From NCBI GenBank assembly GCA_903934295.1, contig CAIZNI010000020.1, positions 248,001 to 312,000 of the forward strand: a stretch of DNA of 64,000 bases, in the 5' to 3' direction. The notes under the pieces are model-generated. The model was not told where the DNA came from. It made no database searches and saw nothing but the letters and a program-made list of their open reading frames with translations. This stretch comes from an uncultured beta proteobacterium (GTDB taxonomy: Bacteria > Pseudomonadota > Gammaproteobacteria > Burkholderiales > Burkholderiaceae_E). Below, piece by piece: positions 1 through 64,000 of this stretch (position 1 is its first letter; each line of letters opens with the position of its first letter). The translations under genes and the position numbers were made by a program.

Positions 1-574
1 CTGCTCGGCCTGCCGGACCCCGATTCCGATCCGCTATCCGGCGGTCGAGCTGGTCACCGCGGCGCTCAGTGGTCTGGCCATCAGCCACTACGGCCCGACT
101 GCCGCCGGCCTGGGCGCGCTGATCCTGACCTGGTTCCTGGTGTCGCTGGCCTGCATCGACTTCGACACGCAACTGCTGCCCGACAACATGACGCTGCCCC
201 TGCTCTGGCTGGGCCTGAGCTGGAATCTGTTCGGCGTGTGGACACCGATTTCCGGCGCGGTGATCGGGGCCATCGCCGGCTACGGAATCCTCTGGCTGGT
301 GTATTGGGGTTTCAAGCTGGCCACCGGCAAGGAAGGGATGGGCTACGGTGACTTCAAGCTGCTGGCGGCGCTGGGTGCCTGGTTCGGCTGGCAGGCACTG
401 CCCGGCATCATCCTGCTGTCCTCGGTGGTGGGTGCAGTGGTGGGCATCGGGCTGATGGTGCTGGCCCGGCGAGGCCGCGACGTGCCGATGCCGTTCGGGC
501 CGTATCTGGCCGGCGCGGGCCTGATCTCGCTGTACTTCGGCCAACCCATCGCCGCATACTTGGGCCTCGCCTGA
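1..574 (+). CDS. pilD: Type 4 prepilin peptidase/N-methyltransferase, 5' truncated
   Basis: Bifunctional inner-membrane enzyme that cleaves the leader of type IV prepilins and type II secretion pseudopilins and methylates the new N-terminus. The window opens inside the gene, in reading frame 2. The first visible residues form a CxxC pair (CSAC, then CRTP follows), the second half of the four-cysteine zinc motif of the N-terminal domain. The aspartyl protease motifs are both present: a D in [14 protein letters not shown] and the GxGD motif in [11 protein letters not shown]. Several hydrophobic membrane segments follow to the C-terminus. The N-terminal methyltransferase part lies outside the window. 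It sits 16 bp before coaE, the usual arrangement in betaproteobacteria, where pilB-pilC-pilD lead into coaE. Confidence 0.93.
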
Positions 575-590
575 TCACCCGACGATCGCC

Positions 591-1247
591 GTGACCGACC
601 CCCGCTCCGCACCGCTGCCCGCTGCCCATCACGCCGAACCGGGCCCCCCTGCCCTGGTGGTCGGGCTGACCGGCGGCATCGGCAGCGGCAAGACCACCGT
701 CGCCGACCGGTTCGCTGCGCTGGGGGTCACCCTGGTCGACACCGACCTGATCGCCCATGGCCTGACCGGTCCCGGCGGCGCCGCCATGTCTGCGATCGCC
801 TCGACCTTCGGCGACACGGTGATCGCGCCGGACGGCCGGCTCGATCGCGGCGCGATGCGAACGCTCGCCTTCAGCGATCCCGCCGCCCGCAAACGCCTGG
901 AGGCGATCTTGCACCCCCTGATCCGCCAGGAGAGCGAGCGCCAGCTCGCCCGGGCGGACAGCCCCTACGCGATCCTGGTGGTGCCGCTGCTCGTCGAGGG
1001 CGGCAAGCCACGGGACCGGGTCGCGCGCGTGCTGGTGATCGACTGCCTCCCCGAAACCCAGATCGAGCGGGTGATGCACCGCAACTCGCTGCCGCGCGAA
1101 CAGGTGCTGGCGATCCTGGCCGTGCAGGCCTCGCGCGAGCAGCGGCTGGCCGCCGCCGACGACGTGATCGACAACGACGGCCCGCCCGATGATCTGGACC
1201 GGCGTGTCAGGGTCCTGCACGAGCGTTACCTCGCCCTGGCGCGCTGA
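591..1247 (+). CDS. coaE: Dephospho-CoA kinase
   Basis: Cytoplasmic enzyme of the last CoA step: dephospho-CoA + ATP gives CoA + ADP. The P-loop GGIGSGKTT lies near residue 28, followed by the family's VDTD motif (LVDTDLIAH). The start is a GTG giving 218 aa, with about 20 residues ahead of the conserved VVGLTGGIG strand. No other start gives a shorter protein that keeps this strand. The gene is placed between pilD and zapD and is probably cotranscribed with both; the gap to zapD is 87 bp. Another CoA gene, coaD, lies at 46.7 kb but is not linked by operon. Confidence 0.96.
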
Positions 1248-1334
1248 GGTGGCCGGCCGGTTTGTCATTCGAACCGGTTTGCTTCAAAATCGTCGCGTCA
1301 GCGGGATGGCCCGCGGTCATGCTGGCCACTCGGT

Positions 1335-2090
1335 TTGATCCTCTACGAATACCCCCTCAACGAACGCGTCCGGACCCTGCTCCGGCTGGAGGACCTGTTC
1401 GAGCGGCTGGACCTGTTCTCGGCGCGCGATGAGGCGGTCGACCACCAGGTCGCCCTGAGCACGCTGTTCGACATCCTGGACATCTCCGCGCGTGCCGACC
1501 TGAAATCCGACCTGCTCCAGGAACTCGACCGGCAGCGCCAGACCCTGACCCAGTTCCGCAACAACCCGGACGTCTCGGCGCCGGCGCTCGATCTGATCCT
1601 GAAGAAGATCGAACTGGCCTGGGGGGCGCTGAGCGCCCTGACCGGCAAGACCGGCCAGCACCTGCGCGACAACGAATGGCTGATGAGCATCCGCAGCCGC
1701 ACCATCATCGCCGGCGGCGCCTGCGAGTTCGATCTGCCCTCGTACTACGCCTGGCAGCACCGCGCCGCCGATGTGCGCCGGCGCGACATCGGTGTCTGGT
1801 CGGCGCCGTTTCGCCCGATCTACGACAGCCTGTCGATCATCCTGCGGCTGTTGCGCGAAAGCGCGCAGCGCTCCTCGCACTCGGCCCAGCAGGGCAGCTA
1901 TCAGCAGCCGCTGGGCGGCAAGACCTACCAGATGGTTCAGGTTCGGCTCGACGCCACCACCGGCGCCATCCCCGAGATCAGCGCCAACAAGTACCTGCTG
2001 TGGATCCGGTTCACGCTGCAGGACGGCGACCTGCGCCCGCGCCCCTTCGAAGGCAGCGTGGCCTTCGATCTGGGCCTTTGCAATCTCTGA
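1335..2090 (+). CDS. zapD: Cell division protein ZapD (FtsZ-bundling)
   Basis: ZapD (DUF1342) binds the FtsZ C-terminus and cross-links protofilaments in the Z ring. The protein of 251 aa begins ILYEYPLNERVRTLLRLEDL, the conserved start of the family, which fixes an unusual TTG start codon. The nearest ATG (1319) is out of frame and no other in-frame start is present upstream. Conserved segments include the WGALSALTG region and the C-terminal IRF motif near the end. It lies between coaE and yacG, with a 16-bp gap to yacG, so the three are likely one transcript. Confidence 0.94.
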   Translation: MILYEYPLNERVRTLLRLEDLFERLDLFSARDEAVDHQVALSTLFDILDISARADLKSDLLQELDRQRQTLTQFRNNPDVSAPALDLILKKIELAWGALSALTGKTGQHLRDNEWLMSIRSRTIIAGGACEFDLPSYYAWQHRAADVRRRDIGVWSAPFRPIYDSLSIILRLLRESAQRSSHSAQQGSYQQPLGGKTYQMVQVRLDATTGAIPEISANKYLLWIRFTLQDGDLRPRPFEGSVAFDLGLCNL

Positions 2091-2106
2091 ACGACCGGAG
2101 CCCCCC

Positions 2107-2343
2107 TTGACCGCCGAGTCCCCTGTCCGCCAGGTGCCCTGCCCGGGCTGCCGTCGACCGGCCGCCTTCACGCCGGAGAACCGCTGGCGACCCTTCTGCT
2201 CGGAACGCTGCAAGACCGGCGACCTGGGCGCGTGGGCCTCGAATGCCTATGTCATCGAGGGCCCGCCGATCGACGAATCGTCCGACCAGATGGCGGGCCC
2301 GGACACCTACCCGGCACCGACCCACCCGCCCGGCCGGGCCTGA
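2107..2343 (+). CDS. yacG: DNA gyrase inhibitor / zinc protein YacG
   Basis: Small zinc-binding protein (78 aa); in E. coli the family member binds GyrB and inhibits gyrase. The zinc ligands are visible as CPGC near residue 12 and CSERC after the RPFCSERCK motif, followed by the conserved DLGAWASNAYVIEG. The start is a TTG at 2107 (TAESPVRQVPCPGC); upstream in this frame lies only antisense-like sequence inside zapD. The acidic and proline-rich tail is typical. It ends 5 bp from the convergent mutT stop, so it closes the pilD-coaE-zapD-yacG run. Confidence 0.92.
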   Translation: MTAESPVRQVPCPGCRRPAAFTPENRWRPFCSERCKTGDLGAWASNAYVIEGPPIDESSDQMAGPDTYPAPTHPPGRA

Positions 2344-2347
2344 GTCC

Positions 2348-3229
2348 TCAGCCGGCGGTCTGCGCCAGCCCGTGCGCGCCCAGCCCGATGGCCTGGCGCA
2401 GCGACACCGACGGGTCTTCCAGGTAGAGCGGCAGCCGCGTCTGCGGATCGCAGCGCGGCGAAATCACCAGATCCAGACCGAGGGCCGCCGCCAGCGCGAC
2501 ATCCTCGGCGGTCTCGCAGCGGGCCGCGCACAGGGCAACATCGGGCCGCTGGCTGGCCGTCCGCAGATCGGCCGTCTCCAGCAGCAGGCCACCCGCCGAC
2601 CGGGCCAGGGCCTCGGGGTGTCGCGACGACACCAGCCAGCGTGTGCCCGTGGCGGCGAACCGGCGCCGGGCCGCGTCGAGCGCAGCGGACAGTTCGGCTG
2701 ACGACAGACCGGGCGCCTCGAACACCTGCAGCGGCGCGGCGGCTTCCAAACGGCTCGACGCATCGGGCACGTCGCCCGACGGAGGCGGATCAGCCGGTGC
2801 CGGGGACCGCCAGCACCCGATCACCGACGGCAGCGCGAGCCAGGCGAACACCGGCTCGGAAGCGGGCAGCAGGGGCGACACCCGGGGCCCCTCGAGTGCC
2901 TGCCAGCCGAACGCCTGATTCTCGCGCGACCGGGGTTCGCCGGAAAAGTTACCCCATTGACCGAAGATGCGCCGGAAATGCAGGCGTACCCGCGCATGGG
3001 GATAGACGAACTCGCGCACCAGCCAGGGGTGCGACGCCACCACGATCAGGCCGAGTTCCTCGTTCAGTTCCCGGGCGAGCGCCTGCGCGACCGACTCGCC
3101 GGCTTCGATCTTGCCGCCCGGAAACTCCCACCAGCCGGCATACGCCTTACCCGCCGGACGCTGGCCCAGCAGCACCTGGCCATCGGCGCGGATCACCACC
3201 CCGACCGCGACCTCCAGCCAGGGGCTCAC
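2348..3229 (-). CDS. mutT: Nudix hydrolase (MutT-type) fused to a ThiE-like domain
   Basis: Residues 1-130 are a Nudix domain with the full box from [23 protein letters not shown] (G, E-AREL-x-EE-x-G), as in 8-oxo-dGTP diphosphatases that cleanse the nucleotide pool. Residues 165-293 resemble a shortened thiamine-phosphate-synthase TIM-barrel fold ([27 protein letters not shown]). It looks degenerate, so a real ThiE activity is doubtful. Nudix-TPS-like fusions are known in betaproteobacteria beside argJ. The start is GTG at 3229 and overlaps the TGA of the preceding ATPase gene, so the two are translationally coupled. The order argJ-ATPase-mutT is transcribed leftward. Confidence 0.88.
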
Positions 3230-4119
3230 GGACGCAGCCGGGCCCGGCGCGGATGGCGGCCCGCCCAGTCGCGGGCGAACTGCCAGGCCACCCGCCCGGA
3301 CCGCGACCCGCGCTCCAGCGCGAAGCGCAGCGCATCACCGCGCGCGCGCTCGACATCGGCCGGCGCACAGCCGAACGATCCGAGCCAGTGGGCGACGATG
3401 GCCAGATAGTCGTCCTGGCGAAACGGATAGAACGACACCCACAGGCCGAAGCGCTCGGACAGCGAGATCTTTTCTTCGACCCGTTCGCCAGGATGGATCT
3501 CGCCGTCTTCCTGATGCTTGGCATCGAGGTTCTCGGCCATGGTCTCGGGCATCAGGTGACGCCGGTTCGAGGTCGCGTAGATGAGCACGTTCTCGGACTG
3601 CGCCGACACCGACCCGTCGAGCGCCACTTTCAGCGCCTTGTAGCCGGCCTCGCCCTCCTCGAAGGACAGGTCGTCGCAGAAGACGATGAAGCGCTCCTTG
3701 CGGCCGGAGACGAGTTCGACGATGTCGGGCAGATCGACCAGGTCATCCTTGTCGACCTCGATCAGGCGCAGGCCGCGGGCGCTGAAGGCGTTCAGGCAGG
3801 CCTTGATCAGCGAGGACTTGCCGGTGCCGCGCGAGCCGGTCAGCAGCACGTTGTTGGCCGGCAGGCCGCGCACGAACTGGCGCGTGTTGCGCTCGATCTG
3901 CTCTTTCTGGTCGTCGATGTGCTTGAGGTCGTCCAGGCCCAGCGGCGAGAGCTGGCGCACCGGCTGCAGCCACGACTGCACACCGAGCCCGGTGGCGCGG
4001 CGCCGCCACCGGAAGGCGATCGCGCTGTTCCAGTCGGGCTCGGCGACGGCTGGCAGGAGGGTTTCGAGGCGCGCGAGCATCGACTCGGCGCGCTGGATGA
4101 GCAAGGTCAGATCGGACAT
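3226..4119 (-). CDS. AAA-type ATP-binding protein (DUF815 family)
   Basis: Cytoplasmic P-loop ATPase of 297 aa, function unknown. Walker A is GSRGTGKSS near residue 94 and Walker B is [10 protein letters not shown] near residue 144, with a sensor-like [11 protein letters not shown]. The N-terminal 60 residues are helical and contain LLIQRAE. The family is almost always found between argJ and mutT in betaproteobacteria, as here: 12 bp after argJ and overlapping mutT by 4 bp. The neighbourhood alone does not reveal a substrate. Confidence 0.85.
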
Positions 4120-4131
4120 GGGGCGGCGGCT

Positions 4132-5364
4132 TCAGGAGCGGTAATCGGCGTTGATGGAGACATAGTCGTGCGAGAGGTCGCAGGTCCAGACGGTGGTGGC
4201 GGCCGGGCCGCGGTTGAGCACGACCCGGACGGTGATCTCGGACTGCTGCATCACCCGCTGGCCCTGTTCCTCGCGGTAGTCGGGATGGCGTCCGCCCGCG
4301 GTGGCCACCGCCACATCGTCCAGGAAGAGGTCGACGTGGTCGACATCGAGGTCATCGATGCCGGCATAGCCGACCGCGCACAGGATGCGACCCAGGTTGG
4401 GGTCGGAGGCGAAGAATGCGGTCTTCACCAGCGGCGAATGCGCGATCGCATAGGCGACCGCCGCGGCCTCGGCCGGGTCGCGGGCCGCCTGTACCTGCAC
4501 CGTGATGAACTTGGTCGCGCCTTCGCCGTCGCGCACGATCGCCTGGGCCAGTTCGAGCGCCACCGAGGTGATCAGCGCCTTCAGTTCGGCGGCGCCCGGG
4601 TCGGCGTCGCCGGCGATGCGCAAGGCCGCCGCGCCGCTGGCGGCCAGGATGAAGGAATCGTTGGTGGAGGTGTCGCCGTCGATGGTGATGCGGTTGAAAC
4701 TCGCATCGGCGGCGTCGCGCACCCACTGCTGCAGCAACGCCGGGGCGACCTGCGCATCGGTGGCGACGAAGCCGAGCATGGTTGCCATGTTCGGGCGGAT
4801 CATGCCGGCGCCCTTCGAGATGCCGTTGACGGTGATCGGCACGCCGGCGATGACGGCGCGCCGCGACACCGCCTTGGGCAAGGTGTCGGTGGTCATGATC
4901 GCCTCGGCCGCCTCCGCCCAGCCGGCCGGCCGGCAATCGGCCAGCGCCACCGGCAGCCCGGCGATCAGGCGGTCCATCGGCAGGGGCTCGAGAATCACCC
5001 CGGTGGAAAAGGGCAGCACCTGGGCGGGCTGGCAGCCCATCAGCGCAGCCAGTTCGGCACAGGTCGCGCGCGCATCGGCCAGGCCACCCGCACCGGTGCC
5101 CGCATTGGCGCAGCCGGTGTTGACCACCAGGGCGCGAATGGCGGCACCGCCCTCGCCCGCCAGGTGATCGCGACAGACCCGGACCGGCGCGGCGCAGAAC
5201 CGGTTGCGGGTGAACACGCCCGCGGCGGCGGCGCCGGCGGCCAGCCGGATCACCAGGACATCGCGCCGGCCGGGCTTGCGGATGTGGGCGCGCGCGGTAC
5301 CGAGCTCGACACCGGCAACCGGGTGGAGGTCGGCGGGATCGGACACTCGCAGGTTCACTGCCAT
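4132..5364 (-). CDS. argJ: Bifunctional ornithine acetyltransferase / N-acetylglutamate synthase
   Basis: ArgJ recycles the acetyl group in arginine synthesis, moving it from N-acetylornithine to glutamate, and in the bifunctional form also uses acetyl-CoA. The 410-aa precursor cleaves itself before the catalytic threonine in the motif [14 protein letters not shown], giving alpha and beta chains. Other family hallmarks are NTGCANAGTG (oxyanion region), [10 protein letters not shown], and the C-terminal [21 protein letters not shown] start at 5364. It leads the leftward argJ-ATPase-mutT unit. secA, which often precedes argJ in this order, is not here; a 5'-nucleotidase gene takes that place. 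Confidence 0.97.
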
Positions 5365-5415
5365 GGGAATCCTTTGACGGAGGGCTTTCGAATCAAGCCG
5401 GCATTCTAGAGCCAG

Positions 5416-6333
5416 TCAGTCGAGCCGATTGGCGATGCCGCTGGGCACATGGCCGGTCGGGCCCGCCTGCGCCGCCGACTCGCAGTGCCGGGTCTGGTCA
5501 TCGAAATAGAAATCGGGCTCGAACTGCTGGAGAAACGGTCCCTTGTCCAGGCCGCCCAGGAACATCGCCTCGTCGACCTCCAGGCCCCAGTCCATCAGGG
5601 TGCGGATCGCGCGTTCGTGGGCCGGCGCGCTGCGCGCGGTGACCAGCGCGGTGCGGATGCGCATGCCGGCGCTGCTACCGCCTTTTTGCAGCGCGTGGAG
5701 CGCCATCAGCAGCGGCATGAACGGTCCGGAAGGCAGCGGCCGCTGGGCGTGGGTCTCCTCGTGCCGCTGGAAGGCGTCCAGCCCGTCGGCCTGGAAGACG
5801 CGCTCGGACTCGTCGGAGAACAGGACCGCATCGCCGTCGAAGGCGATGCGGATCTCGTCGGGATGCGACTGCGACGCCTGCACCGAATCGGAAAAGACCC
5901 GGGCCGCCGGGAAGCCGGCATCGAGCGCCGCCCGGACGTCGTCGCTGTTGGCCGACAGGAACAGGTTCGCCTTGAGCGGCGCCAGATACGGCCAGGGGTC
6001 GCGCCCGCGGGTGAAGACGCCGCGCTCCAGCCGCAGGCCGGCGTGGCGCGCCGAGCGGAACACGCGCAGGCCGCTGACCGGGTCATTGCGCGACACCACC
6101 ACCACCTCGACCAGTCGGCGCGCCGGATCGAGGTCGGGGGCGTCGAAGGCGAGCAGTTTCCGCACCAGCGCGCCGGCCACGCCGGGCCGTGCCGGCAGCT
6201 CGAGCCGCTCGCGCTGCATGGCCATGTAAGCCGCGTCGTCGCCGCTCTCGAACACCCGGTTCTCGGCCTCGAAGTCGAACACCGCGCGTGACGAGATCGC
6301 CACCACCAGCTTGCCATCGAGGGTAACCGCCAT
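5416..6333 (-). CDS. Cytosolic 5'-nucleotidase
   Basis: Member of the 5'-nucleotidase family (Pfam 5_nucleotid-like, cN-I type), which dephosphorylates nucleoside monophosphates. Visible hallmarks are the N-terminal VAISSRAVFDFEAENRVFE with DxE positions, FLSANSDDVRAAL, RIAFDGDAVLFSDESERVF (HAD-type DxD), and a C-terminal FYFDDQTRHCE. The family start MAVTLDGKLVVAISSRA gives an ATG at 6333 and 305 aa. A longer reading to 6453 would run into the start of the divergent gene at 6383 and adds no conserved sequence. It is transcribed away from the MaoC-Pta operon with about 50 bp between starts. Confidence 0.85.
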   Translation of the reverse strand: MAVTLDGKLVVAISSRAVFDFEAENRVFESGDDAAYMAMQRERLELPARPGVAGALVRKLLAFDAPDLDPARRLVEVVVVSRNDPVSGLRVFRSARHAGLRLERGVFTRGRDPWPYLAPLKANLFLSANSDDVRAALDAGFPAARVFSDSVQASQSHPDEIRIAFDGDAVLFSDESERVFQADGLDAFQRHEETHAQRPLPSGPFMPLLMALHALQKGGSSAGMRIRTALVTARSAPAHERAIRTLMDWGLEVDEAMFLGGLDKGPFLQQFEPDFYFDDQTRHCESAAQAGPTGHVPSGIANRLD

Positions 6334-6382
6334 CTGCGCACTCGCTGCTGAACATCGATCGGGCAATGATAGCCTTGTGCCC

Positions 6383-7786
6383 ATGACGATCGAGAACCGG
6401 CTCTTCGACGAGATCCAGCCCGGCGACACCGCCCGGGCCAGCCGGGTCTGCACCGAGGATGATCTGGTGGTGTTTGCCCATGCCTCGGGCAGCCTGAACC
6501 CGCTGCACCTGCCGGGTCAGGACTTCGACGGCGACCCCAGCACGCCCACGCAGGCGCCCGCGATGTGGGTGGGTTCGCTGGTCTCGCAGGTGATCGGCAA
6601 CCAGTTGCCCGGACCGGGCGCCGAGCATCGGACGCAGTCGTTCACCTTCCACCGCGCGGTGTCGGCGGGCGATGCCCTGGTGATCTCGGTGCGGGTGCTC
6701 GAAAAGCGCGAGCCGCGACTGCTGGTGCTCCAGACCCAGGTGTCGCTGGCCAGCGGCGAGCGGGTCGCCGACGGGGTCGCGGAAGTCTTCACCCCGCTGG
6801 AAAAGCGCGTCTATCCGCACCTGGCGGCGCCGGCGCTCTCGGTGGTGCACCACCGCCATGCCGAGCGTCTGCTGGCCGCCTGCCAGGGGCTGGCCGCACT
6901 GACCACCGCGGTGGTGATGCCCCACGACCGCGACTCGCTGGAAGGCGCGCTGCTGGCCGCGCAGGCCGGCCTGATCGTGCCGGTGCTGGTGGGCGACCCC
7001 GCCGTCCTGAACGCACTGGCCGCGCAGCTCGGGCTCAGCCTGGCCGGCATCGAGGTGGTCGCCGCCGACACGCCAGCCCATTGCGCGAGCGAAGCGGCGG
7101 GACTCGCCCGCAATGGGCGGGTGCAGGCCCTGATGAAAGGGTCGCTGCACTCCGATGTGCTGCTGGCCCAGGTGGTGGCGCGCGAATCGGCGCTGCGCGG
7201 CGAACGCCGCCTGAGCCATGTGTTCGTGCTGGACACCCCGGGGCTCGACCACCTGCTGCTGATCTCGGACGCGGCGATCAACATCGCCCCCGACCTGATG
7301 ACCAAAGCCGACATCGTGCGCAACGCGATCGACCTGGCGCGGGCCTGCGGCATCGCCCGCCCGCGGGTGGGCATCCTGTCGGCGGTCGAGACCATCAACC
7401 CGAACATCCCCTCCACGCTGGACGCGGCGATCCTGTCCAAGATGGCCGAGCGCGGCCAGATCGAGGGCGGCATCGTCGACGGACCGCTGGCGATGGACAA
7501 CGCGATCGACATCGACGCGGCGCGCTCCAAGGGCATCCGCTCGCTGGTGGCAGGCCGGGCCGAAGTCCTGATCGCGCCCAATCTGGAAGCCGGCAACCTG
7601 CTGGCCAAGGAACTGAGCTTCCTGTCCCATGCGCAGTCGGCCGGACTGGTGATGGGCGCGCGCGTGCCGGTGATGCTGACGAGCCGCGCCGATGGCGCGC
7701 CGGCGCGGCTGCTGTCGTGCGCGCTGGCGGTGCTGCTGGCGCACTGGCAGCGCACCGGCACCAGCGCGGTCACCACGGCACCGTGA
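6383..7786 (+). CDS. MaoC-like hydratase domain fused to phosphate acetyl/butyryltransferase
   Basis: Two-domain enzyme of 467 aa. Residues 1-150 form a MaoC hot-dog domain (VFAHASGSLNPLHLP, an R-hydratase-type motif). Residues 160-467 form a phosphate acyltransferase of the Pta/Ptb family (MPHDRDSLEGALLAAQAGLIVPVLVG, VFVLDTPGL, IVDGPLAMDNAID, SRADG near the C-terminus). Pta converts acyl-CoA + Pi to acyl phosphate. The ATG at 6383 is chosen because it begins MTIENRLFDEIQPGD and clears the divergent nucleotidase start. Its stop overlaps the GTG of the kinase gene (GTGA), so acyl phosphate is probably handed directly to that kinase. Confidence 0.88.
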   Translation: MTIENRLFDEIQPGDTARASRVCTEDDLVVFAHASGSLNPLHLPGQDFDGDPSTPTQAPAMWVGSLVSQVIGNQLPGPGAEHRTQSFTFHRAVSAGDALVISVRVLEKREPRLLVLQTQVSLASGERVADGVAEVFTPLEKRVYPHLAAPALSVVHHRHAERLLAACQGLAALTTAVVMPHDRDSLEGALLAAQAGLIVPVLVGDPAVLNALAAQLGLSLAGIEVVAADTPAHCASEAAGLARNGRVQALMKGSLHSDVLLAQVVARESALRGERRLSHVFVLDTPGLDHLLLISDAAINIAPDLMTKADIVRNAIDLARACGIARPRVGILSAVETINPNIPSTLDAAILSKMAERGQIEGGIVDGPLAMDNAIDIDAARSKGIRSLVAGRAEVLIAPNLEAGNLLAKELSFLSHAQSAGLVMGARVPVMLTSRADGAPARLLSCALAVLLAHWQRTGTSAVTTAP

Positions 7787-9042
7787 GTCTGCTCACGCTG
7801 AACGCCGGCTCGTCGTCGCTGAAGTTCGCGCTGTTTCCCGACGACGGCGACGACGCGCCGGCGCTGCTGTCCGGCATGATCGAGGGGCTGGGCACGCGAG
7901 CGCGACTGCTGGTCACGCACACGAACGGCACGCAGCGGGTCGATGAGCCGCTCGCGCCGGCGGGCGACACCGATTCACACGAAGCCCGCGGGCGCGCGCC
8001 ATCGGCAGGCGCCCGGTCGATGGTGAACGACACCGACGAGGCGCTGGCGCTGGTGCTCGCGCGGCTGCCGGAATGGACGGCGGGCGAAGCGATTCGCGCG
8101 ATCGGTCACCGGGTGGTGCATGGCGGGATCCGGTACACGGCCCCGGCGCTGATCGACGATCGGGTGCTCGCCGACCTGAATGCCCTCACCGCACTGGCGC
8201 CGCTGCACCAGCCGTTCAACCTGCGCGCCATCGCCGCGGCGCAGCGCCGCTTTCCGGGCGTGCCGCAGGTCGCCTGCTTCGACACCGCGTTTCATCGCGG
8301 CCACGCCTTCGTCCACGACGCCTTCGCCCTGCCCCGGGAGCTGCACGAGGCCGGCGTGCGGCGCTACGGCTTTCACGGTCTGTCCTACGAGTTCATCGCG
8401 GGGCAACTGCGGGCGCTGGACCCGGCAGCCCATCAGGGTCGAGTGGTGGTCGCGCACCTGGGCAGCGGCGCCTCGCTGTGCGCGCTGCACGAGGGCCGCT
8501 CACTTGCATCGTCAATGGGCTTCAGCGCGCTGGACGGTCTGCCGATGGGCACCCGGCCCGGCCAGCTCGATGCCGGCGTGCTGCTGTGGCTGATGACCGA
8601 GCGGCAGATGGACGCGGCCGCCCTCACCGACCTGCTGTATCGCCGCAGCGGCCTGGCCGGCCTGTCGGGAATGGGTGGCGACATGCGCACGCTGCAGGCC
8701 AGCACCGAGCCAGCCGCGCGCGAGGCGGTCGACTATTTCATCGCCCGGCTGCGCGAGCAGATCGGCGCGATGGCCGCCGCGCTGGGCGGCATCGACGCGC
8801 TGGTGTTCACCGCCGGGATCGGTGAACACGACCCGATCATCCGCGCGCGAACGATCGCCGGCCTGGGCTTTCTCGGGCTGGCGCTGGACGACGAGGCCAA
8901 CGCAGGGCACGGCCGCACACACGGCGGCCGGATCTCGCCGCCGCACGCAACCGCGCGCGTTTGGGTAATCCCCACCAGCGAGGAACAGGTGATCGCGCGT
9001 CATCTGCGGGCGGTGCTGGACAGGGGCGACGATGGGCACTGA
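7783..9042 (+). CDS. ackA: Acetate/short-chain acyl kinase
   Basis: Converts acyl phosphate + ADP to the acid + ATP, conserving energy from the Pta-type enzyme upstream. The protein of 419 aa starts with a GTG and reads SLLTLNAGSSSLKFALF, the acetate kinase signature 1. RVVHGG, the catalytic region FDTAFH, the nucleotide-binding GSGASLCAL and MGTRPGQLDAGVL, and FTAGIGEHDPIIR follow in order. The GTG overlaps the stop of the MaoC-Pta gene by 4 bp. The C-terminus overlaps the next MFS gene by 11 bp, so the three form a tight operon. Substrate could be acetate, propionate or butyrate. Confidence 0.93.
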   Translation: MSLLTLNAGSSSLKFALFPDDGDDAPALLSGMIEGLGTRARLLVTHTNGTQRVDEPLAPAGDTDSHEARGRAPSAGARSMVNDTDEALALVLARLPEWTAGEAIRAIGHRVVHGGIRYTAPALIDDRVLADLNALTALAPLHQPFNLRAIAAAQRRFPGVPQVACFDTAFHRGHAFVHDAFALPRELHEAGVRRYGFHGLSYEFIAGQLRALDPAAHQGRVVVAHLGSGASLCALHEGRSLASSMGFSALDGLPMGTRPGQLDAGVLLWLMTERQMDAAALTDLLYRRSGLAGLSGMGGDMRTLQASTEPAAREAVDYFIARLREQIGAMAAALGGIDALVFTAGIGEHDPIIRARTIAGLGFLGLALDDEANAGHGRTHGGRISPPHATARVWVIPTSEEQVIARHLRAVLDRGDDGH

Positions 9043-10297
9043 GGCGCGGCTCTTCTACGGCCACTGGCTGGTAATCGCCGGCTTCGTCACGCAGTTCGTG
9101 TCGGTGGGCTCGCAGAACTATGCGATCGGGGCCTTCATGATTCCGATGACCCAGGAGCTGGGCTGGACGCGTGCCGAGTTCATCCTGCCGCGCAGCGTCG
9201 GGCAGATCGTGATGGCGCTGACCGGTTTCTACATCGGCAGCCATGTCGACCGGTACGGCGGGCGGCCGTTCATGCTGGTCGGCCTGTCGGTGCTCGCCAC
9301 CGCGCTGTTCGGGCTGTCGTTCGTGCAGGCCTGGTGGCAATGGCTGCTGCTCAACGGTGTTGCGCTGACCGTCGGCGCCGCGCTGATCGGCAGCCTCGTC
9401 GTGAACGTCACCCTGGCCAAATGGTTCGTCGAAAAGCGCGGGCAGGCGATCGCCTGGTCGTCGATGGGCATCTCGTTTGCCGGCATCGGGGTCACCCCGA
9501 TCATCACCCGCATCATCGACACCTGGGGCTGGCGCAGCGGCTGGCAGGCGATGGCCGCGGCAACGCTGCTGCTCACCCTGCCGGCGGCGCTGATGATGCG
9601 CCGCGCGCCGGAAGATCTCGGCCTGTCGCCCGACGGCAAGACGCAGGCGCAGCTGGCCGCTGGCGGCGGGGCGCGCGCGCAGGCCGACTTCGACACCTCG
9701 ATGACCCGCGCCCAGGCGCTTCGCACCCGGGCGTTCTATCTGCTCGTCGTCGCGTTCGGTCTGTTCCAGGTCCTGATCCCGGTCGTGCTGTTCCAGACGA
9801 TCCCGTTCATGACCGATGCCGGCTATTCGCGCGCCACCGCCGCGCTGATGATCACGGTGGCCTCGATACCCGCGCTGCTCACCAAGCCGGTCTGGGGCTG
9901 GCTCATCGACCGGATGAATCCGAAGCCGCTCGCCGCGCTGAGCGCCACGCTCTCGGGGGCGGCGCTGATCCTGATCGTGGTGAGCGTGCAGGCCCGCTCC
10001 GAGCTCTGGGAGTACGTCGCCTTCCTGCTGCTGGGGGTGGGCTGGGGCGGCATGATCCCGCTGCAGGAAGTGATCTGGGCGTCGTACTTCGGCCGCCGGC
10101 ACCTGGGGGCGGTGCGCAGCGCGGCGCTGCCCTTCGCGCTGATCCTGGGCGCGGGCGGACCACTGGCGGTCGCCCATCACCAGGACATCACCGGCAGCTA
10201 CGACAGCGCCTTCCTGTTCGTGGCCGGCATGAGCATCCTGGGCGGCGCGCTGATCCTGGCCCTGCCCCGGCTGGCGCGGCATCAGCCGGCGCCCTAG
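9032..10297 (+). CDS. MFS transporter, probable monocarboxylate/organic-acid carrier
   Basis: Twelve-helix major facilitator protein, 421 aa. The N-terminus HWLVIAGFVTQFVSVGSQNYAIGAF and the loop 2-3 motif GSHVDRYGGRPFM match the OFA / monocarboxylate type of the superfamily. A soluble central loop (residues 195-235) separates the two six-helix halves. The ATG lies 11 bp inside ackA, so translation is coupled. The operon logic suggests export or import of the acid made or used by the Pta-Ack pair, but the substrate is not visible in the sequence. Confidence 0.87.
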   Translation: MGTEARLFYGHWLVIAGFVTQFVSVGSQNYAIGAFMIPMTQELGWTRAEFILPRSVGQIVMALTGFYIGSHVDRYGGRPFMLVGLSVLATALFGLSFVQAWWQWLLLNGVALTVGAALIGSLVVNVTLAKWFVEKRGQAIAWSSMGISFAGIGVTPIITRIIDTWGWRSGWQAMAAATLLLTLPAALMMRRAPEDLGLSPDGKTQAQLAAGGGARAQADFDTSMTRAQALRTRAFYLLVVAFGLFQVLIPVVLFQTIPFMTDAGYSRATAALMITVASIPALLTKPVWGWLIDRMNPKPLAALSATLSGAALILIVVSVQARSELWEYVAFLLLGVGWGGMIPLQEVIWASYFGRRHLGAVRSAALPFALILGAGGPLAVAHHQDITGSYDSAFLFVAGMSILGGALILALPRLARHQPAP

Positions 10298-10339
10298 CGG
10301 CGTTCATTACAATGCGGTCTTGATCTACAAGGATTCTCC

Positions 10340-11434
10340 ATGGCTCTCAAGTGCGGCATCGTCGGACTGCCCAATGTCGGCAAGTCCACCCTCTTCAACG
10401 CGCTCACCAAGGCGGGCATCGCGGCGGAGAACTACCCGTTCTGCACGATCGAGCCCAATGTGGGCATCGTCGAGGTGCCCGATCCGCGGCTCGACCAGCT
10501 GGCGGCGATCGTCAAGCCCCAGAAGGTCCTGCACGCCACCGTCGAGTTCGTCGACATCGCCGGTCTGGTGGCGGGCGCCTCCAAGGGCGAGGGTCTGGGC
10601 AACCAGTTCCTGGCGCACATCCGTGAAACCGATGCGATCGCCCATGTGGTGCGCTGCTTCGAGGACACCAATGTCATCCACGTCAGCGGCAAGATCGATC
10701 CGCTGTCGGACATCGAAGTGATCAACACCGAGCTCGCGCTGGCCGACATGGCCACCGTCGAGAAAGCCATCGTGCGCTTCGGCAAGGTCGCCCGCTCGGG
10801 CGGCGACAAGGAAGCGGCACGGCTGGTGGCGGTGCTCGAGAGGTGCCACCAGGTGCTCGACCAGGCCCGGCCGGTGCGCTCGCTGGACCTCGACGCCGAT
10901 GAGCGGGCGCTGCTGCAGCCGCTGTGCCTGATCACCGCCAAGCCGACGATGTACGTCGCCAACGTCAAGGAGGGCGGTTTCGCCGACAACCCGCACCTGG
11001 AAGCGGTGCTGCGCCACGCGGCGGCCGAGAACTCGATCGTGGTGCCGGTCTGCGCGTCAATCGAGGCCGAGATCGGCGACATGGCCGACGAGGACAAGGC
11101 GATCTTCCTGGCCGACATGGGCATGGAGGAGCCGGGGCTGGACCGGGTGATCCGCGGCGCCTACCAGCTGCTGGGCCTGCAGACCTACTTCACCGCGGGC
11201 GTGAAGGAAGTGCGCGCCTGGACGGTGCGCATCGGCGCCACCGCGCCGCAAGCCGCCGGGGTCATCCACACCGACTTCGAAAAGGGCTTCATCCGCGCCG
11301 AGACCATCGCGTACAGCGAATTCATCGCCTGCAAGGGTGAGGCCGGCGCCAAGGAGAAGGGGAAAATGCGTCTCGAGGGCAAGGAATACGTGCTGCACGA
11401 CGGGGACGTGATGCACTTCCGCTTCAACGTCTGA
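10340..11434 (+). CDS. ychF: Ribosome-binding ATPase YchF (Obg-like)
   Basis: Universally conserved P-loop protein that prefers ATP over GTP, binds the 70S ribosome, and modulates oxidative-stress responses. Its 364 aa begin [20 protein letters not shown] with the Walker [20 protein letters not shown] forms the G3 region and [14 protein letters not shown] replaces the usual NKxD. A coiled-coil middle and a C-terminal TGS domain ([27 protein letters not shown]) follow. The ATG has upstream AAGGA (10330-10334). A TACAAT -10-like hexamer at 10308-10313 could serve as promoter. It is the last clearly core gene before the accessory stretch. Confidence 0.96.
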
Positions 11435-11515
11435 CGGTCCCGCGTGACCGCGTTAAGGATGTTTTTGAACGCGGCAAAGTCGTGCTGACCGAAAGAACGG
11501 AGTTGCTCAGGCCTC

Positions 11516-11947
11516 ATGCCGTCCACCTTTTTTATGCGCGGGGCTGTCCGAAGCGACATTCCAGCTCTCTGGGACGTGAGGTACTCCGTTTCCGAGAACA
11601 CCCTCACTCGAGGTCGTATCTCCGATGAAGAGTTGCGGCGCTCGATAGAAGAAGACGGCCGTGGGTGGGTAGCCGAGCAGGATGATCGCGTACTTGGGTT
11701 TGCGATCGGACTGTTGTCCGGGAACGTATGGGCGCTCTTCGTCCGCCCAGAGGCCGAGGGTCGGGGCGTCGGATCCGCCCTCCATGCGCAGATGCTGAGT
11801 TGGTTTCTCACTCAACCCGTCCAGCGTCTTTGGTTATCCACGGGCGCAGCAACCAGGGCGCGCGCCTTCTACGGCGCACGGGGCTGGGACATCATTGGCC
11901 CGTGTGGTGCAGACGAGGTGCGCTTGGAGCGCCCAAATGCGGCCTGA
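11516..11947 (+). CDS. GNAT family N-acetyltransferase
   Basis: Single-domain GCN5-related acetyltransferase of 143 aa. The acetyl-CoA pyrophosphate-binding motif is visible as VRPEAEGRGVGSALHAQM (Q/RxxGxG/A), preceded by the beta strands VLGFAIGLLSGNVWALFV and followed by the C-terminal RARAFYGARGWDIIG segment. The start MPSTFFMRGAVRSDIPALWDVR fits the family. It has no operon partner and stands alone at the edge of the toxin-antitoxin patch. The acceptor substrate cannot be told. Confidence 0.8.
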   Translation: MPSTFFMRGAVRSDIPALWDVRYSVSENTLTRGRISDEELRRSIEEDGRGWVAEQDDRVLGFAIGLLSGNVWALFVRPEAEGRGVGSALHAQMLSWFLTQPVQRLWLSTGAATRARAFYGARGWDIIGPCGADEVRLERPNAA

Positions 11948-12013
11948 CCCCGCTACAGAGGGGTCGAAGCTGCGCCCCTTGGCCAGCACGGCCCACAGGG
12001 CCAGGAACGGTTG

Positions 12014-12283
12014 TCACCGCTCCACCTTCTCCTGCAACCACACCTTGATCAGCGACTGGTAGGGCACATCGCGGGCGTTGGCCGCCGCCTTGATGGCATC
12101 GAGCAGGTGCTGCGGCAGGCGCAGCGAGATGGTTTTCGTCGACGGCTTCAGGTTGGGCAGCACCACACGCTGCGCCTTCGCCCAGTCGAGATGCTGGGTG
12201 GAGTCGCGACCCTCGGTCTCCCAGAACGCGCGCTCCTGCGCCTCGGTCCTGAACTTGGGCAGCGGCTTAGCGGGCTTGGTCAT
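12014..12283 (-). CDS. brnA: BrnA-family antitoxin
   Basis: Antitoxin of 89 aa with a C-terminal ribbon-helix-helix domain (KTISLRLPQHLLDAIKAAANARDVPYQSLIKVWLQEKV) that binds DNA and represses its own operon. The N-terminal segment (FRTEAQERAFWETEGRDSTQHLDW) is the BrnA signature that blocks the toxin. The gene overlaps the 3' end of brnT by 17 bp and is transcribed after it, the usual toxin-first order in this family. The RHH domain likely binds the palindrome just upstream of brnT. Confidence 0.9.
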   Translation of the reverse strand: MTKPAKPLPKFRTEAQERAFWETEGRDSTQHLDWAKAQRVVLPNLKPSTKTISLRLPQHLLDAIKAAANARDVPYQSLIKVWLQEKVER

Positions 12284-12566
12284 GGACGCTCCTTTCCTTG
12301 CGGTGCATGTCGCGCGCCGAGATCACCCGGATCAGGGTGCCATCACCGCGCAGCGTGAAGGTGATGTGCAGCGCACGCCCATCGAGCGTCTTGCCGAGGG
12401 CGTGGAAGCGCGCCTCCTGGTCGCGGTGCCGCAGGTCTTCCAGCATCAGCAGGGGCTGGTTGAAGAAGACCTCTTCGGACTCGGCCTGCGCCACGCCGTG
12501 CTTCTCGTTCTTGCGGGCGTTACCGTCGTCCCAGTCGAAGCCGGTGATGCGCGCGAGATCGATCAT
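12267..12566 (-). CDS. brnT: BrnT-family toxin (RelE-like RNase)
   Basis: Ribonuclease toxin of 99 aa with a RelE-like fold. Family hallmarks are the N-terminal FDWDDGNARKNEKHGVAQAESEEVF with the conserved WDxxNxxKNxxKHGV, a central DGRALHITFTLRGDG strand, and the terminal IRVISARDMHRKE that carries the ISAR-R/E motif. It is the first gene of a leftward two-gene operon with brnA. The AT-rich start region contrasts with its surroundings. Other accessory modules follow on both sides. Confidence 0.92.
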   Translation of the reverse strand: MIDLARITGFDWDDGNARKNEKHGVAQAESEEVFFNQPLLMLEDLRHRDQEARFHALGKTLDGRALHITFTLRGDGTLIRVISARDMHRKERSVHDQAR

Positions 12567-12568
12567 TT

Positions 12569-12591
12569 GTGTACATTATCATCATATACAC
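12569..12591. promoter_or_regulatory. Probable brnTA operator/promoter
   Basis: Immediately upstream of the brnT start lies an AT-rich patch with a GTGTA...TACAC inverted repeat (arms 12569-12573 and 12587-12591, 13-bp spacer). On the minus strand GATAAT (12579-12574) and TATGAT are -10-like. By analogy with known BrnA autoregulation this is inferred to be the operator. The arms are only 5 bp, so the call is tentative. Confidence 0.4.
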
Positions 12592-12600
12592 GCATCGGTG

Positions 12601-12789
12601 AATCCGCCGTCCGCCGGGTGCTGCCTGCGTTGCGGATGGGCATGTTGCGGGACTCCAAGTAGCGCGAGCAGCAAGTCCGCTTGGCCATCAATGGCGACAG
12701 AACGTGCTGGCACCCAATGCCACGCTGCGGCCGCTGGTGGCGCCGAAAGGGTCACCCGCGCAGGCACAGGCGACCACTGAGGCCGCAAC
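12601..12789. other. Non-coding accessory spacer, possible gene debris
   Basis: The stretch between the brnT control region and the first 86-bp repeat has no supportable gene. On the plus strand two short frames read REQQVRLAINGD and then, one frame over, LAPNATLRPLVAP, interrupted by a stop at about 12661. This weakly recalls a leucine-rich-repeat-variant protein with a frameshift. I would treat it as debris only. Confidence 0.2.
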
Positions 12790-12875
12790 CGCCGCCGGAG
12801 CGGTTGGTTTGTGGCGTCGAGGGATGGATGCTCGGGGCGCCTTGCTGGCCATGGGGATGGAAGACCGCTCCCGGC
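12790..12875. repeat. 86-bp direct repeat, copy 1
   Basis: This segment recurs at 13666-13751 with 85 of 86 bases identical; the single difference is G against C in the GGGATSGATG core. It starts with GCCGGAGCGGT and ends with ACCGCTCCCGG, so each copy has near-perfect inverted ends, and the middle can form another stem (CGAG...CTCG). The two copies flank the ParE-like toxin-antitoxin pair. It contains no plausible gene. Confidence 0.9.
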
Positions 12876-12994
12876 GAGAACCTGACGGTCGCGACCGTCG
12901 GCTTGCCGGCGGTTCGTTTGTTGCGGTCGCCCGCCAGGAGGTGGAACGCCTCACACTGCTTGTCCGCGCATCACATTTGCATTACATTTTGGAG

Positions 12995-13288
12995 ATGAAA
13001 ACCTCCACCCTGCCTGCCGTGCGCGTCGAGCCCGCGTTGAGAAGCGATGCCGAGGCCGTTCTTGACCAAGGCGAATCCCTCTCCGATTTCGTCGCATCGT
13101 GCGTTCGCGACGGCGTCGCCTGGCGGCGTACACAAGACGCGTTCCTTGCGCGCGCCAGCGACGCCGTCGAGCGATCTGAGCGGGAAGACAGCGGAATCTC
13201 AGCGCAGGAAATGCTGCGGCAGATGGATGTCCGGCTCGAGGCGGCGCGCCAGCGACTGGCGGCAGGTAAGCCGAGCGCGGGGCAGTGA
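12995..13288 (+). CDS. YlcI/YnfO-like or ParD-like antitoxin
   Basis: Small helical protein of 97 aa. The N-terminus KTSTLPAVRVEPALRSDAEAVLDQGESLSDFV resembles ribbon-helix-helix antitoxins (beta strand VRVEP, then helices). The rest is a charged helix (RASDAVERSEREDSGISAQEM) likely to wrap the toxin. The ATG at 12995 follows GGAG directly. Its TGA overlaps the GTG of the toxin gene, the classic antitoxin-toxin coupling. The gene lies between the two 86-bp repeats. Confidence 0.75.
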   Translation: MKTSTLPAVRVEPALRSDAEAVLDQGESLSDFVASCVRDGVAWRRTQDAFLARASDAVERSEREDSGISAQEMLRQMDVRLEAARQRLAAGKPSAGQ

Positions 13289-13608
13289 CCGTCTACCGCG
13301 TCGTCCTCGCGGACGAGGCTGTTGACGACTTGCTCCGGATCGAAGATTTCACCATCGAACGTGAACTCGCCAGCGCGACGCCTGACCTCGACGTCGTGCG
13401 GCGCCTCAGAGACGCGGTCGACCGCGCACTCCAGCTGCTAGCGTTCTCGCCGTACTCGTGTCGCAAGGCCGCTCGCGCCGTGAACGACAAACAGCGCGAG
13501 CTGATCATCCCCTTCGGAACCGCCGGACTCATTGCCGCGTTTGAAGTCCGCGGCGAGGTTGTCCGCATCGGCACCATTCGCCATCAGCTGGAGCAGGATT
13601 ACAAATGA
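13285..13608 (+). CDS. RelE/ParE superfamily toxin
   Basis: Toxin of 107 aa in the ParE family, whose members poison gyrase or cleave mRNA. The N-terminal YRVVLADEAVDDLLRIEDF and the C-terminal IPFGTAGLIAAFEVRGEVVRIGTIRHQLEQDY carry the usual strand pattern and the terminal xIRHQxExDY motif of ParE. The start is GTG, overlapping the antitoxin stop (GTGA). Whether the target is gyrase or RNA cannot be read from the sequence. Confidence 0.82.
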   Translation: MTVYRVVLADEAVDDLLRIEDFTIERELASATPDLDVVRRLRDAVDRALQLLAFSPYSCRKAARAVNDKQRELIIPFGTAGLIAAFEVRGEVVRIGTIRHQLEQDYK

Positions 13609-13665
13609 TCCTCAGCGGCAACTTCGGCTATTCGCGTGGCACATTGTCCTTCCTGGAATCGCTGT

Positions 13666-13751
13666 CGCCGCCGGAGCGGTTGGTTTGTGGCGTCGAGGGA
13701 TCGATGCTCGGGGCGCCTTGCTGGCCATGGGGATGGAAGACCGCTCCCGGC
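13666..13751. repeat. 86-bp direct repeat, copy 2
   Basis: Second copy of the element at 12790-12875, same orientation, one mismatch. It begins 57 bp after the stop of the ParE-like toxin. The inverted ends (GCCGGAGCGGT / ACCGCTCCCGG) are intact. With copy 1 it brackets about 790 bp holding only the toxin-antitoxin pair, so the unit could be lost by recombination between the repeats. Confidence 0.9.
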
Positions 13752-13815
13752 CAAGAGCCGTCATTTAGCGTTATGAACAGCTGCCCGTCGGCAAAATCGC
13801 GAAGGCATCAATGCC

Positions 13816-13850
13816 GGTAATGTATTACCATCGTCGGGTTCGGTAATACC
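13816..13850. promoter_or_regulatory. Operator of the AbrB/PIN toxin-antitoxin operon
   Basis: Two related palindromes precede the antitoxin gene: GGTAAT-GT-ATTACC at 13816-13829 and GGTAATACC at 13842-13850. They share GGTAAT and lie 26 bp apart start to start. The ribosome binding site AAAGGGAAG follows, then the ATG at 13863. Swapped-hairpin AbrB antitoxins bind such paired palindromes to repress their own operons, so this is the inferred operator. Confidence 0.6.
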
Positions 13851-13862
13851 AAAGGGAAGCAG

Positions 13863-14111
13863 ATGACAACCACGCTGACTGCAAAAGGCCAGGTCACCAT
13901 CCCCAAGCGGATACGCGACGAACTGCAATTGCTTCCCGGAGCGCCGGTGCAGTTCTCGGTTAACGCGGCGGGCGAGCTGGTCCTGCACCGGCCCAGGCCT
14001 GCGAAGGGTCTTCGGCGGCCTAAGCCCGACCGATTCGACACTGTGCGTGGCCGCGCGGACGTCCGCTGGCGGACTGACGATTTGATGAAGCTGCTGCGCT
14101 CCGACGACTGA
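13863..14111 (+). CDS. AbrB/MazE-type antitoxin (VapB-like)
   Basis: Antitoxin of 82 aa with an N-terminal SpoVT-AbrB swapped-hairpin domain (TTLTAKGQVTIPKRIRDELQLLPGAPVQFSV), the DNA-binding part. The basic and proline-rich C-terminal half (RPRPAKGLRRPKPDRFDTVRG) should bind the toxin. RBS AAAGGGAAG precedes the ATG. Its stop shares one base with the start of the PIN toxin gene, so the pair is coupled. Confidence 0.9.
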   Translation: MTTTLTAKGQVTIPKRIRDELQLLPGAPVQFSVNAAGELVLHRPRPAKGLRRPKPDRFDTVRGRADVRWRTDDLMKLLRSDD

Positions 14112-14509
14112 TGTTGCTGGTCGACACCAACGTTCTCGTGGACGTACTGCAGAACGACCCGCAATGGGCGGACTGGTCGATCGCCCAGATGCGTGCGCAG
14201 TCCAGTCTTCACGCGCTGGTGATCAACCCCATCATCTACGCCGAGGTGTCCTTGTCTTTCTCGACCCTGGAGGCGCTAGACGATGTCATGGGCACCCTGG
14301 CGCTGGAATTGCGCGAGATTCCGCGACCCGCACTGTTCCTGGCAGCCAAGGCTTTCGCCCAGTACCGCCGACGAGGTGGCAGCAAACGGCAGGTGCTGCC
14401 GGACTTCTTTATCGGCGCCCATGCTGCGGTCGAGGGTTGGCCGCTCTTGACGCGCGACGCCAGACGATTCAACACCTACTTTCCCACGCTTGAGGTGTTG
14501 GCGCCATGA
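14111..14509 (+). CDS. PIN-domain ribonuclease toxin (VapC-like)
   Basis: Toxin of 132 aa. PIN-domain acidic residues are visible: LLVDTNVLVDV (first Asp), a Glu in YAEVSLSF, and the pair of Asp in VLPDFFIGAHA and LTRDARRFNTYFP. Such toxins cleave tRNA or rRNA. It is the second gene of the AbrB/PIN operon. The gene ends this accessory patch; the next coding gene is on the opposite strand. Confidence 0.92.
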   Translation: MLLVDTNVLVDVLQNDPQWADWSIAQMRAQSSLHALVINPIIYAEVSLSFSTLEALDDVMGTLALELREIPRPALFLAAKAFAQYRRRGGSKRQVLPDFFIGAHAAVEGWPLLTRDARRFNTYFPTLEVLAP

Positions 14510-14611
14510 GGACTGCCCCAGCTCCGCGCTGATCGACCCTGTTGCCGGTGCCGGGCGCAGGTGGCCCGGCGGGCCGGTGATGCGGGCGCACGGCCCGATC
14601 GGCCAGGCGCA

Positions 14612-14640
14612 GGCGCTGCCGTTCAACGAGCGGCAGCGCC
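14612..14640. terminator. Hairpin between convergent genes
   Basis: GGCGCTGCCG (14612-14621) and CGGCAGCGCC (14631-14640) are a perfect 10-bp inverted repeat with a 9-base loop. It lies between the PIN toxin gene and the stop of the leftward Bug gene, so it may end both. No T-run follows on either strand, so intrinsic termination is uncertain. Confidence 0.4.
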
Positions 14641-14673
14641 GGGAAGCGCCGGCGGCAGCGCTGCCCCCACGGA

Positions 14674-15657
14674 TCAGGCGATGACCTCGACATTGGCGCG
14701 CCGAGCCACCTGGGTCCAGGTGTCGATCTGCGAACGGATCACCTTGATGAACTCGTCACCGATCACAGGGCTCTTCGGCGGCAGGGTCTGCAGATCCTCC
14801 AGGCGCGAGATGATGTCGGGCTTGCGCAGGATCTCGGGCACCAGCGCGGTGAGGCGCTGCACGATCGCGGGCGGCATGTTGCGCGGCGCCGACAGGCCCA
14901 GCCACTGCGAGCCGGTGAGCGAGGGGAAGCCCGACTCCGCGAAGGTGGGGATGCCGGGCAGCGCGGGCAGGCGTTGCGCAGTGGAGACGGCCAGCGCACG
15001 CAGCGATCCGCCCTTGAGCTGCCCGACATTCGTGGTCACCGGGTCGAACAGGCCGTCGATCGAGCCGCCGAGCAGGTCCTGCATGGCGGGCGCGCTGCCC
15101 TGATAGGGCACATGATCGTGCTGGGGCGCCTGGCCCTCGATCTTGAGCAGTTCACCGAACAGGTGATTGGCCGAGCCGATGCCGGAGGTGCCGTAGCGCA
15201 CCGGCCGGGTCTTGGCAGCGGCCACATACTGGGCCAGCGTCTGGAAGGGCGACTGGGCGCGCACCAGCAGCACCATCGGCGCCTCGACCAGCATGGCCAT
15301 GTGGGTGAAGTCGCCCACCGGGTCGAAGGGCATCACCTTGCGGGTGGCCGTGGCATAGATGTGCACCGAGGCATGGCTCACCAACAGGGTGTAGCCATCG
15401 GCCGGCTGCTTGGACACATAGTCGCTGCCGATCAGCCCGCCGGCGCCGGCGCGGTTCTCCACCAGCACGTTCTGGCCGAGGGCCTGCGACAGATGGGGCG
15501 CCATCAGCCGGGACACGGTGTCGACCAGACCCCCCGGAGGGAACTGGGCCACCAGCTTGACCGGGCCACGGGTGGGCCAGGCAGATTGCTGGGCACCCAC
15601 CCAGGCCGGGGTGCTGGCCAACGCGGCGCCGGACGCCAGGAAATCACGACGGTTCAT
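14674..15657 (-). CDS. Bug-family (TctC) periplasmic solute-binding protein
   Basis: Extracytoplasmic receptor of 327 aa from the tripartite tricarboxylate transporter family, greatly expanded in Bordetella and relatives. The N-terminus MNRRDFLASGAAL carries a Tat-like RR motif ahead of a hydrophobic stretch and AQQ cleavage region. Family motifs are KLVAQFPPGGLVDTVSRLMA, VENRAGAGGLIGSDYVSK and DGYTLLVSHASVH. No tctAB membrane genes are near, so it is an orphan receptor that must work with a membrane partner elsewhere. Ligand is unknown but usually a carboxylic acid. Confidence 0.9.
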   Translation of the reverse strand: MNRRDFLASGAALASTPAWVGAQQSAWPTRGPVKLVAQFPPGGLVDTVSRLMAPHLSQALGQNVLVENRAGAGGLIGSDYVSKQPADGYTLLVSHASVHIYATATRKVMPFDPVGDFTHMAMLVEAPMVLLVRAQSPFQTLAQYVAAAKTRPVRYGTSGIGSANHLFGELLKIEGQAPQHDHVPYQGSAPAMQDLLGGSIDGLFDPVTTNVGQLKGGSLRALAVSTAQRLPALPGIPTFAESGFPSLTGSQWLGLSAPRNMPPAIVQRLTALVPEILRKPDIISRLEDLQTLPPKSPVIGDEFIKVIRSQIDTWTQVARRANVEVIA

Positions 15658-15911
15658 CAGGGCTCCTAGAGCCCGCCTCGGCGGCGGGCGACAGTGGTTG
15701 ACGGCGGGACGCAGGTCCCGGACAGGCCTTCAGGTGCACGATCCGTGCCACGCTCGGGCGAGCCCCGCCCGCTGCAAAATCGGCGGGCGGACCCTGGAAC
15801 AGGACTTGCTGCCCGCCCAAGTCAGTCCGCGCAGCGCCCTGTTTCGGTGCGCCGCCGGCAAAACCGGTGCATGGCACGCTGTCGGCCACGCCGCAAACGG
15901 AGATCCGTACC

Positions 15912-16817
15912 ATGACCGCACCCGACTATCCGGGCGCCCTGCCCGACCACGGGCGCTTCCCCTACCTGCCGATCACGCGGCGGCCCTTCCAACGCTGGCC
16001 GGGCGGTGCCGGGCTGGCGGTGTACCTCGGCTTCAACCTCGAGCACTTCGCCTTCGGCGAAGGCATGGGCGCGATGCTCGGTCCGGCCTCGCCGCAGCCC
16101 GACGTCCTGAACTTCAGCTGGCGCGAATACGGCAACCGGGTCGGTGCGTGGCGCTGCCTGGATCTCTTCGGCGAGCTCGGCATGCCGGCGGCTGCGCTGA
16201 TCAACACCGCGCTCTACGACCACTGCCCCGAACTCGTCCAGGCCTGCGTGAACCGGGGCGACGAACTGGTGGGACACGGCCACACCAACGCCGAACGCCA
16301 GGGACAGTGGACCGAGGCGGCCGAGCGCGACCTGCTCGCGCAATGCCGGGACCGCATCCGCACCGACAGCGGCACCGCGCCCACCGGATGGTTGTCGCCC
16401 TGGATCAGCGAAAGCCGCCTGACGCCCGATCTGCTCGCCGAGACTGGCTACGCCTACACGCTCAACTGGTGCCACGATGACCAGCCGGTGGCGATGGGCA
16501 CGCGCACCGGACGCCGGCTGTGGTCGATTCCCTACCCGCAGGAGCTCAACGACATCCCGATGATCATGGCCCGGCAGATGGACGGGAAGGACTTCGCCGA
16601 CATGATCATCGACCAGTTCGACGAGATGCGGGTGCAGTCGGGGCAACAGGCCCTGGTGATGGGCATCGCACTGCATCCCTACATCGTCGGCCAGCCTTAT
16701 CGCCTGCGGCACCTGCGGCGCGCGCTGCAGCACATCGCGCGGGCGCGCGACAGCGGCCAGCTCTGGCTGACCACGCCAGGCGCGATCTGCCGTCATGTCG
16801 AGGAGGCCTGGTCATGA
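15912..16817 (+). CDS. Polysaccharide-deacetylase-family (PuuE/allantoinase-like) protein
   Basis: NodB-homology protein of 301 aa. The first motif reads LGFNLEHFAFG instead of the usual TFDDG, as in the PuuE-like subgroup. GHGHTNAE gives the paired His, GWLSPWISES the third motif, and GIALHPYIVGQPYRL the fifth. Such proteins act on C-N bonds of small amides such as allantoin as often as on sugars. The ATG at 15912 is chosen for the conserved APDYPGALPDHGRFPYLPI start. The stop overlaps the next gene (ATGA), so it is coupled to the dehydrogenase and stands just ahead of the TRAP transporter. Confidence 0.78.
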   Translation: MTAPDYPGALPDHGRFPYLPITRRPFQRWPGGAGLAVYLGFNLEHFAFGEGMGAMLGPASPQPDVLNFSWREYGNRVGAWRCLDLFGELGMPAAALINTALYDHCPELVQACVNRGDELVGHGHTNAERQGQWTEAAERDLLAQCRDRIRTDSGTAPTGWLSPWISESRLTPDLLAETGYAYTLNWCHDDQPVAMGTRTGRRLWSIPYPQELNDIPMIMARQMDGKDFADMIIDQFDEMRVQSGQQALVMGIALHPYIVGQPYRLRHLRRALQHIARARDSGQLWLTTPGAICRHVEEAWS

Positions 16818-17710
16818 GCGCCGCATCTGCACGCATCGGCGTGATCGGTCTGGGCATCATGGGCGGCACGATGGCGCGCGCCCTGCGCCGGGCGGGGCAT
16901 GCGGTGAGCGGCCATGACCCCCTCGCCTCACCGCGCCAGCGCTGCCGCCGGGCGGGCGTGAGCGCGCCCGGCAGCAATGCCGCGGTCGCCCGCCAGTCGG
17001 ACATCCTGCTGCTGTCGCTGCCGAGCGTGGCGGCGCTGGAGGCGGTGGTGACCGAACTGGCGACGGTGCCCTGCGAGGGACGGCGTCAGCTGGTGATCGA
17101 GACCAGCACCCTGCCCCTGGCCGACAAGCAGCGCGCCGCCGCGGCGCTGCGCCGTCAGGGTCGGCTGATGCTGGATGCGCCGATCAGCGGCACCGCCACG
17201 CCGGCGCCGCAGGCCAACTGGATCATGTACCTCAGCGGGCCGGTGGCGGCCTGCCGACAGGCCGCAGCCGTGGTCAGCGCCTTCACGCTCAAGGCGCCAC
17301 GGGTGGGCGCCTTCGGGGCGGGCATGCAGCTGAAGATCGCGGCCAACCATCTCGTGGCGATCTACAACGTGGCCTATGCCGAGATGGTCGGCCTGTGCCG
17401 GCGCATGGGGCTCGACCCCGCCGTGGCGCTCGAGCACATGGGCGCGAGCCCCTACATCGGTACCGGACTGATGGGCCTGCGCATGCCGATGATGATCCGG
17501 CGCGACTACCTGCCGGCGACCATGAAGGTCTCAGTCTGGCAGAAGGACATGCAGGTGATCGGCGACACGGCCCGGGCGGTGGACTGCCCGACGCCGCTCT
17601 TCAACGCCTGCGCCGCGATCTACACCTCGGCGATGGCGCTCGGACTGGGCGAGCAGGACACAGCGGCCGCCGCCGAGGTGCTGGCCGTCCTGGGCGGGGA
17701 GCGCCGCTGA
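16814..17710 (+). CDS. NAD(P)-dependent beta-hydroxyacid dehydrogenase-like protein
   Basis: 6-phosphogluconate dehydrogenase-like enzyme of 298 aa, in the 3-hydroxyisobutyrate dehydrogenase group. The dinucleotide motif GVIGLGIMGG is at residue 9. DAPISGTATPAPQANWIMYLSG is the substrate-binding strand (usual DAPVSGG), and GAFGAGMQLKIAANHLVAI holds the catalytic lysine. The ATG at 16814 overlaps the deacetylase stop by 4 bp. With the deacetylase-like protein and the TRAP importer downstream it forms a likely uptake-and-oxidation set for an unknown hydroxyacid or amide. Confidence 0.83.
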   Translation: MSAASARIGVIGLGIMGGTMARALRRAGHAVSGHDPLASPRQRCRRAGVSAPGSNAAVARQSDILLLSLPSVAALEAVVTELATVPCEGRRQLVIETSTLPLADKQRAAAALRRQGRLMLDAPISGTATPAPQANWIMYLSGPVAACRQAAAVVSAFTLKAPRVGAFGAGMQLKIAANHLVAIYNVAYAEMVGLCRRMGLDPAVALEHMGASPYIGTGLMGLRMPMMIRRDYLPATMKVSVWQKDMQVIGDTARAVDCPTPLFNACAAIYTSAMALGLGEQDTAAAAEVLAVLGGERR

Positions 17711-17958
17711 CGGACGATGCCGTCGGCCCCCGTCCGCCCCGAGCAGGTGCATGCCGCCGCACCGCCATCGGCACACGGCGGCGCCGGACCCGCAGGACCT
17801 GCACCAATCTCGTCGAGCCAACGCCGACGCGAGCGTCCCGGCCGCCCGGATCGCCTCGCCGGCGAGTTGGCATGGTCCTTGCTGACGGCATGCATCTCCC
17901 TGTCCACCTGCCATCCCGGGCCCACCGCGGCCCGCCCGACCCCCTCCAGGAGCGCTCC

Positions 17959-19053
17959 ATGTCCGAAATCCGCCGTCGTCGTTTCCTCGCCGGAGCCGCC
18001 CTCGCCGGCGGCTCGATCGGCGCGCCCGCCATCGTGCGTGCGCAGGGCCGCAGCGTCTTCAACTGGAAGATGACCAGCGCCTACGTGAAAGGCTCGCCGT
18101 TCTACATGGACGGGCCGGGCAGCGCGACCGACCTCGCGCGGCGCATCCGCGAGATGTCCGACGGCCGGCTCAATATCCAGGTGTTCGGGGCCGGCGAGCT
18201 GGTGCCCGCCTTCGAGGGCTTCGACGCGGTGCGCGCCGGCACGGTGGAGATGAACCATGCCAACAGCTACTTCTGGACCGGCAAGACCTTCGCGGCTCAG
18301 TACTTCACCGCGGTGCCCTTCGGGATGAACTTCCAGGGCATGAACGGCTGGCTCTACGACGGCGGCGGCCAGCAGCTCTGGAACGAGGTCTACGAGCCGT
18401 TCGGGATGATCGCGCTGCCCTGCGGCAACACCGGCGTGCAGATGAGCGGCTGGTTCAAGAAGGAGATCAACTCGGTCGCCGACCTCAAGGGCCTGAAGAT
18501 GCGCATCCCCGGGCTGGCCGGCCGTGTCTACGCCAATCTCGGCGTCGACGTGAAGGTGCTGCCCGGCGGCGAAATCTTCCCGGCCCTCGAACGCGGCGTC
18601 ATCGACGCGGCCGAGTTCGTCGGCCCGTTCCAGGACCGGCGCCTGGGCCTGCACAAGGCCGCAAAGTTCTACTACACGACCGGCTGGCACGAGTCGGCCA
18701 CCGTCTCGGAGCTGCTCATCAACAAGGCCGCGTGGCAGAAGCTGCCCAAGGACCTGCAGTCGATCGTCGAGAACGCCGCCGCCGCCTGCAACGTGATCAG
18801 CGAGGGCTGGTGCCAGCGCAACAACTCCGATGCGATGGAGGACCTGATCCGGAACCAGAAGGTCGTCGCGCGCCCGCTGCCCGACTCGGTGATCAAGGCG
18901 CTGCGCGAGGAGACCGGCAAGGTGCTCGCCGAGGCGATCGCCAAGGACCCGCTGACCAAGAAGGTGCACGAGTCGTACTTCGCGTTCAAGGCGAAGTTCG
19001 ACCGCTGGTCCGAGATCAGCGAGGAGCAGTACCACGTCAAGGTCCGCGGCTGA
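17959..19053 (+). CDS. dctP: TRAP transporter substrate-binding protein
   Basis: Periplasmic receptor of 364 aa of the TRAP (DctP/TakP) family. The N-terminus MSEIRRRRFLAGAALAGG carries a Tat-type RRRR-FL motif and an Ala-rich signal, ending near RAQG. Ligand-binding hallmarks include the helix NSVADLKGLKMRIPG with the conserved Arg that contacts the carboxylate, and GGEIFPALERGVIDAAEFVGP. AGGAG lies ahead of the ATG. It opens a three-gene dctP-dctQ-dctM run with 13-bp and overlapping junctions. The TakP-like pattern suggests a 2-oxoacid or hydroxyacid ligand. Confidence 0.92.
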   Translation: MSEIRRRRFLAGAALAGGSIGAPAIVRAQGRSVFNWKMTSAYVKGSPFYMDGPGSATDLARRIREMSDGRLNIQVFGAGELVPAFEGFDAVRAGTVEMNHANSYFWTGKTFAAQYFTAVPFGMNFQGMNGWLYDGGGQQLWNEVYEPFGMIALPCGNTGVQMSGWFKKEINSVADLKGLKMRIPGLAGRVYANLGVDVKVLPGGEIFPALERGVIDAAEFVGPFQDRRLGLHKAAKFYYTTGWHESATVSELLINKAAWQKLPKDLQSIVENAAAACNVISEGWCQRNNSDAMEDLIRNQKVVARPLPDSVIKALREETGKVLAEAIAKDPLTKKVHESYFAFKAKFDRWSEISEEQYHVKVRG

Positions 19054-19066
19054 CCGGGGCCGCCGG

Positions 19067-19588
19067 ATGCGAACGACCCTGCGCCGCACCGCCCGCGCGA
19101 TCGAGGCGCTGATCGACACGGCCGGCCGCCTCACGCTCTGGCTGGCGCTCGCGATGATCGCGCTGGTGGCGGTCAACGTGCTGCTGCGCTACACGATGAG
19201 CCTGGGCTCGGTGTGGGCGCAGGAGCTCGAATGGCACCTGCTCGCCGCGATGATCATGCTGGGCATCGGGCACGCGCTGCAACGGGGCGAGGACGTCCGG
19301 GTCGACCTGTTCTACGCGCGCTACGGCCCGCGCGCCCGCTGGTGGGTCGACCTGGCGTCGCTGCTGCTGCTGCTGGCAATCGCGCTGCTGCTGCTCAAAC
19401 TGTCGCTCGGCTACGTCGCCCAGTCGTGGGGCGTGGCCGAGCGCTCCGCCGACCCGGGCGGGATACCGTGGCGCTGGGCGGTGAAGTCGCTGATTCCCCT
19501 GGGCTTCGGCCTGGTCGTCCTGCATGCGGTGGCCGCGACGATCCGCATGCTGCTCGGCGAGCCCGCGCAGGAGGCGGCCCGTGGCTGA
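19067..19588 (+). CDS. dctQ: TRAP transporter small permease
   Basis: Four-helix membrane protein of 173 aa (DctQ). The first helix LTLWLALAMIALVAVNVLLRY and WAQELEWHLLAAMIMLGIGHALQRGEDVRVDLFYAR are the family's signature. It pairs with the large permease to form the transport core. It starts 13 bp after the receptor gene and overlaps dctM by 8 bp. Confidence 0.92.
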   Translation: MRTTLRRTARAIEALIDTAGRLTLWLALAMIALVAVNVLLRYTMSLGSVWAQELEWHLLAAMIMLGIGHALQRGEDVRVDLFYARYGPRARWWVDLASLLLLLAIALLLLKLSLGYVAQSWGVAERSADPGGIPWRWAVKSLIPLGFGLVVLHAVAATIRMLLGEPAQEAARG

Positions 19589-20906
19589 CCTGTCGACCTT
19601 GGCGATCCTGATGGTGGTCGCCTTCTTCGTGCTGCTGATGATCGGCATCCCGGTGGCGGTCTCGCTCGCCACCGTCGGCTTCGTCTTCGGATACATCGGC
19701 TTTGGCGACTCGCTGTTCAACCTGCTGCCGGCGCGCGTCTACGGCGTGGTGGCGGGCTACCAGTGGATGTCGATCCCGCTGTTCGTGTTCATGGGCGTGA
19801 TGCTCGAGAAGTCACGGCTGGCCGACGACCTGCTCGACGTGATGGGGCACCTCGCCGGGGGCGTGCGCGGCGGCATGGGGGTGGGGATCATCCTGTTCGG
19901 CGTGCTGATGGGCGCCACCACCGGCATCGTGGGCGCCACGGTGATCACGCTCGGCCTGCTGACGCTGCCCACGCTGATCCGGCGCGGCTACGACAAGAGC
20001 GTCGCGTGCGGCGCGATCTGCGCGTCCGGCACGCTCGGCCAGATCATCCCGCCCAGCCTGATCCTGATCCTGCTCGCCGACATCATGCAGCTGTCGGTCG
20101 GCACGCTGTTCGCGGCGGCGGTCATTCCGGGTCTGCTGCTGTCGGCGGTCTACATCATCTACCTGCTCGTGCTCGGGATGGTGAAGCCCGAACTGATGCC
20201 GCCGATCCCCGTGGAGGAGCGCAGCCGGGTCAGCCGCTCCGAGCTCGCGCGCCGCTTCTGGAAGGTGGTCGTGCCGCCGATCGCGCTGGTGGTCGCGGTG
20301 CTCGGCTCGATCGTCGGCGGCGTCGCAGCGCCGACCGAGGCCGCGTCGATGGGTGCGGTCGGCTCGGTGCTGATCACGCTGATCTCCGGGCGCTTCAGGC
20401 TCGACGTGCTCAAGCAGGTCGCCCTCGAGACCGGCAAGATCACCGCGGTCATGATGTTCATCCTGATCGGCGCGCAAGTGTTCGCGCTGGCGTTTCGCGG
20501 CCTGCACGGCGAGGACGTGATCACGCGGCTGTTCGAGTGGCTGCCGGGCGGGGTGAACGCCGACATCTGGTTCATGATGGCGCTGATCTTCGTGCTCGGC
20601 TTCTTCATCGAGTGGATCGAGATCAGCTACATCGCGGTGCCGCTGTTCCTGCCCGTCCTGCTGGCGCAGGGCGTGGATCCGGTGTGGCTCGCGATCCTCA
20701 TCACGGTCAACCTGCAGTCCTCGTTCCTCACGCCGCCGTTCGGCTGGGCACTCTTCTACCTCAAGGGCGTGGCGCCGCCCGAGGTGACGATCAAGGACAT
20801 CTACAAGGGCGTCGTGCCCTTCATCCTGCTGCAGGGCATCACGCTGGTCCTGGTCTTCCTCTACCCGCAGCTGGCGCTGTGGCTGCCGAAGCTCATCGGT
20901 TGGTGA
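19581..20906 (+). CDS. dctM: TRAP transporter large permease
   Basis: Twelve-helix sodium-coupled permease of 441 aa (DctM). The start is GTG at 19581, giving ADLSTLAILMVVAFFVLLMIGIPVAVSL. Family features include GVLMGATTGIVGATVITLGLLTLPTLIRRGYDK, SGTLGQIIPPSLILI (helical hairpin), and the C-terminal SFLTPPFGWALFYLKGVAPPE. It overlaps dctQ by 8 bp and completes the importer. No regulator is adjacent. Confidence 0.93.
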   Translation: MADLSTLAILMVVAFFVLLMIGIPVAVSLATVGFVFGYIGFGDSLFNLLPARVYGVVAGYQWMSIPLFVFMGVMLEKSRLADDLLDVMGHLAGGVRGGMGVGIILFGVLMGATTGIVGATVITLGLLTLPTLIRRGYDKSVACGAICASGTLGQIIPPSLILILLADIMQLSVGTLFAAAVIPGLLLSAVYIIYLLVLGMVKPELMPPIPVEERSRVSRSELARRFWKVVVPPIALVVAVLGSIVGGVAAPTEAASMGAVGSVLITLISGRFRLDVLKQVALETGKITAVMMFILIGAQVFALAFRGLHGEDVITRLFEWLPGGVNADIWFMMALIFVLGFFIEWIEISYIAVPLFLPVLLAQGVDPVWLAILITVNLQSSFLTPPFGWALFYLKGVAPPEVTIKDIYKGVVPFILLQGITLVLVFLYPQLALWLPKLIGW

Positions 20907-21106
20907 CCGATGCATGCCCGGTTGCCCCCAGTCTCCGGATCGACGTCAAGCGCGCAGTAGACGCCGTTGGAGCTCCACTTGAGCGAAGGTTCAGCCTGAC
21001 CTTCGAGGCTCATGCGGGATTTGGCGAAGCACTCAACACCTTGCGGCAGTGCAGTTCCAGACTGAATCTTGGTCAGCGTTCTTGCCGTAAAGGGGCCTGT
21101 CGGCTC
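20907..21106. other. Non-coding spacer before the hipBA control region
   Basis: No gene is supported between the TRAP operon and the HipBA control elements. It contains one short inverted repeat (GAAGGT...ACCTTC near 20985-21004), which could help end the TRAP transcript. Base composition falls from GC-rich to more AT-rich toward 21200, consistent with a junction of foreign DNA. Confidence 0.4.
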
Positions 21107-21132
21107 CTAACGGATATCCTCCTGTCCGTTAG
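21107..21132. promoter_or_regulatory. Palindromic operator upstream of hipBA
   Basis: CTAACGGA (21107-21114) and TCCGTTAG (21125-21132) form a perfect 8-bp inverted repeat with a 10-bp spacer, upstream of the putative promoter. HipB proteins of E. coli bind inverted TATCC sites; here TATCC appears inside the left half as GGATATCC. It is an inferred binding site of the HipB-like repressor. Confidence 0.5.
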
Positions 21133-21145
21133 ACTCAGGCAAAAG

Positions 21146-21215
21146 CTGACTTTTCGCGCCACAGCGATTATCATGCTGTCTATTAAGTGTCGTTTTGAAT
21201 ATCAAGAGACAGTAT
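21146..21215 (+). promoter_or_regulatory. hipBA promoter and second operator
   Basis: CTGACT (21146-21151) and TATCAT (21169-21174) with 17 bp between are a plausible sigma-70 promoter. A second inverted repeat overlaps and follows it: ATGCTGTCT (21173-21181) and AGACAGTAT (21207-21215), eight of nine paired bases. Its right arm runs into the hipB start codon. Repression from this site would block both transcription and translation starts. Confidence 0.5.
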
Positions 21216-21570
21216 GTTGGACTTCAGCTTCGCAACCGCTGATGAAATCGCTCAGGAATTGGCCAGCCGACTAAAGGCTGCCCGTCTGGCACAGGGGCTT
21301 CAGCAGTCGGAGTTGGCGCTGCGAGCCGGCGTGTCTGCGGGCACGGTCAAGGCGCTGGAGAAGAAGGGCCAGAGCACCGTGGCCTCGTTGATTCGCGTGG
21401 TGCAGGCGCTAGGGCTGACCCAGGACCTGCAGCGCGCATTCGTGCTGGAGGTCCGCTCGATTGCTCAGATGGAGCAGGCCCAGCGTGCGCAGCGCCAGCG
21501 GGCGCCACGCAAGCCCGGGGCCGCGGGTGGCGCTGCCAGTTCCGGCAGCGTGCGGAACACCAAGGCCTGA
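21214..21570 (+). CDS. hipB: HipB-like HTH antitoxin
   Basis: XRE-type DNA-binding protein of 118 aa. The helix-turn-helix is visible as RLAQGLQQSELALRAGVSAGTVKALEKKGQSTVASLIRVVQALG (residues 25-68). The tail is basic and rich in Arg, Gln and Gly. It represses its own operon and neutralises HipA. The stop is 3 bp before the hipA ATG. The two palindromes upstream are its likely sites. Confidence 0.86.
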   Translation: MLDFSFATADEIAQELASRLKAARLAQGLQQSELALRAGVSAGTVKALEKKGQSTVASLIRVVQALGLTQDLQRAFVLEVRSIAQMEQAQRAQRQRAPRKPGAAGGAASSGSVRNTKA

Positions 21571-21573
21571 CTC

Positions 21574-22800
21574 ATGAAGAAGATTTCCGTCTACTACGAA
21601 GGCTGGGGAGAGCGTTGGCTGCTGGGCACGCTGGCCGATGATGGTCAGCGCCTGCTCTTCGAGTATTCCGCCGAAGCGCTGCATCAAGGATTGGAGCTGT
21701 CGCCCCGGAATCTGGCCCTGCGCGCACTTGCCTATGGCGACTTCCCCGCCCACCAGATGCGCCTGCCCGGGCTCGTGGCGGATGCCCTGCCCGATGGCTG
21801 GGGGCTGCTGTTGATGGACCGGCTGTTTCGCAAGAATGGCCGCGATCCCGCCAGCGTCTCACCGTTGGACCGGTTGGCCTTCATCAATGGCCGCGCGCTC
21901 GGGGCGCTGACCTTCGAGCCCTCGCAGAAGATGGACCTGCCGGCCGAGGACGTGCAACTGCTGGCGTTGGCCCAGCAGGCCCGGGTGATCATTGCGGGCA
22001 GGGACAGTGACGCGCTGCGGGCCCTGGCTGTGATGGGCGGCTCGCCCCATGGTGCGCGTCCCAAAGTCCTGGTGCACTACAACCCGGCCACCGGTTTCAT
22101 GAGCACCACCCCGTTCGAGGGCTCCGCGGCATGGCTGGTGAAGTTCCAGGCCCAGGACGAGCACAAGGAGGTCTGCGCCATCGAGGCGCTGTATGCGGAA
22201 CTCGCCGGCGCGATCGGCCTCGACATGCCAGCGACCCGCTACTTCGACCTGGACAAGAAGCTTGCGGGCTTTGGCATCGAGCGCTTCGACGTGGAAGACG
22301 GGATGCGCGTGCCGGTGCACACCCTCGCGGGGCTCATGCAGGCGAACTTCCGCCTGCCCTCGTCGGTGGACTACCTCACCTTCCTGCGTGCGACGCGGTT
22401 CTTCACCCGCAGCCAGGTCGAGGTGGACAAGGCGTTCGAGCGCGCCGTGTTCAACGCAGTGTTCAACAACCGCGACGACCATGCGAAGAACCTCTCCTAC
22501 CGGATGGGGCGGGACCGCGCCTGGCGGCTCGCGCCGGGCTACGACCTGACGTACTGCGAAGGGCCGGGTGGCGAGCATCAGATGGACGTCTGTGGCGAAG
22601 GCCGCCACATCACGCGCGCCAATCTGCTGGACCTTGCGCGGCGAGGTGGCGTTGATGCCGCTTTCGCACAGGCCGCGATGGACCGGGCATTGGCCGTGGC
22701 GCAAACCTTTACCGTGAGCGCGAAGCGCCACGCGATTCGGCCTGCGACGGTGAAGACCCTGCGTGCGGCCATCGAAGCGAACCAGCGACGCATGGCCTGA
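21574..22800 (+). CDS. hipA: HipA-like serine/threonine kinase toxin
   Basis: Toxin kinase of 408 aa. In E. coli HipA phosphorylates glutamyl-tRNA synthetase and triggers persistence. The catalytic loop is NNRDDHAKNLSYR (Asp near residue 307) and the metal-binding motif is APGYDLTY. The Gly-rich loop is MGGSPHGARPKVLV, which holds the serine position where family members autophosphorylate. The N-terminal HipA_N domain is clear (VADALPDGWGLLLMDRL). All key residues are present, so the toxin should be active. The paired antitoxin sits directly upstream. Confidence 0.93.
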   Translation: MKKISVYYEGWGERWLLGTLADDGQRLLFEYSAEALHQGLELSPRNLALRALAYGDFPAHQMRLPGLVADALPDGWGLLLMDRLFRKNGRDPASVSPLDRLAFINGRALGALTFEPSQKMDLPAEDVQLLALAQQARVIIAGRDSDALRALAVMGGSPHGARPKVLVHYNPATGFMSTTPFEGSAAWLVKFQAQDEHKEVCAIEALYAELAGAIGLDMPATRYFDLDKKLAGFGIERFDVEDGMRVPVHTLAGLMQANFRLPSSVDYLTFLRATRFFTRSQVEVDKAFERAVFNAVFNNRDDHAKNLSYRMGRDRAWRLAPGYDLTYCEGPGGEHQMDVCGEGRHITRANLLDLARRGGVDAAFAQAAMDRALAVAQTFTVSAKRHAIRPATVKTLRAAIEANQRRMA

Positions 22801-22866
22801 GCATGCTCGAAGGTCCACGGCTGCCGCATCGCGCCCATCAAGGGCCTTGCCGAGCCTGCAGTGGCG

Positions 22867-25800
22867 CTATCGCGACAGGGGGTCGGGCGCAGCCGCGGGC
22901 GCATCGACGCGCCGCCCGCGCCGCCTCACCCACCGCCCGATGCGCGCCAGATCGTCGACATAGGTGAACACCGCCGGCACCACCAGCAGCGACAGCAGCG
23001 TCGAGGTCACCAGCCCGCCGATCACCGCGATCGCCATCGGTGCGCGAAAGCTCGGGTCACCGGCGAAGCCGAGTGCGATCGGCAGCATGCCGGCGCCCAT
23101 CGCGATCGTCGTCATCACAATCGGGCGCGCCCGCTTGTGGCAGGCGTCGACCAGCGCGTCGAAACGGCTCATCGACTGGCGGCGCGCAACGATCGCGTAC
23201 TCGACCAGCAGGATCGAGTTCTTCGTCACCACGCCCATGAGCATCAGCAGCCCGATCAGCGACGGCATCGAAAAACTCTTGCCGGTCACGAGCAGCAGCA
23301 CGAACGCGCCGCCGATCGACAGCGGCAGCGCTGCCAGAATGGTCAGCGGCTGCAGGAAGTCCTTGAAGAGCAGCACCAGCACCATGTAGATGCAGAGCAC
23401 GCCGATGCCCATTGCGAGCGCGAAGCTGCCGAACAGGGCCTGCATCTCCTGCGTGTCGCCCTGCTCGGCGATCCGCACGCCGGGCGGCAGGCTGTTGAGC
23501 GAGGGCAGTTTCATCGCGGCCTCGTAGACCTCGCCGAGCTGACGCCCCGCAAGCTCGACGTCGAGCGTGACGTTGCGGCTGCGGTTGAGCCGGTCGATCT
23601 GCGCCGGGCCGCTGTCGATGCCGATCGAGGCGACGTTGCCCAGCATCACCGGGCCGTTGCGACCGGGCACGGTGAGGCGCCCGATCGCCGCAAGGTCGGC
23701 CCGCACGGCATCGGGCAGCTTCACGCGGATCGGCACCTGGCGCTCGGAAAGGTTGAGCTTGGGCAGGCCGATGTCGTAGTCGCCCGCGGTCGCGACGCGC
23801 ACGGTCTCGGCGATGCCCGCAGCGGTCACGCCGAGGTCGGCGGCGCGCGCGAAGTCGGGCCGCACGATGATTTCGGGGCGCACCAGGCTCGCCGAGGAAC
23901 TGACATTGCCGATGCCGGGCAGCGTGCGCAGGTCGCGCTCGACATCGCGCGCCGCCAGGGCGAGCGCGGCCGGGTCCTCGCTGCGCAGCACGAGCTGCAT
24001 CTTCACGCCGGTGTCCTGCGGGCCGACGGTCAGCCGCACGCCCGCCACCCCCGCCAGCCGCGCGCGGATCGCCGTCTCGACCGCCTGCTGCGTGCCCGGG
24101 CGCTCGTCGCGGTGCGCGAGCATGACGGTCATCACCGCCTTGCGCGCCTCGGGCGCGGCGCCCACCGCGAAGACGTCGCCGCTGGCACCGCCGCCAATCG
24201 AGCTGAAGACCCGCTTGACCTCGGGAACGCCGGCGAGCAACGTGCGCACGCGCTCGGCGGCGTCGAGGGTCTCCTGCAGCGTGCTGCCCGGGGGCAATTC
24301 GACGCCGACCAGCGTCTGAGCGCGGTCGGCTGGCGGCACGAAGCCGGTCGGCAACAACGGCACCAGCGCGATCGAGCCGGCGAAGAAGGCGAACGACAGC
24401 AGCGCGGTGATCAGGCGGTGATGCAGGCACCAACGGACCATCCGCAGGTAGCTGCGCATGACGAACCCATCTGCCGACTCGTCAATCGGCGAGACGGCGG
24501 CGGGGCCGATCGCGTCGTGGTGAGCCGGGGCGGGCATGACGGCGGCGGGCATGACGGCGGCAGGCATGACTGCGGCGGGCACGACTGCAGCAGGACCGGC
24601 TGCGCGCGCCCGTGCGACCTTCGGCTTGAGCAGGTACGCCGCCATCATCGGCGTGAGCAGCCGGGCGACGACCAGAGACGCGAGGATCGCCAGCACCGCC
24701 GTCCAGCCGAACTGCTTGAAGAATTTGCCGGGAATGCCGGCCATGAACGCGGTGGGCAGGAACACCGCCACCAGCGCAAAGGTGGTCGCCACCACCGCCA
24801 GCCCGATCTCGTCGGCCGCCTCCATCGCCGCCTGGTACGGGCTCTTGCCCATGTGCAGGTGGCGCTCGATGTTCTCGATCTCGACGATCGCGTCATCCAC
24901 CAGGATGCCGACCACCAGCGCCATCGACAGCAGCGTGACCGTGTTCAGCGTGAAGCCGAACAGGTGGATGCCCAGGAATGCAGGGATCACCGACAGTGGC
25001 AGCGCCGCGGCGCTGATCAGCGTGGCGCGCCAGTCGCGCAGGAACGCCCACACCACGATCACCGCGAGCAGGCCGCCCTCGTAGAGCAGGTGCATCGACG
25101 CATCGAAGTCCTCGCGCACCGGGGCGGCGTTGTCGATCGCCTTGGTGAAGGCGATGTTCGGATGCGCGGCGGCGAGTTCGTCGACCGCCGCCCGAACGCC
25201 GTCGGCGATCGCGAGTTCGCTCGCGCCGCGGGTGCGCATGATCTCGACGGCGACCGCCGGACGGCCGTCGAGCAGTGCGATCGAGCGGCGCTCGGCGATG
25301 GTGTCGGTGACCGTGGCCAGCTGCCCCAGCCGGATCCGCCGGCCGTCACCCAGCGGCAACTCCAGGCGCTCGAGCTCAGCCGCGCTCGAGACGGTGGCAA
25401 TGGTGCGGACGGCCTGCTCAGCACCGCCCACGTCGCCGCGACCGCCCGGCGCCTCCTGCTGCACGAGCTTGAGCCGGCGCGAGACGTCGACGGCGGCGAC
25501 GCCGAGCGCCGCCATCTTCGCGGCGTCGAGCTCGATGCGGACCTCACGGCTCACACCGCCCAGCCGCTTGACCTGCCCGACACCCGGCACATTCAGCAGG
25601 CGCTTGGACACCGTGTTGTCGATGAGCCAGGACAGCGCCTCCTCGTCGAGCCGGTCGCTCGCGACGGTGTAAGTGACCACCGGCCGGCCGGCGGTCGAGG
25701 CCTTCGAGACCGCCGGGTCGCGCAGGTCTGCGGGCAGGTCGGCCCGCACGCGGCTGATCGCGTCGCGCACCTCGTTGACCGCGTCGGACGCGTTCTTCTC

Positions 25801-26091
25801 GAGGATGAACTCGATCGTCACGCTGACCTGACCGTCGAGAATCCGGGTGTAGAGGTTCTTCACGCCCTGCAGCGTGGCCACCGCGTTCTCGAGCTTGCGC
25901 GCAACCTCGGTCTCGAGCTGCGCGGGCGCGGCACCCGGCAGGCTCGCATCGACAGTGACGATCGGCAGCTCGATGTCGGGGAAGTCCTGCACGCCCATCG
26001 CGCGAAAGCTCAGCACCCCCGCCAGCGTCAACAGGATGAAGAGCAGGATCGCCGGAATCGGATTGCGGATCGACAGTGAGGAGAAGTTCAC
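22867..26091 (-). CDS. RND multidrug efflux permease (HAE1 type)
   Basis: Inner-membrane proton antiporter of 1074 aa. The N-terminus SIRNPIPAILLFILLTLAGVLSFRAMGVQDFPDIELP opens the first helix, and TM4 carries the proton-relay pair in VVGILVDDAIVEIENIERH. Two large periplasmic loops flank two six-helix halves, and GVVTKNSILLVEYA marks the second half. A cytoplasmic loop near residues 500-520 carries a short MPAAV repeat. The start overlaps the adaptor stop (ATGA). It is the last gene of a tetR-outer membrane-adaptor-permease operon. Confidence 0.95.
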   Translation of the reverse strand: MNFSSLSIRNPIPAILLFILLTLAGVLSFRAMGVQDFPDIELPIVTVDASLPGAAPAQLETEVARKLENAVATLQGVKNLYTRILDGQVSVTIEFILEKNASDAVNEVRDAISRVRADLPADLRDPAVSKASTAGRPVVTYTVASDRLDEEALSWLIDNTVSKRLLNVPGVGQVKRLGGVSREVRIELDAAKMAALGVAAVDVSRRLKLVQQEAPGGRGDVGGAEQAVRTIATVSSAAELERLELPLGDGRRIRLGQLATVTDTIAERRSIALLDGRPAVAVEIMRTRGASELAIADGVRAAVDELAAAHPNIAFTKAIDNAAPVREDFDASMHLLYEGGLLAVIVVWAFLRDWRATLISAAALPLSVIPAFLGIHLFGFTLNTVTLLSMALVVGILVDDAIVEIENIERHLHMGKSPYQAAMEAADEIGLAVVATTFALVAVFLPTAFMAGIPGKFFKQFGWTAVLAILASLVVARLLTPMMAAYLLKPKVARARAAGPAAVVPAAVMPAAVMPAAVMPAPAHHDAIGPAAVSPIDESADGFVMRSYLRMVRWCLHHRLITALLSFAFFAGSIALVPLLPTGFVPPADRAQTLVGVELPPGSTLQETLDAAERVRTLLAGVPEVKRVFSSIGGGASGDVFAVGAAPEARKAVMTVMLAHRDERPGTQQAVETAIRARLAGVAGVRLTVGPQDTGVKMQLVLRSEDPAALALAARDVERDLRTLPGIGNVSSSASLVRPEIIVRPDFARAADLGVTAAGIAETVRVATAGDYDIGLPKLNLSERQVPIRVKLPDAVRADLAAIGRLTVPGRNGPVMLGNVASIGIDSGPAQIDRLNRSRNVTLDVELAGRQLGEVYEAAMKLPSLNSLPPGVRIAEQGDTQEMQALFGSFALAMGIGVLCIYMVLVLLFKDFLQPLTILAALPLSIGGAFVLLLVTGKSFSMPSLIGLLMLMGVVTKNSILLVEYAIVARRQSMSRFDALVDACHKRARPIVMTTIAMGAGMLPIALGFAGDPSFRAPMAIAVIGGLVTSTLLSLLVVPAVFTYVDDLARIGRWVRRRGRRVDAPAAAPDPLSR
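24533..24592. repeat. 15-bp tandem repeat inside the RND gene
   Basis: Four units close to GGCATGACGGCGGCG lie head to tail at 24533-24592. Fifteen bases are five codons, so the repeat preserves frame and encodes about four copies of a five-residue MPAAV-like string in a cytoplasmic loop. It varies by single bases between units. Confidence 0.85.
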
Positions 26092-27323
26092 CGGGCGCCT
26101 CCGGCGGCGGCCTCGACGACCTGGACCACGTCGCCATCGTTGAGGAAGCCCGCGCCGTGCGCCACGAGTGCGGCCTGCGGGGTCAGGCCCTCGAGCACCT
26201 CGATGCGCTCGCCGTCGCGGCGCCCGGTGCGCACCTTCTGCTGGACCGCGCGACCACCCTCGACCTTGAACACGTAAGAGAAGCCGTCGCGCACCACGAT
26301 CGCCTGCTGCGGCACGACCAACCCGCGGCTGGCGCCGAGCCGGAACTCGCCACGGGCAAACATGCCGGCCTTCGCCGGGCTGCCCGCGGGCAGGTCGACG
26401 TAGACCACTGCGTTACGGGTCTGCGCATCGACGACGGGTCCGATGGTGCGCACGGTGCCGGCGATCTCGCCCCCGGAGGCCGGCAGCACGCGCACGGCCT
26501 GCTTCGCCTTCAGACGTCCGAGCTCGGAGGCGGTGACCTCGGCCCGCCATTCGAGGCGGTTGCCGCGGACCAGGCGCAACAACTCCTGGCCGGCGGGCAC
26601 CACGGCGCCGACGGTTGCGGCGCGCGCCGAGATCACGCCATTGTCGGGTGCGTGCACCTGCGTCATCCCCAGCCGCAGCTCCTGCGACTGCAGCTGCGCC
26701 TGCGCCGACTGGACCCGTGCCTGTGCCGAGGCGAGGCGAGCCTGCGCGGTCTGCGCAGCGGTCTGGTACTGCGCGATCTGCTGCGCGGAGAGGGCGCCGC
26801 TCGCCTCGATCTGGCGCGCACGATCGGCATTGGCCTGCGCTTCGGCGGCCGAGGCCTGCGCCTCGCCAACCAGCGCGCGCGCCTCGGCAAGCGCCGCTTG
26901 CGCGTTCGCGACGTCGGCACGCACGGTGTCGGCGGCGAAGACGACGAGCACCTGCCCGCGCCTGACGACGTCGCCGACCTCGGCCCGAACCTCGGCGATC
27001 CGCAGGCCGTTGACCTCGGCGCCGACCGTCGCCTCCTGCCAGGCCGCGACGCTGCCGTTGGCCGACAGCGTGTCGGCGAGCTCGGCGCGTTCGGGGCGCA
27101 CGACGGTGACGACAAGCGCGGGACGAGGGGCAGGCTTGCCGGTGGCGGGCGCTGCGGCGGGCGATGCGGCCGCGGGCGCTGCGGCCGCGGTCGCGGGCGT
27201 GCCACCGGCGGCCGGCGCGGAGTCGCGCGCCCCACAGGCAGCGAGCACCAGCGCGGCGGCGGTCAGCGCGGCCCATGCCGTGGAGCGATGGCCGGCGGGC
27301 CATCTCGTCGAACTGCGGGTCAT
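26088..27323 (-). CDS. RND efflux periplasmic adaptor (membrane fusion protein)
   Basis: Lipoprotein adaptor of 411 aa linking the RND pump to the outer membrane channel. The signal with lipobox AALVLAAC lies near residue 22. The coiled-coil hairpin (ALAEARALVGEAQASAAEAQANADRARQIEASGALSAQQIAQYQTAAQTA region) sits between lipoyl halves (ATVGAEVNGLRIAEVRAEVGDVVRRGQ; GVISARAATVGAVVPAGQELL). The ATG at 27323 overlaps the stop of the outer-membrane gene by 4 bp, which fixes it. A longer reading to 27353 is unlikely. Confidence 0.92.
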   Translation of the reverse strand: MTRSSTRWPAGHRSTAWAALTAAALVLAACGARDSAPAAGGTPATAAAAPAAASPAAAPATGKPAPRPALVVTVVRPERAELADTLSANGSVAAWQEATVGAEVNGLRIAEVRAEVGDVVRRGQVLVVFAADTVRADVANAQAALAEARALVGEAQASAAEAQANADRARQIEASGALSAQQIAQYQTAAQTAQARLASAQARVQSAQAQLQSQELRLGMTQVHAPDNGVISARAATVGAVVPAGQELLRLVRGNRLEWRAEVTASELGRLKAKQAVRVLPASGGEIAGTVRTIGPVVDAQTRNAVVYVDLPAGSPAKAGMFARGEFRLGASRGLVVPQQAIVVRDGFSYVFKVEGGRAVQQKVRTGRRDGERIEVLEGLTPQAALVAHGAGFLNDGDVVQVVEAAAGGAR

Positions 27324-28780
27324 TGGCGGGCGTCCTCGTTCGTGTTCTTCCATCCGCCGCCGAGCGCGCGGTACAGCGCGACCCAGGCGGCCACTCGGTC
27401 GCGCTGCACGCCCGCGAGTGTGGAATCGGCTGCCAGCGTGTAGCGGCGCGATTCCTCCCGCTCGAGCAGGCTGCCCAGGCCACCTTTCCAGCGGATCTGC
27501 GCGGCCTCGAAGGCCCTGCGGTAGCCGGCCGCGGCGATGCGCGCGTCGGCCTCTCGGTCGGCCGCGCTCTGCAGCCGCACCAGCGCTTCTTCGACTTCGC
27601 GCACCGCCTGCCGGGCCCGGGTGCGGTAGTCGGCCTCGGCCGCGGCGTAGGCGGCACGCGCCGCTTCGACAGTCGCCCGGCGACGGCCGCCATCGAAAAT
27701 CGGCAACGACAGCGACGGGCCGATCGACCAGGTCGTCAGCGTCGCACCCAGTTGGCCGGCGTCAATCCGCAACGGACCGACCGAGCCCGCGAGCGACAGG
27801 CGCGGGTAGCGGTCGCCTTCGGCGACGCCGATGTCGGCGCTGGCCGCGGCGAGCGCGCGCTCGGCAGCGGCGAGGTCAGGGCGCTGCGCGAGCAGACCGG
27901 CCGGCACGGCACCCACCTCAAAGGCGCGCGGCGCGGGCAGCCGGCCCTGCGCGGCAGCCAGCCGGGCACGCACCTGCGGCTCATCCAGACCGGTCAGCGC
28001 GACCAACGCCTTCACCGTCAGGTCGCACTCGGCGCGCTGGCCGGTCAGCCGCCCCGCCGCCTCGGCCGCGCTCGCACGGGTCAGCGCCGCGGCGGCCGGC
28101 GCCTGGAAGCCCGCCACGGCCGCACGATCGGTGATGTTGGCGGTCTCGGCCCGCGAGGCCGCATCGGCCTGTGCGATCGCGACCAGTGCCTCGCAGTAGC
28201 GGTACTGCAGGTACTGGGCAGCGGTCTCGGCCGCGACCGAAACGCGGGCGTCGTGCCACTCGGCGGTACGCGCATCGAGCCGCGCAAGCGAGGCCTCGCG
28301 CTCGCGGGCGATCCGCCCGAACAGGTCGATCTCCCAGCCCGCCTGCACCGTCGCCCGGTTCTGCGTGGCGAGCAGGAGAGACGTGCCGATGCTGATCGTG
28401 CCGCGACTGCTCGCCAGGTTCAGGTCGAGCGTCGGCAGCCCGGTGGCGATGGCGGCGGCACGGGCCTGCTCGATGCGGGCAACCGCCTGCGCGAGCGAGC
28501 CGGCCTCGCGTTGCGCGGCGGCCAGCAGCGCGTCGAGCGCCGGGTCATCGAACTGCGACCACCAGCGCGCGAGGTCGACCGGCTCGCCACCATGCGGCAG
28601 GCGGGCCTGCCAGCGATCGTCGGCCGGGGCGGGGGCGGAATGCGCCTGGATGCCCTCCGCGCGGGCCGCCGCCTGCGACAGCGCGCGCGTCGCAGGCGCA
28701 CCGGCGTAGTCGGGCCCGACCGGAAAGGCACCGCAGCCAACGAGGGCTGCGGCGAGGGCGAGTGTCGCGATCGCGCGCAT
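27320..28780 (-). CDS. RND efflux outer membrane lipoprotein (NodT/OprM family)
   Basis: Outer-membrane channel of 486 aa. The signal ends in lipobox ALVGC at Cys16. The duplicated OEP domain is visible (ARWWSQFDDPALDALLAAAQ; LLAQRPDLAAAERALAAASADIGVAEGDRYPRLSLAG). It is 2 bp after the TetR gene and overlaps the adaptor start, so the whole set is one transcript and one tripartite pump. Confidence 0.94.
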   Translation of the reverse strand: MRAIATLALAAALVGCGAFPVGPDYAGAPATRALSQAAARAEGIQAHSAPAPADDRWQARLPHGGEPVDLARWWSQFDDPALDALLAAAQREAGSLAQAVARIEQARAAAIATGLPTLDLNLASSRGTISIGTSLLLATQNRATVQAGWEIDLFGRIAREREASLARLDARTAEWHDARVSVAAETAAQYLQYRYCEALVAIAQADAASRAETANITDRAAVAGFQAPAAAALTRASAAEAAGRLTGQRAECDLTVKALVALTGLDEPQVRARLAAAQGRLPAPRAFEVGAVPAGLLAQRPDLAAAERALAAASADIGVAEGDRYPRLSLAGSVGPLRIDAGQLGATLTTWSIGPSLSLPIFDGGRRRATVEAARAAYAAAEADYRTRARQAVREVEEALVRLQSAADREADARIAAAGYRRAFEAAQIRWKGGLGSLLEREESRRYTLAADSTLAGVQRDRVAAWVALYRALGGGWKNTNEDARQ

Positions 28781-28782
28781 CG

Positions 28783-29460
28783 TCAGTCCTGCGGGCGGCC
28801 GGTGGCGCGCCGCGCGCGCTCACCCTCGACCATCGAAACCGCATAGCCGGCGAGCCGCTCGGTGAGCGCGTCGATGGCGCGCGGCGTCGCGAGCACCGAC
28901 GGCGACAGCGTCTTCACGCCGTCGTGGAAAGCGAAGAAGTGCACCGCGAGACCGGCAATGGACAGCGCGAGGCGGTGCAGATCGAGGTCCGCGCGCTTCA
29001 GGGCGAGCTCGCGGACCAGCAGCCGCAGCAGTGCCTCGAACTGCGGGCGGATCTCGGCATCGACCGCACCGGCCCAGGCCCCGGTGGGGTCGGCCATCTC
29101 GCGGAAATGCAGCTTCATCACCAGTTGCGCTTCGTCGCCGCGCTTGAGCGGCGCGAGGAACTCGCTGTAGAACATCCGCAGCGCCGCAGGCAGCGCGCGA
29201 CCGGGCTCGGCGAAGGCGACCAGGTCCTGCGGCGCACCGCAGATCGCCGGGTCGGTGAAGAGCGCGCGATACAGGCCTTCCTTGTCGCCGAAGTAGTAGC
29301 TGATCGCGCCGAGATTGACCTGCGCCGCCCTGGCGAGCGCACGGACCGAGGTCTTCTCGAAACCCTGCTCGGCGAACAGCGCCAGACCCGCGGCGAGCAG
29401 ACGCTGACGGGCGTCGATGCCGTCGGCGCGGACGGGCTGGTGGGGAGCGGCGGGCGACAT
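28783..29460 (-). CDS. TetR-family repressor of the efflux operon
   Basis: Regulator of 225 aa with a CecR/YbiH-like C-terminal part. The HTH is ALARAAQVNLGAISYYFGDKEGLYRALF (residues 40-67). It is the first gene of its operon, followed at 2 bp by the channel gene, so it most likely represses itself and the pump. Three identical palindromes lie just upstream of its start at 29460. The inducer is not known. Confidence 0.9.
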   Translation of the reverse strand: MSPAAPHQPVRADGIDARQRLLAAGLALFAEQGFEKTSVRALARAAQVNLGAISYYFGDKEGLYRALFTDPAICGAPQDLVAFAEPGRALPAALRMFYSEFLAPLKRGDEAQLVMKLHFREMADPTGAWAGAVDAEIRPQFEALLRLLVRELALKRADLDLHRLALSIAGLAVHFFAFHDGVKTLSPSVLATPRAIDALTERLAGYAVSMVEGERARRATGRPQD

Positions 29461-29501
29461 GGGCGCGGGACTCGCGATTCGAGAAAACTGAAAATGGTTT
29501 G

Positions 29502-29547
29502 AACGATCGTTACAATTATAACGATCGTTTTATTTAAAACGATCGTT
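29502..29547. promoter_or_regulatory. Three-fold AACGATCGTT operator array
   Basis: The perfect palindrome AACGATCGTT occurs at 29502-29511, 29520-29529 and 29538-29547. The start-to-start spacing is exactly 18 bp each time, and the spacers are pure A/T. The block sits 42-87 bp upstream of the TetR start in a small AT-rich pocket of an otherwise GC-rich region. It is inferred to be the operator of the TetR repressor, with the promoter in the same pocket. Confidence 0.85.
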
Positions 29548-29672
29548 TGATTAATGTCAAGCGCAGGGTCGGCTCATGGCGACGCCTGCGCGGGCTCGCA
29601 GGCGGCCGTCCGCGGGCCGGCGGTGAGCGGCACCCTGGACGATCCGAATGGTGGTGACGTGGCGCGATGCGC

Positions 29673-31373
29673 TCAGGCCGGGCGCAGACGCTGGGTGGCG
29701 TGGCGGGCAGCGATGTGTCCGAAGATCATTGCCGGCCCCAGTGTGATGCCTGCGCCGGGATAGGTGCCACCCATGAAGCTGGCCGCATCGTTGCCGGCCA
29801 CGTAGAGGCCTTCGATGGGCCGCCCACCCGCGTCCAGCGCACGGGCGCTTTCGTCGGTTTGCAGGCCGACGAAGCTGCCGATGTCGCCCGGCACCACCTT
29901 GACGGCGTAGAAGGGGCCCTGTTCGATGGCGGCCACGCAGGGGTTGGGGCTGTGGCCGCGGCTGCCGTTGAAGCGTTCGTAGACGTCCGCGCCCTTGTTG
30001 AACGCTTCGTCGACGCCGCGGCCTGCGCCGGCGTTGAGCCGCGTCACCGTCTGGTGCAGGCCGGCGGCCTCGATGCCACAGATCTGCGCAAGCTCGTCCA
30101 GCGACCGCCCGCGCTTCAGGTAGCCGCTGCTCACGAAAGAGCCGAAGGGCAAGGGCCAGGGCGGCACCCGTCCCAGGCCGTACTGCCGGAAGGCGCGGCT
30201 GTCGCAGACGATCCAGCTGTACACCTCGGGGTCATCGCGGCACGCATCAATCATGGCCGGCACGAAGTCGTGATACGACCGAGCCTCGCTGATGAAGCGC
30301 CGCCCGCGCCTGTCCACCGCGATGTAGCCCGCCTTGCCTCGGTCGTTGTAGTGCGGGAAAGGCACATCGCTGCCATCCGGTTGCGGCACCAGCGACATCG
30401 GCGTCCAGGCTGCCGGGTGATGCTGCCCTTGCCTGAGCGCCGCGCCGACCTGGCCAGCCAGCTGCAGTGCGTCACCCGTGTTGCCAGCCGGTGCGGCCGT
30501 GCGGTGGCTCTTGCCCGCTGACACATGGGCGTAGTAGCGCGCGCGCAGTTCAGCGCTGGCCGGAAAGCCGCCGCAGGCCAGCACGACACCATCCCGCGCT
30601 CGAATCTCGCACGGCCCGCCGGGCGATTGCAGCAACGCACCCGCAACACGGCCCTCCTCCACGAGCAGCCGCTGGACCGGCGTGTTCAGCCGCAGCTCGA
30701 CACCGCGCTCGAAAGCGCTGAGCGCGAGCATCGCCACCAGGGCATTGCCGTTGGACAGGCGCGTGCCGCGCCCATGGCCCCCCAATCGGTCCATCAGGTA
30801 GCGCAACACCCGGCGGCCCACCACGCCACAGCTCTGCCAGGACCTGGAGAAGCCGTAGTAGTGCACCAGATCTTCCCGGCCGACCATCATGCCGCCGAAG
30901 AGGGTGGTGCTCGCCAGCGGCGGGCGCAGATCGCGCATGCGCGGGCCCAGGCGCCGCACGTCGAAGGGGTTGGCCCCCAGCGAGCGCCCACCGCGGGAGG
31001 CGCCGGCCACCGCCTGGTGGTAGTCGGGCCACAGGGGAGACAGGTGGTAGCTGACATGCGTGTGGTCCTCGAACCACCCGAAGATGTCGGCCGCCTGGCG
31101 CACATAGGCCTGGGCCTTGACATCGTCGATGAAGGCGCCGCCCTCACCGCGCAGGTACTGCAGTGCGAGCGCCGGGTCATCTTCAATGCCGGCGGCACGC
31201 GCCTGACGGCTGCCGGGGATCCACACCACGCCCGCCGAAAAACAGGAGGTTCCCCCGAACACCGGCTCCTTTTCCACCACGATCACGCGGGCCCCCTGAT
31301 GGGCCGCCGTCACCGCGGCCGCCAGGCCGGCGACGCCCGATCCGGCCACCAGTACATCGCACTCGAGCTTCAC
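29673..31373 (-). CDS. FAD-dependent oxidoreductase (fumarate reductase/KstD-like)
   Basis: Flavoprotein of 566 aa. The Rossmann motif VLVAGSGVAGLAAAVTAAHQGARVIVVEK lies at the N-terminus. SCFSAGVVWIPGSRQ and the C-terminal YVAGNDAASFMGGTYPGAGITLGPAMIFG are typical of the succinate dehydrogenase/fumarate reductase and 3-ketosteroid-1-dehydrogenase flavoprotein group. The start is GTG at 31373 with GGAG upstream. It follows the GST gene after 113 bp. A role in oxidising or desaturating an organic acid or steroid-like compound is likely but not specific. Confidence 0.87.
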   Translation of the reverse strand: MKLECDVLVAGSGVAGLAAAVTAAHQGARVIVVEKEPVFGGTSCFSAGVVWIPGSRQARAAGIEDDPALALQYLRGEGGAFIDDVKAQAYVRQAADIFGWFEDHTHVSYHLSPLWPDYHQAVAGASRGGRSLGANPFDVRRLGPRMRDLRPPLASTTLFGGMMVGREDLVHYYGFSRSWQSCGVVGRRVLRYLMDRLGGHGRGTRLSNGNALVAMLALSAFERGVELRLNTPVQRLLVEEGRVAGALLQSPGGPCEIRARDGVVLACGGFPASAELRARYYAHVSAGKSHRTAAPAGNTGDALQLAGQVGAALRQGQHHPAAWTPMSLVPQPDGSDVPFPHYNDRGKAGYIAVDRRGRRFISEARSYHDFVPAMIDACRDDPEVYSWIVCDSRAFRQYGLGRVPPWPLPFGSFVSSGYLKRGRSLDELAQICGIEAAGLHQTVTRLNAGAGRGVDEAFNKGADVYERFNGSRGHSPNPCVAAIEQGPFYAVKVVPGDIGSFVGLQTDESARALDAGGRPIEGLYVAGNDAASFMGGTYPGAGITLGPAMIFGHIAARHATQRLRPA

Positions 31374-31454
31374 GGTTCAACACTCCATGACATCAATGCA
31401 CGCCCGTTTCAGACCATTGCATCAAGCGCCGTCCAGAGCCACACCCTGAGGGAC

Positions 31455-31479
31455 AAGACGCCGCCAGGCGGCGCGTCTT
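31455..31479 (-). terminator. Hairpin after the GST gene
   Basis: AAGACGC (31455-31461) and GCGTCTT (31473-31479) are a perfect 7-bp inverted repeat with an 11-base GC loop, starting 8 bp beyond the GST stop. There is no long U-run, so termination may be partial and the FAD gene could still be read through. Confidence 0.35.
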
Positions 31480-31486
31480 CACGCGC

Positions 31487-32479
31487 TCATCGGCCAAACA
31501 CGTCGCTCAACCCCAGCTCGACCAGCCACCGCTGCACGACATCGCCGGTGGGCGCGTCCAGGCGATTGGCAATCCGCTGCCGGATCATCATGCGGGCCTG
31601 CTCCGGATACGGGCGGCAAAGATAGCTTGCCGGTTCTCCGCAGGTATCGATCGTGAACGCCCGACTGCCCGTTTTCAGCGCCTGGGCGTTGGCGAGCAGA
31701 AAGGGGCGGTACTGTTCGGCGGCCAGCTTCAGGACGTGGCGGGCAAACGGGGTGGAGTCCGGAAACGGCGCCCATGGCGTGTCGTCCGCCCAGGTCTGGC
31801 TGACGAAATCCGGCGCAGTGTTTTGCTGGTACCAGGCCACGATGCGGGGGTAGCCGAGCACGATCTTCCGGGGGTCGGGGTCGTGCAGCGTGTGGGCGTG
31901 CAGGCCGCCCAGAAACATGCAGTCGACGGCGGTCGGTCGATCACCGAGCAGAAAGCGCGTATCGGCCAGCTGCGCCTCGGCCGCCGCCAGCAGCTGGCGG
32001 TACTCGTCTTCGGCGGCGCGCTGGTGAAACACGGTTTCGGTGCCGGTGGCCCGGCAGGCGCGCGGGCCCCAGGCAGCGATCTGTTCAGCCGCCTGCGCAT
32101 CCCCACCCGCGATCGCCCCGGCGGCAAAGCGCGCGCTGTCGGGGTAATGCCAGCGGTAGTGGACCATCACGCGCGCCACCCATTCGTCCAGGCAGTCTTC
32201 GACGATGTGCGCGAGCACCCCGAGGGCGCCCTCGGGAAAGAGCCGTCGGGCCGGAAAGCGCCCATCCAGCAGGTCGATGATGGGGGTCGTGTCCGCCAGC
32301 GCCCAGCCCTCGGGCGTGATCAGCACGGGTACCTGATGCGTACCGGCGCGCGCCTCGATCACGAGCCGGTCAGGGCTGGTGCGCTTCTTGTGAAAGGCAA
32401 AAGGCACGCCATAAAACCGCAGCGCCGCCTCCAGCTTGCGGGTGAAAAGACTCTGTTCAGATCCATACAAACCGTACAA
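31487..32479 (-). CDS. Glutathione S-transferase-like protein
   Basis: Protein of 330 aa, longer than usual GSTs (about 200-230 aa). Residues 1-80 form the thioredoxin-like N domain (LYGSEQSLFTRKLEAALRFYGVPF, then HQVPVLITPEG with the cis-Pro). The helical C domain follows (FLLGDRPTAVDCMFLGGLHAH). The extra C-terminal third is not assigned. The start is TTG at 32479 with AGGAG eight bases upstream; no better in-frame start is seen. It is part of a leftward set with the Bug receptor upstream and the FAD enzyme downstream. Confidence 0.85.
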   Translation of the reverse strand: MYGLYGSEQSLFTRKLEAALRFYGVPFAFHKKRTSPDRLVIEARAGTHQVPVLITPEGWALADTTPIIDLLDGRFPARRLFPEGALGVLAHIVEDCLDEWVARVMVHYRWHYPDSARFAAGAIAGGDAQAAEQIAAWGPRACRATGTETVFHQRAAEDEYRQLLAAAEAQLADTRFLLGDRPTAVDCMFLGGLHAHTLHDPDPRKIVLGYPRIVAWYQQNTAPDFVSQTWADDTPWAPFPDSTPFARHVLKLAAEQYRPFLLANAQALKTGSRAFTIDTCGEPASYLCRPYPEQARMMIRQRIANRLDAPTGDVVQRWLVELGLSDVFGR

Positions 32480-32519
32480 AGGCAGACTCCTGCTCAGCTC
32501 TACCGCTCAGCGCTTGCGC

Positions 32520-33500
32520 TCAGTTTTCCTGGATACCCAGCTCGGTCACCAGGCGCGACCAGGAAGCGAGGTCGCTGCTCAGTGTCGCGGCGAACTCCTC
32601 GGCGGTGGAGCCCAGGGGTTCCAGATTGAGTTCGCGCAGCCGCTGCTGGATCGCGGGCGATTTCACGATGCGGGCCATCTCCTCGGACATCAGCTTCACC
32701 CGGTCGGCTGGTACGCCGGCGGGAAACAGCGCACCGATCCACCCGTACTGCTCGAAGCCCTTGTAACCGGACTCGAGAAAGGTCGGCACGGTGGTCAGGA
32801 TGCTGGAGCGGCGGGTGCCGTTGATCACCAGCGCCTTCAGACGTCCGAGCTTCAGGTGCGGCATCGGCGTCCCGGTGTCGACGAAGGCGATCGGCACATG
32901 GCCCGCGAGCAGGTCGGAGACCAGCGGCGCAGCCCCCTTGTAGGGCACGTGGGCCATGTCGAGCCGGGCCTCGCGCTTGAGCAGTTCGCCCGCGATGTGG
33001 GCGCTGGTCGCGTTGCCGTAGGTACCGTAGGAATACTTGCCGGGACTGGTCCGCACGAGCGCGATGAATTCCTCCAGCGTGTTGGCGGGAAACCCGGGCT
33101 GCACCGCGATGATGGTGGGCGACAGCGCGATGTGCGAGATCGGCGCGAAATCGCGGATCGGGTCGTAGGGCAGGTTGCGGCGCAGCGCGGGTGTCTGCAC
33201 ATGGGCGGTGTAGGTGAACAGGACGGTGTGCCCATCCCTGGGCGCCTTGGACACATGGGTGGTGGCGACGATGCCGCTGGCGCCGGCGCGAACCTCCACG
33301 ATCACCGGCACCTTCAGGCTTCGGGTCAGTTCGACCGACATCAGCCGCGCCACCGTGTCGACGATGCCCCCGGCCGCCGAGGAAACGACCAGCGTCACCG
33401 GCTGACTCGGGTAGGTCTGCGCGAACCCGGCGAGCGGCAGTGCACAGAGCGCCCAGGCGGCGAACCATCGGAAAGCGACGAAACAGCAGCGGCGTGGCAT
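32520..33500 (-). CDS. Bug-family (TctC) periplasmic solute-binding protein
   Basis: Second orphan Bug receptor in the window, 326 aa. The signal WFAAWALCALPLAGFAQ is followed by TYPSQPVTLVVSSAAGGIVDTVARLM. The lobe motifs VRAGASGIVATTHVSKAPRDGHTVLFT and GTYGNATSAHIAGELLKR match the family. The ATG at 33500 is selected because it places the signal at the N-terminus; upstream frame sequence is arginine-rich and lacks signal character. It leads the receptor-GST-FAD set. Confidence 0.9.
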   Translation of the reverse strand: MPRRCCFVAFRWFAAWALCALPLAGFAQTYPSQPVTLVVSSAAGGIVDTVARLMSVELTRSLKVPVIVEVRAGASGIVATTHVSKAPRDGHTVLFTYTAHVQTPALRRNLPYDPIRDFAPISHIALSPTIIAVQPGFPANTLEEFIALVRTSPGKYSYGTYGNATSAHIAGELLKREARLDMAHVPYKGAAPLVSDLLAGHVPIAFVDTGTPMPHLKLGRLKALVINGTRRSSILTTVPTFLESGYKGFEQYGWIGALFPAGVPADRVKLMSEEMARIVKSPAIQQRLRELNLEPLGSTAEEFAATLSSDLASWSRLVTELGIQEN

Positions 33501-33583
33501 GGGGTCTCCTGTTCGACGGGCTTGCGGACCCGTCGCAGCGTTGCGCCCGATGTCAGGGCCTGACCGGGCGTTCTTTGCCCAGT

Positions 33584-33676
33584 CTACCCGGCCGGCGCTG
33601 CGAATGCGCGAAGCATCGCCAACATCGATGCGTAGATGGCGGCCTTCATGAACAGCGCCTCCTGATCGGTGCACAT
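33584..33676 (-). CDS. Possible 30-aa small hydrophobic peptide
   Basis: A short frame starts 9 bases after the flavin reductase stop and reads MCTDQEALFMKAAIYASM and on to a stop at 33584. GAGAGG precedes the ATG by 6 bases. The sequence is mildly amphipathic with high-GC third positions. No family is recognised, and chance cannot be excluded at this length. Confidence 0.25.
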   Translation of the reverse strand: MCTDQEALFMKAAIYASMLAMLRAFAAPAG

Positions 33677-33685
33677 CGGCACCTC

Positions 33686-34348
33686 TCAGATCTCGTCGAT
33701 CGGGGTGGCGGTGGCGGGCGCGGTGCCCGGTGCATCGCCGATCGCAAAGCGATCGCGGGTGGTGGTGTAGAAGCTGGCGCCAAAGCGCCCCACCGGATGG
33801 TAGTCGCGCAGATTCACCCGCCAGGCCGCGGTGTCGATGAGCCCCTCGCGTGCGGCGAGCCACTTCACCCGTCCGATGAACACATAGCGGCTGGGCGTCT
33901 CGAGCGTTTCATGCAGCACGCACTCGAAGGCCACCGACGCCTCGAGGATGCGCGGCGGAGCCACACGGTGCGACGGGATCGGCGTCAGGCCGACCCGCGT
34001 CAGTTCGCTGACATCGGCCGGCAGCGCCTCGCCGCAGGCGTGCATCTTCGCGGCCATGGCCTCATCGGTCATGTGGACGACGAACTCGCCGCTGGCCAGG
34101 ATGTTGGCGGCGGTGTCCTTCAGACGGCCGTCGGTGAGACGGTTGATGCTGATCATCACGATCGGCGGATCTTCGCCGAGCATGTTGAACATCGAGAACG
34201 GCGCGGCGTTGGCCACCCCGTTCTCGCCCAGGGTGGTGACCAGCGCGATCGGCCGCGGCACGATGAGGCTCGCCATCAGCTTGTAGCGCTGATGGCTGGT
34301 GAGGTGCTCGAAGTCGACCTCAGTCATTTCGGGGGCTCCGGGCGTCAT
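33686..34348 (-). CDS. Flavin reductase-like FMN-binding protein
   Basis: Split-barrel flavoprotein of 220 aa. The core SLIVPRPIALVTTLGENGVANAAPFSMFNMLGEDPPIVMISI is the FMN-binding signature; HMTDEAMAAKMHACG follows. Such proteins reduce flavin for two-component monooxygenases, or act on their own. The first ATG at 34348 is used; a second at 34327 (MTEVDFEHLTSHQ) is equally good. It is separate from the Bug-GST-FAD set by 185 bp but points the same way. Confidence 0.88.
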   Translation of the reverse strand: MTPGAPEMTEVDFEHLTSHQRYKLMASLIVPRPIALVTTLGENGVANAAPFSMFNMLGEDPPIVMISINRLTDGRLKDTAANILASGEFVVHMTDEAMAAKMHACGEALPADVSELTRVGLTPIPSHRVAPPRILEASVAFECVLHETLETPSRYVFIGRVKWLAAREGLIDTAAWRVNLRDYHPVGRFGASFYTTTRDRFAIGDAPGTAPATATPIDEI

Positions 34349-34457
34349 GGACGGCCTGATCCGGCGAGAAGCGATTGGAGGGTGCGGCGGCTGTGCTCAT
34401 CGCAACTAGGCTACACCGAAGCCGATGGGCGCAGGTAGCCGCCCGGGCGGCGGCACT

Positions 34458-35480
34458 TCAGTCCGCCTTCTCGACCCGGTTGCGGCCCTTGTTCTTGGCC
34501 TTGTAGAGGGCCTTGTCGGCCCGCTCGAACCAGGACTCGAGAGACTCGCTGGGCAGGCGCTGAGCGACACCCACCGACACGGTAACCGGATCCATGGGCT
34601 TTTCCCCGGCGGGGCGACGAATGCGGATGCCCGCCATGCCCAGCCGGATCTGATCGGCCACCCGCAGCGCCCCGGCCAGTTCGGTCTCGGGCAGCAGCAC
34701 CGCGAACTCCTCGCCGCCGATCCGGGCCGCCAGATCGCGACCCTTGACCATCGACGCGACCGCGCGGGCCACGCCCTGCAGGACACGGTCGCCGAACAGG
34801 TGACCGCAGGTGTCGTTGACCCGCTTGAAATGATCGATGTCCAGGATCAGCAGGCTGGTCCGCGCCACCAGCAGATTGCCCTCGGAAGCGAGACGGGCCA
34901 GTTCACGATCAAAGCCACGGCGGTTGCGCAGGCCCGTCAGGGCATCGGTATCGGCCTCTTCCCGCATCCGGGCGAGCGCCTCGGTCAGTTGCTGGATTTC
35001 GCCACGGCTGCCGGCGAGCGCGCCGTCGAGCTGGCGCAGGGACTCCGACACCTGGCCGGCCTGGGCCGCCATCGCGGCCGTTTTGGCACGCATGTCCTCG
35101 ATGCGGTCGCAGCCGGCAAGCTCGTCGCCGAAGGACGCCAGCGAGTCGTTGAAATCGGCGGTGTTGCCGGCCGCCAGGTCGACCGACCCCTGCACCGAGG
35201 TCAGCACGTCGAGAAGACCGGCGCGCGCCCGGGTGAAGGCCTGTTCGGCGCCATCGATCAGATGGCGCTGATACAGCACCTGGGTGCGCGACAAGGACAG
35301 GCGCTGCTCATCGCGCAGCGCCTCGTCGACCTCGGTACGCAGCGCGCCGTTGCCCCCGTGCGCGTACTGATACCAGAGCGCGTAGCTGACCGGCTGGAAA
35401 CCGGGCGCGTGCTTGGACATCAGCGGAAGCGCCAGACGGAGAATCTCCGCGCTGCGTTCGGGCGAGTCATCTTCGATCAA
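34458..35480 (-). CDS. GGDEF-domain diguanylate cyclase
   Basis: Makes cyclic di-GMP from two GTP. The C-terminal GGDEF domain (residues 175-340) contains TDALTGLRNRRGFDRELARL and ARIGGEEFAVLLPETE. The active-site motif is GGEEF, so it should be active. The inhibitory site upstream reads KGRD instead of RxxD, so feedback inhibition may be weak. The N-terminal half is helical and soluble with no membrane segment and no recognised sensor. The start is TTG at 35480, preceded by GGGGGA. Confidence 0.9.
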   Translation of the reverse strand: MIEDDSPERSAEILRLALPLMSKHAPGFQPVSYALWYQYAHGGNGALRTEVDEALRDEQRLSLSRTQVLYQRHLIDGAEQAFTRARAGLLDVLTSVQGSVDLAAGNTADFNDSLASFGDELAGCDRIEDMRAKTAAMAAQAGQVSESLRQLDGALAGSRGEIQQLTEALARMREEADTDALTGLRNRRGFDRELARLASEGNLLVARTSLLILDIDHFKRVNDTCGHLFGDRVLQGVARAVASMVKGRDLAARIGGEEFAVLLPETELAGALRVADQIRLGMAGIRIRRPAGEKPMDPVTVSVGVAQRLPSESLESWFERADKALYKAKNKGRNRVEKAD

Positions 35481-35561
35481 GATTCCCCCACAGACTGTGA
35501 TGCAAGGCGCGATGATCTCGCGACCGGCGACCGGGCTGCCTCCGAACAGAAGCGGAAAACC

Positions 35562-35600
35562 CGGTCAATTGGGCGGATCGACCGTCAACTGGGGGGAATC
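35562..35600. repeat. Pair of 20-bp-spaced direct repeats, IS21-end-like
   Basis: CGGTCAATTGGGCGGATC (35562-35579) and a second copy CCGTCAACTGGGGGGAATC (35582-35600) lie exactly 20 bp apart and share GTCAAYTGGGSGGA. Such repeated motifs are typical of IS21-family transposon ends. No transposase is present nearby, so this may be a remnant in the gap between the diguanylate cyclase and ppk genes. Confidence 0.4.
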
Positions 35601-35625
35601 CGCCGGCCAGGAGCGGCCGCGCGGC

Positions 35626-37698
35626 TCAGGCCCCGGTGATGCCAGCCAGCATGCGCAGTTGTGAAACCCGTCGCTGCGCGCCGCGGGGGCGCTTGCGCTG
35701 ATAGTTGCCGTCCCCGTCCATCATCCAGGCCGACGCATTGTCGCGCAGGTGCTCGATCAGCCCCTCCTGGATGACCCGGCGCTTGAGGCGCGGATCGCGC
35801 ACCGGAAACGCCACCTCGACCCGCCGCAGCAGATTGCGGTCCATCCAGTCGGCCGAGGCCAGCCAGACATCGCGCTCGCCATCATTCCAGAAGTGGTAGA
35901 CCCGGCTGTGCTCGAGAAAGCGCCCGACGATCGAGCGCACGCGGATGTTCTCCGACAGGCCCGGCACCCCCGGCCGCAGCGCGCAAACGCCGCGCACGAT
36001 CAGGTCAATCTTCACCCCGGCCTGACTGGCCTTGTAGAGCGCGTCGATCACCATCGGCTCGAGCAGCGCGTTGACCTTGGCGGCGATGTAGCCCTTGCGG
36101 CCGGCCCGGGCATGGCGGGCCTCGCGCCGGATCGACGACAGCACCATTTCGTGAAGGGTGAAGGGCGACTGGACCAGTGCATTGAGCTCGCGCGCGAGCC
36201 CCAGCCCGGTCAGCCGGCGAAACAGCTCGTGCACATCGGCGCAGATCTTTTCGTCGGCGGTGAACAGGCCGAAGTCCTCGTAGAGGCGGGCGGTGCGCGG
36301 GTGGTAATTGCCGGTGCCCAGGTGGGCATAGCGGCGCAGCTTTCCTTCTTCCCGGCGAACGATCAGGGCCATCTTGGCATGCGTCTTGTGGCCGACCACG
36401 CCATAGACCACATGGGCGCCGACCTGCTCCAGCCGGGCCGCCCAGCCGATGTTGGCCTCTTCGTCGAAGCGCGCCATCAGCTCGACGACCACCGTGACCT
36501 CCTTGCCGATGCGCGCCGCCTCGATCAGCGACTCCATCAGCGCCGAGTCGGTGCCGGTGCGGTAGATGGTCTGCTTGATTGCGACCACGCTCGGGTCGGC
36601 GGCGGCCGAGTTCAGGAAGGCCATCACCGGGTTGAAGGACTCGTACGGGTGATGCAGCAGGATGTCGCGCTTGCGGATCGCCGAGAACAGGTCGCGCCCG
36701 CGCAAGGCTTCGGGCACATGGGCCTCGAAGACCGGAAACTTCAGGTCGGGACGCTCGACCAGGTCGATCACCTGCGACAGCCGGCTCAGGTTCACCGGTC
36801 CGGCGACCCGGAAGCAGTCGGACTCCTGCAGATTGAATTCATCGAGCAGGCGCTGCAGGACGGCGGCCGAGCAGCCGGCCGAGACCTCCAGGCGCACCGC
36901 ATCGCCGTAGTGCCGCTGGCGCAGCTCCCCCTGCAGCGCCGCCCGCAGGTCGGTGACCTCCTCGTCGTCGACGAACAGCTCGCTGTTGCGGGTGACACGG
37001 AACTGATGCACCGCCAGGACCTCGAGGCCCGGGAACAGCGTGCCCACGAACCCCTGGACCACCGAGGTCAGCAGCATCACGCCATGGGGCGCGCCCGAAA
37101 TCTCGGTGGGGACCCGAAGCACCCGGGGCAGCGCCCGGGGCGCCTGCAGCACCGCGATGCCGGCGCGCCGTCCGAAGGCATCCTGGCCCTCGAGCTCGAC
37201 GATGAAATTCAGGCTCTTGTTCAGGATCCGCGGGAACGGGTGGGCCGGATCCAGCGCGATCGGCGTCAGCAGGGGTTCGATCTCGGAGATGAACACCGAT
37301 TGCGCCCAGTCCCGCTGGGCATCGGTCCAGCCATTGATCATGTGAAAGACGATGCCCTCGGCAGCCAGCGCCGGAATCAGCTGTTCATTGAGCAGCGCGT
37401 ACTTGCGCTCGACCAGCTGTCGCACCCGCAACGCAATGACCTTCAGGCTCTCGCGCGCCCCCACCGCATCGACATGGGTAGAGTCGGCGATCTCGCGCAG
37501 CTCGGCCACGCGGACCTCGAAGAACTCGTCGAGGTTGCTCGAGACGATGGTGACGTAGCGCAGGCGCTCGAGCAGCGGCACATCGGGCAGGTCGGCCAGC
37601 GCCAGGACGCGCTCGTTGAAGGCCAGCATGCCCTGCTCGCGGTTGAGCAGGCGCAGGGGCGGTTCAACAGCGGGAGACGCGGACGCGGGTATGGTCAT
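35626..37698 (-). CDS. ppk1: Polyphosphate kinase 1
   Basis: Reversibly polymerises the ATP gamma phosphate into polyphosphate. The protein of about 690 aa begins with the N-terminal domain (LLNREQGMLAFNERVLALAD), then the head domain, and two C-terminal catalytic domains. The autophosphorylated histidine region reads YAHLGTGNYHPRTARLYEDF, and the ATP-binding region includes FDEEANIGWAARLEQVGAHVVYG. The ATG at 37698 is chosen because TIPASASPAVEPPLRLLNRE fits family length; an upstream start at 37755 gives 19 more residues of no homology. It is divergent from ppx with a shared 143-bp control region. Confidence 0.96.
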   Translation of the reverse strand: MTIPASASPAVEPPLRLLNREQGMLAFNERVLALADLPDVPLLERLRYVTIVSSNLDEFFEVRVAELREIADSTHVDAVGARESLKVIALRVRQLVERKYALLNEQLIPALAAEGIVFHMINGWTDAQRDWAQSVFISEIEPLLTPIALDPAHPFPRILNKSLNFIVELEGQDAFGRRAGIAVLQAPRALPRVLRVPTEISGAPHGVMLLTSVVQGFVGTLFPGLEVLAVHQFRVTRNSELFVDDEEVTDLRAALQGELRQRHYGDAVRLEVSAGCSAAVLQRLLDEFNLQESDCFRVAGPVNLSRLSQVIDLVERPDLKFPVFEAHVPEALRGRDLFSAIRKRDILLHHPYESFNPVMAFLNSAAADPSVVAIKQTIYRTGTDSALMESLIEAARIGKEVTVVVELMARFDEEANIGWAARLEQVGAHVVYGVVGHKTHAKMALIVRREEGKLRRYAHLGTGNYHPRTARLYEDFGLFTADEKICADVHELFRRLTGLGLARELNALVQSPFTLHEMVLSSIRREARHARAGRKGYIAAKVNALLEPMVIDALYKASQAGVKIDLIVRGVCALRPGVPGLSENIRVRSIVGRFLEHSRVYHFWNDGERDVWLASADWMDRNLLRRVEVAFPVRDPRLKRRVIQEGLIEHLRDNASAWMMDGDGNYQRKRPRGAQRRVSQLRMLAGITGA

Positions 37699-37721
37699 GC
37701 GCCCGAGTCTGCGAGGCGCCG

Positions 37722-37739
37722 GTGACGATTTGATGACCC
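37722..37739 (-). promoter_or_regulatory. Possible Pho box upstream of ppk1
   Basis: On the minus strand GGGTCATCAAATCGTCAC carries two GTCA cores 11 bp apart, the repeat spacing of a PhoB box (consensus CTGTCATAAATCTGTCAC). About 12 of 18 positions match. It ends 24 bases from the ppk1 start and about 100 bases from ppx. PhoB control of ppk is known in enterics. The match is moderate, so this is a candidate. Confidence 0.35.
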
Positions 37740-37841
37740 CGCGTTTATTTGACATCCTGCCCCCCTTGCTGCATGTCCTGCTTGCCCTGCCGTTCTACCC
37801 TGTCTCTCGTCCTATTGTGCACCGCGCCTCTGAAAGTCTGC

Positions 37842-39341
37842 ATGCCTGAACGCCGCCTTCTAGCCGCCGTCGACCTCGGCTCGAACAGCTTTCGCCTGAT
37901 GATCGGACGGGTCGAGGGGTCGCAGGCGGGCATGCAGATCCGGGCGCTGGACAGCCTGAAGGAGACGGTCCGCCTGGCCGCGGGGCTCACGCCCGACGGC
38001 ATGATCGACGTCCCGGCACAGCAGCGGGCCCTGGAGGCCCTGCACCGTTTCGGCGAGCGGCTGCGCTCGTTCAGCCCGGACGCGGTCCGGGCGGTGGCCA
38101 CCAGCACACTTCGGGTGGCGCGCAATGCCCGCCACTTCCACGGCACCGCCGAGGCGGCGCTCGGGTTTCCGATCGACATCATCGCCGGCCTGGAAGAAGC
38201 CCGGCTGATCTACGCGGGCGCGGCGCACGCGCTGGCCACCGATGCCGAGAACCGGCTGGTCATCGACATCGGCGGCGGATCGACCGAATGCATCATCGGG
38301 GCCGACTATGAACCGCAGATGCTCGAATCGATCACGGTGGGCTGCGTGTCGCTCAGCCGCAAGTACTTCCCCGATGGCGCCGTCGACCGGGCGCGCCTGG
38401 ACAAGGCGATCCTGCGCGCACGCGCGGCCTTCGCCCCGATCGCGCTGGCCTATCGGCGCATGGGCTGGCGCTACGCGGTGGGCACCTCGGGAACCGCCAA
38501 GTCGCTGACCCAGATCGCGCTCGGCGCCTTCGGAAAGGAGGCACTCGATCGCGAGTCGCTGGAGCGGATCGCCGTCGAACTGATCCGGGCGGGCAACGCC
38601 GACAGACTGCGGCTCGAGGGACTGCGCCCCGACCGGCGCCCGGTGCTGGCGGGCGGGCTGGCGGTCATGACCGCGATCTTCGAGGAACTGGGGGTCGAAT
38701 CGGTGCGCTACTGCCCCGGCGCGCTGCGCCAGGGCGTGCTCTATGACCTGCTCGGGCGAGATGCCGGCGCCGACATGCGCGAGGTCACGGTGGCCCGGAT
38801 GACCCGGCGCTATGGCCTGGATCCGGAACACGGCCTGCGCATGGCCCGCACCGCCCAGGCCATGCACGCGCAGGCGGCGCGCGGCCTCACCGAGCACCTC
38901 GAGGCCGACCGGGCCCTGCTGGGCTGGGCGGCGGAGCTGGCCGAGATCGGCATGTCGATCTCGCACGAAGACTTCCACAAGCACTCGAGCTACATCCTCT
39001 CGCATGCGGAAATGCCCGGCTTCTCGCAGACCGAGCAACAGCGGATGGCCCGGCTGGCGCTGGGCCAGGGCGGGGGCTTGCGCAAGATGCGCGCCACCCT
39101 GAACGAGCCCGGCGAGTGGCTGATGCTGCTGTGCCTGCGAGTGGCCTCGATCCTGCACAGGCGCCGCGACGGCGCGGAGGTACCGTTGCCGGCGCTGTTC
39201 GCCAAGCGGGAACGGGTGCGCATCGAACTGCCCCGCCAGTGGGCGCAGCGCCATCCGCTGTCCGATGAGAGCCTGCGCGCCGAGACCGCCACCTGGAACG
39301 AGGTCGGGCCCTTCGAAGAGGTCACGTATGAGACCTTCTGA
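37842..39341 (+). CDS. ppx: Exopolyphosphatase (Ppx/GppA family)
   Basis: Removes terminal phosphate from polyphosphate, or pppGpp in the GppA branch. The protein of 499 aa starts PERRLLAAVDLGSNSFRLMIG, the first phosphate-binding motif of the actin-like fold. VIDIGGGSTECIIG is the second phosphate-binding loop with the conserved DIGGGSTE, and YAVGTSGTAKSL follows. The C-terminal HD-like region (ELAEIGMSISHEDFHKHSSYIL) is present. It is divergent from ppk1, the common pairing for polyphosphate turnover, and is 6 bp ahead of plsB. Confidence 0.93.
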   Translation: MPERRLLAAVDLGSNSFRLMIGRVEGSQAGMQIRALDSLKETVRLAAGLTPDGMIDVPAQQRALEALHRFGERLRSFSPDAVRAVATSTLRVARNARHFHGTAEAALGFPIDIIAGLEEARLIYAGAAHALATDAENRLVIDIGGGSTECIIGADYEPQMLESITVGCVSLSRKYFPDGAVDRARLDKAILRARAAFAPIALAYRRMGWRYAVGTSGTAKSLTQIALGAFGKEALDRESLERIAVELIRAGNADRLRLEGLRPDRRPVLAGGLAVMTAIFEELGVESVRYCPGALRQGVLYDLLGRDAGADMREVTVARMTRRYGLDPEHGLRMARTAQAMHAQAARGLTEHLEADRALLGWAAELAEIGMSISHEDFHKHSSYILSHAEMPGFSQTEQQRMARLALGQGGGLRKMRATLNEPGEWLMLLCLRVASILHRRRDGAEVPLPALFAKRERVRIELPRQWAQRHPLSDESLRAETATWNEVGPFEEVTYETF

Positions 39342-39347
39342 GCGCCG

Positions 39348-41858
39348 ATGCCCGCCTGGCTGATCGCGCTGGCGCGCTGGGCGCTGCTGCGGCTGGTGCG
39401 GGTGAACATCGCACCGGCCGCGGCCGACGCGCCGCCCCTGGACCGCGGCCGGCTGGTCCTCTATGCGCTGCACGTGCGCCAGCTGTCGGCGTTCCTGGTG
39501 CTCGACGAGGCGACCCGGATGCTGGCGCTGCCCAGGGCGTCCGCGCCGCTGGCCGCGGACGGTCTGCAGGAACGGCGCGCCTATTTCTTTCTGACCCGCA
39601 GCGGCCAGCCCTCGCCGCTGCGCCGCACGCCCTACCGCTACTCGCAGCGGCTCGTCCGCCTGGTGAGCGCCCTGCGCGCCGACCCCAGCCTGGAGGCCCA
39701 GATCATCCCGGTCAGCGTGTTCTTCGGCCGCGCACCACGCCACCAGGACTCGCTGATCAAGGCACTGCTGGCCGATGCCTGGGCCGCGCCGGGCGTGGTC
39801 AAGCAGTTCTTCCGCCTGCTGGTCCACGGCCGCCAGACCCTGGTGAAGTTCGGCACGCCGATCGACATTCGATCCCTGCTGACCGACCCGGGTACGGGCA
39901 ACGGCGCCCCGCGCGACGTGCGGCGGGTCGCGCGCCTGCTGCGGGCCGAATTCCGGCGCGAGCGCGAACTGGTGATCGGACCGAACCTGTCGCATCGCCA
40001 GACGCTGGTCAACGACATCATCGACAGCGACCCGGTTCAGCAGGCGATCCGCGACCAGGCAGCCCGCGACGCCACCGGCCTGGAGCGCGCCGAGCTGGCG
40101 GCCCGGCGCATGGCGGTCGAGATCGCCTCCGACTACTCGTACCCGTTCATCCGCGCCTATGACATTGCGCTGACCGCGCTGTGGAACCGGCTCTACGACG
40201 GGGTCGAGGTGCACCGATTCGACACCATCGCCACCGCCGGCGCCGGCGCCGAGATCGTCTACCTGCCCTGCCACCGCAGCCACATCGATTACCTGCTGCT
40301 GTCCTACGCGATCTATCACCGCGGGCTGCTGCCCCCGCACGTGGCGGCCGGCGTGAACCTGAACCTGCCGGTGGTCGGCTCGATGCTGCGCCGGGGCGGC
40401 GCCTTCTTCCTGCGCCGCTCGTTCAGCGGCGACCCGCTCTACGCGGCGATCTTCGGCGAGTACCTGCACACCATCCTGCGCCGGGGATTCCCGATCGAGT
40501 ACTTCGTCGAGGGTGGGCGCAGCCGCAGCGGCCTGACCCTGCCGGCGCGCACCGGGCTGCTGTCGATGACCGTCGACAGCTTCCTGCGCGAACCGGGCCG
40601 GCCGGTGGTGTTCGTGCCGGTCTACATCGGCTATGAGCAGCTGTTCGAGGCCGAGACCTACGCGGCCGAACTCTCCGGGCATCCCAAGTGCAAGGAGTCG
40701 CTGGCCGGCGTGGTGCGCGCGGCGCTGGCGCTGCGCAAGCGCCACTTCGGCAAGGTGCATGTGAACATCGGCGAACCGATCCGCCTGGCCGAGGTGCTCG
40801 ACCGCCACTGGCCCGACTGGCGCGCGCAGGACCGGGCGCGCACCGACAGCCCGGGGCGGCGCGCGGCGATCGCGGCGCTGGCCCGCCAGGCGGTGACCCG
40901 CATCAACGACGCGCTGGTGGTCAATCCGATCAACCTGTTCGCCACCGCGATGCTGGGCGCGCCGGCCGCTGCCATGGATGGCCAGCGGCTGGCCGAACAG
41001 ATCGACCTGCTGCGCGCCCTGCTCGCCGCCCTGCCCTATTCGAGCCGCCAGCAGGTGACCGCCCTGGATGGTCCGCAGGTGATCGACTACGCCGCCAGCC
41101 AGGGCCTGGCGATCCGCCAGCCGCACCCGCTGGGCGACATCATCACCGTCGCGCCGGCGCAGGCGCCGCTGCTCACCTACTACCGCAACAACGTGCTGCA
41201 CGCCTTCTCGCAGGTCTCGCTGGTGGCCTGCCTGATTGTGCAGGCCGAGCGGATCACCGACAGCGCACTGCTCGATGCCTGCCAGCAGATCCATCCCTTC
41301 CTGCGCGCCGAGCTGTTCCTGTCGGCCGATGGCGACACGCTGCCCGACGGGGTCGAAGCCTGCCTGGCCTTCCTGGCCGGCGAAGGCCTGATCCTGCGCG
41401 CCGGCGGCGAGGTGACGGCGCCAGCCCCCTCCGAACGCGCCTCGGTGGCGATGCACGCGCTGGCGCGGCTGGTACGCCAGCCGCTGCAGCGCTGCATGAT
41501 CGTGGCCAGCACACTGGAGCGCTTCGCACCCGGCACCCTGGATGCCGCCGCACTGGAGGGCTGCGCATGGCTGATCGCCCAGCGGGTGGCGCTGCTCGAT
41601 CCCCGTGAAGCCTCGCAGCTGCCCGACCGGGCGGCGCTGCGCTCGATCATCGAGACGCTGCGCTCACTGGGCCATGCGCAGACGCTCGAGGGCCGTCTGC
41701 ACGGCACGCCCTCGCTGCGCGACCTGACGCGCCACGCCTCGCTCACGCTGCCCTCTCAGGCGCGGCTGGCGCTCTCGCACGCGGCGCAGCGCCCGGTCGA
41801 GGAGATTCTGGCGGCGCAGGCCGCGGCTCAGCCCTCGCCGGCGAAACGACGACGATAG
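39348..41858 (+). CDS. plsB: Glycerol-3-phosphate 1-O-acyltransferase PlsB
   Basis: Membrane-associated enzyme of 836 aa that adds the first acyl chain in phospholipid synthesis. The catalytic HxxxxD motif is in PCHRSHIDYLLLSY, followed by GAFFLRRSFSGD and the FVEGGRSRSG block, then VFVPVYIGYEQLFE. The length matches full-size PlsB. It begins 6 bp after ppx. Its last 31 bp overlap the 3' end of the convergent acyltransferase gene. Many betaproteobacteria use PlsX/PlsY instead, so the presence of a complete PlsB is notable. Confidence 0.93.
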   Translation: MPAWLIALARWALLRLVRVNIAPAAADAPPLDRGRLVLYALHVRQLSAFLVLDEATRMLALPRASAPLAADGLQERRAYFFLTRSGQPSPLRRTPYRYSQRLVRLVSALRADPSLEAQIIPVSVFFGRAPRHQDSLIKALLADAWAAPGVVKQFFRLLVHGRQTLVKFGTPIDIRSLLTDPGTGNGAPRDVRRVARLLRAEFRRERELVIGPNLSHRQTLVNDIIDSDPVQQAIRDQAARDATGLERAELAARRMAVEIASDYSYPFIRAYDIALTALWNRLYDGVEVHRFDTIATAGAGAEIVYLPCHRSHIDYLLLSYAIYHRGLLPPHVAAGVNLNLPVVGSMLRRGGAFFLRRSFSGDPLYAAIFGEYLHTILRRGFPIEYFVEGGRSRSGLTLPARTGLLSMTVDSFLREPGRPVVFVPVYIGYEQLFEAETYAAELSGHPKCKESLAGVVRAALALRKRHFGKVHVNIGEPIRLAEVLDRHWPDWRAQDRARTDSPGRRAAIAALARQAVTRINDALVVNPINLFATAMLGAPAAAMDGQRLAEQIDLLRALLAALPYSSRQQVTALDGPQVIDYAASQGLAIRQPHPLGDIITVAPAQAPLLTYYRNNVLHAFSQVSLVACLIVQAERITDSALLDACQQIHPFLRAELFLSADGDTLPDGVEACLAFLAGEGLILRAGGEVTAPAPSERASVAMHALARLVRQPLQRCMIVASTLERFAPGTLDAAALEGCAWLIAQRVALLDPREASQLPDRAALRSIIETLRSLGHAQTLEGRLHGTPSLRDLTRHASLTLPSQARLALSHAAQRPVEEILAAQAAAQPSPAKRRR

Positions 41859-42664
41859 CGCGCGCTGAGCGCGTCGAGCTGCAGCAGCAGCGCAAAGTCG
41901 GCGCAGCCGAACTCGGCATCCCGATGCGGTTCGCCCAGCAGCCGGGCGCCGGCCCGCAGATAGCCCTTCATCAGCGGCGGGGCGCTCACCGGGCCGCCGG
42001 GCGCGAACTGCTCGACCGGCAGACGATCGCGCGGCCAGACCCGCAGGCAGTCCTCGGCCAGGTGGGTGGCTTCGAGCTGGCGGTACAGATTGGCCGCCAG
42101 GGCGCCACCATCGGCCATCGACACGCTGGCGCAGCCGAACAGCATCCGGTGGCCGGTACGGGCCAGCAGTGCGCCCAGGCCGTGCCACAACAGCATGATC
42201 GCCGCGCCGCTGCGGTAATCCGGGTGCACGCAGGACCGGCCGATCTCGACCAGCCCGTCGCGGATCGGGTTCAGGCGCGTCAGCCAGAACTCGCGATCGG
42301 CATACAGGCAACCCAGCTCGCGCGCCTGCTCGGGCATCAGTACCCGATAGGTGCCGACCACTTCGTCGCGCTCGGTGTCGCGCACCACCAGGTGCAGGCA
42401 ATGGGGGTCGAAGATGTCGCGGTCCAGGTCACCGCCGACACCGGGCTGGGCGCCGAGTTCCTGCATGAAGACGCGGTGGCGCAGGCGCAGCGCCTGCTCG
42501 ACATCGGCCGGATCCCGGGCCACGAAGACCTGCAGGTGGGCGGCGCTGGCCAGCACCGGCTCGGGCTCGGGCTCGCGGTGGGCGGCGAAGGGTCCGGCCG
42601 GCACCGGCAGGAGACGTCCGACGGGCGAACGAGCGTCGAAGCGGGTATCGATGACTGCGGACAT
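41828..42664 (-). CDS. olsB: GNAT-type N-acyltransferase, OlsB-like (ornithine lipid synthesis)
   Basis: Protein of 278 aa. It carries the OlsB/hemolysin-like acyltransferase fold: RLRHRVFMQELG, the acidic DRDIFDPHCLHLVV segment, VVGTYRVLMPEQARELG, and IGRSCVHPDYRSGAAIMLLWHGL. OlsB moves a 3-hydroxyacyl chain onto ornithine. OlsA was not seen next to it. The ATG at 42664 is chosen since the residues upstream (to 42760) are unstructured and Cys/Arg-rich. It overlaps plsB tail to tail by 31 bp. Confidence 0.78.
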   Translation of the reverse strand: MSAVIDTRFDARSPVGRLLPVPAGPFAAHREPEPEPVLASAAHLQVFVARDPADVEQALRLRHRVFMQELGAQPGVGGDLDRDIFDPHCLHLVVRDTERDEVVGTYRVLMPEQARELGCLYADREFWLTRLNPIRDGLVEIGRSCVHPDYRSGAAIMLLWHGLGALLARTGHRMLFGCASVSMADGGALAANLYRQLEATHLAEDCLRVWPRDRLPVEQFAPGGPVSAPPLMKGYLRAGARLLGEPHRDAEFGCADFALLLQLDALSARYRRRFAGEG

Positions 42665-42788
42665 GCACGGCCTCCGGCATTGGTTGCACGGACGATGCGC
42701 GACGCAGGTTGCAGGCGCTTGACGTGGCGATGAAGCCGCGATGACGATGCGCCGGCTCAACGACCGACGAACGGCTCCGCGCGTCGGG

Positions 42789-42818
42789 TTGACAATCGGG
42801 GGCGGTCTGAACCATCAT
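42789..42818 (+). promoter_or_regulatory. Probable leu promoter
   Basis: TTGACA (42789-42794) and CATCAT (42813-42818), 18 bp apart, stand just ahead of the leader peptide gene. The -35 is perfect and the -10 matches four of six. If transcription starts 6-7 bases past the -10, the transcript would begin at or very near the leader ATG. Confidence 0.5.
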
Positions 42819-42824
42819 TGAAGG

Positions 42825-42914
42825 ATGTCCTCGAGCGTTCTCCGTTCCCTTCGCGCCCGCGCTTCCGCCGCCGGCCTGGGTTCGCTCGTCTCGCTACTGC
42901 TACTGCGCCCCTAG
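42825..42914 (+). CDS. leuL: Leucine leader peptide (attenuation)
   Basis: A 29-codon frame, [19 protein letters not shown] then [10 protein letters not shown] and a stop, opens 121 bp before leuA. Eight leucines are present and four are consecutive (codons CTA CTG CTA CTG), two of them the CTA codon, which is rare in such GC-rich DNA. This is the typical design of an attenuation peptide that stalls when charged Leu-tRNA is short. GAAGG directly precedes the ATG. A 7-bp hairpin covers the last codons and stop. Confidence 0.85.
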
Positions 42915-42980
42915 GCGCAGACAACACTTTCCCCCTCCCTCCGGTTTTGCTCTCGGCCCACAAATGGCCGGAGTCAGACC
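42903..42980 (+). promoter_or_regulatory. leuA leader RNA structures
   Basis: CTGCGCC (42903-42909) and GGCGCAG (42914-42920) form a hairpin over the end of the leader. Downstream, CGGCC (from 42954) and GGCCG (to 42976) with a 7-base loop, or CTCCGG (42938-42943) with CCGGAG (42973-42978), can pair instead. Alternative pairings fit attenuation, but no clear U-tract follows, so Rho-dependent ending or translation coupling is possible. Confidence 0.5.
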
Positions 42981-43035
42981 TGTCGCACGATCCCGTGTCC
43001 GCTCCGAACCCACCAAGCCCCCGAAGGAATCCGTC

Positions 43036-44763
43036 ATGAGCATGCCCGACCCCGCCGCCAAATACCGAGCCTTTCCGCCGGTTGCCCTGGCCGACCGCAC
43101 CTGGCCCAACCGCACCATCACCGCCGCGCCGATCTGGTGCAGCGTCGACCTGCGCGACGGCAACCAGGCGCTGATCGAGCCCATGGACGGCGAGCGCAAG
43201 CTGGCGATGTTCAAGCACCTGGTCAAGCTGGGCTACAAGGAGATCGAGGTCGGCTTCCCCGCTGCCTCGCAGACCGACTTCGACTTCGTGCGCAAGCTGA
43301 TCGACGAGAACCTGATCCCGGACGACGTGACGCCGCAGGTGCTGGTGCAGGCGCGCGAGGAACTGATCGAGCGGACCTTCGAATCGCTGGCGGGGGCCAA
43401 GCGGGCGATCGTGCATCTGTACAACTCGACCTCGACCGCACAGCGCCGGGTGGTCTTCTGCCTGGATCGCGACGGGGTCAAGGACATCGCGGTGCAGGGC
43501 GCGAAGTGGGTGGCGCAATGCGCGGCCCGGTATCCGGCCACCGACTGGCATTTCGAGTACTCGCCCGAGAGCTTCACCGGCACCGAGCTCGATTACGCGA
43601 AGGAAGTCTGCGACGCGGTGGGCGACATCCTCAAGCCCACGCCGGCGCACAAGATGATCGTCAACCTGCCGGCGACCGTCGAGCACAGCTCGCCCAACGT
43701 CTATGCCGACATGATCGAATGGATGCACCGTCACCTGAAGTACCGCGACTCGATCGTGCTGTCGGTGCATCCGCACAACGACCGCGGCTGCGGCGTGGCG
43801 GCGGCCGAGCTGGCGGTGATGGCCGGTGCCGACCGGGTGGAAGGCTGCCTGTTCGGCAACGGTGAGCGCACCGGCAACGTCTGCCTGGTGACGCTGGCGA
43901 TGAACCTGTACACACAGGGCGTGGATCCGGGCATCGACTTCTCGGACATCAACGAGTCGATCCGGGTGTCCGAGTACTGCACCCAGCTGCCGGTGCACCC
44001 GCGCCACCCCTACGGCGGCGAACTGGTGTTCACCGCGTTCTCGGGATCCCACCAGGATGCGATCAAGAAAGGGCTGGCGGCCCGCAAGGTCGAAGGCGGC
44101 TTCTGGGATGTGCCGTATCTGCCGATCGACCCGTCGGATCTGGGCCGCACCTATGACGCGATCATCCGGGTCAACAGCCAGTCGGGCAAAGGCGGCGTGG
44201 CCTACCTGCTCGAGCGCGACCACGGCCTGAACCTGCCGCGCCTGCTGCAGGTCGAGTTCAGCCAGGTGATTCAGGGCATTACCGACACCACCGGCAAGGA
44301 AGTGAGTTCGACCGACATCCGCGATGCCTTCGACCGGACCTATCTGGAGGGCAACGGACCGCTGCGCTACGAGGACCATTCGCTCACCCACTCGCGCGGC
44401 CAGTCGGATGCCGAGCGGATCGACGCATCGCTGCTGTTCGACGACCAGCCGCTGCTGGTGAGCGGCGCGGGCAACGGCCCGGTGGACGCGATGATGCGGG
44501 GCCTGAAGAAGGCGCTCAACATCGACGCCCAGGTCATGAGCTACGCGGAACACTCGCTGTCGACCGGCGAGGACTCCAGAGCGGTGGCCTATGTGCAGGT
44601 GAAGTTCGGGTGGGACCAGAGCGCCTATGGGGTGGGCGTCCACGAGAACATCGTGACCGCGGCGCTCAAGGCGATCCTGTCGGCGGTGAACCGCGGCATC
44701 GCACTGGGCATGATCCAGGCGCATCCCGAACCCGCCCAGCCGAAGGTCGCCAACCTTCGGTGA
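43036..44763 (+). CDS. leuA: 2-Isopropylmalate synthase, long form
   Basis: First committed step of leucine synthesis: 2-oxoisovalerate + acetyl-CoA gives 2-isopropylmalate. The protein of 575 aa begins [19 protein letters not shown]. The catalytic TIM barrel has [16 protein letters not shown] (metal-binding DGNQ) and [28 protein letters not shown]. The C-terminal LeuA dimer/regulatory domain follows ([33 protein letters not shown]) and senses leucine. ATG at 43036; a second ATG two codons on is also possible. The leader peptide upstream predicts control by leucine supply, in addition to feedback inhibition. Confidence 0.95.
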
Positions 44764-44768
44764 ACCGG

Positions 44769-44786
44769 CAGCGCCGGCGGGCGCTG
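44769..44786. terminator. Hairpin between convergent leuA and aldo/keto reductase
   Basis: CAGCGCC (44769-44775) and GGCGCTG (44780-44786) are perfect with a 4-base loop, 6 bases after the leuA stop. The stretch between the two convergent genes is rich in such GC repeats. No T-run follows, so its strength as a terminator is uncertain. Confidence 0.4.
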
Positions 44787-44834
44787 CTGCACCGGCCAGC
44801 GCTGCGGCGCTGAGGGCGGCGTCCCGTCTGGCGC

Positions 44835-45812
44835 TCAGGCGCTGGCGGCGTCCAGTTCGGCGACCGTGGCCGCGTCCAGCACCAGGTGCATGCCGGCCAG
44901 CAGGTCCTTCAGCTGCTCGACGGTCGTCGCGCTGGCGATCGGGGCGGCCATCGCCGGCCGATCGCGCAGCCACGCGATGGAGACCGCGGTGGGCGTGCTG
45001 CCCAGCCGCGCCGACACCGCGTCGAGCGCCGCCAGGATCTGCAGCCCGCGCTCATTCAGATAGGCCCCGGCGCGGGCCGCGCGCGCCCGCCCCTGCAGGT
45101 CCTCGGGACGACGGTACTTGCCCGAGAGAAAGCCCGCCGCCAGCGAGAAATACGGAATGACGGACACGCCCTGCGCGACGCACAGCGGCTGGAGTTCGGC
45201 CTCGAACCCCGTCCGGTCGGCCAGGTTGTAGAGCGGCTGCAGGGTTTCATAGCGCGGCAGCCCCAGCCGTGCCGACACCGCCAGGGCCTCGCCCAGACGG
45301 GCGGCGCTGTGGTTCGAGGCACCGATCGCCCGTACCTTGCCCTCGCGGATCAGGTCGGCGAAGGTGCCCAGCGTGTCTTCCAGCGGCGTGTTCGCATCGT
45401 CGACATGGGCCTGATACAGGTCGATGCGATCGATGCCGAGCCGGCGCAACGAGGCGTCGACCGAGCGGCGCAGATGCGCCGGCGCCAGGCCCTTGTTCTC
45501 GCCGCCCATGTCCATCCCGGCCTTGGTGGCGATCAGCACCCGGTCGCGCTTGCCGCTGCGCGCCAGCCAGCGGCCCAGGATCGTCTCGGACTCGCCGCCA
45601 CTGTGGCCCGGCACCCAGCGCGAATAGACGTCCGCGGTGTCGATCAGGTTGCCGCCGGCATCCACGAAGGCGTCGAGCAGTTCGAACGAGCGGGTCTCGT
45701 CGGCCGTCCAGCCGAACACATTGCCGCCGAAGGCCAGCGGGGCGACCCACAGGCCGCTGCGGCCGAGTTCTCGTGTCTGCAGGCCATGATGGCCGGGTTG
45801 CGCTGTCTGCAT
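44835..45812 (-). CDS. Aldo/keto reductase
   Basis: NADPH-dependent carbonyl reductase of 325 aa. The catalytic tetrad is seen as Asp and Tyr in LIDTADVYSRW, Lys in LIATKAGMD, and His in LYQAHVDD. The barrel also has the family's IGASNHSA and a cofactor-binding C-terminal SIAWLRDRPAMAAPIASATTVEQL. It is a single gene convergent with leuA. Substrate unknown. Confidence 0.92.
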   Translation of the reverse strand: MQTAQPGHHGLQTRELGRSGLWVAPLAFGGNVFGWTADETRSFELLDAFVDAGGNLIDTADVYSRWVPGHSGGESETILGRWLARSGKRDRVLIATKAGMDMGGENKGLAPAHLRRSVDASLRRLGIDRIDLYQAHVDDANTPLEDTLGTFADLIREGKVRAIGASNHSAARLGEALAVSARLGLPRYETLQPLYNLADRTGFEAELQPLCVAQGVSVIPYFSLAAGFLSGKYRRPEDLQGRARAARAGAYLNERGLQILAALDAVSARLGSTPTAVSIAWLRDRPAMAAPIASATTVEQLKDLLAGMHLVLDAATVAELDAASA

Positions 45813-45899
45813 GTCGTCCCCCTCGATGGTCGCCGGAGGGACGTTTCTATCAGGAAAGCGGTGGCGCGGGCGCCGGGGTCAGCCGACGGCGTACCGCTT

Positions 45900-46364
45900 T
45901 CAGAGCTGTTCGGGGTTGGTCACCGAGCGCAGCACGACCTGGGCGCGACCGTCGCGCTCGCGGGTGGTCAGCCACCACAGCGCGCCCTTGCGCACGCTCC
46001 ACGGCTGCTCGGTGCCGCCCAGCAGCAGGCTGGCCAGCAGGCCCAGCGTGGGCTGATGACCGACGAGGATGACGGTGCCGGCGCAGCCGGGCGGCCCCTC
46101 CGGCCAGGCGGCTGCCGCCAGGTAGTGGGCAACGTCGGCGCCCGGGGCGAGCTGGCGCTCGATTCGGTACTCGTCGCCCAGCGCGTCGGCGGTCTGGCGG
46201 GTGCGCACGGCCGGACTCACCAGCACCAGCCGGCGTTCGGGCAGGTGCTGATGCAGCCAGTGGGCCATTTTCTCGGCCTGCTTGCGGCCGCGCGCGGTGA
46301 GCTCGCGCGCCAGGTCGGGGTCGCCGTCCTGGGCCTCGGCGTGACGCCACAACAGAAGGTTCAT
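45900..46364 (-). CDS. sixA: Phosphohistidine phosphatase SixA-like
   Basis: Small histidine phosphatase of 154 aa. The catalytic motif LLLWRHAEAQ has the nucleophilic His in RHG/RHA form; LVSPAVRTRQTADAL and ILVGHQPTLGLLASLLLG supply the second Arg and His. SixA removes phosphate from histidine in phosphorelay proteins. The ATG at 46364 is chosen because it puts the RHA motif at residue 6-8. Confidence 0.87.
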   Translation of the reverse strand: MNLLLWRHAEAQDGDPDLARELTARGRKQAEKMAHWLHQHLPERRLVLVSPAVRTRQTADALGDEYRIERQLAPGADVAHYLAAAAWPEGPPGCAGTVILVGHQPTLGLLASLLLGGTEQPWSVRKGALWWLTTRERDGRAQVVLRSVTNPEQL

Positions 46365-46418
46365 CGGGGCTCCGGACGGCAAAACCCGATCATGGCGCAC
46401 CGACATGGCAGGACCGCG

Positions 46419-46706
<288 letters not shown>

Positions 46707-47210
46707 TCAGGCGGCGCGGGCGCGGGCGGCGAGTTTTTCACCCAGCCGCTGGAGCACGATCGGCGACACGAACTGGGCCACCTCGCCGCCCATCATCGCG
46801 ATCTCGCGCACCAGCGTGGCCGACACATGGCGGTATTCGTCGGTGGGCGTCAGGAAAACCGTCTCGCACTCGGGCATCAGCTTGGCATTCATGCCGGCCA
46901 GCTGGAACTCGTAATCGAAATCGGTGACCCCGCGCAGGCCGCGCACCGCCACCCGCGCGCCCTGGTCGCGCAGCAGGTTCACCAGCAGGCCCGAGAAGCG
47001 CACCACCCGGACGTTCGGATAGCAGGCCAGGGCCTCGCGCGCCAGGGCCTCGCGCTCGACCGGCTCGAACAGCGGATTCTTGCCGCGGCTGTCGGCCACC
47101 GCCACCACGATCTCGTCGAACAGGTCGGCTGCGCGGCGCACGATTTCCTCGTGGCCCCGGGTCAGCGGATCGAAGGTGCCGGCATACACCGCGACGACTT
47201 TCTGCTTCAT
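46707..47210 (-). CDS. coaD: Phosphopantetheine adenylyltransferase
   Basis: Makes dephospho-CoA from phosphopantetheine and ATP. The nucleotidyl-transferase motif is AVYAGTFDPLTRGHEEIVRRAADLFD, with TxGH as RGH. VSATLVREIAMMGGEVAQFVSP is the C-terminal motif. The 167-aa length matches the family. The ATG overlaps the rsmD stop by 4 bp. It supplies the substrate of coaE, located 46 kb away in this window. Confidence 0.95.
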   Translation of the reverse strand: MKQKVVAVYAGTFDPLTRGHEEIVRRAADLFDEIVVAVADSRGKNPLFEPVEREALAREALACYPNVRVVRFSGLLVNLLRDQGARVAVRGLRGVTDFDYEFQLAGMNAKLMPECETVFLTPTDEYRHVSATLVREIAMMGGEVAQFVSPIVLQRLGEKLAARARAA

Positions 47211-47857
47211 GGGTTCTCCTGCGGGCCCGCCGGGGCCGAGTCAATTTGCAGCAGATGGTAATGCACCTGCCCGGCCCGGGCCTGCCGCAGGATCGACGCA
47301 CCGGGTCCGCACCAGCGGCGCACGGTGGCCTCGTCGAGCGTTGTCTCGGCTTCGACATAGACCCAGGCCCGGGCGGCCAGCACCGGCGCCAGTGCCGGCA
47401 TCACCGCCGAGAGGGTGTCCTGGTGAAAGGGCGGATCGATGAAGACGAGGTCGGCGCGAACGCCCTGGCTGGCCAGTCGCGCGAGCAGCTGACGCGCATC
47501 GCCGCGCGGCAGGTGCACCCGGTCGGCGGCCTGCAGTCGTTCGATGACGGCCTGCAAGGCGGCGAAGGCGCGCGCATCGGTCTCGGCCAGCCAGACCGCG
47601 GCGGCGCCCCGTGAGGCAGCCTCCAGACCCAGGGCGCCGGTGCCGGCGAACAGGTCGACACAGACCAGGCCGCTCAGGTCATGGCCCAGCCAGTTGAACA
47701 GGGTCTCGCGCACCCGGTCCGGGGTCGGGCGCAGACCGCTGGCCGACGCCACCGGCAGCGGGGTGCGTCGCCAGCGTCCGCCGATGATCCGCACCCGTTG
47801 CGGCGCGCCGGTAGCGGGCACGTCAGGTCGGGCAGGAGGGGGGCGCTTCAGGGGCAT
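47207..47857 (-). CDS. rsmD: 16S rRNA (guanine966-N2)-methyltransferase RsmD
   Basis: SAM-dependent rRNA methyltransferase, 216 aa. IIGGRWRRTPLPV, then RPTPDRVRETLFNWLG mark the family. The SAM site is DLFAGTGALGLEAASRGA, and the catalytic motif is LVFIDPPFHQ. ATG start; it ends in a 4-bp overlap with coaD. It is divergent from ftsY, which is the standard arrangement. Confidence 0.94.
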   Translation of the reverse strand: MPLKRPPPARPDVPATGAPQRVRIIGGRWRRTPLPVASASGLRPTPDRVRETLFNWLGHDLSGLVCVDLFAGTGALGLEAASRGAAAVWLAETDARAFAALQAVIERLQAADRVHLPRGDARQLLARLASQGVRADLVFIDPPFHQDTLSAVMPALAPVLAARAWVYVEAETTLDEATVRRWCGPGASILRQARAGQVHYHLLQIDSAPAGPQENP

Positions 47858-48028
47858 GGCGAGGCAGTGGGCGTTGGAAGGTTAGAATTGTGGACGAAAT
47901 CGCAACCCGTGGTCGAAACCGCGGCCCGGGCCCGGACCGCGCCGATGGCCGGCCCGGGCGCCCGCGGGCGCCGACCCGAAACCTCCCCCCTGACGCCGCG
48001 GCTGCGGCGCCTGCGCACGATCGCCCCC

Positions 48029-49210
48029 ATGTTCGGATTTCTCAGACGCAAGAAAGAACCGCCGCCCGCCGCGCCCACCGACGCGGCGGCTGCGCCGGTC
48101 GCTGACCCGGCGGCGGGGCTGCCGGCGCCGCAGGGGGCGCCGGCGGTCGGGGTGCCGGTGACGGTGGCGGCCGAACCGGCTTCTGCCGCAGCGCCCGCTG
48201 TGGTGGCGCCTGCTGTGGTGGCGCCTGCTGTGTTGGCACCCGCTGTGGTGGCGCCTGCTGCACAGACGCTCCCCGCAGTTGCGCCCCCGCCCGCGCCGGC
48301 CGCCCGGGCCTCCTGGATGTCGCGGCTGCGCCAGGGGCTCGCGCGCACCAGCAGCAACCTCACCAGCCTGTTCACCGGCACCCGCATCGACGAGGCCCTG
48401 TTCGAGGAGCTCGAGACCGCACTGCTGGTGAGCGATGCGGGCGTCGAGACCACGAAATTCCTGCTCGAGGGGCTGCGCGCGCGGGTCCGGGAGCAGCGGC
48501 TCACCGATGGCACCCAGGTCCGCGAGGCGCTGCGCGGGCTGATCACCGGCATCCTCTCGCCGCTGGAGCGGCCGATCGACATCGACCGGGCGGCACCGCT
48601 GGTGGTGATGATCACCGGAGTCAATGGCGCCGGCAAGACCACCTCGATCGGCAAGCTCGCCCACCACCTGCAGCGCGAAGGCAAGACCATTCTGCTGGCG
48701 GCGGGCGACACCTTCCGCGCCGCAGCGCGCGAGCAGCTCGCCGAATGGGGCCTGCGCAACGGCGTGCAGGTGGTGTCGCAACAGGGCGGCGACCCGGCCG
48801 CGGTCGCCTTCGACGCAGTCAGTGCCGGCCGGGCCCGCCAGACCGGAGTGGTGATCATCGACACCGCCGGACGCCTGCCGACCCAGGCACACCTGATGGA
48901 CGAGTTGCGCAAGATCCACCGGGTGCTGGGCAAGTCGATGCCCGGCGCGCCGCATGAATCGCTGCTGGTCCTGGATGGCAACACCGGCCAGAACATGCTG
49001 GCCCAGGTGAAAGCCTTCGATGAGGCGGTCGGCCTGACCGGGCTGATCGTGACCAAGCTCGACGGCACCGCCAAGGGCGGCGCGCTGGTCGCGCTGGCCC
49101 ACACCCGTCGGGATCGGCCGATCCCGGTCTATTTCATCGGGGTCGGCGAAGGCCTGGACGACCTGCAGGCGTTTTCGGCCACAGAGTTCGCCAGCGCACT
49201 GCTCGACTGA
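48029..49210 (+). CDS. ftsY: Signal recognition particle receptor FtsY
   Basis: Docks SRP-ribosome complexes at the membrane, 393 aa. A basic N-terminus (MFGFLRRKKEPPP) leads an Ala/Pro-rich A domain with a tandem AVVAP repeat. The N domain follows (IDEALFEELETALLVSDAGVET). The G domain has GVNGAGKTTSIGKLA, DTFRAAAREQL, VIIDTAGRLPTQ and TKLDGTAKGGALVAL. The ATG at 48029 is the family start; the longer frame upstream is not conserved. It is divergent from rsmD. Confidence 0.96.
   Translation: MFGFLRRKKEPPPAAPTDAAAAPVADPAAGLPAPQGAPAVGVPVTVAAEPASAAAPAVVAPAVVAPAVLAPAVVAPAAQTLPAVAPPPAPAARASWMSRLRQGLARTSSNLTSLFTGTRIDEALFEELETALLVSDAGVETTKFLLEGLRARVREQRLTDGTQVREALRGLITGILSPLERPIDIDRAAPLVVMITGVNGAGKTTSIGKLAHHLQREGKTILLAAGDTFRAAAREQLAEWGLRNGVQVVSQQGGDPAAVAFDAVSAGRARQTGVVIIDTAGRLPTQAHLMDELRKIHRVLGKSMPGAPHESLLVLDGNTGQNMLAQVKAFDEAVGLTGLIVTKLDGTAKGGALVALAHTRRDRPIPVYFIGVGEGLDDLQAFSATEFASALLD
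48197..48256. repeat. 15-bp tandem repeat in the ftsY linker
   Basis: Four units of GCTGTGGTGGCGCCT run in tandem at 48197-48256, the third slightly changed. Each unit is five codons and encodes AVVAP (residues 57-76). It lies in the unstructured A domain, so length variants would be tolerated. Confidence 0.9.
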
Positions 49211-49229
49211 GCCCCGGGGCGCACCGCCC

Positions 49230-50600
49230 TCAGGCGCCGGTCAGGCCCGGGTCGCCAGCCATCGCCAGCACCGCCCCGAACGGTTCATCGGGCAGCAGCC
49301 CGCCTCCGGTGGTCCAGACGACCTGGATCGCGTCGGGCGGCAGCGCCAGCGCCGAGGTCGCCGGCGCCAGCGCGGCGAAGCCAGCCGCCGCCGAGGGCTC
49401 CAGGCGCAGGCCCTGCGCCCGCCAGAGCCGGGCACACCAGTCGAACAGATCGGCATCGCGCACCGTCGCCACCGCGTCGAGCAGCGGCAGCATCTGGCGC
49501 GCGACCAGCATCGAAGCGGTCCCCACCGCCAGCCCGTCGGCGGCGGTGCGGTTGTCCAGGCCGATGTCATAGACGCTGACCGGTCGCGCCAGACCGCTGG
49601 CCAGCTGCACCAGCAGGCAGGGCGACGCCACCGGCTCGACGAAGACCGCAACGACCGCATCGCCGTACAACTGCTTGAGCCCGAAGGCGACACCACCGGG
49701 TGCGCCGCCGACACCGCAGGGCAGATACACCACCAGCGGCCGGGCGGGTGACGGCGCCACCCCCAGGGCCTGCAGCTGGGCGCGCAGGTCGAAGGCCGCG
49801 GTGGCGTACCCCAGGAATAGCTGCGCCGAACTTTCGTCGTCGACGAAATGGCAGTCGGGACGGTGCGCAGACGCCTCGCGGGCCGCCCTGACCGCCCGCG
49901 AGTAGTCGTCGGCGTGCTCGATCACCCGTGCGCCCAGCGCGCGCAGCCGATCCTTCTTCCAGGCCTTGGCGTCATGCGACAGGTGCACCTCGACCTCGAA
50001 ACCCAGCGCCCGGCCCATCACCCCGACGCTGAAGCCCAGGTTGCCGGTGCTGCCCAGCACCAGGGTGAAGCGGCCGAACAGCGCTCTGGCAGCCGGGCCG
50101 GCCAGGCGTTCGTGGCCGGGCGCACCCGGCTGCCCGGGCGCGGCCACATCCTCGAGCAGCCCGTGGTCCAGCGCCAGCCTCTCGGCCAGCACCAGGACCT
50201 CGTAGACGCCGCCCCTGGCCTTGATGCAGCCGGTCACCGGCAGCGCGTCATCGTGTTTGACCAGGACCCGATGCCCTGGCCCGCCTGCCACCCGGGCGGC
50301 GAGTTCGGAAGGCAGCTCGCTCAGCGGCGAGTCGATGCGTCCGGCAGTGGGTCGCAACACCGGGAACAAGGCGGCGAGCAGCGGACCGAACCGCGTCCAG
50401 CGCGCGCGTGCGTCCTCGATGTCGGCCAGGCGAAAGTCGGCCGCCGCCAGTGCCTGCGCGGCCGGCTGGCGCGCCGGATTGCGCCAGACCAGCGGTTCGC
50501 CCCGAGCGACGCCCCCGGGCAGCCCCTGCCACCGATCAGCCACCGCAAGCCCCTCGCGAGGCCGGGATCGGTGGCGTGGCACCGACAGGCTGCCCGCCAT
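49230..50600 (-). CDS. dsdA: D-serine ammonia-lyase (dehydratase)
   Basis: PLP-dependent enzyme that turns D-serine into pyruvate and ammonia. The PLP lysine lies in VTGCIKARGGVYEVL; GSTGNLGFSVGVMGRALG is the phosphate-binding loop; LPCGVGGAPGGVAFGLKQL and VWTTGGGLL are further family motifs. The ATG at 50600 gives 456 aa, near the family's usual size (about 440). A GTG nearer GLPGGVARGEP is also possible. No dsdC regulator is adjacent. Confidence 0.92.
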   Translation of the reverse strand: MAGSLSVPRHRSRPREGLAVADRWQGLPGGVARGEPLVWRNPARQPAAQALAAADFRLADIEDARARWTRFGPLLAALFPVLRPTAGRIDSPLSELPSELAARVAGGPGHRVLVKHDDALPVTGCIKARGGVYEVLVLAERLALDHGLLEDVAAPGQPGAPGHERLAGPAARALFGRFTLVLGSTGNLGFSVGVMGRALGFEVEVHLSHDAKAWKKDRLRALGARVIEHADDYSRAVRAAREASAHRPDCHFVDDESSAQLFLGYATAAFDLRAQLQALGVAPSPARPLVVYLPCGVGGAPGGVAFGLKQLYGDAVVAVFVEPVASPCLLVQLASGLARPVSVYDIGLDNRTAADGLAVGTASMLVARQMLPLLDAVATVRDADLFDWCARLWRAQGLRLEPSAAAGFAALAPATSALALPPDAIQVVWTTGGGLLPDEPFGAVLAMAGDPGLTGA

Positions 50601-50778
50601 CGGCACCCACGATGAGCGTGCGCAGGTCCGCCACGGCGGACCTGCCGTTAGCATCGACCGAGTGGCCCGAGCGGGAAGGCATTCGCATCAAAACCTCTAT
50701 CTGAATCAACTGCTTACAAAATAACCCGATATGTCACCAGCCATCGGCGCCCGCTATCGGTCCGATCGTCAGGATCGA

Positions 50779-50805
50779 TTGGCACTCGCGACACAGGAGT
50801 GCTAA
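50779..50805 (+). promoter_or_regulatory. CIRCE element (HrcA operator) upstream of rpoH
   Basis: TTGGCACTC, nine bases, then GAGTGCTAA (50779-50805) matches the HrcA operator TTAGCACTC-N9-GAGTGCTAA in 17 of 18 arm positions; only the third base differs. It sits 48 bases before the rpoH start. A promoter (-35 TTGGCA, -10 near CTAATC) overlaps it, so HrcA binding would block rpoH transcription. Confidence 0.88.
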
Positions 50806-50852
50806 TCTTGATGCTGTACTGCAACATGCAGTGCCATTTTCAGGAACACACC

Positions 50853-51749
50853 ATGTCCAAACGGAATTCGATCGCTCTTGTCCCCGCCGGCGCCAGCAGC
50901 CTTGCGATGGCCTTGCCAGCCGTCGGGAACCTGGACGCCTACATCTCGGCGGTCAACCGGCTGCCGATGCTCTCGCCCGAGCGTGAAACGGAACTGGCGC
51001 GGCGCTTTCGCGACGATACCGACCTCGCAGCGGCGCGCGAACTGGTGATGTCCCACCTGCGCCTGGTGGTCTCGATCTCGCGCCAGTACCTGGGTTACGG
51101 GCTGCCGCATGCCGACCTCATCCAGGAAGGCAACATCGGCCTGATGAAAGCCGTCAAGCGCTTCGACCCCGAGCGGGGCGTGCGGCTGGTGTCCTTCGCG
51201 ATGCACTGGATCAAGGCCGACATCCACGAGTACATCCTCAAGAACTGGCGGATGGTCAAGGTGGCGACCACCAAGGCCCAGCGCAAGCTCTTCTTCAACC
51301 TGCGCTCGTTTCGCACCGACGCGCACACCCTGAGCGCCGGCGACGTCGAAGCCCTGGCCGCCAAGCTCAACGTGCGCACCAGCGATGTGAAGGAGATGGA
51401 AACCCGGCTCACCGGTCAGGACATGTCGCTCGAACCGCTGTCCGATGACGGCGAGGACGACTACGCACCGATCGCCTATCTGGCCGCCACCAACGCCGAG
51501 CCGACCCAGGTGCTGGAGCGGCGTGAACGCGACCGGCTGCATGGCGATGGCATCGCGCAGGCGCTGGCGGCGCTGGACCCGCGCAGCCGCCGGATCATCG
51601 AAACCCGCTGGCTTCGCGACGACAGCGAGGGCGGCACGCTGACCCTGCACGAACTGGCCGATGAATTCGGCGTGTCGGCCGAACGCATCCGCCAGATCGA
51701 GGTCAAGGCGATGCAGAAAATGAAGGCGGCGCTGGTCGACTACGCGTGA
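50853..51749 (+). CDS. rpoH: Heat-shock sigma factor sigma-32
   Basis: Alternative sigma factor of 298 aa. Region 2 is LVMSHLRLVVSISRQYLGYGLPHADLIQEGNIGLMKAVKRFDPERG. The RpoH box is AQRKLFFNLRSFR, diagnostic of this subgroup. Region 4 is GTLTLHELADEFGVSAERIRQIEVKAMQKM. The ATG at 50853 (SKRNSIALVPAG) has AGGAACA ahead; upstream codons belong to the leader. The CIRCE element implies HrcA control in addition to the usual post-transcriptional control. Confidence 0.96.
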   Translation: MSKRNSIALVPAGASSLAMALPAVGNLDAYISAVNRLPMLSPERETELARRFRDDTDLAAARELVMSHLRLVVSISRQYLGYGLPHADLIQEGNIGLMKAVKRFDPERGVRLVSFAMHWIKADIHEYILKNWRMVKVATTKAQRKLFFNLRSFRTDAHTLSAGDVEALAAKLNVRTSDVKEMETRLTGQDMSLEPLSDDGEDDYAPIAYLAATNAEPTQVLERRERDRLHGDGIAQALAALDPRSRRIIETRWLRDDSEGGTLTLHELADEFGVSAERIRQIEVKAMQKMKAALVDYA

Positions 51750-51758
51750 AAGTCCGTT

Positions 51759-51792
51759 GAAAGGTCAGCCGGCGTGAGCCGACTGACCTTTC
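51759..51792 (+). terminator. Terminator hairpin after rpoH
   Basis: GAAAGGTCAG (51759-51768) and CTGACCTTTC (51783-51792) are a perfect 10-bp stem. Inside it CGGC-GTGA-GCCG adds a 4-bp stem and a GTGA tetraloop. This is a strong hairpin 10 bases after the rpoH stop. The A-rich/T-rich stem ends stand in for a U-tract. Confidence 0.7.
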
Positions 51793-52034
51793 AGAATCGC
51801 AGACCCTGACGGTGGATCGCGCGGCCTGATGTCCCGGCCCGCAGCCAACCCGGCGCTGGTCTGCCCACCGGCCTCCTCTTTGCCGCCCGAACCGACCGGT
51901 CAGGGCGGTTTTTCTTTGGCCGGACGAGGCGCGCCGTCGCCGCGATGGCGGGGCGAAACCGGTCCCCGCGTCGGTCCAGGGCACGGTGGTAACCTTTCGC
52001 GGCGCCGGGCCCCGCCGGCCCGAGGAAAGAACCC

Positions 52035-53402
52035 ATGTCGCCACCGCCCCGGAAAATCCTGCTCAACGCGTTCAACATGAACTGCGCCGGCCACATCAAC
52101 CACGGCCTGTGGACGCATCCGCGCGACCGCTCGGGCGACTACAACACGCTGGCCTACTGGACCGAGCAGGCCCGAACGCTGGAGCGAGGGCTCTTCGACG
52201 GGCTGTTCATCGCCGACATCGTCGGGGTCTACGATGTCTATCAGGGCAACATCGACGTGACCCTGCGCGAGGCGATCCAGTTGCCGCTGAACGACCCGCT
52301 GCTGCTGGTCTCGGCGATGGCCGCGGTCACGCAGAACCTGGGCTTTGGCGTCACCGTCAACCTCAGCTACGAGCATCCCTACCTGCTGGCGCGCAAATTC
52401 TCGACCCTGGACCACCTCACGCAGGGGCGCATCGGCTGGAACATCGTGACCGGGTATCTGGACAGCGCAGCACGGGCGATGGGGCTGAGCGAACAGCTCC
52501 CCCATGACGCCCGCTATGACCGCGCCGACGAGTTCCTCGAGGTGCTCTACCAGCTCTGGGAAGGCAGCTGGGAGGACACCGCGGTGCTGCGCGACAAGGC
52601 GGCACGGGTATTCGCCGACCCGGGCAAGGTCCATCGGGTGCGCCATGAAGGCGCGCACTACAAGGTCGATGGCTACCACCTGAGCGAGCCCTCGATCCAG
52701 CGCACGCCGGTGCTCTACCAGGCCGGCAGTTCCGGACGGGGACAGCGCTTCGCGGCCCGGCACGCCGAGTGCGTGTTCATCTCCAGCCTGACCAAGGACA
52801 TCGCCCGCAGCACGGTGCGATCGCTGCGTGAGGAAGTGGTGCGTGCCGGACGCCGGGCCGAGGACGTCAAGGTGTTCCTGGGCGCCTCGGTGGTGACCGC
52901 GCGCACCGCCCGCGAGGCCCAGGAAAAGCACGCCGAATACCGCGAGTACGCCAGCCGCGAGGCGGGCCTGGCGCACTTCGCCGCCAGCACCGGGGTCGAC
53001 TATGCGCGCTTCGGGCTGGACGAGCCGATCCGCTACGGCGGCTCGAACGCGATCGAGTCGGCCGCGCGCACCGCCCAGCAGCACCAGTGGACCCGGCGCG
53101 AACTGCTCAGCCAGTTCGACCTGGGCGGGCGCCATCCGGCGATCGTCGGCGACGCCGCCACCGTGGCCGACGAGTTGCAGGGCTGGATCGACGACACCGG
53201 CATCGACGGCTTCAACCTGAGCCGCATCGTCGCGCCCGAGACGCACGCCGACTTCGTCGACTTCGTGGTGCCGGAACTGCAGAACCGCGGCCGCTACAAG
53301 ACCGAGTACCCCGAGGGCAGCCTGCGGCGCAAGCTGTTCGACGAGGCCGACCGGCTGCCGGCGCGCCACGCCGCGAACGCGTTCCGCCGCCAGCCCGGAT
53401 GA
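52035..53402 (+). CDS. LLM-class flavin-dependent monooxygenase (NtaA/DszA type)
   Basis: FMN-dependent enzyme of 455 aa, luciferase-like. The start KILLNAFNMNCAGHINHGLWTHPRD is typical of the NtaA/SnaA/DszA group. Other marks are FDGLFIADIVGVYDVYQGN, LDHLTQGRIGWNIVTGYLDSAARAMGL and VLYQAGSSGRGQRFAARHAE. Such enzymes need a flavin reductase; one candidate lies at 33.7 kb. The substrate (sulfonate, nitrilotriacetate-like or other) is not visible. An alpha/beta hydrolase gene follows after 46 bp. Confidence 0.88.
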   Translation: MSPPPRKILLNAFNMNCAGHINHGLWTHPRDRSGDYNTLAYWTEQARTLERGLFDGLFIADIVGVYDVYQGNIDVTLREAIQLPLNDPLLLVSAMAAVTQNLGFGVTVNLSYEHPYLLARKFSTLDHLTQGRIGWNIVTGYLDSAARAMGLSEQLPHDARYDRADEFLEVLYQLWEGSWEDTAVLRDKAARVFADPGKVHRVRHEGAHYKVDGYHLSEPSIQRTPVLYQAGSSGRGQRFAARHAECVFISSLTKDIARSTVRSLREEVVRAGRRAEDVKVFLGASVVTARTAREAQEKHAEYREYASREAGLAHFAASTGVDYARFGLDEPIRYGGSNAIESAARTAQQHQWTRRELLSQFDLGGRHPAIVGDAATVADELQGWIDDTGIDGFNLSRIVAPETHADFVDFVVPELQNRGRYKTEYPEGSLRRKLFDEADRLPARHAANAFRRQPG

Positions 53403-53448
53403 GCGGCGCAAACCGGCCGGGCGCGCGCGCCCGCCGCCCCGATCGGCG

Positions 53449-54369
53449 ATGAGGCGCGGGGTCATGATCGGGCTGGCCGCCATCGCCCTGACCGCCCTCG
53501 CCGGCTGGCTGTGGACGCCCGACAAGCCGCGCGAGGTGCTGGAGCCGGTCTACGCGGCGGCGCCCAGCCGCTTCATCGAGGTCGAGGGCCTGCGCCTGCA
53601 TGTGCGCGAGTCGGGTCCGCCCGAGGCCCCCGCGCTGATCCTGCTGCATGGCTTCGGGTCCAGCCTGCACACCTGGGAGGCGTGGGCGCAGGGACTGTCG
53701 TCGCGATGGCGGGTGATCCGCCTCGACCTGCCCGGCGCGGGCCTCACCGGTCCCGATCCGACCCGGGACTACCGCGATGAGCGGGCCGAACAGATCCTGC
53801 TGGCGCTGATGGACCGCCTGGGGCTGGCGCGCGCCAGCCTGATCGGACACTCGATGGGCGGGCGGCTGGCCTGGCGATTCGCCGCCGATCATCCCGACCG
53901 GGTGGACCGACTGGTGCTGCTGGCCCCCGATGGATTCGCCAGTCCCGGCTTCGAGTACGGCAAGGCGCCCGAGGTGCCCCTGGTGCTGGGCCTGATGCGC
54001 CATGCGCTGCCGCGCGCCCTGATGCGCCTGAACCTGGCACCCGCCTATGCCGATGAAGGCGCGCTGACCGATGCGCTGGTCGAGCGATACCACGACATGC
54101 TGCTCGCCCCGGGCGTGCGCGGAGCGCTGCTCGATCGCATGAAGCAGGTCAGCCTGCGCGACCCGGTGCCGCTGCTGACCCGCATCCGCGCCCCGACCCT
54201 GCTGGTCTGGGGCGAGCGCGACGCGATGATTCCGATCAGCAATGCGGACGACTACCTGAAGGCGATACCCGGCGCGCGGCTGGTGTCGCTGCCCGGGGTC
54301 GGGCACCTGCCGCAGGAGGAAGGCGCTCAGGCCTCGCTGGCGGCGGTCACGCGCTTCCTGAGCGAGTAA
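53449..54369 (+). CDS. Alpha/beta hydrolase with N-terminal membrane anchor
   Basis: Hydrolase of 306 aa. The N-terminus MIGLAAIALTALAGWLW is a signal anchor. The oxyanion loop is LLHGFGSSLHTWE, the nucleophile elbow GHSMGGRLAWRF, the acid is in WGERDAMIP and the base His in GVGHLPQEEG. It resembles esterases or C-C hydrolases. It runs 46 bp after the monooxygenase and may share its transcript. Confidence 0.87.
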   Translation: MRRGVMIGLAAIALTALAGWLWTPDKPREVLEPVYAAAPSRFIEVEGLRLHVRESGPPEAPALILLHGFGSSLHTWEAWAQGLSSRWRVIRLDLPGAGLTGPDPTRDYRDERAEQILLALMDRLGLARASLIGHSMGGRLAWRFAADHPDRVDRLVLLAPDGFASPGFEYGKAPEVPLVLGLMRHALPRALMRLNLAPAYADEGALTDALVERYHDMLLAPGVRGALLDRMKQVSLRDPVPLLTRIRAPTLLVWGERDAMIPISNADDYLKAIPGARLVSLPGVGHLPQEEGAQASLAAVTRFLSE

Positions 54370-54434
54370 GCGACGCAAGGTCGGCACGCCTGCCCGGTAG
54401 CCTGCGCGACGGCGACTTCAGGGGCGCCACGGAA

Positions 54435-54527
54435 GGCCGCTCAGAGGGCCACTAATTGGGCCACCAATAGGGCCGCCAACAGGGCCGCCAACAGGGCCAC
54501 GCAAAGGGCCGCTCAAAGGCCACACAG
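54435..54527. repeat. 12-bp tandem repeat between convergent genes
   Basis: About seven units of roughly GGGCCGCCAACA run head to tail; 54446-54517 holds six exact 12-bp units that vary by a few bases each, with partial units on both ends. Twelve is a multiple of three, so any frame would read a four-residue repeat. No gene covers it. It lies between the alpha/beta hydrolase and the convergent isochorismatase gene. Confidence 0.85.
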
Positions 54528-54574
54528 GGTCGATCGCGCCGACGCCGGCGCAGAGGATTGATTTGCGCCAAGGC

Positions 54575-55273
54575 TCAAGCGCCGGGGATATCGGCGGCGG
54601 GCAGCGCCGGCAGCGCGACCAGCGGCGCCGCCCAGCCGACGATGCCGCCCTGGGCGACGATCATCTCGATGGTGGCGTCACGGAACTCGGGGAAATAGCT
54701 GGCGGTCGCGTCGGTGACCAGCAGGCAGTCGTAGCCCCGGTCATTGGCTTCGCGCATCGTGGACTGCACGCAGACCTCGGTGGTGACGCCGGCGAAGATC
54801 AGGTGGGTGATGCCCCAGTCGGCCAGCATCCGGCCCAGCGCCGTCCCGTAGAAGGCGCCCTTGCCCGGTTTGGTCAGCACGGTTTCGCCCGCCAGCGGCG
54901 CGAGTTCGGCGATGAAGTCGCTGCCCGGCTCGCCGTCGATGAGGATGCGCCCCATCGGTCCCGGGTCACCGATGCGCAGGCTCGGCAGCCCGCGTTCGCG
55001 CTTGGCCGGCGGACAGTCGGACAGGTCCGGGCGGTGGCATTCCTTGGTGTGGATGATGCGCAGTCCGCCTGCGCGGGCCCAGTCGAGCAGCGCGCGCGCC
55101 GGTCCGACCGCCGCCCGCAGGTGGCTGACGTCATTGCCCAGCGCCTCGCCGAAGCCGCCCGGCTCCAGGAAATCGCGCTGCATGTCGATCATCACCAGCG
55201 CGGTGTGCGCCGCCCGGAAACGAAAGGGACCGGGACGTGCCGGAACGTCGAGGGGGGTGTCGTCGATGCGCAT
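54575..55273 (-). CDS. Cysteine hydrolase (isochorismatase-fold)
   Basis: Amidohydrolase of 232 aa. The catalytic triad is Asp in [13 protein letters not shown], Lys in [13 protein letters not shown], and Cys in [21 protein letters not shown]. This pattern is that of RutB/biuret-hydrolase-like enzymes that cut C-N bonds. It is a distant paralog of the enzyme at 57000-57749. The ATG at 55273 is chosen for the conserved core. It is the last gene of the leftward ABC/hydrolase unit, 13 bp after the ATPase gene. Its substrate may be a second ureide. Confidence 0.85.
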
Positions 55274-55286
55274 GCTGGAAAGCCTG

Positions 55287-56987
55287 TCAGTGAAGGGCCG
55301 GTGCCGCCTCGGCGGGGGTCGTCGCATCGGCATGCCCGCCCATCGCGCGACCGATGCGGTCCCGATCCTCGGACGGGCGGGCGGTGTCGAACCCGATGCG
55401 CCCGCTGTTCAGGACCACCACCCGGTCGGAGAGCGCCAGCAACTCATCGAGGTCCTCGCTCACCAGCAGCACCGCGCAGCCCTCGGCGCGCGCGTCGCGC
55501 AGGCGCTGGTGAATCTCGGCCGACGACTGGAAGTCGAGACCGAAGACCGGATTCATCACGATCAGCAGCCGGGCATCGCGCGAGAGTTCCCGCGAGAGCA
55601 CCGCGCGCTGCACGTTGCCGCCCGAGAGCCGCTCGATCGGTTCGTGCGGCCCCCGGGTCTTGATCCGGTAGGCGGCGATGCCGGCCAGCGCGGCCTCGCG
55701 AAACGCGGCCGGGCGCAGCCAGCCGCCGCTCGACCAGGGCGCGCGGTCGAAGTCGCGCAGGGCCAGGTTGTCGGCCACCGACAAGCCGGGCACGCAGGCA
55801 TTCAACAGCGGCTCCTCCGGCAGCGCCGCGACCCGGTGGCGCCGATAGTCGGCGCGGGTGGCGTTGAAGGATTCGCCGAACACGGTGACCTGCCCGCCCG
55901 CCCGCGCCCGCTGCCCGGTGAGCGCCTGCACCAGTTCGCGCTGACCGTTGCCCGACACGCCGGCGACACCGACGATGCAGCCGGCCGGCACGTCCAGATC
56001 GAGGCCATGGATCGCCGGCAGGCCCAGGTCGTTCTCGACCCGCAGACCGCGGATCGCGAGTACGGTGCCGCCGTGCGCGACGCCAGCGCCCGACGCGACG
56101 CCTGCGCTCGACGCGACGCCTGCGCTCGACGCGGCGGCCTGCGATGCCGACGCGGCGGCATCCGATGCCGACGCGGCCGCACGGTCCTGGGCCTGGCTCA
56201 CCGACTCGGCCATCGCCTGGCCGATCATCAGGGTCGCCAGCTGGCGCGCATCCAGGTCGGCCACCGCGCCGCCACCGGCCAGCGCGCCGCGCCGCAAGAC
56301 GGTGACGTCATCGGCAAACCGCTCGACCTCGCGAAACTTGTGGGTGATGAGCAGCGCCGTCATGCGCCCGCCGTGGGCCAGCGCGCGCACCGCCTCGAGC
56401 AGTTCGTCGGCCTCCTGCGGCGTGAGCACCGAGGTCGGCTCATCGAGGATCAGGAAACGGTTCTCGGCGTACAGCTGCTTGAGCAGTTCGGTCTTCTGCT
56501 TCTCGCCGGCCGACAGGTCGCTGATGCGCGCATCGAGGTCGAGCTTGAACGGCACGGTGTCGAGAAAGGCCGCCAGCGCGCGCCGCTGGGCGCGCCAGTC
56601 GATCAGCGCCGGCAGCCCGCCGCGGGCCAGGCTCAGGTTCTCGGCAACCGTCATCGAGGGCACCAGGGTGAAGTGCTGGTAGACCATGCCGATGCCCAGC
56701 TCGCGCGCCTGCTGGGGCGAGGCGATGCCCACCTCGCGGCCATCGACCACCACGCTGCCGCCGTCGGCCCGATGAAAGCCGACCAGGCACTTGACCAGCG
56801 TCGACTTGCCCGCGCCGTTCTCGCCCAGCAGCGCATGAACCGTGCCGGCGCGCACCGACATCGAGACCTGGTCGAGCGCCACGAAGTCGCCGAAACGTTT
56901 GGTGAGCGCCAGGGTGTCCAGCGCCAGCGCGCGGCGCGCCGGATGCGCCGCCTGCAAGGTCGCACCCGCGATCCGGATCGGCTTCAT
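55287..56987 (-). CDS. ABC transporter ATPase, two nucleotide-binding domains
   Basis: Double-NBD ATPase of 566 aa of the BMP/nucleoside (RbsA-like) class. NBD1 is complete: Walker [11 protein letters not shown]-loop VYQHFTL, signature LSAGEKQK, Walker [10 protein letters not shown] and H-loop THKF. NBD2 has a degenerate Walker A ([10 protein letters not shown]) and signature LSGGNVQRA, with VMNPVFGLD, the usual asymmetry of this class. The linker holds an Ala/Ser/Gly-rich run of residues 278-310. It energises the permeases at 58.9-60.9 kb, even though hydrolase genes are between them. Confidence 0.93.
56077..56130. repeat. 18-bp tandem repeat in the ABC ATPase linker
   Basis: Three 18-bp units close to GCGACGCCTGCGCTCGAC at 56077-56130; the last two are identical. 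Each unit is six codons and encodes a Val-Ala-Ser-Ser/Gly-Ala-Gly-type string between the two ATPase domains. A degenerate continuation runs to about 56180. Confidence 0.85.
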
Positions 56988-56999
56988 GGTGTGTCCTGC

Positions 57000-57749
57000 T
57001 CAGCCGGCCAGCGCGGCCAGGACGGCCTGCGAGTCGGCCACCGCGCCGAAGACGCCACCCTGCATCTTGATCATCTTGACCGCCGCCAGGTGGTTGCCAT
57101 GATCGGTGGCACCGGTGCAGTCCTCGAGCATCAGGCACTCGAAACCGCGGTCGTTGGCCTCGCGCATGGTGGTGTGCACGCAGACATCGGTGGTGATCCC
57201 GGTGAGGATCAGGTTGCGGATGCCGCGGGTGCGCAGGACCAGCTCGAGATCGGTGGCGCAGAACGAGCCCTTGCCGGGCTTGTCGATCACCACCTCGCCG
57301 GGCAGCGGCGCCAGCTCGGGGATGATGTCCCAGCCCGGCTCACCACGCACCAGGATGCGTCCGCACGGACCGGCGTCGCCGATGCCCGCGCCGATGCGCT
57401 GCGAGCGCCAGCGCTTGTTGGCCGGCAGGTCGGACAGGTCGGGGCGATGGCCCTCGCGGGTGTGGATGATGGTGAAGCCCAGCGCGCGCATGCGCGCCAT
57501 GACCCGGGCGATGGGCGCGATCGGGGCCCGGGTGAGCGACAGGTCGTAGCCCATGGTGTCGACATAGCCACCGACGCCGCAGAAATCGGTCTGCATGTCG
57601 ATCACCACCAGCGCGGTGTTGGCCGGCCGGAGGTCGCCGTCGAAGGGCCACGGGTAGGGATCGGCGGCCACGCTCGGCAGGGCGCCGGCTGGCGTCGCGC
57701 CAGCGCTGGCGGCGGTGTGGGAGGAAGACGGCGTGGCGGCAGGGGTCAT
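57000..57749 (-). CDS. biuH: Biuret amidohydrolase-like enzyme
   Basis: Isochorismatase-fold hydrolase, 249 aa. It follows the pattern of the Rhizobium biuret hydrolase BiuH closely: [76 protein letters not shown] and [19 protein letters not shown]. Catalytic Asp, Lys and Cys are in [14 protein letters not shown] and TTDVCV. BiuH turns biuret into allophanate and ammonia. The divergent allophanate hydrolase at 62.4 kb would finish the pathway. The N-terminal 30 residues are Ala/Ser-rich and not conserved. Confidence 0.85.
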
Positions 57750-57824
57750 GTTGGAATCCGGCAGGGCAAGGGCGTTCGGGCGGGGCGCCGTCGCGGCGAC
57801 GGCTCGGTCAGCACGAGGACGCGT

Positions 57825-58850
57825 TCAAAGCGGGCCGTCGGGCCCGGGCAGTCGGTTGTCGGGCGCGTGGTCGCGTTCGGGCGCCGCGAAGCCGCAGGAG
57901 CGGCCGTCGGTGTGCACCACCTCGTCCTCCCAGGGCAGGCGGTAGGTGCCCGCGACCATGTCGCGCATGAAGGTGTAGGGGCAGTCCTGCGCGCCGCCGC
58001 GCACCGCCACATAACCGCGGTGATGGAACTGGTAGATGTTGTTCTCGACACCCCAGTGCCGGCGCGCTTCGCGAACCAGATCAGGCCGCACCTCGCAGGT
58101 AATGATCTCGTCCGGACGATGGCTGCCCATCACCAGCGGCTCGCCGTCGAAGTTCACGAACATGCCCTCGCCCATCGAGTCGAAAGTGCCGTCGCTGCCG
58201 CACATGCACACGCTGGCGGTGACCATCAGGTTCTGGAAGGCGTTGGACTGGTTGGTGATGCGCCAGGTGTGGCGGATCGGCGCGGTGTAGCCGGCAGTGC
58301 GGATCATCACCTCGGCGCCCTTGTAGGCACACTCGCGGGCCATCTCCGGGAACATGCCGTCGTGGCAGATGATGAGCGCGAGCCGCGCGCCGCGCGGGCC
58401 GTCGATGACCGGAATGCCCAGATTGCCGGGCTCCCAGGGCTCCACCGGCACCCAGGGGTGCAGCTTGCGGTAGTAGAGCGCCAGGTTTCCCTGGTCATCG
58501 AAGATCAGACCGCTGTTGTAGGGATTGCCGTTGGGGTTGAACTCCATGATCGAGAAGCAGCCCCAGATCCGGTGCTCGATGCAGGCCGCGCGCAGGGCCG
58601 CGACCTCGGGTCCGTCCATCCGGCACATCAGGGCCGGGTCGGTGTTCATCGACAGGCCGTGCAGCGAATACTCCGGGAAGACCACCAGGTCCATGGCCGG
58701 CGAATTGCGCCGGGCCTTGCCCACCATCTCGACGATGCGCGCGGTCTGGCGCGCGAGGTCTGCCGGCGTGTCCACCACCGGCAATTGCGACTGCACCAGG
58801 CCGATCACCAGCCCGTTGGGCGACTTGTTCAATCCGCCGAGTCCCGACAT
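57825..58850 (-). CDS. Nitrilase-superfamily amidase, formamidase-like
   Basis: Carbon-nitrogen hydrolase of 341 aa. The catalytic Glu-Lys-Cys are in VFPEYSLHGLSM, YYRKLHPWVPVEPW and LIICHDGMFPEMARECAYKGAEV. The start SGLGGLNKSPNGLVIGLVQ and the overall layout match the aliphatic amidase/formamidase (AmiF) branch, which frees ammonia from formamide or short amides. It lies between the permease and BiuH genes, so it is expected to act on the same imported nitrogen compound or on a breakdown product. Confidence 0.85.
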   Translation of the reverse strand: MSGLGGLNKSPNGLVIGLVQSQLPVVDTPADLARQTARIVEMVGKARRNSPAMDLVVFPEYSLHGLSMNTDPALMCRMDGPEVAALRAACIEHRIWGCFSIMEFNPNGNPYNSGLIFDDQGNLALYYRKLHPWVPVEPWEPGNLGIPVIDGPRGARLALIICHDGMFPEMARECAYKGAEVMIRTAGYTAPIRHTWRITNQSNAFQNLMVTASVCMCGSDGTFDSMGEGMFVNFDGEPLVMGSHRPDEIITCEVRPDLVREARRHWGVENNIYQFHHRGYVAVRGGAQDCPYTFMRDMVAGTYRLPWEDEVVHTDGRSCGFAAPERDHAPDNRLPGPDGPL

Positions 58851-58911
58851 CGATTGCTCCGTTGTTGCATTGACAGGAACCGCGCCGCGTCCGGCCCGCA
58901 GGCCGCCCGCG

Positions 58912-59838
58912 TCAACGGGTGAGACTGAGTTCGCCCGGCGCGCCCGCCAGCGAACGGCGCGACGACGAGGTGGCGATCATCACCGCCAGCGTCAGCACAT
59001 AGGGCGCGGCATTCCACAGGTGGTAGCCCTGCTGGATGCCGATGGCCTGCAGTGCCGGGCCGATCGATCCGGCACCCCCGAACAGCAGCGCCGCCCAGAC
59101 GCAGCCCACCGGATGCCAGCGCGCGAAGATCACCAGCGCCACCGCCATCACGCCCTGCCCGCTGGACAGCGCCTCATTCCAGCTGCCGGGGTAGTAGAGC
59201 GACAGGAACGAGCCGCCGACGCCGGCCATGAAACCGCCGGCGGCGGTCGCCCAGGTGCGCACCGCAGTGATCGGAAAACCGAGCGCCCGCGCCGCGTTGG
59301 CGCTGTCGCCCACGGTGCGCAGGATGAGTCCCCACCGGGTGGCGCGCAGCGCCCAGCTGAGCGCGATCGCACAGACGATGCCCACCAGCAGCAGCACGTT
59401 GATCTGAAGCGCCGACGCCAGCGCCGGCGAGTCGCTCCAGCCGCCGAGTTCGATGGCCGGCAGGCGTGGCGCGGTCGGCTGCACATAGTCCTTGCCGAAG
59501 AAGAAGGCGAGCCCCAGGCCGAGCGTCATCAGCGCGATGCCGAAGGCCACATCGTTGACCCGTGGCAGGCTGCAGACCAGTCCGTGCAGCAGACCGAAGA
59601 CGGAACCGAAGAGCCCGGCGGCGAGCACGCCCCACCAGGCCGAACCGCTGTGAAAGGCGACCGCATAACCGCTCATCGCACCGAACACCATCGTGCCTTC
59701 CAGGCCGAGGTTGATGCGACCGGCGCGCTCGGTCAGGGTCTCGCCCAGGCTCACGAACAGGAAGGGCGTGGACACCCGCAACGCGCCGCCCAGCACGGCG
59801 GCGAACACGGTCAGCCAGGCGCTTTCGTCGCCGCTCAT
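58912..59838 (-). CDS. ABC transporter permease (BMP-class), second subunit
   Basis: Membrane protein of 308 aa with about 8-9 helices. FVSLGETLTERAGRINLGLEGTMVFGAMSGY is the signature of the YufQ/NupQ class, and GLILRTVGDSANAARALGFPI is the coupling-helix region. Its start overlaps the stop of the other permease by 4 bp (ATGA). It belongs to the importer with the receptor at 60.9 kb. Confidence 0.92.
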   Translation of the reverse strand: MSGDESAWLTVFAAVLGGALRVSTPFLFVSLGETLTERAGRINLGLEGTMVFGAMSGYAVAFHSGSAWWGVLAAGLFGSVFGLLHGLVCSLPRVNDVAFGIALMTLGLGLAFFFGKDYVQPTAPRLPAIELGGWSDSPALASALQINVLLLVGIVCAIALSWALRATRWGLILRTVGDSANAARALGFPITAVRTWATAAGGFMAGVGGSFLSLYYPGSWNEALSSGQGVMAVALVIFARWHPVGCVWAALLFGGAGSIGPALQAIGIQQGYHLWNAAPYVLTLAVMIATSSSRRSLAGAPGELSLTR

Positions 59839-60911
59839 GGCTGACTCGCCGGGGCAGGCCCACGGGTGCGCAGGCCCAGGGGACGCAAGCGCCAGTTGAT
59901 GCGTCCGTAGAGCGCCTCGCTCGCCAGGATCGAGACGAACAGCAGGCCTTGCAGCACCTGGGTGGTGGCATCGGGCAGATCCAGGCGGCGCTGCAGCAGG
60001 CTGCCGGCGGCCGCGATGCCGCCCAGCAGGATCGCCACCGGCACCGCGGCCAGCGGTTGCTGGCGCGCGATGAAGGCGACCAGGATGCCGGTGTAGCCAT
60101 AGCCGGCCAGCAGCGACGCGTTGGCCGCCCCGTGCACCGCCAGCACCTCGATTGCACCGGCCAGGCCGGCACAGGCGCCGCCGAGCGCGCAGGCGGCGAC
60201 CAGCAACGAGGCCACCGGCAGACCGACCAGTCGGGCCGCGCGCAGGTTGCCGCCGGCCACGCGCATCGCGAAGCCCAGCGAGGTTCGGGAAACGAAGATC
60301 TGGGCGAGCAGGGCCGCGACCACGCCGATCGCCAGCCCCCAGTGCAATTCGGTGCCCGGCATGGCGCTCATCAGCAGCGCCTCCGGGATCGGTGCGGTCG
60401 ACGGCTTGTTCAGGCTGGCCGGATCGCGAAGCGGGCCATCGACCAGGTGATTGAAGACCGCGATCGCGATGTACGACAGCAGCAGGCTGGCGATGGTTTC
60501 ATTCATGCCGCGCCAGGTGCGCAAGGCACCGGCCATGGCATTGACCAGCGCGCCGGCCAGCATGGCGGCGACGCAGGCCAGGAGGATGAGCAGGGGCGCC
60601 GACGCACCGGCCCGGGCCAGCGCAAGCGCCGCGCTGGCGCCGGCCAGGCCGCCGATGGCCAGCGCGCCCTCGCCGCCGATCATCACCAGACCGACCTGCG
60701 CCGGAATGGCGACCGCCAGACCGGTCAGGATGAGCGGCGCGGCGCGCAGCAGCGTGTTCTGCCAGGCGAAGCTGCTGGCAAACGCGCCCTCGACGATCAC
60801 GCCGAGCACTTCGAGCGGGTCATGCCCGATCGCCAGCACGAAGCCGCCGAACAGCAGCAGACCGCCGGCGATCGCAATCAACGCGATCCCCAGGGGCTCG
60901 AATCCACGCAT
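59835..60911 (-). CDS. ABC transporter permease (BMP-class), first subunit
   Basis: Membrane protein of about 358 aa. LVMIGGEGALAIGGLAGA and NETIASLLLSYIAIAVFNHLVDGPLRDP are the YufP/NupP signature; RVAGGNLRAARLVGLPV is the coupling region. The ATG at 60911 is taken; a GTG three codons upstream is possible. It starts 31 bp after the receptor gene stop, so receptor, two permeases, and the downstream hydrolases likely share one transcript. Confidence 0.92.
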   Translation of the reverse strand: MRGFEPLGIALIAIAGGLLLFGGFVLAIGHDPLEVLGVIVEGAFASSFAWQNTLLRAAPLILTGLAVAIPAQVGLVMIGGEGALAIGGLAGASAALALARAGASAPLLILLACVAAMLAGALVNAMAGALRTWRGMNETIASLLLSYIAIAVFNHLVDGPLRDPASLNKPSTAPIPEALLMSAMPGTELHWGLAIGVVAALLAQIFVSRTSLGFAMRVAGGNLRAARLVGLPVASLLVAACALGGACAGLAGAIEVLAVHGAANASLLAGYGYTGILVAFIARQQPLAAVPVAILLGGIAAAGSLLQRRLDLPDATTQVLQGLLFVSILASEALYGRINWRLRPLGLRTRGPAPASQP

Positions 60912-60941
60912 GGCCACCACCCGCCCTCCGGTTTGCGTTCG

Positions 60942-62057
60942 TCAGGCCGGGATGCTGCCGATCACGCCTTCGACCAGGTAGTTCATCTTTTCGAGTTCGA
61001 TGTTGGTCATCTCGAGCGAGGTACCGGCGGCGATCACCGTGTTGCCCTTGTTGTCCTTCAGCGGTCCCTTGAAGATCACGAAATCGCCCTTCGTGAGCGA
61101 ATTGCGCGCCTTGTCGCCGGCTTCCTTGGCCTTGGCCGACACGCCCGCGCCGTACGCCGACATCTTGACGAAGCCTTCCTTCAGGCCGCCGCGCACGAAG
61201 TTCGACATCGGCTTGCCACCGGCCAGTTCCTGAACCAGCATCTTGTAGGGCGTCGACCAGTCCCACTCGGCGCCGGTCAGGTAGCCCTTGGGCGCGAGCT
61301 TGGCCTGGCTGGCGTGATACCCGCAGCTCATGATCCCGCGCTTCTCGGCGGTCTCGATGACGACCTTCGGACCATCGACGTGGCAGGTGACCACATCGAC
61401 GCCCTGATCGACCATGCTGTTGGTGGCTTCGGCTTCCTTGACCGGCAGCGACCAGTCACCGGTGAAGATCACCTGGGTGGTGATCGACGGATCGACCGAG
61501 CGCGCGCCCATGGTGAAGGCGTTGATGTTGCGCAGCACCTGGGGGATCGGCTTGGCAGCGATGAAGCCGAGCTTCTTCTTCTTGCTCATGTGACCGGCGA
61601 CGACACCGGCGACGTACTGGGCGCCATCGATGTAACCGAAGTAAGAGCCGGTGTTCTTCGGGTGCTTGCCCTCGGTCCACATGCCGCCGCAATGCATGAA
61701 GCGCACGTTGGGGTACTTCTCCGCGACCTTGAGCATGTGCGGGTCGAAGTAGCCGAACGAGGTGGCGAAGATGAGCTGCGCCTTGTCCTGGTTGATCATC
61801 GCTTCCATCGACTTCTGCACCGCCACCGTCTCGGCGACCTTCTCTTCCTCGACCACCTTGATGTTGGGCATCTTCTTGAGGATGGCGGCCGCCTGCGCCT
61901 GCGCCTGGTTGTAACCGAAGTCGTCACGCGGACCCACATACAGCACACCGACCACCAGCTTCTTGTCAGCGGCCCACGCCGACAACGGCGCACCGGTCAC
62001 CGAGACAAGGCCTGCCGCACCGGCGGCACCGACGAATACACGACGGGAAGAATCCAT
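60942..62057 (-). CDS. BMP-family ABC transporter substrate-binding protein
   Basis: Periplasmic receptor of 371 aa (PnrA/BMP type). The signal MDSSRRVFVGAAGAAGLVS... ends near AWAADKK, with an RR pair that might use Tat. Family motifs are VGVLYVGPRDDFGYNQAQAQA, IFATSFGYFDPHMLKVAEKYPNV and FGYIDGAQYVAGVVAGHM. Receptors of this kind bind nucleosides or small ureide-like molecules. It leads the leftward importer operon. A sigma-54 promoter lies 67-93 bases upstream. The ATG at 62057 puts the signal at the N-terminus. Confidence 0.93.
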   Translation of the reverse strand: MDSSRRVFVGAAGAAGLVSVTGAPLSAWAADKKLVVGVLYVGPRDDFGYNQAQAQAAAILKKMPNIKVVEEEKVAETVAVQKSMEAMINQDKAQLIFATSFGYFDPHMLKVAEKYPNVRFMHCGGMWTEGKHPKNTGSYFGYIDGAQYVAGVVAGHMSKKKKLGFIAAKPIPQVLRNINAFTMGARSVDPSITTQVIFTGDWSLPVKEAEATNSMVDQGVDVVTCHVDGPKVVIETAEKRGIMSCGYHASQAKLAPKGYLTGAEWDWSTPYKMLVQELAGGKPMSNFVRGGLKEGFVKMSAYGAGVSAKAKEAGDKARNSLTKGDFVIFKGPLKDNKGNTVIAAGTSLEMTNIELEKMNYLVEGVIGSIPA

Positions 62058-62135
62058 GAGAAAGCTCCAGAAAGGGATTTGAGGGGCGAGGCGGGCTGCC
62101 GACAGGGCGTCGCCAGCTTGTGTACAAGACCGGAC

Positions 62136-62150
62136 GCAAGATTCTTGCCA
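62136..62150 (-). promoter_or_regulatory. Sigma-54 promoter of the importer operon
   Basis: On the minus strand TGGCAAG-AATC-TTGC (62150 to 62136) matches the -24/-12 element TGGCACG-N4-TTGC with one difference, GG and GC separated by the correct 10 bp. Transcription would start near 62124, leaving a 67-base leader before the BMP receptor ATG. Confidence 0.8.
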
Positions 62151-62225
62151 GCGGGAGACCCGCGGGAAAACCGCCACCGCGCCCGCCATCGCGGTGCACC
62201 GGCGCACGCCACCCAACCGGCAAGC

Positions 62226-62262
62226 GCACCAAATCCGTGCCTCATCGGCACGACTTCCGTGC
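62226..62262. promoter_or_regulatory. Tandem NtrC-type sites (GCAC-N7-GTGC)
   Basis: GCAC-N7-GTGC occurs at 62226-62240 and 62248-62262, 22 bp apart, two turns of the helix. This is the dyad spacing of NtrC sites (TGCAC-N7-GTGCA). They lie 100-140 bp upstream of both outward-facing sigma-54 promoters, the usual enhancer distance for NtrC. Confidence 0.72.
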
Positions 62263-62353
62263 ATTCGCCTCGAACCCCACCGCATCCGCGTGCCCACCGA
62301 CAGGACACACCGCGACACCGCCCCCTCTGGACCAGCCATCGGCGCCCACCCCC

Positions 62354-62370
62354 TGGCACGCAGCTTGCAT
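62354..62370 (+). promoter_or_regulatory. Sigma-54 promoter of the allophanate hydrolase gene
   Basis: TGGCACG (62354-62360), four bases, TTGCAT (62365-62370) is a perfect -24/-12 sigma-54 element. Transcription should start near 62380, 28 bases before the ATG at 62408. Confidence 0.88.
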
Positions 62371-62407
62371 TCGATCTTGTATTCAAGAATGGATGCCGCA
62401 GGAAACC

Positions 62408-64000
62408 ATGGACTCGGTCTGGATCGAAAAAATCACCGCCGAGGCGGGCGCCACCGCGCAACCCGCCGCCACCGGCCCGCTCGCCGGACGCCGCTTCGCC
62501 GTCAAGGACAACATCGACGTCGCGGGCGTGCCGACCACCGCCGCGTGCCCGGCGTTCTCCCATGTACCCGCGCAGTCGGCGACCGTGATCGAGCGGCTGC
62601 TGCAGGCCGGCGCCTTGGTCGCGGGCAAGACCAACATGGATCAGTTCGCCTGCGGGCTGAACGGGTCGCGCTCGCCCTATGGCACGCCGGCCAACAGCTT
62701 CGACGCGCGTCTGGTGCCGGGCGGCTCGAGTTCCGGCTCGGCGGTGGCGGTCGCGCGTGGCGAAGTCGACTTCGCGCTGGGCACCGACACCGCAGGTTCG
62801 GGACGCGTGCCGGCGGCGATGAACAATCTGGTGGGCCTGAAGCCGACGCGCGGCCTGATCAGCAACCGCGGCGTGGTGCCGGCCTGCCGGTCGATCGACT
62901 GCGTGTCGATCTTCACCACCACCGTGGCCGAGGCGGTCGACGTGCTGATGGCCGCCGCCGCTCACGACCCGCTCGACCCCGGTTCGCGGGCCCTGCGTCT
63001 GGACCCGGCGTTCTTTCCCCCGGTCTTTCGCTTCGGCGTGCCGCGCACCGAAGACCTCGAGTTCTTTGGCGACGACGCGTCGCGCGAGGCCTTCGCGCAG
63101 GCCTGCGCCCGCCTGCAACGGCTCGGCGGCACACTGGTGGCGATCGACTTCCGGCCGTTCGCGCAGGCGGCCGCGATGCTTTATGAAGACGCGTTCGTGG
63201 CCGAGCGCTACGCCGGCATCCGCGACTTCTTCGATGCCCACGCCGACAGCCAGCCCGAGGTCTTCGACCCGGTGGTGCGCGCCATCATCGCGTCGGGCCG
63301 GCGCTTCAGCGCCGCCGACTGGTGCCAGGCCACCGACCGCCTGGGGCTGCTGCGCCAGCGCTGCGATGCCGCCCTCGCGAGTGTCGATGTGCTGGTGCTG
63401 CCCACCACCCCGACGCTGATCAGCGTCGAGGCGATGCGCGCCGAGCCGGTCGAGATGAACCGCCGGCTGGGTCATTACACGAACTTCGTGAACCTGCTCG
63501 ACTATGCGGCCCTGGCGGTGCCCGCCTGCCTGCGGGCCGACGGTCTGCCCTTCGGCATCAGCTTCATCGGCCCGGCGGCCAGCGACCTGCGCCTGGCCGA
63601 CATCGGTCAGCGCTTCCACCACGACACCGGCCTGAGCGCCGGCGCCACCGGCAAGCCGCTGGCACCGGCCCGCGACATCGTCCGACCGGCCGGCAGCACG
63701 GTGACGCTCGCGGTGGTCGGCGCCCACCTGTCGGGCATGCCGCTCAACGGCCAGCTGCGCGAACGCGGCGCGCGCTTGCTGCGCACCGCGCGGACCGCGC
63801 CCGAGTACCGGCTATTCGCGCTCGAAGGCACGGTGCCCCCGAAGCCGGGCCTGCTGCGCGTGGCGCCGGAGCAGGGGCACGCGATCGCGCTCGAGATCTG
63901 GGAGATGCCCGTCGAGCACTACGGCTCGTTCGTCGCCCTGATCGGCGCGCCGCTGGGGATCGGCACCCTGCGCCTGGAAGACGGTGCCACGGTGCAGGGT
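62408..64000 (+). CDS. atzF: Allophanate hydrolase (AtzF-like), 3' truncated by window edge
   Basis: Converts allophanate to ammonia and CO2. The ATG has AGGAAA ahead, and 531 codons are visible without a stop. The amidase-signature domain (residues 1-440) has catalytic Lys in FAVKDNIDVAG, then GGSSSGSAVAV with the cis-Ser, and the nucleophile Ser in GTDTAGSGRVPAAMN. Substrate-linked KTNMDQFACGLNGSRSPYG is typical of this group. From about residue 445 a second domain begins (VTLAVVGAHLSGMPLNGQL), as in AtzF, not in plain amidases. Biotin carboxylase (urea carboxylase) was not seen. It is divergent from the BMP importer. Confidence 0.93.
   Translation, partial: MDSVWIEKITAEAGATAQPAATGPLAGRRFAVKDNIDVAGVPTTAACPAFSHVPAQSATVIERLLQAGALVAGKTNMDQFACGLNGSRSPYGTPANSFDARLVPGGSSSGSAVAVARGEVDFALGTDTAGSGRVPAAMNNLVGLKPTRGLISNRGVVPACRSIDCVSIFTTTVAEAVDVLMAAAAHDPLDPGSRALRLDPAFFPPVFRFGVPRTEDLEFFGDDASREAFAQACARLQRLGGTLVAIDFRPFAQAAAMLYEDAFVAERYAGIRDFFDAHADSQPEVFDPVVRAIIASGRRFSAADWCQATDRLGLLRQRCDAALASVDVLVLPTTPTLISVEAMRAEPVEMNRRLGHYTNFVNLLDYAALAVPACLRADGLPFGISFIGPAASDLRLADIGQRFHHDTGLSAGATGKPLAPARDIVRPAGSTVTLAVVGAHLSGMPLNGQLRERGARLLRTARTAPEYRLFALEGTVPPKPGLLRVAPEQGHAIALEIWEMPVEHYGSFVALIGAPLGIGTLRLEDGATVQG

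Follow-up and report, generated by a model that had tools for sequence, protein, structure and literature searches.

A gene cluster near one end of a 64,000-nucleotide stretch of DNA (hereafter the window; 69% GC) from an uncultured beta proteobacterium combines an importer, several amide hydrolases, and a formamidase, and raises the question of which nitrogen compounds are taken up and degraded through it and what role the formamidase plays. The reading preferred here, which we consider very probable, is that the genes serve to take up and catabolize triuret and biuret, with nitrogen control through sigma-54 being probable and the formamidase AmiF being an optional part.

The leftward unit (54575-62063, minus strand) comprised, from left to right, genes for a TrtA-like isochorismatase (54575..55333), an ABC importer ATPase with two ABC_tran stretches (PF00005; 55287..56987), the biuret amidohydrolase BiuH (57000..57749), the nitrilase-superfamily formamidase AmiF (57825..58850), two permeases of a BMP-type importer (permease 1, 58912..59838, and permease 2, 59835..60920; BPD_transp_2, PF02653, in both), and a BMP-family receptor (60942..62063; Bmp, PF02608). 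The gaps between these genes, in the same order, were -47, 12, 75, 61, -4, and 21 bases. The start of the TrtA gene is unsure, as its ORF overlaps that of the ATPase by 47 bases, and a terminator looked for 3' of trtA was not found. The receptor start was taken at the ATG at 62063, where a twin-arginine-like signal was recognized by eye, while the listed ORF opens at 62339. Facing the unit on the plus strand is atzF, encoding an allophanate hydrolase, which begins at 62393 and extends beyond the window end at 64000 to approximately 64090. The named genes had a third-position GC of 0.87-0.92, whereas measurement of four antisense frames overlapping them gave 0.63-0.72. The genes named in the initial annotation were thus confirmed at these coordinates and appear to be coding. 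The gene set proposed there, namely an importer, a BiuH-like enzyme, a formamidase-like protein, a second isochorismatase, and a facing allophanate hydrolase, was likewise borne out by curated models and Pfam domains, with Isochorismatase found in both hydrolases of that fold and the Bmp, BPD_transp_2, and ABC_tran domains substantiating a dedicated BMP importer.

A search of genomes for the same gene order, suggested in that annotation, was productive: the order BMP receptor, permease, permease, AmiF (when present), BiuH, ATPase, and TrtA recurred in many genomes, both within the order of the host and among named members of the Alpha-, Beta-, and Gammaproteobacteria. This recurrence indicates that the cluster is more than a chance arrangement. 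The flavin monooxygenase genes on either side were each matched in only one of 135 stretches, at 30-35% identity.

The entry point of the pathway was indicated by the second isochorismatase-fold enzyme. In a phmmer comparison with solved structures, its best match was TrtA (6xix, 291 bits), and the biuret hydrolases scored 188-205 bits (205 for the Rhodococcus BiuH 6xjm and 193 for BiuH 6azo). It also carried the TrtA letters at all 13 diagnostic positions taken from PMC7948467 (24, 29, 35, 41, 72, 129, 132, 134, 160, 162, 187, 202, and 205), and is predicted to be the triuret hydrolase TrtA. BiuH exceeded the curated cut-off of model NF050097 (432 bits against 370), matched the solved 6azo with 417 bits, and had Tyr, Tyr, Ser, Asp, Thr, and Val at the six discriminating positions. 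In a tree of BiuH sequences it was nearest to those of the Burkholderiales type, yet fell within no well-supported set. AtzF, consisting of an amidase plus an AH_C domain (C-terminal domain PF21986), scored 711 bits with TIGR02713 (cut-off 511), the protein being scored up to the window end. The proposed closure from BiuH through allophanate to AtzF was supported. The suggestion that the pathway begins with biuret itself or with some unknown ureide was not: a biuret-only start was rejected upon the recognition of TrtA, and because TrtA, atzE/atzH, and a cyanuric acid amidohydrolase all occur in the genome, neither biuret nor an unknown ureide is needed as the entry.

The pathway thus reads as one step longer than was first proposed, leading in all likelihood from triuret through carboxybiuret, biuret, and allophanate to ammonia and CO2. 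The chemistry was drawn from PMC7948467 and PMC6219798; the steps were assigned to the host enzymes by similarity. The BMP-type ABC importer would take in a small carbonyl-rich ureide or a related ring, and TrtA would convert triuret into carboxybiuret and ammonia. Carboxybiuret would lose CO2 to give biuret, from which BiuH would form allophanate, or alternatively it could be converted into allophanate by AtzE and AtzH. AtzF would then release ammonia and CO2.

The locus was observed to continue past the window, beyond the extent seen in the initial annotation. After atzF there followed Dpp-type ABC genes, a 63-aa ORF positioned where atzG would be expected, and then atzE, atzH, and the gene for a GntR regulator, with atzE and atzH located 5.7-7.7 kb past the window end. 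AtzE scored 667 bits with NF006631 (cut-off 461) and 553 bits with the solved 6c62, and the AtzH-like protein scored 208 bits (cut-off 27). The 63-aa ORF is a candidate AtzG by its size and position; NCBIfam returned no family for it. The earlier statement that no cyanuric acid hydrolase was present applies to the window, but one is encoded on another contig of the genome (540 bits, cut-off 360) and could supply the same carboxybiuret; atzD was absent from the cluster itself, with family members on other contigs only. For urea carboxylase, also not seen in that annotation, the single marker domain searched (PF02682) had one match, on another contig, and a urease was present in the genome.

The assignment to a nitrogen-limitation regulon was supported in part. 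A perfect sigma-54-type -24/-12 site (12/12) precedes atzF at 62354-62369 on the plus strand, and a 10/12 motif match at 62135..62150 on the minus strand is a candidate promoter for the leftward unit. A sigma-54-type site of at least 10/12 was found upstream of the BMP gene in 52 of 81 related loci, compared to 4.6% of random segments from the same loci. However, matches to the NtrC site in the window were not in excess (60 against 54.6 expected, at three or fewer mismatches). The unit is probably under nitrogen control through sigma-54.

Parts of this arrangement have been described before. Herbaspirillum sp. BH-1 and Rhizobium leguminosarum bv. viciae 3841 have trtA-biuH-atzF operons with the three hydrolases and the pathway in common with the cluster (PMC7948467), but the string "formam" is absent from the main text of that paper. 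Similarly, the ammonia-oxidiser contigs with bmpA-nupABC, biuH, trtA, trtB, and atzF (PMC12625717) place an importer of this type next to trtA, biuH, and atzF, whereas their synteny legend names neither a formamidase nor atzE. Plasmid pRltTA1C of R. leguminosarum bv. trifolii TA1 is annotated with a BMP protein, two permeases, a formamidase, a cysteine hydrolase, an ATPase, and a further cysteine hydrolase; it differs in that a gene annotated as a cyanuric acid amidohydrolase separates those of BiuH and the ATPase, and in having a GntR gene upstream. The atzDGEHF operon of Pseudomonas sp. ADP shares the AtzE-AtzH-AtzF carboxybiuret route but contains no biuH or trtA (PMC6219798). Of the claim that the combination was undescribed, the part on the formamidase was supported: it is the odd member of the set, and none of the papers listed in the literature search combined formamidase with biuret-hydrolase terms. 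Operons of TrtA, BiuH, and AtzF with BMP importers, in contrast, are already published, nitrifiers included.

AmiF itself scored 564 bits with NF009803 (cut-off 406), matched the solved formamidases 5g3o (367 bits) and 2dyu (323 bits), and kept the Cys, Glu, and Lys aligned with theirs, which we take to be the catalytic residues. It would be a recurrent, optional component that most likely converts formamide into formate and ammonia, where the formamide may be scavenged or released within the pathway. One account, to which we give about an even chance, holds that AmiF cleaves external formamide in a mixed nitrogen-scavenging unit, sharing the promoter without any metabolic link to biuret or triuret. 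The optional nature of the gene favors this account: AmiF was present in 26 of 80 biuH loci and not seen in the other 54, and its gains and losses on the BiuH tree required 28 changes, compared to 34 with shuffled labels (5 of 500 shuffles were as low). In addition, AmiFs outside the slot were as similar to the window AmiF as those inside, which makes ordinary formamide the probable substrate. Examples were five genomes of one genus with AmiF 3.6-8.5 kb from biuH (78-80% identity), and the AmiFs of another genome (75%) and of a Paraburkholderia plasmid (78%), neither with biuH nearby. Over 48 loci, the distance correlation of AmiF was 0.39 with permease 1 (null maximum 0.17) and 0.27 with the BMP receptor (0.19), and that with BiuH (0.19) lay inside the null range (0.26). 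Against a purely shared promoter, biuH was within 10 kb in 24 of the 26 AmiF genomes from two genome samples despite the many biuH loci showing no AmiF, whereas a free formamide scavenger would be expected elsewhere more often, and in all 26 biuH loci with AmiF the gene occupied one and the same slot, between permease 1 and biuH.

The same proximity to biuH is also consistent with a metabolic role for AmiF, in which BiuH or TrtA would hydrolyse the carbamoyl end of formylurea or formylbiuret and the carboxylated product would lose CO2 to yield formamide, the substrate for AmiF to form formate and ammonia. Formylurea and formylbiuret correspond to biuret and triuret, respectively, each with one NH2 replaced by H, and could arise from azauracil, oxonate, or oxidised nucleobases. 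This structural parallel is accompanied by a reported activity of the Herbaspirillum TrtA on formylurea, the second-best substrate tested, but at a rate of only 0.3% of that with triuret (PMC7948467, Table 2). The literature search turned up no paper on the idea. Further, a co-variation clustering covered 10,083 ORFs of at least 80 aa, antisense ones among them, from 136 stretches (50 AmiF-positive and 51 AmiF-negative); its single linkage merges families that are related, and most families have no annotation. Once ORFs antisense to cluster genes were set aside, two families were seen to be enriched beside AmiF: one antisense to atzD (10 against 1) and one of a LysR-like regulator, assigned by eye (7 against 1). 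Neither is suggestive of formyl compounds. AtzD was in nine of 26 AmiF-positive and two of 54 AmiF-negative loci (Fisher p 0.00045), but the loci are related, with four from Alloalcanivorax, contig ends cut some of them, and a test on independent pairs had two usable pairs, so this association is given little weight. We regard a formyl-ureide route to formamide as unlikely, and equally doubtful its extension, in which a receptor of the Gln165 type would import formyl-ureides, TrtA and BiuH would produce formamide, and AmiF would close an undescribed branch of one unit for oxidised nucleobase debris.

The best NCBIfam match of the importer ATPase was the B6-type BMP ABC ATPase, at 420 bits and under the cut-off of 670. 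The nearest solved relative of the receptor was AtzT (6pi5, 196 bits) of Pseudomonas sp. ADP, also a BMP-family receptor, which carries Glu165 and has guanine and 2-hydroxyatrazine as ligands (PMC6834077). The window receptor has Gln in place of Glu165 and lacks the AtzT-like purine contact; among the cluster receptors, Gln occupied this position in 86 of 98 and Glu in none. That the locus serves the uptake of purines or nucleosides, the amidases being attached to it and the biuret genes secondary, is highly improbable, for this purine-contacting glutamate was replaced in every cluster receptor and kept in all 19 rows at least 42% identical to AtzT among the BMP proteins of the host's order (two rows look like one protein), even though the two nearest solved receptors (6pi5 and 3s99) were found with guanine and adenine (PMC6834077). 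The absence of the glutamate by which a related receptor holds guanine appears to mark the cluster receptors as a subfamily with an altered ligand site.

This subfamily lends itself to direct ligand screening with triuret, biuret, cyanuric acid, and formyl-ureides. As the companion of a biuret hydrolase in nearly all sampled AmiF genomes, AmiF poses a concrete question about its role, and since the natural sources of triuret are called unknown in PMC7948467, this partner enzyme may offer a clue to the real substrates of these units.

All eight genes of the biuret/ureide cluster proposed in the initial annotation were recovered as described, both from the window sequence and from domain and family profile matches. 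The leftward unit, extending from trtA (54575-55333) to the BMP receptor gene (60942-62063), is compact, with intergenic gaps of -47 to 75 bases, and its genes carry a coding signal in the expected frames. In the profile search of the window proteins, BiuH (57000-57749), the formamidase AmiF (57825-58850), and the allophanate hydrolase encoded by the facing atzF (from 62393) scored above curated cut-offs. Judging by its sequence, the second isochorismatase-fold hydrolase is a triuret hydrolase (TrtA). Its top solved relative was the triuret hydrolase 6xix (291 bits, versus 188-205 for biuret hydrolases). At positions reported as important in TrtA or as distinguishing it from BiuH (PMC7948467), it carries the TrtA letter in 13 of 13 checked, while all six discriminating positions of the window BiuH agree with BiuH. 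The letters divide likewise across 99 TrtA-labelled and 114 BiuH-labelled rows, with few exceptions outside position 134, which is Met in 20 of the 99 TrtA rows. Because each row took its label from its best blastp query, the split is partly by construction.

The product of TrtA is carboxybiuret (PMC7948467), which AtzEG and AtzH convert to allophanate (PMC6219798). Past the window, the contig carries the remainder of atzF (to about 64090), genes of a Dpp-type ABC system, a 63-aa ORF, AtzE (667 bits, cut-off 461), an AtzH-like protein (208 bits, cut-off 27), and a GntR regulator. The 63-aa ORF occupies the place of atzG and matched no NCBIfam family. This putative atzG-atzH stretch lies 5.7-7.7 kb beyond the window; in betaproteobacterial clusters, allophanate hydrolase and ABC genes are described as surrounding atzG-atzE-atzH (PMC6219798). 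The host genome also encodes a urease and, away from this contig, a cyanuric acid amidohydrolase (540 bits, cut-off 360) and two relatives that score too low to pass (274 and 188 bits). The host's three cyanuric-acid-hydrolase/barbiturase-family genes lie in L235, L236, and L237 (loci on host contigs C41 and C71), of which only the C41 gene exceeds the cyanuric acid hydrolase cut-off; L235 and L237 include ORFs that appeared isochorismatase-like by eye. Near the cluster, at 49230-50654 and 52035-53402, are a D-serine ammonia-lyase (495 bits, cut-off 246; matched in 0 of 135 related stretches) and an NtaA/DmoA-type flavin monooxygenase (543 bits, cut-off 280; matched in 1 of 135).

Guanine in AtzT, the nearest solved relative of the BMP receptor, contacts Tyr45, Ser97, Phe98, Glu165, Trp194, Asn218, and Asn220 (PMC6834077). 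Among 98 aligned cluster receptors (99 before removal of one short sequence), position 165 is Gln in 86, Ser in seven, Thr in four, and Ile in one, and Ser97, Asn169, Trp194, His218, and Asp220 are invariant (AtzT numbering). The adenine-bound 3s99 has Glu aligned at 165. For comparison, 30 BMP loci were taken from 60 genomes of the host's order: Glu occurred in the 19 rows that share 42% identity or more with AtzT, and Gln in three rows close to that of the window, which come from clusters of biuret type or contigs of unexamined content, as well as in L214, a locus intermediate between the AtzT-like and window-like groups; more distant rows varied. These residues suggest that the cluster receptors bind a ligand with a hydrogen-bond pattern unlike that of a purine.

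A -24/-12 promoter site matching 12 of 12 positions was found ahead of atzF (62354-62369). The window contains three such sites at one mismatch or fewer, versus 0.83 expected, a count reached by four of 100 shuffles. The window's own BMP gene is preceded by a 10/12 site, and among the 81 loci with sufficient upstream sequence, 52 had a site of at least 10/12 upstream of BMP, versus 4.6% of random segments from the same loci. NtrC sites showed no excess over expectation.

When contigs were scanned with the window BiuH, AmiF was found in 26 of the 80 top-ranking loci among 591 confirmed, a set biased towards similar BiuHs, and always between permease 1 and biuH (26/26); several of the 54 loci lacking AmiF were broken by contig ends or had no importer. 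Searched directly (E <= 1e-60), AmiF occurred in 15 of 300 genomes from the host's order and in 15 of 398 sampled across the phylum, or 26 distinct genomes, as four, including the host, were shared. In 24 of the 26, biuH lay within 10 kb. The permease 1-AmiF-biuH slot was observed in 18, AmiF lay 3.6-8.5 kb upstream in five of a single genus, and one genome (G119) had it after the ATPase; the stretches retrieved around AmiF in G286 and G392 contained no biuH.

Plasmid records matching AmiF numbered 491, comprising 125 at 60-80% identity and 366 under 60%, of which the 18 listed, annotated as formamidase and 44-45% identical, were not counted as AmiF kin. When the 40 best AmiF rows were matched against the 40 best BiuH rows, biuH adjoined AmiF by coordinates in 22, many of them near-copies, and by annotation in two more; one had no biuH within 8 kb, so that these figures cover 25 of the 40. 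The Enterobacter cloacae plasmid pENT-784 (L238, CP009856.1) carries atzF-BMP-permeases-formamidase-BiuH-ATPase-second cysteine hydrolase-GntR with a transposase gene on both flanks, and other plasmids, of Enterobacter, Klebsiella, and Citrobacter, have neighbouring AmiF (76.5%) and BiuH (82.1%) at the same identities. In the formamidase-bearing cluster of plasmid pRltTA1C (L239, CP053207.2), a gene annotated as cyanuric acid amidohydrolase separates BiuH from the ATPase; AtzD-family genes hold this position also in loci L088, L106, L121, and L147.

The literature searched included no paper joining formamidase with biuret or biuret-hydrolase terms; figures of papers on the discovery of BiuH or on BiuH/cyanurate distribution may still draw such a neighbour. 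Shared regulation or scavenging is the favoured link between AmiF and the biuret genes, because nothing else seen in the AmiF units, where most neighbour families are without annotation, points to formyl compounds. Generation of formamide inside the pathway, followed by its consumption by AmiF, also fits: TrtA has 0.3% activity on formylurea (PMC7948467), and release of ammonia would leave carboxyformamide, which would be expected to lose CO2 to give formamide. AmiF is an optional part of the cluster, and it accompanies biuH more than biuH accompanies AmiF. On the BiuH tree (101 rows, 50 AmiF-positive), AmiF presence required 28 changes versus 34 for shuffled labels, with five of 500 shuffles as low. 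Since the AmiF slot is one, repeated loss from an ancestral state would be the simpler reading.
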